Program-made: the position numbers and the translations under genes | The notes under the pieces: generated by a model | The model's input: the letters and a program-made list of their open reading frames with translations, nothing else | Database searches by the model: none | What the model was told of the DNA's origin: nothing | In this document: one piece after another, positions 1 to 35,110 of the stretch | Layout: each line of letters starts with the position of its first letter | Numbering within the stretch: position 1 is the first letter of the stretch | NCBI GenBank assembly: GCA_946481025.1 | Contig: CAMLNA010000032.1 | Span: forward strand, 1-35,110 | Origin: an uncultured Rivibacter sp. | GTDB taxonomy: Bacteria > Pseudomonadota > Gammaproteobacteria > Burkholderiales > Burkholderiaceae | Length of the DNA stretch: 35,110 nucleotides | Direction of reading: 5' to 3'

Positions 1-13
1 GGCGTTCTACAGG

Positions 14-90
14 TCGTGATCCGTGACCGATGATCGGTGACTGGTGATCAGCGACGCGTGAAATTCACCGGTCACCCGTCACCATTCAAG
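14..90. repeat. Degenerate GTGAY heptamer repeat with inverted arm
   Basis: Seven consecutive 7-bp units of the form NNGTGAY (TCGTGAT, CCGTGAC, CGATGAT, CGGTGAC, TGGTGAT, CAGCGAC, GCGTGAA) occupy 14-62. They are followed at once by inverted copies (TTCACCG, GTCACCC, GTCACCA) at 64-84. Bases 44-61 can pair imperfectly with 65-82 (about 12 of 18 positions), giving a long hairpin just beyond the stop of the histidine-kinase gene. It may act as that gene's terminator, but there is no T tract. The same heptamer motif recurs at 13254-13303 and 15092-15133. Confidence 0.6.
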
Positions 91-91
91 A

Positions 92-1963
92 TCACCAGCG
101 CGTCGGGGGCGGTGTGCCGTGCCCCGTCCAGCGCTCCACCACCGCTGCCAGCAGCGCGGTGCTGATCGGCTTGGTGACGAAGTCGTCCATGCCCGCCTCG
201 ATGCAGCGTTCGCGATCGCCCGCCAGGGCATCGGCAGTGAGCGCCACGATCGGCGTGTAGGTGCCGCGCGCCTCCTCGTGCGCCCGGATGCGGCGGGTGG
301 CCTCGTAGCCGTCCATCCCGGGCATGTGCAGGTCCATCAGGATCAGGTCGTGGTGCTCGGCGGCCGCGGCCTCGCAAGCGGCCGAGCCGTCGGCGGCCAT
401 GTCGACGGTGCAGCCCAGCTTGACCAGCATGGTCTCGACCACCAGCTGGTTGACCGGGTCGTCTTCCACCAGCAGCACGCGCGCGGCCAGCTTGCGGTGC
501 GCGTCGTTCTCCTGCGCATCCAGGGCGGTTTCGGCCGGCGCCGGAGGGGCGGCGGCCTTCGGCAGGGTGAGGTCGAACCAGAACGTCGAGCCTTCGCCCG
601 GCTTGCTGCTCACGCCCACCTGGCCGCGCATCAGCTCGACCAGGTGCTTCACGATGGCGAGCCCCAGGCCCGAGCCGCCGTAGCGGCGGGTGCTGGAGTT
701 GTCGGCCTGCGTGAACGACTCGAAGACGAGCTCGAGCTGGTCGGCCGCGATGCCGATGCCTGTGTCGGTGACGGCAAAGCGCAGGCGCACGCTGCGTGCG
801 CTTTCGGCCAGGAGCGAAACGTCGAGCGAGACGCTGCCGCGCTCGGTGAACTTCACCGCGTTGTGCAGCAGGTTCACCAGCAGCTGCCGCAGGCGGATCG
901 GGTCGCACTCCACGTAGGCAGGCAATTGCGCGGGCAGGTTGCAGGCGAGGGTCACCGGCTTCTCGTGGGCGGCCACCATCATCAGCTCCACCGCCTCGCC
1001 GGCGAGCGAACGCAGGTCCACGCTGGTGGGGTGCAGCACCAGCTTGCGTGCCTCGATGCGCGACAGGTCGAGCACGTCGTCGATCAGCGCGAGCAGCACC
1101 ATGGCCGAACGGTGCGCCGCCTTGGCGTAGCGCCGCTGGTCGGCGGAAAGCGCAGAGCCCAGCAGCAGCTCGGTGGTGCCGAGGATGCCGTTCATCGGCG
1201 TGCGGATCTCATGGCTCACCACCGCCAGGAACTGCGACTTCGCCTGGCTCGCCTGCTCGGCCTGGTGGCGGGCCAGGTCGAGTTCCACCGCCTGGGCCTC
1301 GAGCGTGCGGGTCTCATGCTCGAGCCGCACCACCAGGTCGCGCGCCGCATGCACGGCCGTGCGCAGGCGGTCGCGCAAGCGCTCGATGACGAGGCCGGTC
1401 ACGGCCAGGTAGCCGCCCAGCATGTACATCGTGGCGGCGATCGCGAGCCGGTCCGCCAGCGTCGTGCCCGCCGGCTGGTGCGGCATCCATAGCGAATAGG
1501 CCGCATAGGCCAGCGACACCACGTGGTTGAAGTACAGCGCGCGCCGGAAGCCGAAGCCCACCTGGTCGGCCACGCGCACCAGCAGGAAAAACGCGAAGAA
1601 GAGGTTGGCCTGCTCGAAGAGATAGAGGCTGGGCAACCACACCAGCACGTCGGTGTGGAACAGCAGCAGGCTCAGGTCGACACCCTTGAAGCGGTCGTAT
1701 CCGTGGCGCAGCACCGCCCAGGCCAGCACCGCATACAGCAGGTTGCCCGCGACGAACAACGCCAGCTGCGGCGAGGTGAGCATGGTTTCGTCGCGCGCAT
1801 GCTGCAGCAGTGCGATCACGCAGATGATCAGGAACCCGACCATGCGCACCGCCGGGACCTGCACCGTGTACAGGCGCCTGGCGTTGTCGGACTTCTGCCT
1901 CGCCAGGAGCGCGGCGTCGAGCGTGAAGCTGGACTCGAAGGGGTGGGCCTCGGGCACGTTCAC
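92..1963 (-). CDS. Membrane-bound hybrid sensor histidine kinase (HisKA-HATPase-REC)
   Basis: A 623-residue hybrid kinase expected to autophosphorylate on His and pass the phosphate to its own receiver domain. Residues about 38-195 hold five or six hydrophobic segments (an integral-membrane sensor without a large periplasmic loop), followed by a coiled-coil linker. The HisKA H-box [10 protein letters not shown] lies near residue 251. The ATPase domain has N (LLHNAVKFT), G1 (DTGIGI) and G2 (GGSGLGLAI) boxes. The C-terminal receiver (about 493-610) has VEDD, the phospho-acceptor Asp in [12 protein letters not shown] near 541 and the Lys in TKP. The start is GTG at 1963, with GAGGG upstream. There is no HPt domain, so an external HPt or direct signalling is needed. 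The input signal is unknown. Confidence 0.9.
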
Positions 1964-2014
1964 GAGAACGCCCTCGCGAAGTTTGCGGCGATGGTACGCC
2001 TATACCGGCGCGGC

Positions 2015-2033
2015 GGGAGCACGAAGCGTGCCC
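2015..2033. terminator. Candidate hairpin terminator between cyclase and histidine-kinase genes
   Basis: GCACG-AAG-CGTGC forms a 5-bp stem, extended by two further G:C pairs across a bulged A. It lies just downstream of the diguanylate cyclase stop codon and upstream of the histidine-kinase start. No T tract follows. A TATAGG hexamer (minus strand, 2004 to 1999) could be the -10 of the histidine-kinase promoter, but no convincing -35 was seen. Confidence 0.3.
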
Positions 2034-2039
2034 GGGACC

Positions 2040-4070
2040 TCAGACGGTGGCGAGCCGGAAGGTGTTGCGCCCGGCCGCCTTGGCTTCGTAGAGCGCGGCG
2101 TCGGCGCGCGCCAGCAGCGCCTCGGGCGCAAGCCGCGCGTCGATGGAGAAGGCGATGCCGACGCTGGTGCTCACCTGCAGCACCAGGCCGTCGGCCAGTT
2201 CGAACGGGCGCTCGATCGCGGCGATGATCTTGCGGGCCACGAACTGAGGTTCGGCGGCGGCGTGCAGCCCCTCGAGCACGACGACGAACTCGTCGCCGGC
2301 GAGGCGGCCGACCGTGTCGGTGGCCCGCACGCTGGACCTCACGCGCCGCGCGAACTCCTGCAGCACCGCATCGCCGGTGGCATGGCCGTAGTTGTCGTTG
2401 ATGGACTTGAAGCGGTCCACGTCCAGGTACATGAGGGCGATCGCCTCGCCGGAGCGGTGCGCACGCGCCACCACCTCGGGCAGTTTCTCGTTGAGCTGGC
2501 GCCGGTTGGCCAGCCCGGTGAGCGTGTCGAAACGCGCCATCTGGCTGAGCTGCTGCTGCACCGCCTTGAGATCGGAGATGTCGGTGGACAGCGTGTAGAT
2601 GCCCGCCACCGTGCCGTCGAAGCGCACGTCGGGCACGTAGGTGGTCTGCAGGTGGCGGGTGCGGCCCATGGCGGTGGAGCTCAGCTCGAACGCCACGCGT
2701 TCGCCGGCCAGCGCGCGCTCGATCAGCTCGCGGCGCTGCTCGTACAGCTCGGGACCGGTGACCTCCAGCACCGTGCGGCCGAGCATCTCGGTGGGCTCGG
2801 CGCCCAGCCAGTCGATGAAGGTGCCGTTGCAGAAGCGGAAGCGCTGCTGGTCGTCGATGTAGGCGATGAGCACCGGCAGGTTGTCGGTGATGTCGCGCAG
2901 GCGCCTTTCGCTGGTCTGGATCTGCTCGCGCACCCTCTTGCGTTCGGAGATGTCGTGCAGGAAGGCGTTCGCGGTCCAGCCGGCATCGGTCTCGAGCGCG
3001 GCGATCGACATCTCGATCGGGATCTCGCTGCCGTCCTTTTGCAGCGCCTGCATCTCGATGCGCTGGTTGAACACGAGGCCTTCGCCCGTGGCCGCGAAGC
3101 GGCTCATGCCCGCCAGGTGCTGTTCGCGATAGCGCTCGGGGATCAGCAGTCCGGCGAGGTCGCGGCCCAGCGCCTCCTCGCGCGCCCAGCCGAAGGTCTG
3201 TTCGGCCTGGCCGTTCCATTCGCGGATGAGCCCCTGGCCGTCGATGCTGATGAAGGCGTCGGGCGCATGGGTGAGGATGCTTCGGATGCGCTGCTCGGAG
3301 AGTCGCCGCAGTTCGGCCTCGCGGTCGAGCGAGGCATTGGTGGCTTCGAGCTGCTCGGTGCGCTGGCGCAGGGCGTCGGTCATGGCATCGAAGCGGCGCG
3401 CCAGGTCGCCCAGCTCGTCGCGCCGCGGCAGCCATTGCCGGCGGGCGGACAGGTCGCCGTGTTCGATGGATTCGGTGGCGCGTTCGAGCGCGCGCAGCGG
3501 GCGCAGCACGCGCCGCGTGAAGAAGAGCCCCTGGGCCGCCGCGAGCAGCACCGTGGCGGCGATCGCGGCCGAGGCGGCGACGTGAAAGCGCCGTTCGGCC
3601 GCACGCTGCGCCTGGGCGGCTTCTCGCGACCAGCGGTAGGCGCTGTCCGACATGCCCTGGATGCCGCCCACGAGCCGGTCCACCAGCAGCTCCTTGCGGC
3701 GATCGGTGAACGGTATCTCCGGCGCATTCGCCAGGTCGGTCAGGCGGGCAAAGAGCGCCGGCAGCTGCCGGGCCTGGTGCTGCAGCTCGGAGATCTCGTC
3801 GGCGCCGAAGGCGGCGGGGGCATCGAGCGCACCCATCAGCGCCGCGTGCCGCACCTGCCACTGCACCGCCGCGCGCTCCTCGAGGTGCAGCGCGTATTCC
3901 TGCGTCAGCACGAGCAGGCCGGTGATCTGGCGCGCGGTGGTCTGCGCGCGTTCCTGTTCGTCGGCCGCAGCGACCTGCTGGCGCGCGCTGAACCACACGC
4001 CCGCGGCCACCACGAGCGCGAGGACCAGCGATGCGGCGACGGAGGCGAGCAGCTGCGTGCGGATCTTCAT
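2040..4070 (-). CDS. Transmembrane diguanylate cyclase (HAMP-PAS-PAS-GGDEF)
   Basis: A 676-residue protein predicted to make c-di-GMP from two GTP. Order: TM helix about 8-28; a helical periplasmic region to about 160; TM2 about 162-184; HAMP to about 240; two PAS domains (about 262-375 and 385-505); GGDEF domain from about 512. The active-site loop reads AGDEF (LAGDEF near 590), a variant found in active cyclases, and an RxxD inhibitory site (RATD) lies five residues before it. ATG at 4070 is chosen because it overlaps the upstream gene's TGA as ATGA, implying translational coupling to the binding-protein gene. Longer upstream starts would run through that gene. Inference: the periplasmic domain reads the liganded state of the coupled binding protein. 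Confidence 0.9.
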   Translation of the reverse strand: MKIRTQLLASVAASLVLALVVAAGVWFSARQQVAAADEQERAQTTARQITGLLVLTQEYALHLEERAAVQWQVRHAALMGALDAPAAFGADEISELQHQARQLPALFARLTDLANAPEIPFTDRRKELLVDRLVGGIQGMSDSAYRWSREAAQAQRAAERRFHVAASAAIAATVLLAAAQGLFFTRRVLRPLRALERATESIEHGDLSARRQWLPRRDELGDLARRFDAMTDALRQRTEQLEATNASLDREAELRRLSEQRIRSILTHAPDAFISIDGQGLIREWNGQAEQTFGWAREEALGRDLAGLLIPERYREQHLAGMSRFAATGEGLVFNQRIEMQALQKDGSEIPIEMSIAALETDAGWTANAFLHDISERKRVREQIQTSERRLRDITDNLPVLIAYIDDQQRFRFCNGTFIDWLGAEPTEMLGRTVLEVTGPELYEQRRELIERALAGERVAFELSSTAMGRTRHLQTTYVPDVRFDGTVAGIYTLSTDISDLKAVQQQLSQMARFDTLTGLANRRQLNEKLPEVVARAHRSGEAIALMYLDVDRFKSINDNYGHATGDAVLQEFARRVRSSVRATDTVGRLAGDEFVVVLEGLHAAAEPQFVARKIIAAIERPFELADGLVLQVSTSVGIAFSIDARLAPEALLARADAALYEAKAAGRNTFRLATV

Positions 4071-5086
4071 TGAGGCAGGCCGACGGCGGATTCGTTCACG
4101 GCGCGCAGCGGCGAACCATGCACGTAGTTGAGGAAGTTGGGCACCTTCCCCGGCCGGACGTGGCCTTCGCGCAGCGCCCAGCGCGCCTCCGCTTCCAGCG
4201 TGCGTAGCAGCCCCTGGTCGAGCGACAGGCGAAAGTGCAGGCCTTGCCACAACCAGTCGACCGTGTCCTGGTCCATCCTGAGCCGCGCCCGCAGCACGGC
4301 CTGTGCCTCGGCCGGCCGGGTGCGGATGAAGCGGGTGGCGCGCTCGATGGCTCGCAGCACCTTGGTGAGTTCGGCGTCGCGGGCGCCGATGACCCGGCGC
4401 GAGGCGACGAGGTTGAACGTTTCGTTGTAGACGCCCGAGCTCGGCAGCAGCGCGGCGTCGCCCTTGAGGCGGTTCATCGCCTGCCAGCCCTGCGGCTCCC
4501 ACACGGCGATCGCGTCGACCTGGCCCGAGGCCAGCGCATCCACCAGCGCGTCGGGCGCCAGCCCCAGCGTCGTGACCGATTTCGGCTCGACGCCGTTCAT
4601 CAGCAGGTAGGCGTCGAGGAAGTAGTGGCTGGACGAACGCAGCACCGCGCCGACACGCTTGCCGCTCAGCTGCTGCGGCTTCGTGATGCCGGCGCTCTTG
4701 CGCGCGACCAGCTTGGTCTCGTCATGCGCGATGACGAAGGTGCCCAGCACGGCGAAATCGGCGCGGTCGAAGCTGTTGAACATGATGGGCGCGTCGGCGG
4801 CCGTGGCCAGGTCGGCTTCGCCGGCGAACATGAGCTGCATGCAGCGGAAGCCGCCCACGCATTCCTGCAGCCTCGGCTTCAGGCCTTCGTCGGCAAAGTA
4901 GCCCTGGCTGTCGGCCACGAACAGCGGCAGCGACACCGGCGTGGTGGCCACGGCGATGGTCAGCTCCTTGGGGGGCGCGCCGGCCGCCATGGCGCCGGCC
5001 AACAGCAGCGGTGCCATGGCGAGCCAGGCGCGCAGCCGGCCGAGCAGAACCGGCAGCAGCGGCTTGGAGGTGTTGGGTGAAGGCAT
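4067..5086 (-). CDS. Periplasmic substrate-binding protein, NMT1/TauA-like
   Basis: 339 residues with an N-terminal hydrophobic signal peptide (roughly residues 17-36, ending AMAAGA). The rest is a type II periplasmic binding fold of the NMT1/TauA (nitrate, sulfonate, thiamine precursor) kind: TIAVATTPVSLPLFVADSQG at the start of lobe 1, YFADEGL, GEADLATAADAP, and GQVDAIAVWEP in lobe 2. No ABC permease or ATPase genes adjoin it. Instead it is followed directly, with overlapping stop and start codons, by a membrane diguanylate cyclase. That argues for a role as a sensing subunit rather than a transport subunit. The ligand cannot be read from the sequence. Confidence 0.87.
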   Translation of the reverse strand: MPSPNTSKPLLPVLLGRLRAWLAMAPLLLAGAMAAGAPPKELTIAVATTPVSLPLFVADSQGYFADEGLKPRLQECVGGFRCMQLMFAGEADLATAADAPIMFNSFDRADFAVLGTFVIAHDETKLVARKSAGITKPQQLSGKRVGAVLRSSSHYFLDAYLLMNGVEPKSVTTLGLAPDALVDALASGQVDAIAVWEPQGWQAMNRLKGDAALLPSSGVYNETFNLVASRRVIGARDAELTKVLRAIERATRFIRTRPAEAQAVLRARLRMDQDTVDWLWQGLHFRLSLDQGLLRTLEAEARWALREGHVRPGKVPNFLNYVHGSPLRAVNESAVGLPQ

Positions 5087-5125
5087 GGTGTTTCGAGTTT
5101 CGGCAGGGCGGCAAAGGGGCTTGAG

Positions 5126-6265
5126 TCAGGTGGCTTCGGCGACCTGCGCGACCGCCGTGCACGACAGCGTGTGGGCCTCGAAGAAGCGCCACATCTCGCG
5201 GCTGGCGTCGGGCCCCTGCGGGCCGGTGTAGGAGCCCGCCGCATGGCCGCCCGACCATGCGTGGCCCACGCCGTGCACCAGCCAGTGTTCGGCCAGCGCC
5301 GGGCCTTCGGCCGTGCCGCGGTAGACCGTGCGCGTGTAGCGCAGGCCGTGTGCCGAGAGGCCGGTCTCGGTGGCCGCCAGCGGCTCGTCGGCACCGCTGC
5401 CCGCCAGCGCGGCCTGCAGCACGAGCTCGGCGTTGCGAGGGTGCACGGTGGTGTCGAGGTCGCCGTGGAACACGATGGTGGGCACCCGCGGCAGCAGCGC
5501 TTGCGGGGCGGCCGGCCGGCGTTGCCGGAAGCTCTCGTGGGCCCACGGGTGGTCGCTTGCACCGGCGTCCTTCATGGCGGACAGCGCCGAGGCCACGTCG
5601 TGCGCCGCGCCGCGCGGCACGCCGGAATGCACGCCGACGGCGGCGAACAGGTCGGGATAGGCGTGGCCCAGGATGGCGGCCATGGCGCCACCGGCCGACA
5701 GGCCGGCCACGTAGACGCGCTGCCGGTCGATGGGGTGTTCGCGCAACACCTCGCGGGTCAGGTCGGCCAGCACCGCGGGTTCGCCGCCGTCGCGTTGCTG
5801 GTGCCGGCGCTTGAACCAGTTCCAGCAGCGCAGCATGTTGGCCGAACGAGGTTGCTCGGGGTAGAGCACGTACAGGCCGAATTCCTGCGCCAATGCGTTC
5901 ATCTGCGTGCCGACGGCAAAGTCCTCGGCGTGCTGCTTGCAGCCGTGGAGCATCACGAGCAGGGGATGCAGCACGCGATTCGGCTCGGGGGCTGGCGCAA
6001 ACAGCAGGTAGCGGCGGTCACCCTCGCGATGCCTGAAGAAGCCGGCATCGAACCGACCCGGTCCCGGCTGCCGCGACCCGCGCGGCGCTTGCGGCGCTTC
6101 GCGCAGCGGCTCGTCCGGCGGGAGCGCGTCGGCCTCGGTCTCCTGCAGGCGCGGCCCCGGCGCCGGCAGTATGCGCAGGCGCTCCAGCAGGCGGCGCGCG
6201 GCCTCGACGATCCTGCGCAGCAGCGACTGCGCCCGTTGCTTGAGCAGTTGAAGGGTCGGCCTCAT
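5126..6265 (-). CDS. PHB-depolymerase-family esterase (alpha/beta hydrolase)
   Basis: 379 residues matching the esterase/PHB depolymerase family: LLVMLHGCKQHAEDF, then GTQMNALAQEFG, YPEQ and RCWNWFKRRHQ. The catalytic triad is visible as Ser in GLSAGG (about 190), Asp in HGDLDTTVHP (about 267) and His in GVGHAWSGG (about 333). The first 80 residues are Arg-rich then Pro/Gly-rich with no signal peptide, so a cytoplasmic location is likely. Polyhydroxybutyrate or another short ester polymer is the family substrate, not proven here. ATG at 6265 has GGAGGA just upstream; longer frames lack support. It ends 39 bp before the binding-protein gene, so the two may be cotranscribed. Confidence 0.85.
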   Translation of the reverse strand: MRPTLQLLKQRAQSLLRRIVEAARRLLERLRILPAPGPRLQETEADALPPDEPLREAPQAPRGSRQPGPGRFDAGFFRHREGDRRYLLFAPAPEPNRVLHPLLVMLHGCKQHAEDFAVGTQMNALAQEFGLYVLYPEQPRSANMLRCWNWFKRRHQQRDGGEPAVLADLTREVLREHPIDRQRVYVAGLSAGGAMAAILGHAYPDLFAAVGVHSGVPRGAAHDVASALSAMKDAGASDHPWAHESFRQRRPAAPQALLPRVPTIVFHGDLDTTVHPRNAELVLQAALAGSGADEPLAATETGLSAHGLRYTRTVYRGTAEGPALAEHWLVHGVGHAWSGGHAAGSYTGPQGPDASREMWRFFEAHTLSCTAVAQVAEAT

Positions 6266-6267
6266 GG

Positions 6268-6286
6268 TCCTCCGGGTTGCGGAGGA
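6268..6286 (-). promoter_or_regulatory. Hairpin containing the esterase ribosome-binding site
   Basis: A perfect 7-bp inverted repeat (TCCTCCG at 6268-6274 and CGGAGGA at 6280-6286, 5-nt loop) lies directly before the esterase start. In the transcript the GGAGGA of the second arm is the Shine-Dalgarno itself, about 3 nt from the ATG. Folding would hide the ribosome-binding site. Confidence 0.45.
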
Positions 6287-6324
6287 TGGTATCGGGACCG
6301 GAGGCGCCGAGGTTCGACAGACTG

Positions 6325-8664
6325 TTACGCCGCCTCGCGATGGCGCGCGGCGGGTGCGGCCGTGGCGGGCTGCCCGGCCCCCAGCGGCGCGGGGCGGTGC
6401 ACGCCATAGCCTTGCACGTAGTCCACGCCGAGCCCGCGCAAGGCCTCGACGGTGGCCTGGTCCTCGACGAACTCGGCCACGGTGCGCAGGCCCATGCGCC
6501 GGGCGATGTGGTGAATGGCCTCCACCATCGCATGGTCCACCGGCTCGGTGAGCATGTCCTTCACGAAGCCGCCGTCGATCTTCACGCAGTCCACCGGCAG
6601 GCGCTTGAGATAGGCGAACGACGACATGCCGCAGCCGAAGTCGTCGAGCGCGATGCGGCAGCCCAGTCCGCGCAGTCGCCCGATCAGCCGGGCCGCGGCG
6701 TCGAGGCTCTCGATCGCGGCGGTCTCGGTGATCTCGAAGCACACCATGTCCGGCGCGACGCCGTGCACGACGAGCTGCTCCTTCACGAAGTCGAGCAGTG
6801 CCGGGTCGCCGAGCGTGGCGCCGGACAGGTTGATCGAGAAGCGCGCGGCGCGCCCGCCCTGGCGCGCATGTGCGCCATGCGCCGCCAGCGCATGCCGGAT
6901 GACCCAGCGGTCGATGGCCGGCATGAGGCCGTAGCGCTCGGCCGCCGGAATGAAGGCCATGGGCGACACCATGCGGCCGTCGTCGCCGCGCAGGCGGATC
7001 AGGACTTCCACATGGTCGATGGCATGGTCGCCATCCGGCTGGATGGGCAGGATGCGCTGGCCATGCAGCTCGAACAGGTTCTCGGCCAGCGCGCGCTGCA
7101 GGCGCGGCACCCAGTCGAGCTCGTCGCAGTGGCTGGCCACCGCGGTGTCGCTCTCGTCGTACACGTGCACCCGGTTGCGCCCGGCCTCCTTGGCCACGTA
7201 GCAGGCCGAGTCGGCCAGCCGAAGCAGCTCGGTGCGGCTGTGCTCCCCCACCGAGAAGGGCACGACGCCGATGCTGATGCCCGGCTGGAACGGCCGGTGG
7301 CCCCACAGGAAGCGAAAGCCCGCGACCCGCTGGCGCATCGATTCGGCCACGCGCAGCGCCGGCTCCCGCGGGCAGCCTTCGAGCAGCACGCCGAATTCGT
7401 CGCCTCCCAGCCGGGCGAGCAGGTCGTGCCTGCGGATCTCCTGGTCCAGCAGCGCCGCGACCTCCTTGAGCAGCTGGTCGCCGGCTGCATGGCCGCAGGT
7501 GTCGTTGACGACCTTGAACTGGTCGAGGTCGATGAACATCAGCGCATGCCGGGTGCCCCGGCGCTGGCCGTCGTCGAGCAGGGCGGCGTCGAGCCGGGCC
7601 TCGAAGGCCGCGCGGTTGGGCAGGCCGGTCAGTGCGTCGGACAACAGGCTGGTGCGCAGCCGCTGCGCTTCATGCGCCAGCTTGCGCTGCGTGCGTTCCC
7701 TTTCCGCTTCGACGTCGCCCAGGCGGTGCGCCTGCCGCGTCAGCACCGCAGCGCCCCCCACGATGGCCAGGGTGGCGCACAGCGCCGCCACCAGCACCTG
7801 GGTGCGCAGCGTGTAGTAGCCCGCCAGCGCGCTCGACGGCGAGATGGCGACGAGCGCATTGAGGCCATAGCCTTCGATCGGCACGAGGGCCCCGAAACGC
7901 GGGCGTCCGTCGATCGGGCTGATCGAGGGGCGCAGCTCGCGCCGCTGCTGCTCGACGAGCTGGCGGATGAGCTTCGGGTCGATGTGGTCGGCCACGCTGT
8001 GCTGGCTGCCTGCACGGCGCGACAGGTACTCGCCGTCGGGGCGCAGCACGGCGACCAGGTTGTCTTCGTGCTGGCCGAGCGCGAAGCCGTCGGTCAGCAG
8101 CCCGGCCTCGAAGGCCACCGCCGATGCGCCGGCGAAGCGCCCCATGCGGTCGTGCATCGCCTGCGCCATGGGCACCATCCAGCGCTTGTAGAGCCGGCCG
8201 TAGACCGGCCGCGACACGTGCAGCTCGGCATCCACCCGCGTGGCGCGGACGTATTCACGGTCCGACAGGTCGTGCCCCTGGCCGATGCCGTCGGAGTCGG
8301 CGATCACCACGCCGTCCGGGCCGATCAGGTAGGCGATCATGCGCCGGTGCTCGCCGGTGAGGCCGGCACGCGAGAGGTCGCCGAAGTCGATGCGCCCGTC
8401 GCGTTCGTACAGGTGCTTGTTGAACAGCACCGTCTGCCTGAACCGGTCGAGCAGCTTGGAGGCACGGTCGGCCAGGCGTTGCGCGGCGTTGTCGGCCTGG
8501 CCCAGCGCCAGCCGCGCGTGCAGCTCGTATTCGGACTTGAGGGTCCACCACACGCCCAGCCACAGCGCGCCCACCAGCGCCCCGGTTGCCGTCATGGCGG
8601 CCAGGGTGAGGCGGCTGGGGCGGCGCAGCCGGTGGAGCAGGGCAGGCAAACGCATGGGGATCAC
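6325..8664 (-). CDS. Transmembrane GGDEF-EAL protein with periplasmic Cache-like sensor
   Basis: 779 residues. TM1 (about 19-42), a periplasmic region to about 290 resembling a Cache sensor (SDREYVRATR, SRPVYG), TM2 about 297-318, then GGDEF and EAL domains. GGDEF is canonical (RLGGDEF near 423) with an RxxD inhibitory site (RRHD). The EAL signature is EVLIRL (near 550), keeping E, L and R; FEITE, ALDDFG, the Lys of VKIDGGF and AEFVED are also present, so phosphodiesterase activity is possible. The net direction (c-di-GMP synthesis or breakdown) cannot be told. The frame opens at GTG 8664; ATG 8655 is a possible alternative start. It is 59 bp upstream of the esterase gene. Confidence 0.9.
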   Translation of the reverse strand: MIPMRLPALLHRLRRPSRLTLAAMTATGALVGALWLGVWWTLKSEYELHARLALGQADNAAQRLADRASKLLDRFRQTVLFNKHLYERDGRIDFGDLSRAGLTGEHRRMIAYLIGPDGVVIADSDGIGQGHDLSDREYVRATRVDAELHVSRPVYGRLYKRWMVPMAQAMHDRMGRFAGASAVAFEAGLLTDGFALGQHEDNLVAVLRPDGEYLSRRAGSQHSVADHIDPKLIRQLVEQQRRELRPSISPIDGRPRFGALVPIEGYGLNALVAISPSSALAGYYTLRTQVLVAALCATLAIVGGAAVLTRQAHRLGDVEAERERTQRKLAHEAQRLRTSLLSDALTGLPNRAAFEARLDAALLDDGQRRGTRHALMFIDLDQFKVVNDTCGHAAGDQLLKEVAALLDQEIRRHDLLARLGGDEFGVLLEGCPREPALRVAESMRQRVAGFRFLWGHRPFQPGISIGVVPFSVGEHSRTELLRLADSACYVAKEAGRNRVHVYDESDTAVASHCDELDWVPRLQRALAENLFELHGQRILPIQPDGDHAIDHVEVLIRLRGDDGRMVSPMAFIPAAERYGLMPAIDRWVIRHALAAHGAHARQGGRAARFSINLSGATLGDPALLDFVKEQLVVHGVAPDMVCFEITETAAIESLDAAARLIGRLRGLGCRIALDDFGCGMSSFAYLKRLPVDCVKIDGGFVKDMLTEPVDHAMVEAIHHIARRMGLRTVAEFVEDQATVEALRGLGVDYVQGYGVHRPAPLGAGQPATAAPAARHREAA

Positions 8665-8730
8665 GCGGGATCCCGGGGTTATCGGCGCGCCGCGCCGCCA
8701 CTTGAGTGAAGGGCGGAGAGGCGGGGCGCT

Positions 8731-9540
8731 TCAGCGTGCGGCGGCCAGCTGCCGCAGGGCCTCGGCGGTGGCGGGGTCGGCCGGGAAGAACGACTCGATG
8801 GCCAGCTCGGACAGCGTGACCTCCACCGGCGTGCCGAACAGCGTGGTGGTCCCCAGGAAGGACAGCGTCCCCGCGGGCGTGACGAGCTGGAAGGGCACCA
8901 CCACGCCGGCGTAATCCGGCTCGGCCCCGTTCGGCAGCGCGGTGCCGGCCGGCACCGGGTAGTCCTGCACCTCGGCCAGCAGCGCGGCCAGCACCGGGTC
9001 GGCGGTGAGCTGCACCTGGTGATGCAGCCTTGCCAGCAGGTGCGCGCGCCACTGCGCCAGGTTGGCCAGGCGCGGCGCCAGCCCCTTGGGATGCACGCTC
9101 AGGCGCAGCACGTTCACCGGTGGCTCCAGCAGTGCGGCATCCACGCCTTCGAGCAGCAGCGGCACCACCGCGTTGGCGGCCACCAGGTGCCAGTGGCGGT
9201 CGATCGCGATGGCCGGGTAGGGCTCGTGCGCCGCCAGCACGAGGTCGATGGCCTTGCGTGCCGCCTGCATGGCCGGGTCCGTCAACGGCCGCTCCTGGAA
9301 CACGGCGGCGAAGCCGGCCGCGGTGAGCAGCACGTTGCGCTCGCGCAAGGGGATCTCCAACCGCTCGGCCAGGTGCAGCAGCATCTCGCGGCTGGGCAGC
9401 GAGCGGCCGGTCTCCACGAAGCTCAGGTGGCGCGTCGAGATGTCGGCCTCGAGCGCGAGGTCGAGCTGGCTCATGCGACGGCGCTGGCGCCATTCGCGCA
9501 GCATCACGCCAACGGGTTGCGGGCCATGGGGGTGGTTCAT
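8731..9540 (-). CDS. XRE-family regulator with MmyB-like ligand-binding domain
   Basis: 269 residues. The N-terminal helix-turn-helix is clear: LREWRQRRRMSQLDLALEAD, ISTRHLSFVETGRSLPSREML. The remainder (about 90-265) matches the MmyB-like ligand-binding domain common in proteobacterial XRE regulators (YPAIAIDRHWHLVAANA, NVLRLSVHPKGLAPRL, LSELAIESFFPAD). These are one-component DNA-binding regulators whose effector is usually unknown, possibly a hydrophobic molecule. It starts 36 bp after the MFS exporter gene on the same strand, so it may be transcribed with it. ATG at 9540. Confidence 0.88.
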   Translation of the reverse strand: MNHPHGPQPVGVMLREWRQRRRMSQLDLALEADISTRHLSFVETGRSLPSREMLLHLAERLEIPLRERNVLLTAAGFAAVFQERPLTDPAMQAARKAIDLVLAAHEPYPAIAIDRHWHLVAANAVVPLLLEGVDAALLEPPVNVLRLSVHPKGLAPRLANLAQWRAHLLARLHHQVQLTADPVLAALLAEVQDYPVPAGTALPNGAEPDYAGVVVPFQLVTPAGTLSFLGTTTLFGTPVEVTLSELAIESFFPADPATAEALRQLAAAR

Positions 9541-9576
9541 GCCGGCGACGATAACGCAGCGCCGGCCGCGCCTCCA

Positions 9577-10875
9577 TTACGTGGGAGGTAGCTGCGCGGC
9601 ATCGCGCACCCGGGGCATCGGCGAGGCGACGAGCGCGAGCAGCACGGTGGCCAGCAGCGCCAGGCCCATGCCGCCGAACACCTGTGCCGCCGACACGCCG
9701 CGCAGCAGCCAGCCGGTGGCCGCGCCAGCCAGCGGTGCCAGGCCCATGAAGATGAACATGAACAAACTCATCGTGCGGCCCAGCAACCGTCGCGGCACGC
9801 GCTGCTGGATCCAGGTGAACACGCTCACCTGGATGAACCCGCCCAGCAGGCCGATGGCCAGCAGCAGTGTGGCGGCCTGCCAGCTCGCCTGGACGAACGC
9901 CATGGGCAGGAACAGCAGGCCCACCAGCGCGTCCACCAGAAGCAGGGTCGTGCCCAGGCCGCCGGCGCGCAGGCCCGGACGCGCCGCCGACAGCGCCATG
10001 CCGGCCAGCGTGCCGGCGCCGTGCGCACCCATCAGCAGCCCGAAGCCGCCGGCACCCACGCCGAGCTGCACGGTCGCGAGCACGGGCATGGCGACCTGCA
10101 CCGGCCCGGAGACCAGCAGGGCGACGATCGACCAGTAGAGGAAGCAGGTGCGCAACTCGCGGTCCTGCCAGCAGGCGCGAAGTCCTTCGGCCACGTCAGC
10201 CAGCATGGCGCGCCGCGCCGCGGTGCCCGGCTCGGCCGCGGGTGCGCGGGTGGGCACCTTCGCGAGCGTCCAGGCCGACAGCGCATAGCTTGCCGCGTCG
10301 AATCCGAAGGCCAGGGCGAGGCCGGCCGCATCGGCGCCGGTACCGGCGGCGGTGTCGCCGAACAGCGCGATCAGCGCGCCCGCCAGCAGCGGGCCGATGA
10401 AGAAGGTGAGCTGGCGCAGGCTCATCATCAGCCCGTTGGCGGCCTGCAGCCTTTCGGGCGGCACCACGTGCGGCAGCATCGACGTGCCGGCCGGGATGCT
10501 GAATGCGGTGGCCACGCCGATGCCGGCGGCCAGCGCATAGACCATCCACAGCGACAGGCTGCCTGCGACCACCAGCGCGGCCAGCACAGCCAGCAGCACG
10601 GTGTTCACATGCTTGGTGAGCATCAGCACGCGCTTGGGCGAGTAGCGGTCGACGAAGGCGCCGCCCACCAGCAGCAGCAGCGCCCGCGGCACGCTGATGA
10701 CCGCCAGCACGGTGCCCAGCACCAGCGGATCACCGGTCATGCGCAGCACGAGCCACGGCAGGGCCACCAGCGTGAACTGGTCGCCCAGCATCGAAATGAA
10801 TGCGCCGCCCATCCACCAGCGGAAGTTGGGCCTGGCGTCTGCAGTGCGGCGTGGGGGAGTTGCCTGGGAATCCAT
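9577..10875 (-). CDS. MFS exporter, probable drug efflux pump
   Basis: 432 residues with about 12 hydrophobic helices and the typical opening of an MFS exporter (FRWWMGGAFISMLGDQFTLVALPWLVL). Motif A-like FVDRYSPKRVLM follows TM2. It has the layout of EntS/macrolide-efflux-type MFS proteins. ATG at 10875 is preferred over the longer frame because AAGGA lies 7 nt upstream and because the longer start at 10917 would lie inside the promoter dyad at 10912-10928. A MerR/TipAS regulator lies immediately upstream and its likely operator sits in the gap, so the pump is probably induced by a compound the regulator binds. The substrate is unknown. Confidence 0.88.
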   Translation of the reverse strand: MDSQATPPRRTADARPNFRWWMGGAFISMLGDQFTLVALPWLVLRMTGDPLVLGTVLAVISVPRALLLLVGGAFVDRYSPKRVLMLTKHVNTVLLAVLAALVVAGSLSLWMVYALAAGIGVATAFSIPAGTSMLPHVVPPERLQAANGLMMSLRQLTFFIGPLLAGALIALFGDTAAGTGADAAGLALAFGFDAASYALSAWTLAKVPTRAPAAEPGTAARRAMLADVAEGLRACWQDRELRTCFLYWSIVALLVSGPVQVAMPVLATVQLGVGAGGFGLLMGAHGAGTLAGMALSAARPGLRAGGLGTTLLLVDALVGLLFLPMAFVQASWQAATLLLAIGLLGGFIQVSVFTWIQQRVPRRLLGRTMSLFMFIFMGLAPLAGAATGWLLRGVSAAQVFGGMGLALLATVLLALVASPMPRVRDAAQLPPT

Positions 10876-10902
10876 GGTGAGTCCTTGCCTGAAACGGCTC
10901 GG

Positions 10903-10933
10903 ACTGTGAAGCCTCACGTTGCGTGAGGGTCAA
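10903..10933 (-). promoter_or_regulatory. MerR-type promoter with TipA-like operator driving the MFS gene
   Basis: On the minus strand: -35 TTGACC (10933 to 10928), a 19-bp spacer (10927 to 10909), then -10 CACAGT (10908 to 10903). A perfect dyad CCTCACGTTGCGTGAGG (10912-10928, 7-bp arms, 3-bp centre) fills the spacer. The overlong 19-bp spacer with a central dyad is the hallmark of promoters activated by MerR-family proteins. The dyad closely resembles the Streptomyces tipA operator as I recall it. The -35 contains the TGA stop codon of the MerR gene. The expected transcript start is about 15-20 nt before the MFS ATG. Confidence 0.75.
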
Positions 10934-11943
10934 GCTTCCTGTCGCTCGGCGGCCTTGCGGGCTTCCTGCAGGAAGGCGCGCACCGGCGGTTCGAGCATCC
11001 CCGTGGCCGCCAGCATCGGTTCGTTGTCATAGGCGCTCAGCAGGGCCTGCTGCACTGCCGTGTCGCCGCCGGTCAGGCGGTCGAGCAGGGCCTGCCGGCG
11101 TTGCACCAGGGCCTGCGCCGCGCGCCCTGCCGGTGCGCCGCCGCGGCGCATCAGGGCCCGGGCGTCGCGGTTCAATGCCTGCCAGTCCTCGTCGGCCACG
11201 TTGCCGAAGCGGCGCAACTGCTCGATGTCGAAATACTTGGAAAGCACCGCCATGCGCGCGTTGCTGGCCGCGCGCACATAGCGCGTCATGGCGAGGTCGG
11301 GCCCTTCTCCGCGCAACGCCTGGGCGTCGCGCTCGTACATCTCGCCCCAGCGGGCCATCAAGTCGAAGTCGCCGTTCATCCAGCGCAGCATCAGGCGCAT
11401 CCACCGGTGGATCACCGGCTGGATCTGCGGCGAGTCGGGCGGCACGCCGCGCTCCATGGCGTCTCGCACCGCGGCGAAGAGCGGCGGCCATTCGGGCTTC
11501 ACCTTCTGGTAGTTCTCGAAGATGGTCTTGAGCTCGGCCGCGCTGAAGTACTTGCCGTAGGTGGCCATCAGCGACAGCGAGGCCAGCAGGTCGCGCGTCT
11601 CCGGCTGCGCGCCCTGGGCGAACCGTTCCTGCAGCAGCGCGAGGCGGCTGCGCAGCTCGGTGGCCTGGGCGATGTCGTGGTCGAGCGCGCGGATCTGGCG
11701 CGCAATGATCGCGGGCAGCGACTCGCCGCCGTCGGCCAGCAGCGTGCCGACCTCGGCGAGGCCCAGGCCCAGATGGCGCAAGGCCTGAACCGCATGCAGC
11801 CGTGCCACGTCGGCATGGCTGTAGAGGCGGTAGCCGGCCTCGGAACGGGCAGAGGGGCACAGCAGGCCGATGCTGTCGTAGTGGTGCAGGGTGCGCACCG
11901 TGAGCCCGGTGTGCCGGGCCAGCTCTCCTACCTTCAGCAGCAC
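10930..11943 (-). CDS. MerR-family regulator with TipAS-like drug-binding domain
   Basis: 337 residues. The MerR DNA-binding domain is textbook: KVGELARHTGLTVRTLHHYDSIGLL, then GYRLYSHADVARLHAVQALRHLGLGLAEV, and a dimerisation coiled coil (about 75-115). The C-terminal part has the TipAS layout (YGKYFSAAEL, EWPPLFAAVRDAMERGVPPDSP, IHRWMRL), the all-helical fold that binds thiopeptides and albicidin in TipA and AlbA. At 337 residues it is longer than TipAL, with extra helical sequence at the C-terminus. The start is GTG at 11943; no ATG fits. It ends 54 bp before the MFS gene, which it probably activates. Confidence 0.9.
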   Translation of the reverse strand: MLLKVGELARHTGLTVRTLHHYDSIGLLCPSARSEAGYRLYSHADVARLHAVQALRHLGLGLAEVGTLLADGGESLPAIIARQIRALDHDIAQATELRSRLALLQERFAQGAQPETRDLLASLSLMATYGKYFSAAELKTIFENYQKVKPEWPPLFAAVRDAMERGVPPDSPQIQPVIHRWMRLMLRWMNGDFDLMARWGEMYERDAQALRGEGPDLAMTRYVRAASNARMAVLSKYFDIEQLRRFGNVADEDWQALNRDARALMRRGGAPAGRAAQALVQRRQALLDRLTGGDTAVQQALLSAYDNEPMLAATGMLEPPVRAFLQEARKAAERQEA

Positions 11944-12066
11944 GGTGGGGCTCCGGTTGGGGGAAGGCGCAGTCTATGACCTGCGAGGTAATCGACGCGG
12001 TGCAGCCGCCCTCCGATCATGCGTGCGAAGCCTCCCGGTCGGGCGGCACATCGCAAGGAGACAGCC

Positions 12067-12477
12067 ATGAACATGTTCCGTCCCTCCACCCTGCTGCGTC
12101 GAACCCTGGCCGTGGATGCCGCCACCGGCGCCGCCTGCGGCGCGCTGATGGTGCTGACGCAGGGCCCGCTTGCCGATCTGCTGGGCCTGCCGGCGCCGCT
12201 GCTGCACTACGCCGGCCTCGGCCTGCTGCCCTTTGCCGCCGCGTTGCTGCTGATGGCGCTGGGCGAGGCCCTGCCGCGTGCGGCGGTGTGGGTGGTGATC
12301 GCCTGCAATGTGGGCTGGGTGCTCGGCTGCCTGGGCTTGCTCGTGGGTTCGTGGGTGTCGCCCACCTTCCTTGGCCAGGCCTTCCTCGTGGTGCAGATCG
12401 TCGTCGTGCTGGCGCTGACGGAGCTCGAGTTCATGGGGCTTCGCCGCAGCGGCATGCCGCTGCTGGCGGCAGCCTGA
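12067..12477 (+). CDS. Small four-helix integral membrane protein, unknown function
   Basis: 136 residues with four predicted membrane helices (about 13-35, 45-66, 71-91, 97-120) and short loops; no catalytic or metal-binding motif is visible. ATG at 12067 is chosen because AAGGAG (12055-12060) sits 6 nt upstream; the frame is open further upstream but without ribosome-binding support. It is divergent from the MerR regulator gene, with a 123-bp gap containing the short dyad ACCT-GCG-AGGT (11979-11989), and stops 9 bp before a SoxR-like promoter. It resembles small uncharacterised membrane proteins of betaproteobacteria; I do not assign a function. Confidence 0.78.
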   Translation: MNMFRPSTLLRRTLAVDAATGAACGALMVLTQGPLADLLGLPAPLLHYAGLGLLPFAAALLLMALGEALPRAAVWVVIACNVGWVLGCLGLLVGSWVSPTFLGQAFLVVQIVVVLALTELEFMGLRRSGMPLLAAA

Positions 12478-12486
12478 ACGAGGGGC

Positions 12487-12517
12487 TTGACCTGAAGGTT
12501 GATTGAGGTTGCAGACT
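12487..12517 (+). promoter_or_regulatory. SoxR-like promoter (19-bp spacer) upstream of ABM monooxygenase
   Basis: -35 TTGACC (12487-12492), 19-bp spacer, -10 CAGACT (12512-12517). The box CCTGAAGGTTGATTGAGG (12491-12508) matches the SoxR consensus CCTCAAGTTAACTTGAGG at 13 of 18 positions, including the outer CCT.AAG and TTGAGG. Spacer length and box position are those of SoxR-activated promoters. No soxR gene lies in the window; the nearby MerR protein has a different operator. Confidence 0.65.
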
Positions 12518-12541
12518 GCCTGCACCTCGATCGAACCTCAA
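12503..12541 (+). promoter_or_regulatory. Inverted repeat in the monooxygenase leader
   Basis: TTGAGGTT (12503-12510) and AACCTCAA (12534-12541) are perfect 8-bp inverted arms spanning the -10 and the transcript start. The second arm runs into the AAGGAG ribosome-binding site (12540-12545). It could be a second binding site or a DNA cruciform. It cannot fold wholly in RNA, because the first arm lies upstream of the expected start. Confidence 0.35.
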
Positions 12542-12551
12542 GGAGCCACAC

Positions 12552-12884
12552 ATGCCTCAAGCCGCCCGCAACACTGCATCGCTGTACCGCATCGACAGGT
12601 TCGACGTGCCGGCCTCTGCGCTCGAAGCCTTCATGGAGCGCCTGCGCCACGTGCAGCAGGCGCTCGATCCGCAGCCCGGCTGCCTGCAGAACCTCGTGCT
12701 CGCACAGCCCGGCGAAGGCGGTGAAGCCAGGGTGGTCACCATCGTCGAATGGGCCAGCGCGGAGGCCGCGGCCGGCGCCAGGGCCGTCATGCAGCAGCGC
12801 TACGCCCGGGAAGGCTTCGACCCTGCGGCCTTCATGAAGCAGCTCGGCGTGCGGGCGGACTTCGGCGCCTACCGCAACGCCTGA
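12552..12884 (+). CDS. Antibiotic biosynthesis monooxygenase (ABM) domain protein
   Basis: 110 residues, a single ABM ferredoxin-like domain: YRIDRFDVPASALEAFMERL, then VTIVEWASAEAAAGARAVM. Members are small cofactor-free or quinol monooxygenases and are usually dimeric. ATG at 12552 follows AAGGAG by 6 nt. The gene has its own promoter of SoxR type. In Pseudomonas aeruginosa the small SoxR regulon includes PA2274, a putative monooxygenase, so a role in handling redox-cycling compounds such as quinones or phenazines is a reasonable inference. It converges on the FKBP gene with a 10-bp gap and no obvious terminator. Confidence 0.82.
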   Translation: MPQAARNTASLYRIDRFDVPASALEAFMERLRHVQQALDPQPGCLQNLVLAQPGEGGEARVVTIVEWASAEAAAGARAVMQQRYAREGFDPAAFMKQLGVRADFGAYRNA

Positions 12885-12894
12885 GCCTGCGGTC

Positions 12895-13242
12895 TCAGAC
12901 CCCCAGCAATTCCACTTCGAACAGCAGCGTGGCGTTCGGCGGGATCACGCCGCCGGCGCCGCGCGCGCCGTAGCCCAGCTGCGGCGGGATCACCAGGCGG
13001 CGGGTGCCGCCCACCTGCATGCCTTGCACGCCTTCGTCCCAGCCGCGGATCACCATGCCGGCGCCCAGCGGGAATTCGAAGGGGTCGTTGCGGTCCTTGC
13101 TGGAGTCGAACTTGGCGCCGGCCTGGCCGTTTTCATAGAGCCAGCCGGTGTAGTGCACGGTGACCTGCTGCCCGGCCTGGGCGGTGGCGCCGGTGCCTTG
13201 TTTCGTGTCTTCGTACTGGAGCCCGGATGCGGTGGTGATCAT
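12895..13242 (-). CDS. FKBP-type peptidyl-prolyl cis-trans isomerase
   Basis: 115 residues, one complete FKBP domain: GLQYEDTKQGTG, VTVHYTGWLYENGQAGAKFDSS, FEFPLGAGMVIRGWDEGVQGMQVGG, RRLVIPPQLGYG and IPPNATLLFEVELL. It catalyses cis-trans isomerisation of Xaa-Pro bonds. No signal peptide, so it is probably a cytoplasmic folding helper. The ATG at 13242 has no Shine-Dalgarno; the preceding transcript is a CCACC-rich run (complement of the GGT repeat at 13243-13253). That suggests leaderless-like or weak initiation. Confidence 0.93.
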   Translation of the reverse strand: MITTASGLQYEDTKQGTGATAQAGQQVTVHYTGWLYENGQAGAKFDSSKDRNDPFEFPLGAGMVIRGWDEGVQGMQVGGTRRLVIPPQLGYGARGAGGVIPPNATLLFEVELLGV

Positions 13243-13253
13243 GGTGGTGGTGG

Positions 13254-13303
13254 TAGTGACTGGTGACCAGGGGAGTGCATTGTGACCGGCGACACGTCAT
13301 CAC
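13254..13303. repeat. Degenerate GTGAC heptamers between FKBP and kinase genes
   Basis: Heptads TAGTGAC and TGGTGAC (13254-13267), then after a 12-bp interruption TTGTGAC and CGGCGAC (13280-13293), followed by an inverted CGTCATCACC. The motif and the switch of orientation match the repeat at 14-90. It lies in the divergent promoter region of the FKBP and kinase genes. Confidence 0.5.
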
Positions 13304-13357
13304 CCCAACGGCGTGAGCTAAGCTGCCGCCTGTTTGCCCTTCCGTCCCCCGGCCCCC

Positions 13358-15094
13358 ATGACGCAAGACACGCCGCCTCCCGAACATGACGCGCTGCAGC
13401 CCGGCACCCGGCTGGGCGAGTTCGAGATCCAGCGCGTGCTGGGCGTCGGCGGCTTCGGCATCGTGTACCTCGCCTTCGACCACGCGCTCGAAAGGCTGGT
13501 GGCGCTGAAGGAATACATGCCCCAGGCCCTGGCCGCGCGCGGCCAGGGCGCCTCGGTGTCGATCCGCTCGACCTCCCACGTCGAGACCTTCGGTGTCGGA
13601 CTGCGCTCCTTCGTCAACGAAGCCAAGCTGCTGGCGCGCTTCGACCACCCGTCGCTGGTGAAGGTCTACCGCTTCTGGGAAGACAACGGCACCGCCTACA
13701 TGGTGATGCCCTACTACCAGGGCCGCACGTTGCGCGACGTGCGCAGGAGCATGGAGCAGCCGCCGGGCGAGGCCTGGCTGCGCGACCTGCTGGAGCCGCT
13801 GCTGGGCGCGCTGGACGTGCTGCACAAGGAACAGGTCTACCACCGCGACATCGCGCCCGACAACATCCTGCTGCTGGCCAACGGCCAGCCGGTGCTGCTG
13901 GACTTCGGCGCCGCCCGTCGCGTCATCGGCGACCGCACCCAGACCCTCACCGCCATCCTCAAGCCCAACTTCGCGCCCATCGAGCAGTACGCCGAAACGG
14001 CCGGCCTGCGGCAAGGCCCCTGGACCGACCTGTACGCGCTGGGCGCGGTGATGCACTTCTGCCTGACCGGCCGGCCGCCCACGCCCGCGGCGGCGCGGGC
14101 GGTGCACGACGAGCTGCCCACGGCGCGCAGCGTGGCGGCCACGCTGGCCGGCGAAGCCCATCTTCACTACAGCGAGGCCTTTGTCGGCGCCGTCGACGCC
14201 TGTCTCACCGTCCGCCCGCAGGGGCGGCCGGAAAACGTGGCGGCCCTGCAGGCGCTGCTGCGCGGCGAGGGCTCGGCACAGGCGACGGGCGAGGCCGCGT
14301 CGTCCACCACGGCCTTTGCGCCCACGCAGCCTCATTCGTCGGCGCGGCCGGCGACGCCGGCCTACGCCCCCACGCAGCACGAGGCCACGGTGGTGGCCCC
14401 CCGCGCGCCGCAGACGGCCTGGGCGCCGGCCGCCGGGCCGGCGCCGGTGGAGTCGGCCCGGCCTCCCGCGCAGCAGTCCGCGGCCGGACGCCGCCGCTGG
14501 CCCATGGCCGCCGTGGGCATCGTGCCGATCGTGTTCGCCGGGCTGCTGTGGTATGCGACGTCGAAACCCGAGCGCGGCCCGGCCGGGGCGCAGGCGGGCG
14601 CCTCGTCTCCTGCGGCGTCGCAGGTGGCGGTGCCGGCCAGCGGGCCGGCCGAGACGGTGGCGCAGGCTGCCAGCCCGGGCATGGTGGCGGCTTCGCAGGA
14701 GGCTCCCGCGAGCACGGCGGCCGTTGCGCTTGCACCGGCCGCGACGGCGCCGCCGAGCCCGGCACCGGCGGCAGCGCCCACGCCGCGCACGCGTGCCAGG
14801 CCGACCCAGGAGCCGCTGCCCGCGCGCGCTGATGCGGGCGAACCCGACCCGGCGCCGCGGCGGTCGCAGCCGTCTCAGCGGCCTGCACCGGCAGACGCCA
14901 CCGCGGCAGCTGCTGCCGCGCCGGCGGCTCAGGCCGGCCCGCGCAGCCCGCGCGAAGCCTGCGGCAGCCGCGTGCTGCTGGCGCTGTTCCTGTGCATGAA
15001 GCGCGAATGCGAGAAGCCGGAGTTCGCCAGCCACGCGCAATGCAAGCGGGTGCGCGAACAGGAAGAAGCGAACCAGCGGGCCTACCAGCCCTGA
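13358..15094 (+). CDS. Membrane-anchored Ser/Thr protein kinase (Hanks type)
   Basis: 578 residues. The kinase domain (about 22-275) shows the Gly-rich loop GVGGFGIVYLA (about 28), Lys in ALKEY (about 50), HRDIAPDN (about 162) and LLDFG (about 183). The catalytic-loop Lys after HRD is Ala here, a known variant in proteobacterial kinases with an APIEQY activation segment. A low-complexity Ala/Pro linker precedes one TM helix (about 380-400), and a second Ala/Pro-rich region leads to a short C-terminal segment with four Cys (CGSR, LCMKREC, AQCKR), probably periplasmic. ATG 13358 is preferred to an upstream TTG at 13334, though neither has a clear Shine-Dalgarno. No phosphatase or FHA gene adjoins it. 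Confidence 0.88.
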   Translation: MTQDTPPPEHDALQPGTRLGEFEIQRVLGVGGFGIVYLAFDHALERLVALKEYMPQALAARGQGASVSIRSTSHVETFGVGLRSFVNEAKLLARFDHPSLVKVYRFWEDNGTAYMVMPYYQGRTLRDVRRSMEQPPGEAWLRDLLEPLLGALDVLHKEQVYHRDIAPDNILLLANGQPVLLDFGAARRVIGDRTQTLTAILKPNFAPIEQYAETAGLRQGPWTDLYALGAVMHFCLTGRPPTPAAARAVHDELPTARSVAATLAGEAHLHYSEAFVGAVDACLTVRPQGRPENVAALQALLRGEGSAQATGEAASSTTAFAPTQPHSSARPATPAYAPTQHEATVVAPRAPQTAWAPAAGPAPVESARPPAQQSAAGRRRWPMAAVGIVPIVFAGLLWYATSKPERGPAGAQAGASSPAASQVAVPASGPAETVAQAASPGMVAASQEAPASTAAVALAPAATAPPSPAPAAAPTPRTRARPTQEPLPARADAGEPDPAPRRSQPSQRPAPADATAAAAAAPAAQAGPRSPREACGSRVLLALFLCMKRECEKPEFASHAQCKRVREQEEANQRAYQP

Positions 15095-15133
15095 CGGGTG
15101 GCGACCCGTGGGCGGCGACGGGTGACCGGCGCT
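15092..15133. repeat. Degenerate heptamer repeat between kinase and ABC ATPase genes
   Basis: Units TGACGGG, TGGCGAC, CCGTGGG, CGGCGAC, GGGTGAC and CGGCGCT run in 7-bp phase from the kinase stop codon to the end of the convergent ABC ATPase gene. The kinase TGA lies in the first unit. This is the third copy of the heptamer family in the window, and it fills the whole gap between two convergent genes, where a terminator would be expected. Confidence 0.5.
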
Positions 15134-15896
15134 ATTCGCGGGACAGGAACTGCTGCAGTTCGGGCGTCCGGGGGGCGCCGAAGAGTTCTTCCGGCGGGCC
15201 GATCTCGTGGATGCGGCCGGCGTGCATGAAGACCACGCGGTCGCTCACCTTGCGGGCGAAGTTCATCTCGTGGGTCACCATCAGGAGCGTCATGCCGTCG
15301 TCGGCCAGGCTCTCCACGACGCGCAGCACCTCGCCCACCAGCTCGGGGTCGAGCGCGGAGGTGATCTCGTCGCACAGCAGCACTGCCGGCTCCATGGCGA
15401 GCGCGCGGGCGATGGCCACCCGCTGCTGCTGACCGCCCGACAACTGCTCGGGCAGGGCGTCGAACTTCTCCGCCAGCCCCACCCGCGCGAGCAGCCGCTT
15501 CGCCTGTTCCTCGCCCCTGACCGGCAGGGTCTTCTTCACCAGCCGGGGCGCCAGCATCACGTTGCGCCCGGCGCTCAGGTGCGGGAACAGGTTGAAGCTC
15601 TGGAAGATCATGCCCACGTGCTGCCGCAGCTCGCGCATCGCGCGCGGGTTGCCGTGCTCGAGCGCCTGGCCGTCCACGCTGAGCGAGCCTTCGTCGAAGC
15701 TCTCGAGCCCGTTGATGCAGCGAAGCAGCGTGCTCTTGCCGGAGCCGCTCTTGCCGATGATGGCGATGACCTCGCCGCGGGCCACCGTGAGGTCGATGCC
15801 CTTGAGCACCTCGTTCTGGCCGAATCGCTTGCGCAGCCCGCGGATCTCGACGATGCCCGGCTTGCCGGGAGCGGGTGCCTCAACGGCGAGCGACAT
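15132..15896 (-). CDS. Polar amino-acid ABC transporter ATP-binding protein
   Basis: 254 residues, the energising subunit of the importer encoded by this gene and the three upstream. Walker A GKSGSGKST, Q-loop MIFQSFNLFPHL, signature LSGGQQQR, Walker B VLLCDE followed by TSALDPE, and H-loop THEM are all intact. The Q-loop and TSALDPELVGEVL tail are typical of the GlnQ/HisP/GltL class. ATG at 15896 has AAGGAAG upstream and overlaps the permease gene by 17 bp, consistent with translational coupling. Confidence 0.95.
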   Translation of the reverse strand: MSLAVEAPAPGKPGIVEIRGLRKRFGQNEVLKGIDLTVARGEVIAIIGKSGSGKSTLLRCINGLESFDEGSLSVDGQALEHGNPRAMRELRQHVGMIFQSFNLFPHLSAGRNVMLAPRLVKKTLPVRGEEQAKRLLARVGLAEKFDALPEQLSGGQQQRVAIARALAMEPAVLLCDEITSALDPELVGEVLRVVESLADDGMTLLMVTHEMNFARKVSDRVVFMHAGRIHEIGPPEELFGAPRTPELQQFLSRE

Positions 15897-16533
15897 GCAA
15901 CTTCCTTTCGAGCGATCGGCTCCAGGCCGAGATGGGGTAGCACAGCACGAAGTACATGAGTGCCACGCAGGCGTAGACGGTGAACGGGCGGAAGGTGGCG
16001 TTGGTGATCATCGTGCCGGCCTTGGTGAGCTCGATGAAGCCGATGACCGACGCGAGCGCCGTGCCCTTGATCACCTGCACGAGGAAGCCCACGGTGGGCG
16101 GCACGGCCACCCGCAACGCCTGCGGGCCGATCACGTAGCGCAGCTGCTCGCGCAGGTTGAGCGCCAGCGCCTGCGCGGCTTCCCACTGCCCGCGCGGCAC
16201 GGCATTGACGCAGCCGCGCCAGATCTCTGTGAGGAAGGCGCTGGTGTAGAGGGTGAGCGCCAGCGCGGCGGCGACCCAGGGCGACACATTGATGCCCAGC
16301 AGCGCGAGGCCGAAGTAGGCGAGGAACAGCTGCATCAGCAGCGGCGTGCCCTGGAACAGCTGCACATAGCCGGCCACCAGCGGCTCGGCGCCGCGCAGCC
16401 TGGCCACCCGGGCCACCAGCAGCGCAAGGCCCACCAGGCCGCCGCCGAAAAACGCGATGAGGGAGAGCCCGACGGTCCAGCGCGCGGCGAGCAGCAGGTT
16501 GCGCAGGATGTCCCAGAGGCTGAAGTCGACCAT
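15880..16533 (-). CDS. Amino-acid ABC transporter permease (second)
   Basis: 217 residues with about five membrane helices and the HisM/GltK-type permease signature: RWTVGLSLIAFFGGGLVGL, QLFQGTPLLMQLFLAYFGLA, FLTEIWRGCVNAVPRGQWEAAQAL (the EAA loop contacting the ATPase), GPQALRVAVPPTVGFLVQVIKGTALAS. It pairs with the permease encoded immediately upstream to form a heterodimeric channel. It begins 16 bp after that gene and overlaps the ATPase gene by 17 bp. Confidence 0.94.
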   Translation of the reverse strand: MVDFSLWDILRNLLLAARWTVGLSLIAFFGGGLVGLALLVARVARLRGAEPLVAGYVQLFQGTPLLMQLFLAYFGLALLGINVSPWVAAALALTLYTSAFLTEIWRGCVNAVPRGQWEAAQALALNLREQLRYVIGPQALRVAVPPTVGFLVQVIKGTALASVIGFIELTKAGTMITNATFRPFTVYACVALMYFVLCYPISAWSRSLERKLHVARR

Positions 16534-16549
16534 GGTGTTGTGTGCCCCT

Positions 16550-17212
16550 TCAGCGGCCGAACAGGAAGCGCGGCCCGGCCCAGTTCAGCAGGTGGCGCAC
16601 CAGCACCGCGAGCGCCAGGTACAGCGCGGTGGCGACGATGAAGGACTCGAAGGCGCGGAAGTTGCGCGACTGGATCAGGTTGGCCGCGTACGACAGCTCC
16701 TCGGTGGCGATCTGGCCGCACACCGCCGAGCCCAGCATCACGATGACGATCTGGCTCACCAGCGCCGGCCACACCCGCTTGAGCGCGGGCGGCAGCACCA
16801 CATGCCTGAAGAGCTGCCAGCGGTCGAGCGCCAAGCTCTGGCCGGCCTCGATCTGCCCATGCGGCGTGGTGGCGAGCCCGGCACGCACGATCTCGGCCGC
16901 ATAGGCGCCCAGGTTGATCACCATCGCCAGCACCGAGGCCAGCTCGGGCGAAAGCTTCACGCCCAGGCTCGGCAGTCCGAAGAACAGGAAGAACAGCTGC
17001 ACGATGAAGGGCGTGTTGCGGATCAGCTCCACATAGGCGCCCACCAGCGCGCGCAGCCAGGCCGGCCCTTCATGCCGCGCCCAGGCGCAGGCCACGCCGA
17101 GCAGCATGCCCAGCGCGGCCGACACGGCGGTCAGCGCAAGCGTCACCGCCATGCCCTTGGCCAGCAGGGGCCACTCGGCCAGCACGGCCGCGAAGTCGAA
17201 GCTGATGCTCAT
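16550..17212 (-). CDS. Amino-acid ABC transporter permease (first)
   Basis: 220 residues, about five membrane helices, of the HisQ/GltJ type: AVSAALGMLLGVACAWAR, VELIRNTPFIVQLFFLFFGLPSLG and the EAA loop AEIVRAGLATTPHGQIEAGQSLAL, ending in VLPPALKRVWPALVSQ. The ATG at 17212 lacks a clear Shine-Dalgarno. It starts 50 bp after the binding-protein gene on the same strand. Its sequence differs from the second permease, so this is a heterodimeric importer, as in histidine or glutamate/aspartate systems. Confidence 0.94.
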   Translation of the reverse strand: MSISFDFAAVLAEWPLLAKGMAVTLALTAVSAALGMLLGVACAWARHEGPAWLRALVGAYVELIRNTPFIVQLFFLFFGLPSLGVKLSPELASVLAMVINLGAYAAEIVRAGLATTPHGQIEAGQSLALDRWQLFRHVVLPPALKRVWPALVSQIVIVMLGSAVCGQIATEELSYAANLIQSRNFRAFESFIVATALYLALAVLVRHLLNWAGPRFLFGR

Positions 17213-17262
17213 GCGCCGGTACTGCTAAAGCCAGTGGCAGGGGCCAGGGATGATGGGCGTCA

Positions 17263-18048
17263 TCACTGCGGCAGGTCGCCCGCGGGGCGGCCGAGCCACT
17301 TGCCGGCCAGCTTGTCGAGCTCACCGGCCTTCTTGGCCTCGGCAATGATCTCGTTGACCTTGGCGCGCAGCTTGTCTTCACCCTTGCCCACGCCGATGAA
17401 GTTGGGCGAGTCCTTCAGCACGAACTTGAACTCGGTGCCGAGCTGCGGGTTCTTGGCCATCAGGTTGCCGGCCACCGAGGCGCCGGTGGCGATGAGCTGC
17501 ACCTGCCCCGACACGAAGGCCGAGACAGTGGTGTTGTTGTCCTCGAAGCGCTTGATGTCGGTGCCCGACGGCGCGATCTTGGTGAGTTCCATGTCCTCGA
17601 TGGCGCCGCGCGTCACCGACACGCTCTTGCCGGCCAGGTCGGCCGGGCTCTTGACGGCCGTGCTCTTGGGGCCGAACACGGCCTGGAAGAAGGGCGAGTA
17701 GGCCGCGGTGAAGTCGATCACCTTTTCGCGCTCGGGGTTCTTGCCGAGCGTGGAGATCACGAGGTCGGCCTTGCGGGTCTGCAGGTACGGAATGCGGTTG
17801 GCGCTGGTCACCGGCACCAGCTCGACCTTCACGCCCAGCTTGGCGGCGATCAGGTTCGCCATGTCGATGTCCAGCCCTTGCGGCTTCAGGTCGGTGGCCA
17901 CGAAGCCATAGGGCGGGAAGTCGGTCGGGACGGCAATGCGGATCAGCTTGTCCTTCAGCACGTCGTCCAGCGCGTCGGCGCGGGCCGTGGGAGCGGCGAC
18001 AAGGGCAAGGGCGGCCAGCAGGCCGGCAAGCAGGCGGGGTGTGTTCAC
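17263..18048 (-). CDS. Amino-acid ABC transporter substrate-binding protein
   Basis: 261 residues. N-terminal signal peptide (about 1-22, ending PTARADA), then an SBP_bac_3 binding fold: LIRIAVPTDFPPYGFV, GLDIDMANLIAAKLGVKVELVPV, NRIPYLQTRKADLVISTLG, REKVIDFTAAY. GTG at 18048 is chosen over the longer frame because AGGAGA lies 6-7 nt upstream and it puts the signal peptide at the N-terminus. The family binds polar or charged amino acids; the exact ligand is not deducible. First gene of the importer operon; a dyad at 18099-18121 lies in its promoter region. Confidence 0.92.
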   Translation of the reverse strand: MNTPRLLAGLLAALALVAAPTARADALDDVLKDKLIRIAVPTDFPPYGFVATDLKPQGLDIDMANLIAAKLGVKVELVPVTSANRIPYLQTRKADLVISTLGKNPEREKVIDFTAAYSPFFQAVFGPKSTAVKSPADLAGKSVSVTRGAIEDMELTKIAPSGTDIKRFEDNNTTVSAFVSGQVQLIATGASVAGNLMAKNPQLGTEFKFVLKDSPNFIGVGKGEDKLRAKVNEIIAEAKKAGELDKLAGKWLGRPAGDLPQ

Positions 18049-18098
18049 GCGTGTCTCCTGGAAAGGGCGGGCATCGAGGCCGGGCTTGCTGGTGCAGG

Positions 18099-18121
18099 TT
18101 GCATGCCAGGCTTGTATGCAA
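18099..18121. promoter_or_regulatory. Candidate operator upstream of the amino-acid importer
   Basis: TTGCAT (18099-18104) and ATGCAA (18116-18121) are inverted half-sites 11 bp apart. Overlapping the right half, TTGTATGCAA (18112-18121) matches the GntR/FCD-type palindrome TTGTATACAA at 9 of 10 positions. It lies 51-73 bp upstream of the importer's GTG start, a plausible place for a repressor. No GntR-family gene is in the window. Confidence 0.35.
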
Positions 18122-18203
18122 GGCATTGCCCGATTCCGGTGCGTGTCCGCCGGCTGCATGCCCGCATTTGCGGCGGCAACTGCACCTCACTGGTGCGTGT
18201 GAC

Positions 18204-18731
18204 TCAGCGGCGCAGCGTGCGCACCTGCAGCAGCGTCAGTTGCAACAGCTTGGCGTCGCTGCTGGCGCGGTGGCGCTCCAGCCTCACTTCGTTGGCGATC
18301 TCCTGCTTGGTGGCATGCCAGACGGCGGCTTCCTCGTCGCTGAGCAGGCTGCGGAGGGTGTCGACCCGGAAGGACGGGGTTTCGCCCACGGCGTCGTAGA
18401 GCTTGGCCAGCCAGGTGTAGTCATGCGCCCAGCCGTCGGAGTAGACGGTCTGGCCGCGAAGCAGCCGGTTCAGCTCGCGGGCCACCAGCACCGCGTCGCG
18501 TCCGTGGTCGAGCAGCGTGGCGCGTTCGATCTGGTGCACCTGCTCGGCCGAGGCGTCCCAGTGCCGCCAGGGCGGCAGCGGCTTGATCAGGCTGCACCAG
18601 CAGCGGCCGTCGGGCAGCGCCAGCCCCACCTCGATGGGATAGCTGTCGCGGCCGAATCCCGAGGCCTCGACGTCGATGACGGCGGGCGCAAGGTTGGGTG
18701 CGGCAAACGCGGCGGCGAGCGGCAGGGCCAT
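18204..18731 (-). CDS. 3'-5' exonuclease-like protein (DnaQ/DEDD fold)
   Basis: 175 residues with DEDD exonuclease motifs: VIDVEASG (Exo I, D-x-E, about 18-25), YSDGWAHDYTWLAKLYD (Exo II region, about 99-115) and HRASSDAKLLQL (Exo III-like, H-x4-D, about 155-166). This suggests metal-dependent hydrolysis of DNA or RNA 3' ends, but such short stand-alone proteins are poorly characterised. ATG at 18731 has no clear Shine-Dalgarno; it is the first ATG that precedes the Exo I motif by a normal distance. It stands alone, 155 bp from the importer and 83 bp from the lipoprotein gene. Confidence 0.75.
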   Translation of the reverse strand: MALPLAAAFAAPNLAPAVIDVEASGFGRDSYPIEVGLALPDGRCWCSLIKPLPPWRHWDASAEQVHQIERATLLDHGRDAVLVARELNRLLRGQTVYSDGWAHDYTWLAKLYDAVGETPSFRVDTLRSLLSDEEAAVWHATKQEIANEVRLERHRASSDAKLLQLTLLQVRTLRR

Positions 18732-18814
18732 GGTGGGCGTTGGCGGGTGGCGGCCAGCATAGCCGCGCGCTCCGCCGTCAACAACCACGGCCGGCGCAGG
18801 GTTGTGAGCCCGGT

Positions 18815-19975
18815 TCAGCGGCTGGTTTCGCGGCTGGGACGGGGCGGCTTGTCGCGCATCCGGCCGAGCACGAGGTTCGCCTCGTGGAGCGGGCCTTGCG
18901 TGACCACCGGGGCGGGGTTCTCGCTGGCGAGCAGCACCTGCGCGCCGCGCGTGATGCGTGCCTTCACCGCGATGCGTGCGTCCGCGCCCTCGGGCAGCGG
19001 CGCCGGCCCGCAGGGCAGTTCGTAGCGCAGCGGCACCGGGGCCCGGCCCACGGCGCGCCGGTGTTCGGCCAGCACCCTGGGCGGCGTGCCGGCGTTCGAC
19101 AGGTCGAGCAGTTGCACCTGCAGCTGGTCGCCCGGCAGCAGCGCCAGGCGTTCCCGATGGCTCACGAGGCCCTGCACGCGGCAGCTTTCGAGCAGCGGGC
19201 CGCGGCCCCACAGCTGCAAGCCCGCCCGCAAGCCGTGGGCGGCGGCCTCCAGTTCGTCCTGCCCGGTGGGCAACGGCATCGGTTCGGAGGCGGCGCCTGC
19301 CGGCGTGCTCGCGCTGGCCTCGGGTGCGGCCGGCGCGGCGGGCAGCTGCATGACGTAGGTCCAGGTCGGCGTGCGCAGGACCGGCTCGCCCGCGGCGGTG
19401 CCGGCGGGCGACTGGGCGAGAGCTTCCCAGTCCGGGGTGCCGAACACCAGGAGTTGCGCCAGCACCAGCGGCGCACCGGCCCCACCGCCCGGACGGGCGC
19501 TGTAGCGCGCAACCACCTGCGCACCGGGCTGCTCGGCCTCGGCGGCGCTGCCTTGCAGCAGCGTCTCGTCCACCCGCTCTTCGGTCCACGCCGGCGGCAG
19601 CATCCATTGCGTGCGGGTGCGCCGGTCGACCAGCACCCGTTGAGTCAGTTCGGCCCGGCAGCCGGTGATGGCCGGCCGGCCCTTGCGCTCGAGCCGCGCC
19701 TCGCCGCCCTTGCCCCACCATGACCACAGCCCGTCGGTGTAGCGCGCGCCCGAACCCGAGCGCACCAGCGGCAGCCGGTGGGTCTGCGTGCCGTCGTGCA
19801 CCCAGGCGATGGCGCGGCCCGGCTCGCGGGCGCTGTTGTCGTAAAGCACCACCACCTGCTCGCCGCCGCTGCAGCGGTGGCTCACCTGCGCCGACCGCGC
19901 ACCCGCCGCGGTGCCACAGCTCGCCACGCACAGCAGCGCGAAGGCGGCCAGGCGTTGCTGCAGGGTCGTCGGCAT
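18815..19975 (-). CDS. MliC-YbaY fusion lipoprotein
   Basis: 386 residues. A lipobox (VASC, Cys about 20) ends a hydrophobic N-terminus, so it is probably an outer-membrane or periplasm-facing lipoprotein. Residues about 32-100 match MliC, the membrane-bound inhibitor of C-type lysozyme: HRCSGGEQVVVLYDN, SGSGARYTDGLWSWWGKGGEARL. Residues about 275-375 match the YbaY/YscW beta-sandwich lipoprotein domain: GLVSHRERLALLPGDQLQVQLLDLS, then PVPLRYELPC, ARIAVKARI. The middle carries an additional region and an Ala/Pro-rich linker. MliC binds and inhibits host lysozyme; the YbaY part has no established role. ATG at 19975. The fusion is one continuous frame. Confidence 0.8.
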   Translation of the reverse strand: MPTTLQQRLAAFALLCVASCGTAAGARSAQVSHRCSGGEQVVVLYDNSAREPGRAIAWVHDGTQTHRLPLVRSGSGARYTDGLWSWWGKGGEARLERKGRPAITGCRAELTQRVLVDRRTRTQWMLPPAWTEERVDETLLQGSAAEAEQPGAQVVARYSARPGGGAGAPLVLAQLLVFGTPDWEALAQSPAGTAAGEPVLRTPTWTYVMQLPAAPAAPEASASTPAGAASEPMPLPTGQDELEAAAHGLRAGLQLWGRGPLLESCRVQGLVSHRERLALLPGDQLQVQLLDLSNAGTPPRVLAEHRRAVGRAPVPLRYELPCGPAPLPEGADARIAVKARITRGAQVLLASENPAPVVTQGPLHEANLVLGRMRDKPPRPSRETSR

Positions 19976-20118
19976 CGGGTGTCTTTCGAGTGGCGGGAGC
20001 CGGCCATCCTACGCTGCCGCCTGTCGCCCCGGAGACAGGGCTGCTGCGGGGCGTTCCCATGGCGCCTCGGGCGGCGCTGCGGTACACCGGTCTGCCTTGT
20101 TGCTTCCGGAGCCGCCGC

Positions 20119-21828
20119 ATGCCCGTTCCCGCCGACCGACCTCACTTGCGCCACTGGCCGCAACGCCTGCCCAAGGAGCTGGTGGTGCCCGACACCACGC
20201 TGTGGTTCAACCTCGAGGTCGCGGCGCGCCGCTATCCGGACAAGACGGCTTACCTCTTTTTCGGCCGCGCGCTGGGCTATGCCGAGCTGCACCGCCAGTG
20301 CGAGGCGCTCGCCGGCTGGCTGCAGCAGCACGCCGGCGTGAAGCGCGGCGACCGCGTGGCGCTGTACATGCAGAACTGCCCGCAGTACGTGGTGGCCTAC
20401 TACGCCATCCTGCGCGCCGACGCGGTGGTGGTGCCGGTGAACCCGATGAACAAGGCCGACGAATTCGGCCACTACATCACCGACCCGCAGACGCGGGTGG
20501 CCATCTGCAGCGCCGACCTCGCAGCCAATGTCGTGCGGGCCAACGAAGCCCTGCCGGCCGAGGACCGCCTGCGCCACCTGCTGGTGGCCCGCTATGCCGA
20601 TGCGCTGCCGGCGCAATACGAGCCGGGCCTCGCGCCACCCTCGGCCATGGAGCAGTGGCTGCGCGCCGAGCACCCGTTGCCCGAGGGCGCCACCCGTTGG
20701 GACGACGCGCTGGCCGCCGGTTTGCAGCCCGGGCCGCACGAGGCGCGGGCCGGCGACCTCGCCATCCTGCCCTACACCTCGGGGACCACCGGGCTGCCCA
20801 AGGGCTGCATGCACAACCACCGCACGCTGATGCACAACGCGGTGGGCGGCGCCTTGTGGGGCCATGCCAGCGCCGAGTCGGTGAGCCTGGGCGTGGTGCC
20901 GCTGTTCCACATCACCGGGATGATGTACGGCATGCACTGCGCCCTCTGGTGCGGCAGCACGGTGGTGCTGATGCCGCGCTGGGACCGCGAGCTCGCGGGC
21001 GCCCTGATCTCGCGCCACCGGGTGACGCACTGGACCTGCATCCCCACGATGATCATCGACCTGTTCGCCAGTCCCAACTACAAGAGCTTCGACCTGTCGA
21101 GCCTGCGCTACCTGAGCGGCGGCGGCGCGGCGATGCCGCAAGCGGTGGCCGAGCGCCTGCAGGCGGAGTTCGGCCTCACCTTCGCCGAAGGTTACGGCCT
21201 CACCGAAACCGCCGCGCCCACCCATGGCAACCCGCCCGAGCGGGCCAAGCTGCAATGCGCCGGCATTCCGCTGTACGGCACCGACTCCCGTGTGGTCGAT
21301 CCGGTCACGCTCAAGGAAATGCCGGTGGGCGAGGTGGGCGAGATCGTGACCCGCGGGCCGATGGTGTTCGAGGGCTACTGGCGCCACCCGGAGGCCACCG
21401 CGGCGGCGTTCGTCGAAGTGGACGGCGAACGCTTCTTTCGCACCGGCGACCTGGGCCGCATGGACGAGGAAGGCTACTTCTTCATCACCGACAGGCTCAA
21501 GCGCATGATCAACGCGAGCGGCTTCAAGGTATGGCCTGCCGAGGTGGAGCTGCTGCTGTACAAGCATCCGGCGGTGCAGGAGGCCTGCGTGATCGCCACG
21601 CAGGATCCCTACCGGGGCGAAACGGTCAAGGCGGTGGTGGTGCTGCGCCCCGAGCAGCGCGGCCAGGTTTCCGAGGCCGACATCATCGACTGGTCGCGCG
21701 AGCAGATGGCGGCATACAAGTACCCGCGGGTGGTGGAGTTCGTCGACGCACTGCCCAAGTCCGGCGCGGGCAAGGTGCTGTGGCGGGTGCTGCAGGAGCG
21801 CGAGCGCTCCGGCGGCGCGGGCACCTAG
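20119..21828 (+). CDS. Long-chain acyl-CoA ligase (AMP-binding enzyme)
   Basis: 569 residues of the ANL adenylating family. The P-loop YTSGTTGLPKGCMHNH, GYGLTETAAPTHG, TGDLGRMDEEGYFFITDRLKR and the C-terminal catalytic Lys region (SGAGKVLWR) are intact. It should activate a carboxylic acid with ATP and join it to CoA; a fatty acid is the likeliest substrate. ATG at 20119 has GGAG about 8 nt upstream and begins the conserved N-terminus (LPKELVVPDTTLWFNLEVAARRYPDKTA); the frame is open 400 bp further upstream but that overlaps the divergent lipoprotein gene. Its TAG overlaps the stop of the convergent DUF924 gene. Confidence 0.92.
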   Translation: MPVPADRPHLRHWPQRLPKELVVPDTTLWFNLEVAARRYPDKTAYLFFGRALGYAELHRQCEALAGWLQQHAGVKRGDRVALYMQNCPQYVVAYYAILRADAVVVPVNPMNKADEFGHYITDPQTRVAICSADLAANVVRANEALPAEDRLRHLLVARYADALPAQYEPGLAPPSAMEQWLRAEHPLPEGATRWDDALAAGLQPGPHEARAGDLAILPYTSGTTGLPKGCMHNHRTLMHNAVGGALWGHASAESVSLGVVPLFHITGMMYGMHCALWCGSTVVLMPRWDRELAGALISRHRVTHWTCIPTMIIDLFASPNYKSFDLSSLRYLSGGGAAMPQAVAERLQAEFGLTFAEGYGLTETAAPTHGNPPERAKLQCAGIPLYGTDSRVVDPVTLKEMPVGEVGEIVTRGPMVFEGYWRHPEATAAAFVEVDGERFFRTGDLGRMDEEGYFFITDRLKRMINASGFKVWPAEVELLLYKHPAVQEACVIATQDPYRGETVKAVVVLRPEQRGQVSEADIIDWSREQMAAYKYPRVVEFVDALPKSGAGKVLWRVLQERERSGGAGT

Positions 21829-22412
21829 AAGCCGGCGCCCGGCTGTGCCAGGTAGGTCAGCTCGTCGGGCGTCGACGTGCGGCCGAGCACCGCGTTGCGG
21901 TGCGGAAACCGCCCGAACCGGCGGATCACGTCGTGATGCCGGTGTGCATAGTCGAGGTGGCCTTCGAAGCGGGCATCGGCCGCGGCCAGCGCGGTGAACA
22001 GTGCCACCGACCGCTCCTGCATCGCCAGGTCTTCCGCATGCTCGAAGGGCAGGTAGGCGAAGCAGCGCCACACCGGATGCAGCTCGTGGTCGAGCCCAGC
22101 GTCCACCAGCTGCCGTGCGGCGGCCAACGCGAGCGCGTCGCCTGCAAAGGCGCGCGCCGAGCCGCGAAAGGCGTTCCGCGGAAACTGGTCGAGCACCACG
22201 ATGCGCGCGAGCCGGCCCTGCGGCGTGGCATCCCAGTCGTGCAGGCCGCCCGCCAGCGCAGCCTCGATGGCGGAGCCGAAGCGGTCCCGGATCTGCGCGT
22301 CGAACGTGTCGCTCTTGCGAAACCATTCTTCGCGCGGCGCGTAGTCGGGTGAGGTGCCGAACCAGAAGTCGGTCACCTCGGCGGCGTCGGTGATGGGCAT
22401 GGTCTTGTTCAT
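21825..22412 (-). CDS. DUF924 family protein
   Basis: 195 residues with the conserved DUF924 sequence: DFWFG near the N-terminus, ARIVVLDQFPRNAFRGSARAF, PFEHAEDL, and HHDVIRRFGRFPHRNAVLGR. Members are all-helical TPR-like proteins of unknown biochemical role. ATG 22412 is the longest start but the AAGG abuts it; ATG 22400 (four codons in) has AAGGA 11 nt upstream and may be the true start. Its stop TAG shares a CTAG with the convergent acyl-CoA ligase stop. Divergent from the GFA gene with a 78-bp gap. Confidence 0.85.
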   Translation of the reverse strand: MNKTMPITDAAEVTDFWFGTSPDYAPREEWFRKSDTFDAQIRDRFGSAIEAALAGGLHDWDATPQGRLARIVVLDQFPRNAFRGSARAFAGDALALAAARQLVDAGLDHELHPVWRCFAYLPFEHAEDLAMQERSVALFTALAAADARFEGHLDYAHRHHDVIRRFGRFPHRNAVLGRTSTPDELTYLAQPGAGF

Positions 22413-22490
22413 CCTTCGCGGGGTGGGCGCTGTCTGGCCCGGCTGCGCATCATGCGGTAGGCTTTGCCCTCCCTTTCGAGGAGACGCTTC

Positions 22491-22838
22491 ATGACCCATC
22501 GCGGAAGTTGCCATTGCGGCCGTGTCGCCTTCGAGGTGGACGGCGAGCCCCAGGGCGTGATCTCTTGCAACTGCTCCATCTGCCAGCGCAAGGGTTCGCT
22601 GATGTGGTTCGTGCCACGTGACCACCTGCGGCTGCTCACGCCGGAAGAAAACGCGAGCACGTACACCTTCAACAAGCACGTCATCAAGCACCGCTTCTGC
22701 CCCTCGTGCGGCATGCACCCTTACGGCGAGGGCACCGACCCCAAGGGCAACCGCATGGCGGCCGTCAACGTCCGCTGCCTCGAAGACATCGACCTCGCCA
22801 GCGTGCCGGTCACGCCGTTCGACGGCCGCTCGATGTAG
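22491..22838 (+). CDS. GFA-family zinc-binding protein
   Basis: 115 residues, glutathione-dependent formaldehyde-activating enzyme (GFA/CENP-V) family. The zinc-binding Cys clusters are complete: CHCG (about 7-10), CNCSIC (about 26-31) and CPSCG (about 68-72). Many members are uncharacterised, so the formaldehyde-glutathione reaction should not be assumed. ATG at 22491 follows GAGGAG by about 8 nt. It ends 7 bp before the GNAT gene, probably in an operon with it. Confidence 0.88.
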   Translation: MTHRGSCHCGRVAFEVDGEPQGVISCNCSICQRKGSLMWFVPRDHLRLLTPEENASTYTFNKHVIKHRFCPSCGMHPYGEGTDPKGNRMAAVNVRCLEDIDLASVPVTPFDGRSM

Positions 22839-22845
22839 CGCGCCC

Positions 22846-23322
22846 ATGGACGTCGACGTTCCGAGCTTCGAGGTCTTCGACCAGCCGCCCAGGGACGCCA
22901 TGGGCGTGGTGGATGCGGGGCTGGACGGCTACAACCTGGCGGCCGCGCCGCTGCTGGGCGAGGTGCGGCCGCTGGCCGCGTTTGCCCGGGGCGCCGGCGG
23001 CGAGGTGGTCGGCGGGGCGGTGGGGCGCACCTGGGGAGGCTGCTGCGAGCTGCTGCAGCTGTGGGTGCACGAGGGGCACCGCGGGTCTGGCGTCGGCTCG
23101 CGGCTGCTGGCCGACTTCGAGCAGCACGCCGCGACGCGCGGCTGCAGCCTCTACTACCTCACGACCCTGAGCTTCCAGGCGCCGCAGTTCTACCGCCGCC
23201 ATGGCTACGAAGCATTGGCTCAGATCTCCGGCTACCCCGGGGGCATCGTCAAGTACCTGATGCAAAAGCGCACCGGCTCGGCGGACCACCCGGAGCCCGT
23301 CGGCGGCGGGCCAGGCGCCTAG
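22846..23322 (+). CDS. GNAT-family N-acetyltransferase
   Basis: 158 residues with the GNAT acetyl-CoA-binding motif A (LLQLWVHEGHRGSGVGSRLLADFE, about 66-89) and motif B (YRRHGYEAL). It probably transfers acetyl from acetyl-CoA to an amine; the substrate is unknown. ATG at 22846 lies 7 nt after the GFA stop and has no Shine-Dalgarno, so it may be translated by coupling. The stop TAG (23320-23322) overlaps the stop of the convergent hydrolase within CTAG. Confidence 0.85.
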   Translation: MDVDVPSFEVFDQPPRDAMGVVDAGLDGYNLAAAPLLGEVRPLAAFARGAGGEVVGGAVGRTWGGCCELLQLWVHEGHRGSGVGSRLLADFEQHAATRGCSLYYLTTLSFQAPQFYRRHGYEALAQISGYPGGIVKYLMQKRTGSADHPEPVGGGPGA

Positions 23323-24221
23323 CGCATGGCCGCCGCTGCGGCCCCGCCGGCCTTCGCGCCCAGCCCGAACAGCTCCGCCAGCGCCTCGCGGTACTGCGCC
23401 TGGCCGAGCGCGTTGGTGTTGTGGTGCGAACCGCCTTCGATGAGCAGCCATTTCTTCTTCTCGGCCTTCACCTGCTCGAACAGCTGCTGGCCGAGTTCCG
23501 GCCGGATCAGCCGGTCGGCGCTGCCGTGAACCACCAGCACGGGTGCCTTGACCCTGGCGATGCGGCTGGCCGAGTCGAAACGCTGCGTGATGAAGGGGCC
23601 CAGCGGCAGCCAGCCCCACTTCATGGTGTCGAACACCGCGGGGATCGACGTGAACGTGCCTTCGAGCATCAGGCCCTGCAGGTCGGCACCGGCCTCGCTG
23701 GCCAGCTGCACCGCGATGGCGCCGCCCAGTGAGTGGCCGAAGATGTAGCGGCTCGCCGTGGGGTGCTTCTGCGCCAGCCACTCCCACGCGGCGCGGGCGT
23801 CCTCGTAGGCCATCAGTTCGGAGGGCAGGGCCTCGGTGCTCTTGCCGAAGCCGCGGTAGTCGATGCCCAGCACCGAGAAGCCCAGCTCGTGCATGCGCCG
23901 CATGCGCGGCGCGCTGCCGCGCACATCCCACCGCGCGCCATGCAGGTAGAGCAGGACCGGGGCGTCGGCGTTCTGCTGCGCCAGCCACAGCCCGTGCAGG
24001 CGTGCCGGTGTGCCCGAGGCGCCGGAATGGAAGTCGATCCACACGTCTTCCATGCCTTCGGCAGCGCTGGCCCCGGCCCGCCAGGTTTCCTTCGACGGCT
24101 GGAAGATCCACTTGCGCTGCTGCTCCTCGAACGAGCCGCAACCCAGCAGGGCGGCGGTGGCCAGCATGGCGGCCAGGCCGGCACGCCACAGCGCGGCCCG
24201 GGAGGTCTTGTCCTTGGTCAT
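23319..24221 (-). CDS. Lipoprotein alpha/beta hydrolase
   Basis: 300 residues. Signal peptide with lipobox LLGC (Cys about 28) at the start, so a membrane-anchored lipoprotein. The alpha/beta hydrolase core has the oxyanion region LLYLHGARWDVRG, nucleophile Ser in GHSLGG (about 168), Asp in GSADRLI and His in GGSHHNTN. It resembles the BEM46/ABHD13-like family of serine hydrolases; the substrate is unknown. ATG at 24221 is the start that gives the lipoprotein signal. It has no Shine-Dalgarno; a perfect hairpin abuts it instead. Overlaps the stop of the convergent GNAT gene. Confidence 0.88.
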   Translation of the reverse strand: MTKDKTSRAALWRAGLAAMLATAALLGCGSFEEQQRKWIFQPSKETWRAGASAAEGMEDVWIDFHSGASGTPARLHGLWLAQQNADAPVLLYLHGARWDVRGSAPRMRRMHELGFSVLGIDYRGFGKSTEALPSELMAYEDARAAWEWLAQKHPTASRYIFGHSLGGAIAVQLASEAGADLQGLMLEGTFTSIPAVFDTMKWGWLPLGPFITQRFDSASRIARVKAPVLVVHGSADRLIRPELGQQLFEQVKAEKKKWLLIEGGSHHNTNALGQAQYREALAELFGLGAKAGGAAAAAMR

Positions 24222-24243
24222 GGTGCTGCCAGATCGCAGCACC
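24222..24243 (-). promoter_or_regulatory. Perfect 8-bp hairpin abutting the hydrolase start codon
   Basis: GGTGCTGC (24222-24229) and GCAGCACC (24236-24243) are perfect inverted arms with a 6-nt centre. The structure ends at the ATG of the hydrolase gene and takes the place of its Shine-Dalgarno. It could be a repressor operator or an RNA structure controlling initiation. Confidence 0.45.
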
Positions 24244-24342
24244 GCCCGAAAGTTCAAGCCGATGAGGGATTTCTTTACACCCCGGGCACGGTAGACGCCC
24301 ACAATGCGGACATTCCGCAACGCAGCACGGGAAGGCCGCACC

Positions 24343-24600
24343 ATGAACGACGCCACCAAACCGGGAGCCACCGAGGATGTTCAGGAGATCTACCGCCTGC
24401 TCAAGCGCGGCCTGGGTCATGACCTCGTGAACGACGTGAACGTGTTCGAGCTGATCCAGATCGCCGCCAGGGACGGGCACAAGCTGCTGGAGCAGGAGTT
24501 GCGCGAATGGCAGGCGCCGTGCGATCCGGATTCTTCGGGCTTGCCCAGCACCATCGCACCCACGCGCGGGTTCAACCGCGAACACGTCAAGCACCGCTGA
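24343..24600 (+). CDS. Small hypothetical protein (85 aa)
   Basis: 85 residues, no recognised domain. It is mostly helical in appearance (EDVQEIYRLLKRGLGHDLV, FELIQIAARDGHKLLEQELREW) and ends in a Pro/Ser segment. ATG at 24343 has GGGAAGG about 9 nt upstream; an earlier ATG at 24304 lacks one. It is divergent from the hydrolase gene. A strong hairpin follows 10 nt after its stop, which supports a real monocistronic gene. No function assigned. Confidence 0.65.
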   Translation: MNDATKPGATEDVQEIYRLLKRGLGHDLVNDVNVFELIQIAARDGHKLLEQELREWQAPCDPDSSGLPSTIAPTRGFNREHVKHR

Positions 24601-24609
24601 CGCGCTGGT

Positions 24610-24630
24610 GCAGCGGCTGTCAGCCGCTGC
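24610..24630. terminator. Strong hairpin, likely terminator
   Basis: GCAGCGGCT (24610-24618), 3-nt loop GTC, AGCCGCTGC (24622-24630): a perfect 9-bp, GC-rich stem 10 nt downstream of the small gene's stop codon. No run of T follows, as is common in high-GC genomes. The loop-adjacent GCTGTC can also pair with GACAGC just after the stem, giving an alternative fold. Confidence 0.6.
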
Positions 24631-24719
24631 CGACAGCGGACCGGCCGCCTGCCCTATGGGGCGCGGCCTGCGCGCACAGGACACTGCAGGCAGGCCCACC
24701 ATCACTGCAGGAGCCCCCC

Positions 24720-24893
24720 ATGTCCGCTCGCCAACCCGCCAGCCCGTCCACGCCCGACACCACCAAGTCGCCGCCCGAAAGGCCGGCGCGCTCGCCGATA
24801 CTCGACAACGAGCAGCCGGAGCAGGCCTTCGAGGAAGACATTCCGAAGGACGACGACGGCAACGAAGCGGAAGATCCGCACCGATCCGATTGA
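24720..24893 (+). CDS. Small acidic hypothetical protein (57 aa)
   Basis: 57 residues, Pro/Ser-rich N-terminal half and a strongly acidic C-terminal half (EEDIPKDDDGNEAEDPHRSD); probably unstructured. ATG at 24720 follows AGGAG by about 6 nt. It stops 17 bp before the lipoprotein gene, likely the same transcript. No function assigned. Confidence 0.62.
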   Translation: MSARQPASPSTPDTTKSPPERPARSPILDNEQPEQAFEEDIPKDDDGNEAEDPHRSD

Positions 24894-24910
24894 TGCCCGA
24901 AGGAGGCCCC

Positions 24911-25543
24911 ATGTCATCGACCACCGCAACCCGCCCGCTGCTGACCGCCACTGCGTTGGTGTCGGTGCTGCTCCTGGGAGGCTGCGCCTCGACCCGGCTC
25001 GATGCGCAATGGGTGGATCCGCAACTGGGCAGCGGAGCCTCGCTGCGCGGGGCGAAGGTGCTGGTGGCCTGCGAGGCCTTCGAAAGCGTGGTCAAGCAGA
25101 TCTGCCAGGACCAGCTCGCGGCGGAAGTGACCGCGCGCGGCGCCGTGCCGGTGTACGCGCCCAAGGTCGTCAACCCGGAACCCGGCCGCCCGCTGCCGGC
25201 CGAGCAGTATTTCGCCGCGGCCCGCGAGGCCGGCGCCAGGGCGGTGCTCTCGGCCACCGTCATGCTGGCGGCCCGCGACGTGAGCCCGGGCATGTCGATC
25301 GGCATCGGCGGCTTCGGCATCGGCACCGGCCGGGTCGGCGTGGGCGGCGGGGTGTCCGTGCCCATCGGCGGCGGCCAGCCCACCGCCGGCTATGCCACCG
25401 ACAACCGCATCACCGAAGTGACCAGCGGCCGCCTGCTGTGGACCGCCAAGGCCAGCACGCCGCCTTCTGCCGACATCAACGCCCAGCTCGGCTCGCTGGC
25501 CAAGACCGCGGTGGGCGCTGCCGAGAAGGCAGGGCTTTTCTAG
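24911..25543 (+). CDS. Glycine-rich lipoprotein, DUF4136-like
   Basis: 210 residues with a clear lipoprotein signal (LLLGGCAS, Cys about 25). The body resembles small outer-membrane-associated lipoproteins of the DUF4136 type (STRLDAQWVDPQL near the N-terminus), and a glycine-rich beta-hairpin-like stretch lies at about 130-158 (SIGIGGFGIGTG, GVGGG). ATG at 24911 has AGGAGG directly upstream. Converges on the GAF gene with a 24-bp gap and no obvious terminator. Function unknown. Confidence 0.75.
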   Translation: MSSTTATRPLLTATALVSVLLLGGCASTRLDAQWVDPQLGSGASLRGAKVLVACEAFESVVKQICQDQLAAEVTARGAVPVYAPKVVNPEPGRPLPAEQYFAAAREAGARAVLSATVMLAARDVSPGMSIGIGGFGIGTGRVGVGGGVSVPIGGGQPTAGYATDNRITEVTSGRLLWTAKASTPPSADINAQLGSLAKTAVGAAEKAGLF

Positions 25544-25567
25544 GGCCTGTTAACGCTATCTGGAACC

Positions 25568-26380
25568 TCAGGCGCGAAAGCCGCTGTCGGCCCACGACTG
25601 GCCGCGACCCAGGCCGCTGCGCCGATGGCCGCTGCGCACGATGGCCATCTCGGCCTGCAGCTGCGCCTGTGAGGCCCGCAGTTCGGCATTGGCCAGCTCC
25701 AGCTGCAACACGCGGGCCCGCAGGCTTTCGTTGGCGTGGTGCAGCTCGCGGGTGCGGTGCTGCACCAGCTGCTCCAGCTCGATCGAGCCGGCCGCACCGG
25801 TCTGCTGCGGGCTGGCGAACTCCATCGCGACCGACGCGAACCGCGACAGCGCGGTCAGCAGCCGCAGGTCCTCGGCATCGAACTGGCGTTCCGGGGTATG
25901 GGCCACCACCCACAGCGTGCCGATCGGGCGCTCGCCCGTATGGAACGGCAGCAGCAGCGCCTCGACGACCGTGGGCTGCATGGCGGCCACGGACGGGTAG
26001 CAGCGGCCCGGATAGGCAAACAGCAGCGGCGTGTTGCGTTCGATGGTGGTGCCGCAGGGGGTGGTGGCCGGCGCCGCGCCGCAGCCGGTGTGGCCGGCGA
26101 GGCGGCCGGCGACCGCATGCCAGCGCAGCAGGCCCGTTTCGGTATCGGCGACGCTGACACCGGCCGACCCGGCGCGGCAGAGATGCAAGGCCGCGTCGGC
26201 GAGTTTCTGCAGCAAATTTTCCGGGTTGCTGGCGAGGTCGCGCGACAGCAGGCACAGGACCCGGTTCTCGTTCTCGAAGTCTGCGGGCCGTGCCGGCCGC
26301 GACGACAAGGCCTCGGTGACGAGCACGTCCTCCGGGCGCACGGCGGGCGTACCGCCCCCCGCGATGGTGGCGCTTTTCAT
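25568..26380 (-). CDS. GAF-domain protein with C-terminal coiled coil
   Basis: 270 residues. A GAF domain (about 35-190) is followed by a long coiled-coil (about 195-250) and a short basic tail. Unlike phytochrome-like kinases it carries no output domain, so it may regulate a partner through the coiled coil. The GAF pocket contains two nearby Cys (GCGAAP, TTPCGTTI), which might bind a redox signal or cofactor; this is a guess. ATG at 26380 has GGGAGAG about 7 nt upstream; the longer frame has no support. The 149-bp upstream gap holds nothing else I can name. Confidence 0.8.
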   Translation of the reverse strand: MKSATIAGGGTPAVRPEDVLVTEALSSRPARPADFENENRVLCLLSRDLASNPENLLQKLADAALHLCRAGSAGVSVADTETGLLRWHAVAGRLAGHTGCGAAPATTPCGTTIERNTPLLFAYPGRCYPSVAAMQPTVVEALLLPFHTGERPIGTLWVVAHTPERQFDAEDLRLLTALSRFASVAMEFASPQQTGAAGSIELEQLVQHRTRELHHANESLRARVLQLELANAELRASQAQLQAEMAIVRSGHRRSGLGRGQSWADSGFRA

Positions 26381-26529
26381 GTGTTTCTCTCCCTGTTCGT
26401 TGCGTCGCAGCAAACGGTGTGCCCGTGTGCGCACGCACGACAAGTTTGGACGAGATCCGCCGTAACGCAAGCCAAGGACTTGTCACCTTCTTGCGGTATG
26501 CCGCGCGCGCGATCACGGCGCGGCCCGGG

Positions 26530-26733
26530 TTAGCGCAGTCCTGTCGGGCCCTGCTGCAGGCGGTGCAGCTGGTCGCGCACGGCGGTGATGTGCGAACCCA
26601 CGCTGGCCACCGCCTGCGTGAGCTGGGCCTCGGTGCAGTGCAGTTCGTGGCACCAGTAGTACAGGTCTTCCGGGTCGGTCAGGTGGACCCGGCCGGGGTC
26701 CAACGGTGCGAGGTGCTTGCGTTCGTCAGGCAT
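26530..26733 (-). CDS. DUF3606 small protein
   Basis: 67 residues matching the DUF3606 pattern: RVHLTDPEDLYYWCHELHCTEAQLTQAVASVG followed by VRDQLHRL. These small proteins are frequent in Burkholderiales and have no known function. ATG at 26733 follows AAGGAG by 6 nt. Confidence 0.85.
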   Translation of the reverse strand: MPDERKHLAPLDPGRVHLTDPEDLYYWCHELHCTEAQLTQAVASVGSHITAVRDQLHRLQQGPTGLR

Positions 26734-26929
26734 GGCAACTCCTTGCATGGGCCGCGCTGCGCGCCGGTCGGCGCAGTATGCGCCGCGACCGCCCCGATGC
26801 GCAGTACTGCCCGCACAAATCGAATACCTGGCGGTGCAGATCCGCACGCATGACCGGCTGCTGGTAGATTTCGCCTCCCGGCCAGGGGGAGTCGATCGCG
26901 ACGCCGGCCCGTTTCCCAGGAGCTCGTAC
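26734..26929. other. Divergent intergenic region with short direct repeat
   Basis: 196 bp between the DUF3606 gene and the next plus-strand gene. GCGCAGTA occurs twice in direct orientation (26771-26778 and 26799-26806), 28 bp apart, on about the same face of the helix. TAGATT (26865-26870) could be a -10 for the plus-strand gene; no -35 was convincing. No small gene with ribosome-binding support was seen. Confidence 0.3.
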
Positions 26930-27409
26930 ATGACGTTCAAGTACATCAAGACCGATGCCGGTCGCGATGAGATCAAGAGCAGCAGCCGCAAGTTGCCCCG
27001 CACCGCCCGCAACCTCCTGCTCATCATTGACGGTACCCGCACTGGGGACGAGTGGGTCAACCTCGTGCAGGGTGCCACGCCTGCCGACCTGGAGCTGCTG
27101 GTCGACATGCAGATGGTGTCCAAGGTGCAGCGCGCGCCCACCAGCGCCGAGATCGCGGCCGAGGCCGCCGCCGCGCTGAATGCGGCGCTTTCGAAGCTGA
27201 GCTACGACGACCTTTACGGGCTGCTCACCAACCAGGCGCGCGAGCGCTTCGGGCTGGTCAAGGGCTACAGGCTGGTGCTCGAGGTGGAAAAGTGCAGCGG
27301 CCCGGAAGAGATCAAGGCACTGGCCGCGCGTTTCGTGGCCATGGTGCAGGAAGAGCAGGGCCCCGAAGAAGCCCGCAAGCTGCGGGTGGCCCTGGGCGTC
27401 AAGGCCTGA
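26930..27409 (+). CDS. Hypothetical protein (159 aa)
   Basis: 159 residues, no recognised enzyme motif. The N-terminal half (YIKTDAGRDEIKSSSRKLPRTARNLLLIIDGTRT, LELLVDMQMVSKV) resembles a short winged-helix-like module seen in uncharacterised betaproteobacterial proteins; the rest is helical with an acidic C-terminal part. ATG at 26930 follows AGGAG by 7-8 nt. Converges on kdpE, with a hairpin in the gap. Function unknown. Confidence 0.8.
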   Translation: MTFKYIKTDAGRDEIKSSSRKLPRTARNLLLIIDGTRTGDEWVNLVQGATPADLELLVDMQMVSKVQRAPTSAEIAAEAAAALNAALSKLSYDDLYGLLTNQARERFGLVKGYRLVLEVEKCSGPEEIKALAARFVAMVQEEQGPEEARKLRVALGVKA

Positions 27410-27411
27410 GG

Positions 27412-27439
27412 GCCGGGCCTTGCCAAAGAGCGGCCCGGC
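27412..27439. terminator. Candidate bidirectional terminator before kdpE
   Basis: GCCGGGCC (27412-27419) and GGCCCGGC (27432-27439), a perfect 8-bp stem with a 12-nt loop, lie between the convergent hypothetical gene and kdpE. No T tract on either side. It probably ends both transcripts. Confidence 0.55.
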
Positions 27440-27451
27440 GCGGCGCGGGCC

Positions 27452-28153
27452 TCAGGCCGCCTCGACGACCAGCCGGTAGCCCACTGCCGTTTCGGTGAGC
27501 AGGTGGCGCGGCTGCGCCGGGTCGGCTTCGAGCTTCTGGCGCAGGTTGCCCATGTAGACGCGCAGGTAGTGCGTGCTGTCGGCATGGCCGGGCCCCCACA
27601 CCTCGCGCAGCAGGTGCCGGTGGGTGAGCACCCGCCCGGCGTTGGCGGCCAGCACGCCGAGCAGCCGGTATTCGATGGGCGTGACGTGCACTTCGACGCC
27701 GCCCCTGCGCACCACCCGCGAAGCGAAGTCGACCTCCACCTCCCCGAAGCGGAAGCACGCGGCGGCATCGGGCCGCGCGGCCCGGTGGCGCCGCTGGTTG
27801 GCGCGCACCCGGGCCAGCAGCTCGGCCACGCCGAACGGCTTGGTGAGGTAGTCGTCGGCGCCGGCGTCGAGCGCCTTGACCTTTTCGGTTTCCTCCGACC
27901 GGGCCGACAGCACGATGACCGGCGCGTTCGACCAGGTGCGCAGCTCGCGGATGAAGTCGACGCCATCGCCGTCGGGCAGGCCGAGGTCCACGATCACCAG
28001 TTCGGGCCGGCGGGTGCCAGCCTCGACCAGGCCCTGCTTGACGGTACCGGCTTCGAACACCTGCCAGCCTTCGGCTTCGAGCGAGATGCGCACGAAGTGC
28101 CGGATCTGGCGTTCGTCTTCGAGCAACACGGCCACGGGGGAGGCGTCGGACAT
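27452..28153 (-). CDS. kdpE: KdpE response regulator
   Basis: 233 residues, OmpR/PhoB-type. Receiver domain: acidic pair ED near 12-13, phospho-acceptor Asp in VIVDLGLPDGDG (about 56) and Lys in LTKPFG (about 107). The C-terminal winged helix is complete (VTPIEYRLLGVLAANAGRVLTHRHLLREVWG, LRVYMGNLRQKLE), typical of KdpE. It activates kdpFABC under K+ limitation after phosphorylation by KdpD. Its ATG overlaps the kdpD TGA by one base (TGATG), indicating coupled translation. Confidence 0.96.
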   Translation of the reverse strand: MSDASPVAVLLEDERQIRHFVRISLEAEGWQVFEAGTVKQGLVEAGTRRPELVIVDLGLPDGDGVDFIRELRTWSNAPVIVLSARSEETEKVKALDAGADDYLTKPFGVAELLARVRANQRRHRAARPDAAACFRFGEVEVDFASRVVRRGGVEVHVTPIEYRLLGVLAANAGRVLTHRHLLREVWGPGHADSTHYLRVYMGNLRQKLEADPAQPRHLLTETAVGYRLVVEAA

Positions 28154-30873
28154 CAGGCTGTTGCTCCGGTTGATGCGGCGTCCGCGGCTGCCTCTTCGGT
28201 CAGTTCGAGGGGCGGCGGCGAACCCAGCGGCAGCGTGAAGGTGAAGACCGCGCCGTGCGGCGTGTTCGCCTCGGCCCAGATGCGCCCGCGGTGGGCCTGC
28301 ACGATGGCCCGGCAGATCGCGAGCCCCAGCCCCACGCCCGGCGTGGCCGATTCCGCATGGCCGCGGGTGAACTTCTCGAAGATGGCTTCCTCCTGCCCCT
28401 TCGCGACGCCCGGCCCTTCGTCGAGCACGCCGATGCGCAGCTCGTCGGCGAAGCGCCGGGCAAACACCTGCACCGGGCTGCCTGCGGGCGTGTACTTGGC
28501 GGCGTTCTCGAGCAGGTTGCCCAGCACGCGTTCGATCAGCACCGCATCGCATTCCACCAGGGGCAGGTCGCCGTCGAGCCGGACCGACACCGGCCGCGCC
28601 CCGAGCGCCGCGCGGGTGGCGGCGATGGCAGTACCCGCCAGTTCTTCCACCGACTGCCAGCCCAGCCGCAGCTTGATCTCGCCGCTCTGCAGGCGCGCCA
28701 TGTCGAGCAGGTTGTCCACCATGCGGCTCATGCGCAGCGCCTCGTCCCGAATGGCCCGCGCGGTGGCACTCTGCGCGTCGGGCAGCGGCTGCGTCATGGC
28801 CATCGAGTCGGCCAGCCCCACCAGCGCGGCCAGCGGGGTGCGCAGGTCGTGCGACAGCGCCGACAGCAGGGAGTTGCGCAGCCGCTCCGATTCGATCTGT
28901 ACCGTGGCCTGCTGCGCCACCTCGACGTAGTGCACCCGTTCGAGCGCCATCGCGATGAGTGCGGCAAAGGTGTCGAGCTGCTGCCGCTGCTCGGGCACCA
29001 TCAGCAGCCGCGGCTCGCTGGGGTGCACGGCCAGCACGCCGCGCGCGCGCATCGGTGCCTTCAACGGCAGGTAGAGCCAGGGGCTGCCGGGCAGCGTATG
29101 GGTGCCCCAGCCGGCAGCCTGCTGGTGGTCGAGCGCCCATTGGGCGGTGCCGAGGTCCAGGCCGTCGGCTGCCTGGCGCGGCGGTCGCAGGCGGTCGTTG
29201 GCATCCAGCACGTAGAGCAGGGCCTGGGCCCGGAACTCGCGCGCGATGCCCTGTTCGGCGAGGTCGACCACCTGCTCGGCGAGCAGGGCGTTCGACAGGT
29301 CGCGTGCCGCTTCGAACAGGGCCCGCGAGCGGGCCTCGCGGTGGCGCGCCACCATGACCTGGTAGCGCAGCCCGGCGGTGAGCTGGCCGGTCACCAGGGC
29401 CACGACCAGCATCACGAAGAAGGTCAGCAGGTACTGCACGTCCGACACGGCGAACGACAGGCGCGGCGCCACGAAGAAGAAGTCGAAGGCCGCCACGCTG
29501 GTGAAGGCGGCCAGCACCGCCGGACCGCGGCCGAGCGTCACGGCGACCGTGACCACCGCCAGCAGGAACACCATCACGATGTTGGCGAGGTCGAAGTAGC
29601 CGTGCAGCGGCAACGCCAGCAGGGTGGTGAGCCCGCAGGCGGCGGCGGCCCACACATAGCGCAGCAGCGGCCCGGCCCTGTCGTCCGCCGGGTCGGTGCC
29701 CGGCCGCGGGGCGGGGCGGGGCGCGGGCTGGCGTTCGCCCACCTCGATGAGGTCGACGTCCGGTGCCAGCGCGGCCAGCACCCGGCCCAGCAGCCGGCCG
29801 GTGCGCCTGCGCCACCAGCCGGGCTGCGGGTTGCGCCCGAGCACCAGCTTCGACAGGTTGTGATGGCGTGCGTGCTCCACCAGCGTGGAGGCCACGTCCT
29901 GGCCGGACAGCACCGCCGCGGTGGCACCCAGCTCCTGCGCCAGCTTCACGGCGCGCAGGATGCGCTGGCGGTCGGCATCGGGCAGGCGCTGCAGCGCCGG
30001 CGTCTCCACGTACACCGCATGCCAGGCCACATTGAGCTGCTGCGCGAGGCGCGCGGCGCTGCGCACCACATGCTCGGCGCCTTCGCGCGGGCCGATGCAG
30101 CACAGGAGCGCGGCCTCGGTCTTCCACACCTGGGTGATGGCGCGGGCGCTGCGCCAGGCCTGGACATCGTCTTCCACCCGGTCGGCGGTGCGGCGCAGCG
30201 CAAGCTCCCGCAGGGCCATGAGGTTGCCCTTGCGGAAGAAGTTGCGCGCCGCCCGTTCGGCCTGCGCCGGCAGGTACACCTTGCCGGCCGCCAGCCGTGC
30301 GATCAGCTCGTCGGCCGGTGTGTCGACCAGCACCACTTCGTCGGCCGCATCGAAGAAGGTGTCGGGCAGCGTCTCGTGCACCAGCACGCCGGTGATCCCG
30401 CCCACGACGTCGTTCAGGCTTTCGAGGTGCTGCACGTTCAGCGTGGTGTACACGTCGATCCCCGCGCCGAGCAGCTCCTCCACGTCCTGCCAGCGCTTGG
30501 GGTGGCGCGAGCCGGCCACGTTGGAGTGGGCCAGCTCGTCGACCAGGATGAGCCCCGGCCTGCGCTCGAGCGCGGCGTCCAGATCGAACTCGTCGAGCTG
30601 GCGGCCGCGGTATGCGGTCCTGGCCGGGGGCAGCAGCGGCAGCCCGTCGAGCAGCGAGGCCGTTTCGCTGCGGCCGTGGGTTTCCACCACGCCGGCCAGC
30701 ACGTCACGCCCCTGGGCCTTGGCGGCGCGGGCCGCCTGCAGCATGGCGTAGGTCTTGCCGACGCCGGCCGACGAGCCGAAATAGATGCGGAGCCTGCCGC
30801 GCCCGGCGCGCGCTTCGTCCTGCCGGATACGGGCCAGCAGCGTGTCGGGATCGGGGCGGTCGTGGTCGGTCAT
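28153..30873 (-). CDS. kdpD: KdpD K+-sensing histidine kinase
   Basis: 906 residues, full-length KdpD. The N-terminal KdpD domain carries a Walker A-like GSSAGVGKT (about 31-40); then a universal-stress-protein-like domain, four closely spaced TM helices (about 400-490), a GAF region, HisKA with SALSHDLRTPLAAL (His about 670) and HATPase with GVGLGLAI. It senses low K+ and turgor/ionic changes and phosphorylates KdpE. It begins 10 bp after the CorA-like gene rather than after kdpC. Confidence 0.97.
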   Translation of the reverse strand: MTDHDRPDPDTLLARIRQDEARAGRGRLRIYFGSSAGVGKTYAMLQAARAAKAQGRDVLAGVVETHGRSETASLLDGLPLLPPARTAYRGRQLDEFDLDAALERRPGLILVDELAHSNVAGSRHPKRWQDVEELLGAGIDVYTTLNVQHLESLNDVVGGITGVLVHETLPDTFFDAADEVVLVDTPADELIARLAAGKVYLPAQAERAARNFFRKGNLMALRELALRRTADRVEDDVQAWRSARAITQVWKTEAALLCCIGPREGAEHVVRSAARLAQQLNVAWHAVYVETPALQRLPDADRQRILRAVKLAQELGATAAVLSGQDVASTLVEHARHHNLSKLVLGRNPQPGWWRRRTGRLLGRVLAALAPDVDLIEVGERQPAPRPAPRPGTDPADDRAGPLLRYVWAAAACGLTTLLALPLHGYFDLANIVMVFLLAVVTVAVTLGRGPAVLAAFTSVAAFDFFFVAPRLSFAVSDVQYLLTFFVMLVVALVTGQLTAGLRYQVMVARHREARSRALFEAARDLSNALLAEQVVDLAEQGIAREFRAQALLYVLDANDRLRPPRQAADGLDLGTAQWALDHQQAAGWGTHTLPGSPWLYLPLKAPMRARGVLAVHPSEPRLLMVPEQRQQLDTFAALIAMALERVHYVEVAQQATVQIESERLRNSLLSALSHDLRTPLAALVGLADSMAMTQPLPDAQSATARAIRDEALRMSRMVDNLLDMARLQSGEIKLRLGWQSVEELAGTAIAATRAALGARPVSVRLDGDLPLVECDAVLIERVLGNLLENAAKYTPAGSPVQVFARRFADELRIGVLDEGPGVAKGQEEAIFEKFTRGHAESATPGVGLGLAICRAIVQAHRGRIWAEANTPHGAVFTFTLPLGSPPPLELTEEAAADAASTGATA

Positions 30874-30883
30874 CCCGCCCCGG

Positions 30884-31849
30884 CTACAGCCACTTCGCGC
30901 GTCGGAAGCGCCACCACACCACGGCGCAGGTGCTGACGATCAGCCCGAGCGCGGCCGGGTAGCCCCATTTCTGCTTCAGCTCGGGCATGTGTTCGAAGTT
31001 CATGCCCCAGATGCCGGCGAAGGCGGTGGCCACCGCGAAGATGCCGGCCCAGGCGGCGAGCCGCTTGGTGACCTCGCTCTCTTCGATGGTGGTGACCGAC
31101 AGGTTGACCGCGATGGCGGTCGAGATGGTCTCGCGGATGTTGTCCACCGAGGCCTGGATGCGCGCGAGGTGGTCGCCCACGTCGCGGAAGTAGGCTTCGG
31201 TGGGGATGCACACCGCCGGCACCCGCCCGCCATGGAGCTTGCCCGTGAACTGCAGCAGCGAGCTGACCGCGTGCTTGAGCGGCGCGACCTTGCGCTTGAG
31301 CGCGTACAGCTGCTCGATGTTCGTGCGGCCGGCGCCCTTGTCGAAGATGCGGTCCTCGATGGCCTCGAGCTCGTTCTCGATCAGGTCCATGATGGGGAAG
31401 TAGCGGTCCACCACTGCGTCCATCAGCGCATAGAGCACGAAGCCCGGGCCCTGCTTCAGCAGGTGCGGTTCTCGTTCGCAGCGCTCGCGCACCCCGAGGA
31501 AGTTCTGCTTGCTTCGGTTGCGCACCGACAGCACGTAGTTCGGGCCGACGAAGATCGCCACTTCGCCGACGTTGAGCTCGTCGCCCACCAGCTCGATGAG
31601 GTGCAGCACGACGAACAGCGAGTCGCCGTATTCCTCGATCTTCGGGCGCTGGTGGCCGTGCCTGGCGTCTTCGACCGCCAGCTCGTGCAGGTTGAACTCG
31701 CGCCGCATCTCGTCGAGCTCGGCATCGGTGGCGTCGCGCAGCGCCACCCAGACGAAACATCCTGGCTTGTCGAGGTAGTCGCTGATCTCGCTCGTCTGCA
31801 GATCGGCCAGGCGGGCGCCGTCCTGGTAGGCAACGCAATTGATGAGCAT
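30884..31849 (-). CDS. corA: CorA-family Mg2+/Co2+ channel, inserted in kdp operon
   Basis: 321 residues. The long acidic/basic cytoplasmic domain (VEDARHGHQRPKIEEYGDSLFVVLHL) is followed by two C-terminal TM helices (about 262-283 and 291-312). The GMN selectivity motif is intact in IWGMNFEHMPEL (about 281). CorA-type pentamers move Mg2+ (also Co2+ or Ni2+) down the electrochemical gradient. ATG at 31849 is chosen by homology and lacks a Shine-Dalgarno; the transcript before it is pyrimidine-rich. It lies between kdpC (58 bp away) and kdpD (10 bp away) on the same strand, so it is probably cotranscribed. Which CorA subtype it is remains open. Confidence 0.92.
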   Translation of the reverse strand: MLINCVAYQDGARLADLQTSEISDYLDKPGCFVWVALRDATDAELDEMRREFNLHELAVEDARHGHQRPKIEEYGDSLFVVLHLIELVGDELNVGEVAIFVGPNYVLSVRNRSKQNFLGVRERCEREPHLLKQGPGFVLYALMDAVVDRYFPIMDLIENELEAIEDRIFDKGAGRTNIEQLYALKRKVAPLKHAVSSLLQFTGKLHGGRVPAVCIPTEAYFRDVGDHLARIQASVDNIRETISTAIAVNLSVTTIEESEVTKRLAAWAGIFAVATAFAGIWGMNFEHMPELKQKWGYPAALGLIVSTCAVVWWRFRRAKWL

Positions 31850-31907
31850 CGGCTTGGCGGAGGGGAGTGGGGATCGCGGGCAATCTTGCCACGCTGCTTC
31901 GGCCGTT

Positions 31908-32486
31908 CTATTGCCGGCGCAGACCCGCCAGTGCCAGGTTGAGCCGCAGCACGTTGACCCGCGGTTCGCCCAGGAACCCCAGCAGCGGACCCTCGGCCTG
32001 CTGCTCCACGAGTCCTCGCACCGCATCGGCCGGCAGCCCGCGCGCCCTGGCCACGCGTGGCACCTGGTAGAGGGCCGTGGCCACACTCACGTGAGGGTCC
32101 AGCCCGCTGGCCGAGGCGGTGACCAGGTCCACCGGCACGGGCGAGGTGTTGCCCGGGTCGGCCGCGCGCAGCGCTCCGATGCGTGCCTTCACCGCCTCGG
32201 CCAGCGCCGGGTTCAGCGGACCCAGGTTCGAGCCGCCGGACGCGGCCGCGTTGTAGGGGACGGGGGCCGTGGCCGACGGACGCCCCCAGAAGTTCTTCGG
32301 GTCGGCGAACTGCTGGCCGATCAGCTCGGAGCCGACGACCTTGCCGTCCACCGTGACCAGGCTGCCGCCGGCTTCATGCGGAAAGGCGGCCTGCGCGAGC
32401 ACGGTCACCGCCAGCGGATAGGCCACGCCGGTGAGCGCCGTCAGCAGGGCAAGGCAGACGAGGGCCGGGCGAAGGAACGATGTCAT
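31908..32486 (-). CDS. kdpC: KdpC, K+-transporting ATPase chaperone subunit
   Basis: 192 residues, one N-terminal TM helix (about 8-30), then the periplasmic KdpC domain: [47 protein letters not shown] and [10 protein letters not shown]. KdpC stabilises the KdpA-KdpB complex and raises ATP affinity. The ATG follows GAGGAG, which overlaps the kdpB TGA, so the two are translationally coupled. Confidence 0.97.
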
Positions 32487-32496
32487 GACGGACTCC

Positions 32497-34584
32497 TCAG
32501 GCCAGACCAGCGGCCGACAGCAGCAGGTCGATCAGCTTGATGCCGATGAAGGGCAGGACCAGCCCGCCCAGGCCGTACACCAGCACGTTGCGCCTCAGCA
32601 GCGCGGCAGCGCCGAGGGCGCGGTACTTCACGCCCTTGAGCGCCAGGGGGATCAGGAAGACGATGATCAGCGCGTTGAAGATCACCGCCGACAGGATGGC
32701 CGACGACGGGCTCGCGAGATGCATCACGTCCAGCGCGCCGAGTTGCGGGTAGGTGGTGGCAAAGGCCGCCGGGACGATGGCGAAGTACTTCGCCACGTCG
32801 TTGGCAATCGAGAAGGTGGTGAGCGAGCCGCGCGTCATGAGCAGCTGCTTGCCGGTCTCCACCACCTCGAGCAGCTTGGTGGGGTTGGAATCCAGGTCCA
32901 CCATGTTGCCGGCCTCCTTGGCCGCCTGCGTGCCCGAGTTCATGGCCACCGCCACGTCGGCCTGGGCGAGCGCCGGCGCATCGTTGGTGCCGTCGCCCGT
33001 CATCGCGACCAGGCGGCCTTCCGCCTGGTGTTCGCGGATCACGCGCAGCTTGTCCTCGGGGGTGGCTTCGGCCAGGAAGTCGTCCACGCCCGCCTCGGCC
33101 GCGATGGCGGCGGCGGTCAGCCGGTTGTCGCCGGTGACCATCACGGTCTTGATGCCCATGCGGCGCAGCTCGGCGAATCGCTCGCGGATGCCGCCCTTGA
33201 CGATGTCCTTGAGCTCGACGACCCCCATGACCCGGACGCCGTCGGCCACCACCAGCGGCGTGCTGCCGCGGCGCGACACGTCGTCGACCAGCGTGCTCAC
33301 CTGCGCCGGAAAGCGGCCGCCCTGCGCCTCGACATGCCTGCGGATCGCTTCGGCGGCTCCCTTGCGCAGCTGCCGCACCTGGGCCGCCGCCTGCGGCAGG
33401 TCCACGCCGCTCATGCGGGTCTGCGCCGAGAAGTGCACGAACCGGGCCGGCCCCAGCGAATGGATGTCGCGCTCGCGCAGGTTGAACTTCTGCTTGGCCA
33501 GCACGACGATGCTGCGGCCTTCGGGCGTTTCGTCGGCGAGTGACGCAAGCTGCGCGGCATCGGCCAGCTCCGCCTCCTTCACGCCCGGGGCGGGCAGGAA
33601 GCTCGACGCATGGCGGTTGCCCAGCGTGATGGTGCCGGTCTTGTCGAGCAGCAGCACGTCCACGTCGCCGGCGGCCTCGACCGCGCGGCCCGAGGTGGCG
33701 ATCACGTTGGCCTGCATCATGCGGCTCATGCCCGCCACGCCGATGGCCGACAGCAGCGCACCGATGGTGGTGGGAATGAGGCACACCAGCAGCGCGATCA
33801 GCACGGTGATGGTGACCGGGCTGCCGAGTTTCGTCGCCTCCACGCTGAACAGCGAGAACGGCAGCAGCGTCACGGTGACCACCAGGAACACGATGGTGAG
33901 GGCGACCAGGAGGATGGTCAGCGCGATCTCGTTGGGCGTCTTCTGCCGCTTCGCTCCTTCCACCATGGCGATCATGCGGTCGAGAAAGGCTTCGCCGGGG
34001 TTGACGGTGATCTTCACCACCAGCCAGTCCGACAGCACCCGCGTGCCGCCGGTCACCGAAGAAAAGTCGCCGCCCGATTCCCGGATCACCGGCGCCGACT
34101 CGCCGGTGATGGCGCTTTCGTCCACCGAGGCCACGCCTTCGATCACGGTGCCGTCCAGCGCAATGACGTCGCCGGCCTCCACCAGCACGATGGCGCCGCG
34201 GCGCAGCTCGTCGGCCGGCATCGGGTGCCACGACGAGCCATGGCGCGGTTCGTCGAGCTTCTTGGCGATGACCCGGTGCTTCATGCCGCGCAGTGCAGCC
34301 GCCTGCGCCTTGCTGCGGCCTTCGGCCAGCGCCTCCGCGAAGTTGGCGAACAGCACGGTGAACCACAGCCACAGGGCGATGGCCAGGATGAAGCCGGCCG
34401 GTGCCTCGCCCCGGCCGCCCAGCGCCTGCAGCCACAGCAAGGTGGTGAGCAGGCTGCCGGCGTAGACGACGAACATCACCGGGTTGCGCCATTGCACGCG
34501 CGGGTCCAGCTTGGCGAAGGCATGGCCGATGGCCGGGCGCAGCAGCCCCGGGTCGAACAACGAAAATGACAGGCGGGTACTCAT
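32497..34584 (-). CDS. kdpB: KdpB, P-type ATPase subunit of the K+ pump
   Basis: 695 residues. P-type ATPase motifs are intact: TGES (about 161), the phosphorylated Asp in LLDKTGT (about 313), and GDGTNDAP (about 530), with seven or so membrane helices. It hydrolyses ATP to drive K+ taken up through KdpA. Its ribosome-binding site (AAGGGA) overlaps the kdpA stop codon, so translation of the two is coupled. Confidence 0.98.
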
Positions 34585-34596
34585 GCCCGGTTCCCT

Positions 34597-35110
34597 TCAG
34601 CGGCCGTTCCAGAGCATCAGGTGCTCGACGATGGGGCCGAGCGCCAGCGCCGGCACGTAGTTCAGGAGGCCCACCAGCAGCACCGTGCCGACCAGCAGCG
34701 TGACGAACAGCGGGCCATGCGTGGGCAAGGTGCCGCTCGTCACCGGGATGCGCTTCTTGGCGGCCAGCGAGCCGGCCATGGCCAGCACCGGCACGATCAC
34801 GCCGAAGCGGCCGAGACACATCACCAGGCCGATGAGCAGGTTGTAGAAGGGCGTGTTGGCCGACAGGCCTGCGAAGGCGCTGCCGTTGTTGTTGGCGGCC
34901 GAGCTGAAGGCATAGAGGATCTCCGAGAAGCCGTGCGTGCCGGGGTTGGCCACGCCCGCCTTGCCCGCGGCGGACAGCACCGCAATGGCCGTACCCGCAA
35001 GCACCAGGACCGGCGTCACCAGGATGGCGATCGAGGTCATCTTCATCTCGTGCGACTCGATCTTCTTGCCCAGGTACTCGGGCGTGCGGCCGATCATCAG
35101 CCCGGCGATG
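34597..35110 (-). CDS. kdpA: KdpA, K+-channel subunit of the pump (C-terminal part)
   Basis: The C-terminal ~170 residues of KdpA; the gene continues beyond the window's right edge. The frame is open to 35110 and reads [17 protein letters not shown], then [14 protein letters not shown] (a selectivity-filter repeat) and the final TM helices, so the internal Met at 35097 is not the true start. KdpA is an SKT-family K+ channel subunit. kdpF and the promoter would lie outside the window. Confidence 0.96.

Follow-up and report, generated by a model that had tools for sequence, protein, structure and literature searches.

The window (the whole stretch of DNA that was analysed, 35,110 nucleotides) carries on its minus strand a MerR-family regulator gene and, downstream of it, an MFS exporter gene, and the predicted operator of the regulator lies behind the regulator gene, within the exporter promoter. 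We consider it quite likely that the regulator senses an antibiotic-like compound and switches on the exporter through this dyad-containing promoter, and that it is not self-amplified. What appears to be new here is the position of the operator and the cargo behind it; the circuit itself appears to be of a known kind.

Domains, promoter geometry, conservation, operator position and the persistence of the operator with the exporter can be read from the sequence; binding, DNA distortion, a drug ligand, efflux and the loss of autoregulation are proposed by analogy. In the exporter promoter, whose 19-bp spacer is over-long, a regulator dimer would bind the dyad that this spacer contains, and a hydrophobic, antibiotic-like compound would fill the tunnel of the tandem TipAS domain. 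The MerR domain would then distort the DNA such that the -35 and -10 elements line up, the MFS exporter would be transcribed and the compound would be pumped out. Unlike in tipA, skgA, mta and albA, the regulator would be a steady sensor with the exporter as its output, and autoregulation would have been lost.

The regulator and the exporter

As originally predicted, a regulator with MerR and TipAS domains lies upstream and an exporter downstream. The regulator (10930-11943, minus strand, 337 aa) has an N-terminal MerR HTH (Pfam MerR_1, PF13411, 1e-18) followed by a tandem, AlbA-like TipAS domain (PF07739, 1.5e-16, 61.3 bits vs. a cut-off of 23.8, in two stretches), and no GyrI-like domain was present among its Pfam matches. 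In phmmer searches, residues 4-97 matched the TipA N-domain (2vz4, 3.9e-18) and residues 126-334 matched AlbA (6h97, 1.6e-12). A structure model was obtained with a mean pLDDT of 84.4 and a pTM of 0.60, and in Foldseek searches of the PDB the AlbA drug-binding domains ranked first (E 1.9e-07) and MerR-type N-domains second. Structural alignments to AlbA showed 24-26 percent identity. The TM-score by target was only 0.48, with an rmsd of 13.4 over the domain pair, so that the modelled arrangement of the two TipAS halves may differ from that of AlbA or is unsure. Methionine 126 was invariant in alignment A1 (28 rows: the window's protein and 27 of 120 listed proteins) and is a possible start of an internal short TipAS form; no Shine-Dalgarno sequence was seen before it in the window sequence.

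The exporter (9577..10875, minus strand, 432 aa, DHA3-like) matched MFS_1 (PF07690, 1.4e-26) and MFS_3 (PF05977, 1.2e-19) above the Pfam cut-off, and its best NCBIfam model was TIGR00900 (2A0121 subfamily) with 193 bits, under the cut-off of 319.6. A start at GTG 10917 was rejected because this codon is part of the dyad and comes before the -10 element; the ATG at 10875 agrees with P0123. This GTG belongs to the right arm of the dyad, and the same false upstream start, an ORF artefact, was seen in several relatives.

Further genes surround the pair. An XRE-type regulator with an MmyB-like ligand domain (MLTR_LBD, 8731-9540) follows on the same strand, 36 bases past the exporter, and is possibly co-transcribed with it. 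Beside the regulator lie the divergent gene of a small protein with no Pfam match (12067-12477) and the gene of an ABM-type monooxygenase (12552-12884).

A predicted operator in the exporter promoter

On the minus strand, the regulator gene is followed by TTGACC (10928..10933), a spacer of 19 bases (10927-10909), the -10-like hexamer CACAGT (10903..10908), the likely Shine-Dalgarno sequence of the exporter (AAGGA, 10882..10886) and the exporter, from its ATG at 10875 to its end at 9577. The two hexamers and the dyad-filled spacer had been predicted between the genes, and they are present there (10903-10933, minus strand). The regulator stop codon (TGA, 10932-10930, minus strand) falls within TTGACC, which bears out the predicted overlap of stop and -35 element. 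The 17-bp dyad (10912..10928, minus strand), a perfect 7+3+7 repeat and the predicted operator, reads CCTCACGCAACGTGAGG on the strand of the genes and CCTCACGTTGCGTGAGG on the plus strand, and its first C is the final base of the -35 hexamer. The exporter thus appears to have its own promoter carrying the predicted operator of the regulator, as proposed.

Allowing up to 3 mismatches to the operator pattern, 0.21 sites were expected by chance in the window; the matches were the exact site, its reading on the opposite strand and one site with 3 mismatches at 13723. In the 80 named loci (806,299 bases), 65 sites with at least 12 of the 14 arm bases were found, and 58 of them adjoined a regulator gene, vs. 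14 sites in total when the same bases were shuffled three times in two-base blocks. No exact match to the extended operator pattern was found in the viral contigs searched.

CACAGT is a poor -10 element, with 3/6 matches to TATAAT; its pattern is nevertheless conserved. At 19-bp spacing, each of 67 operators (34 downstream, 33 upstream) has an A at position 2 and a T at position 6, and the TTGA of the -35 hexamer was kept in all 34 downstream operators. The -10 columns played no part in the choice of sites, whereas the TTG of the -35 hexamer was a requirement for any site with a score of 10 or 11 out of 14. A sigma-70 promoter scan gave no match, but this result is uninformative because the scan admits only spacers of 16-18.

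Relation to published regulators and operators

BmrR/bmr and BltR/blt are drug-sensor and exporter pairs in this arrangement, and as proposed for the pair described here a MerR drug sensor acts on the promoter of the adjacent exporter. The ligand domain differs: that of BmrR is GyrI-like, according to an excerpt of PMC7762955, and the window's regulator has a TipAS domain instead. The predicted MerR HTH, the TipAS domain and the dyad in a 19-bp spacer mark the regulator as a member of the MerR family, TipA class. It shares with TipAL of Streptomyces lividans, SkgA of Caulobacter and Mta of Bacillus the MerR HTH, the TipAS domain and the place of the dyad in the promoter. It differs from them in that its TipAS domain is tandem and its operator lies behind the regulator, at the exporter, whereas the TipA-class operator lies at the regulator's own promoter; the excerpt of PMC7762955 describes TipA-class regulators as minimal autoregulated resistance systems.

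The same excerpt prints 26-bp promoter probes for tipA, mta and skgA, with which the window's sequence was compared. The 17-bp dyad matched the tipA probe best (15/17, vs. 14/17 for skgA and 11/17 for mta), and the tipA dyad given in the original prediction proved correct against the tipA operator printed there. Over the 26 bases of the promoter, skgA was closest (21/26), followed by tipA (19/26) and mta (18/26). The original comparison with tipA was therefore right for the dyad. Because the whole promoter is closer to that of skgA, from the Gram-negative Caulobacter, than to that of tipA, finding a TipA-like site in a Gram-negative is no novelty; excerpts of PMC7762955 (skgA) and PMC10189885 (albA) already describe Gram-negative TipA-class regulators with such operators.

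AlbA of Klebsiella oxytoca resembles the window's regulator in architecture, with a tandem TipAS domain of similar length and fold, a MerR HTH and a palindrome in a 19-bp spacer. According to an excerpt of PMC10189885, AlbA binds this palindrome before albA and activates from there with albicidin. The AlbA operator thus precedes albA, and AlbA sequesters albicidin, whereas no upstream operator was found in the window and most albicidin contacts differ.

The operator position probably changed once among relatives

The regulator set consisted of 80 named loci, 25 loci of a 299-genome sample of one family and the window, or 104 loci after removal of duplicates (L098 and L100, which duplicate L006 and L005, were omitted). 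The pattern hits L081-L091 stand outside the position counts, and L004 and L095 have the same protein sequence. A search across the order yielded no further locus (2/300, both already in the set). The tree, rooted at its midpoint, and the position counts were based on the 73 of 104 regulators with at least 300 aa.

The window's regulator falls in a group of 39 tandem-TipAS regulators that is set off by a branch with an SH-aLRT of 100. In 34 of the 39 the operator was found at or just behind the end of the regulator, in 30 of these solely there and in 4 (L003, L010, L096 and L102) also in front. In 3 it lies at a displaced exporter (L104, L106 and L108, the last with another before the regulator) and in 1 (L101) at a convergent gene, where the operator lies 0.5 kb on and reads back over a 168-codon AAA_33 P-loop gene (2504-3010), with a 19-bp spacer and GACAGT. 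No operator was found at L009, which sits at the base of the group. Among the 34 regulators of the other group, the operator precedes the regulator in 28 and an upstream gene in 6. The position, behind or not, changes once on the tree when L009 is not counted.

Among the 31 shorter regulators (<300 aa), the operator was in front in 27 and in both places in 1, and no site of at least 11/14 was found in 3. From the published promoters and these shorter regulators, we infer that the operator in front of the regulator is ancestral. The five rows that carry operators on both sides resemble intermediate states or second gains. In the window, no site of at least 10/14 was found before the regulator, a threshold that does not exclude a weaker or different site. 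With no recognisable operator of this kind before its own gene, the window's regulator is therefore probably not self-amplified. Among the open-access papers listed in the literature searches, none was seen to describe an operator placed after a TipAS regulator or on its stop codon; a 2011 comparison of the BltR subfamily may hold related predictions.

The operator stays with the exporter

A match to the exporter at E 1e-100 or better was found in 24 of the 299 genomes of one family, and 15 of the 24 also carry a tandem-TipAS regulator nearby. It had been asked whether the dyad might be absent before the exporter in genomes that keep the gene pair; a dyad of at least 12/14 was present in 15/15, before the exporter or before an acyltransferase gene that precedes it. 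In three of three genomes in which regulator and exporter are split (by ∼1.2, 1.4 and 1.7 kb, with no acyltransferase between them), the dyad was found at the exporter, 105, 11 and 40 bases before the exporter match, and was absent behind the regulator.

The remaining 9 of the 24 genomes (L132-L140) have a homologous MFS exporter (49-57 percent) and the same operator, but here the operator precedes a short TipAS regulator of 242-271 aa (at least 12/14 in 7 of 9 and 11 in the other 2), so that these loci, judged by sequence, form an autoregulated operon. With the dyad before the exporter unit in 15 genomes and before a short regulator in 9, one exporter family is therefore wired in two ways. 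Since one change of wiring has been mapped and the exporter family occurs in both wirings, the purpose of autoregulation becomes testable.

In genome-wide scans, the exact dyad occurred once per genome, at its own locus, in four of four Burkholderiales relatives searched; the fifth genome, of Pyxidicoccus, has two exact dyads elsewhere and imperfect ones at the locus. With up to 1 mismatch, the five genomes gave 3, 2, 2, 1 and 11 sites, and a reversed-pattern control gave 1, 1, 2, 1 and 6. Counts with a mismatch are thus near those of the control, and only exact sites are informative. The circuit looks local. The Pyxidicoccus locus (L003, a myxobacterium) holds the same module, with the same exporter family at 61 percent, which suggests transfer between phyla.

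Genes behind the operator

In the 34 loci with a downstream operator, the first gene behind it encodes an Acyl_transf_3 membrane acyltransferase (15 loci), an MFS protein (12), an LCM-type methyltransferase (6) or, once, an EryCIII/UDPGT-type glycosyltransferase. An MFS gene follows the acyltransferase in 9 of the 15, and in a tenth (L103) via L119; the flanks of L095 and L105 are too short to be scored for it. In Variovorax L002, L004 and L074, with full flank, the operator and the acyltransferase were found, and no match to this exporter within 5 kb. The operator-fronted glycosyltransferase (L102:65-1396) stands behind a close relative of the window's regulator, and a second operator lies before that regulator.

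In the other group, the operator of four Oxalobacteraceae loci (L021, L027, L038 and L040; near 4016-4038) fronts a spare accD, which is followed by the regulator. Two accD copies were found in 4/4 genomes with the spare and one in 2/2 related genomes without it, and no operator site of at least 11/14 was found beside the housekeeping accD (6/6 copies checked). The spare AccD has a serine at the position of E. coli AccD Met203, where all 6 housekeeping copies have methionine. This position has been linked to andrimid resistance. Spare and housekeeping AccD show 30 fixed differences in all, so that the change at the Met203 position is suggestive only. Duplicated AccD as self-protection of andrimid producers is described in excerpts of PMC6269866 and PMC13151354; judged by title or abstract, none of the open-access articles listed in a search connects a MerR regulator with accD and andrimid. 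The same operator lies ∼0.9 kb before the regulator in L029 and L041; in L029 an LCM-type methyltransferase stands behind it, where accD stands in the others, and L041 may be alike.

It is about equally easy to believe or to doubt a broader reading, in which the TipAS/MerR operator is a portable switch. In one group it would have left the regulator's own promoter, come to lie over the regulator's stop codon and acquired outputs that can replace one another: exporters of the MFS type, membrane acyltransferases, LCM-type methyltransferases, a macrolide-type glycosyltransferase or, in reverse orientation, a P-loop AAA_33 protein. In Oxalobacteraceae an operator of the same kind stands before a spare, altered copy of AccD, a drug target. 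The regulator would have changed from a self-amplifying, AlbA-like drug sponge to a steady sensor, and the cargo would hint at the antibiotic. Genes behind the operator in relatives are possibly protective, and the operator motif offers a handle: the gene behind it marks a candidate drug-response gene, including target duplicates such as accD, and the identity of the drug need not be known.

What the regulator might sense

The same circuit might instead respond to, and export, an endogenous metabolite, lipid or siderophore-like molecule, which we regard as unlikely. The exporter reaches 99.6 bits against the model of the enterobactin exporter EntS and 54.8 bits against that of LplT, but its score is higher for the model of the tetracycline exporter Tet(V), at 119.8 bits, which likewise falls well short of the cut-off. 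The Acyl_transf_3 and LCM genes behind the operators of relatives could act on the envelope or on small metabolites, whereas the glycosyltransferase and, in distant kin, the spare accD suggest antibiotics. Two of the six named aromatic residues of the AlbA tunnel are replaced in the window's regulator (W162 and W195), but four are kept (F16, W27, W56 and W133).

A thiopeptide or albicidin, the inducers originally predicted, would fit the tandem TipAS architecture and the best sequence and fold matches, which are AlbA and TipA; the details of the ligand domain make them highly improbable. TipAS captures thiostrepton covalently through a cysteine, and the sole cysteine of the window's regulator, C29, lies in the HTH part, with none in the TipAS part. 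Of the 18 albicidin-contact residues of AlbA named in an excerpt of PMC6078987, 5 are identical in the window's regulator (F16, W27, W56, W133 and Q205) and 13 are replaced or gapped, as mapped by one pairwise HMMER alignment in which single positions are unsure. AlbA N24, N75, H78, W162, Y169, R181 and W195 correspond to K, G, Y, R, L, L and M; L60, L71, T88, I95 and P134 are also replaced, and L130 falls in a gap. At the W162 position, 22 of the 28 rows of alignment A1 have tryptophan and the window has arginine. The low structural identity to AlbA also speaks against these inducers. Given the TipAS part without a cysteine and the many changed albicidin contacts, the comparison favours neither of the published ligand classes and lends no support to the predicted inducers. 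We infer that the ligand is a hydrophobic antibiotic of another kind.

The regulator stop codon within the operator

Instead of an operator, the dyad might form an RNA hairpin (a terminator or attenuator) where the regulator gene ends, which would suit a perfect inverted repeat right at the stop codon. We rejected this extremely improbable reading because the hairpin has a loop of 3 and no T run, a terminator scan found no terminator-like site and the -35/-10 spacing is fixed at 19. The dyad also remains with the exporter in loci where the regulator is displaced, and in relatives it stands before the regulator. For the operator, sequence economy explains the overlap with the stop codon; that the overlap serves to couple the end of translation to promoter access is only a thought.

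Of the 34 loci with an adjacent downstream operator, 29 have the regulator stop within the operator and 5 have it before the operator. Three registers were observed in the 29 loci: the stop falls in TTGA in 19, as in the window, in GTGA of the right arm in 8 and at the dyad centre in 2. In the right-arm and centre registers, the operator encodes the C-terminal residues of the regulator. Among 120 relatives, those listed out of 2160 hits, the C-terminus LTLT (centre register) was found in 31 and DPHxx-like C-termini (right-arm register) in 15, proportions that differ from those in the 34 loci.
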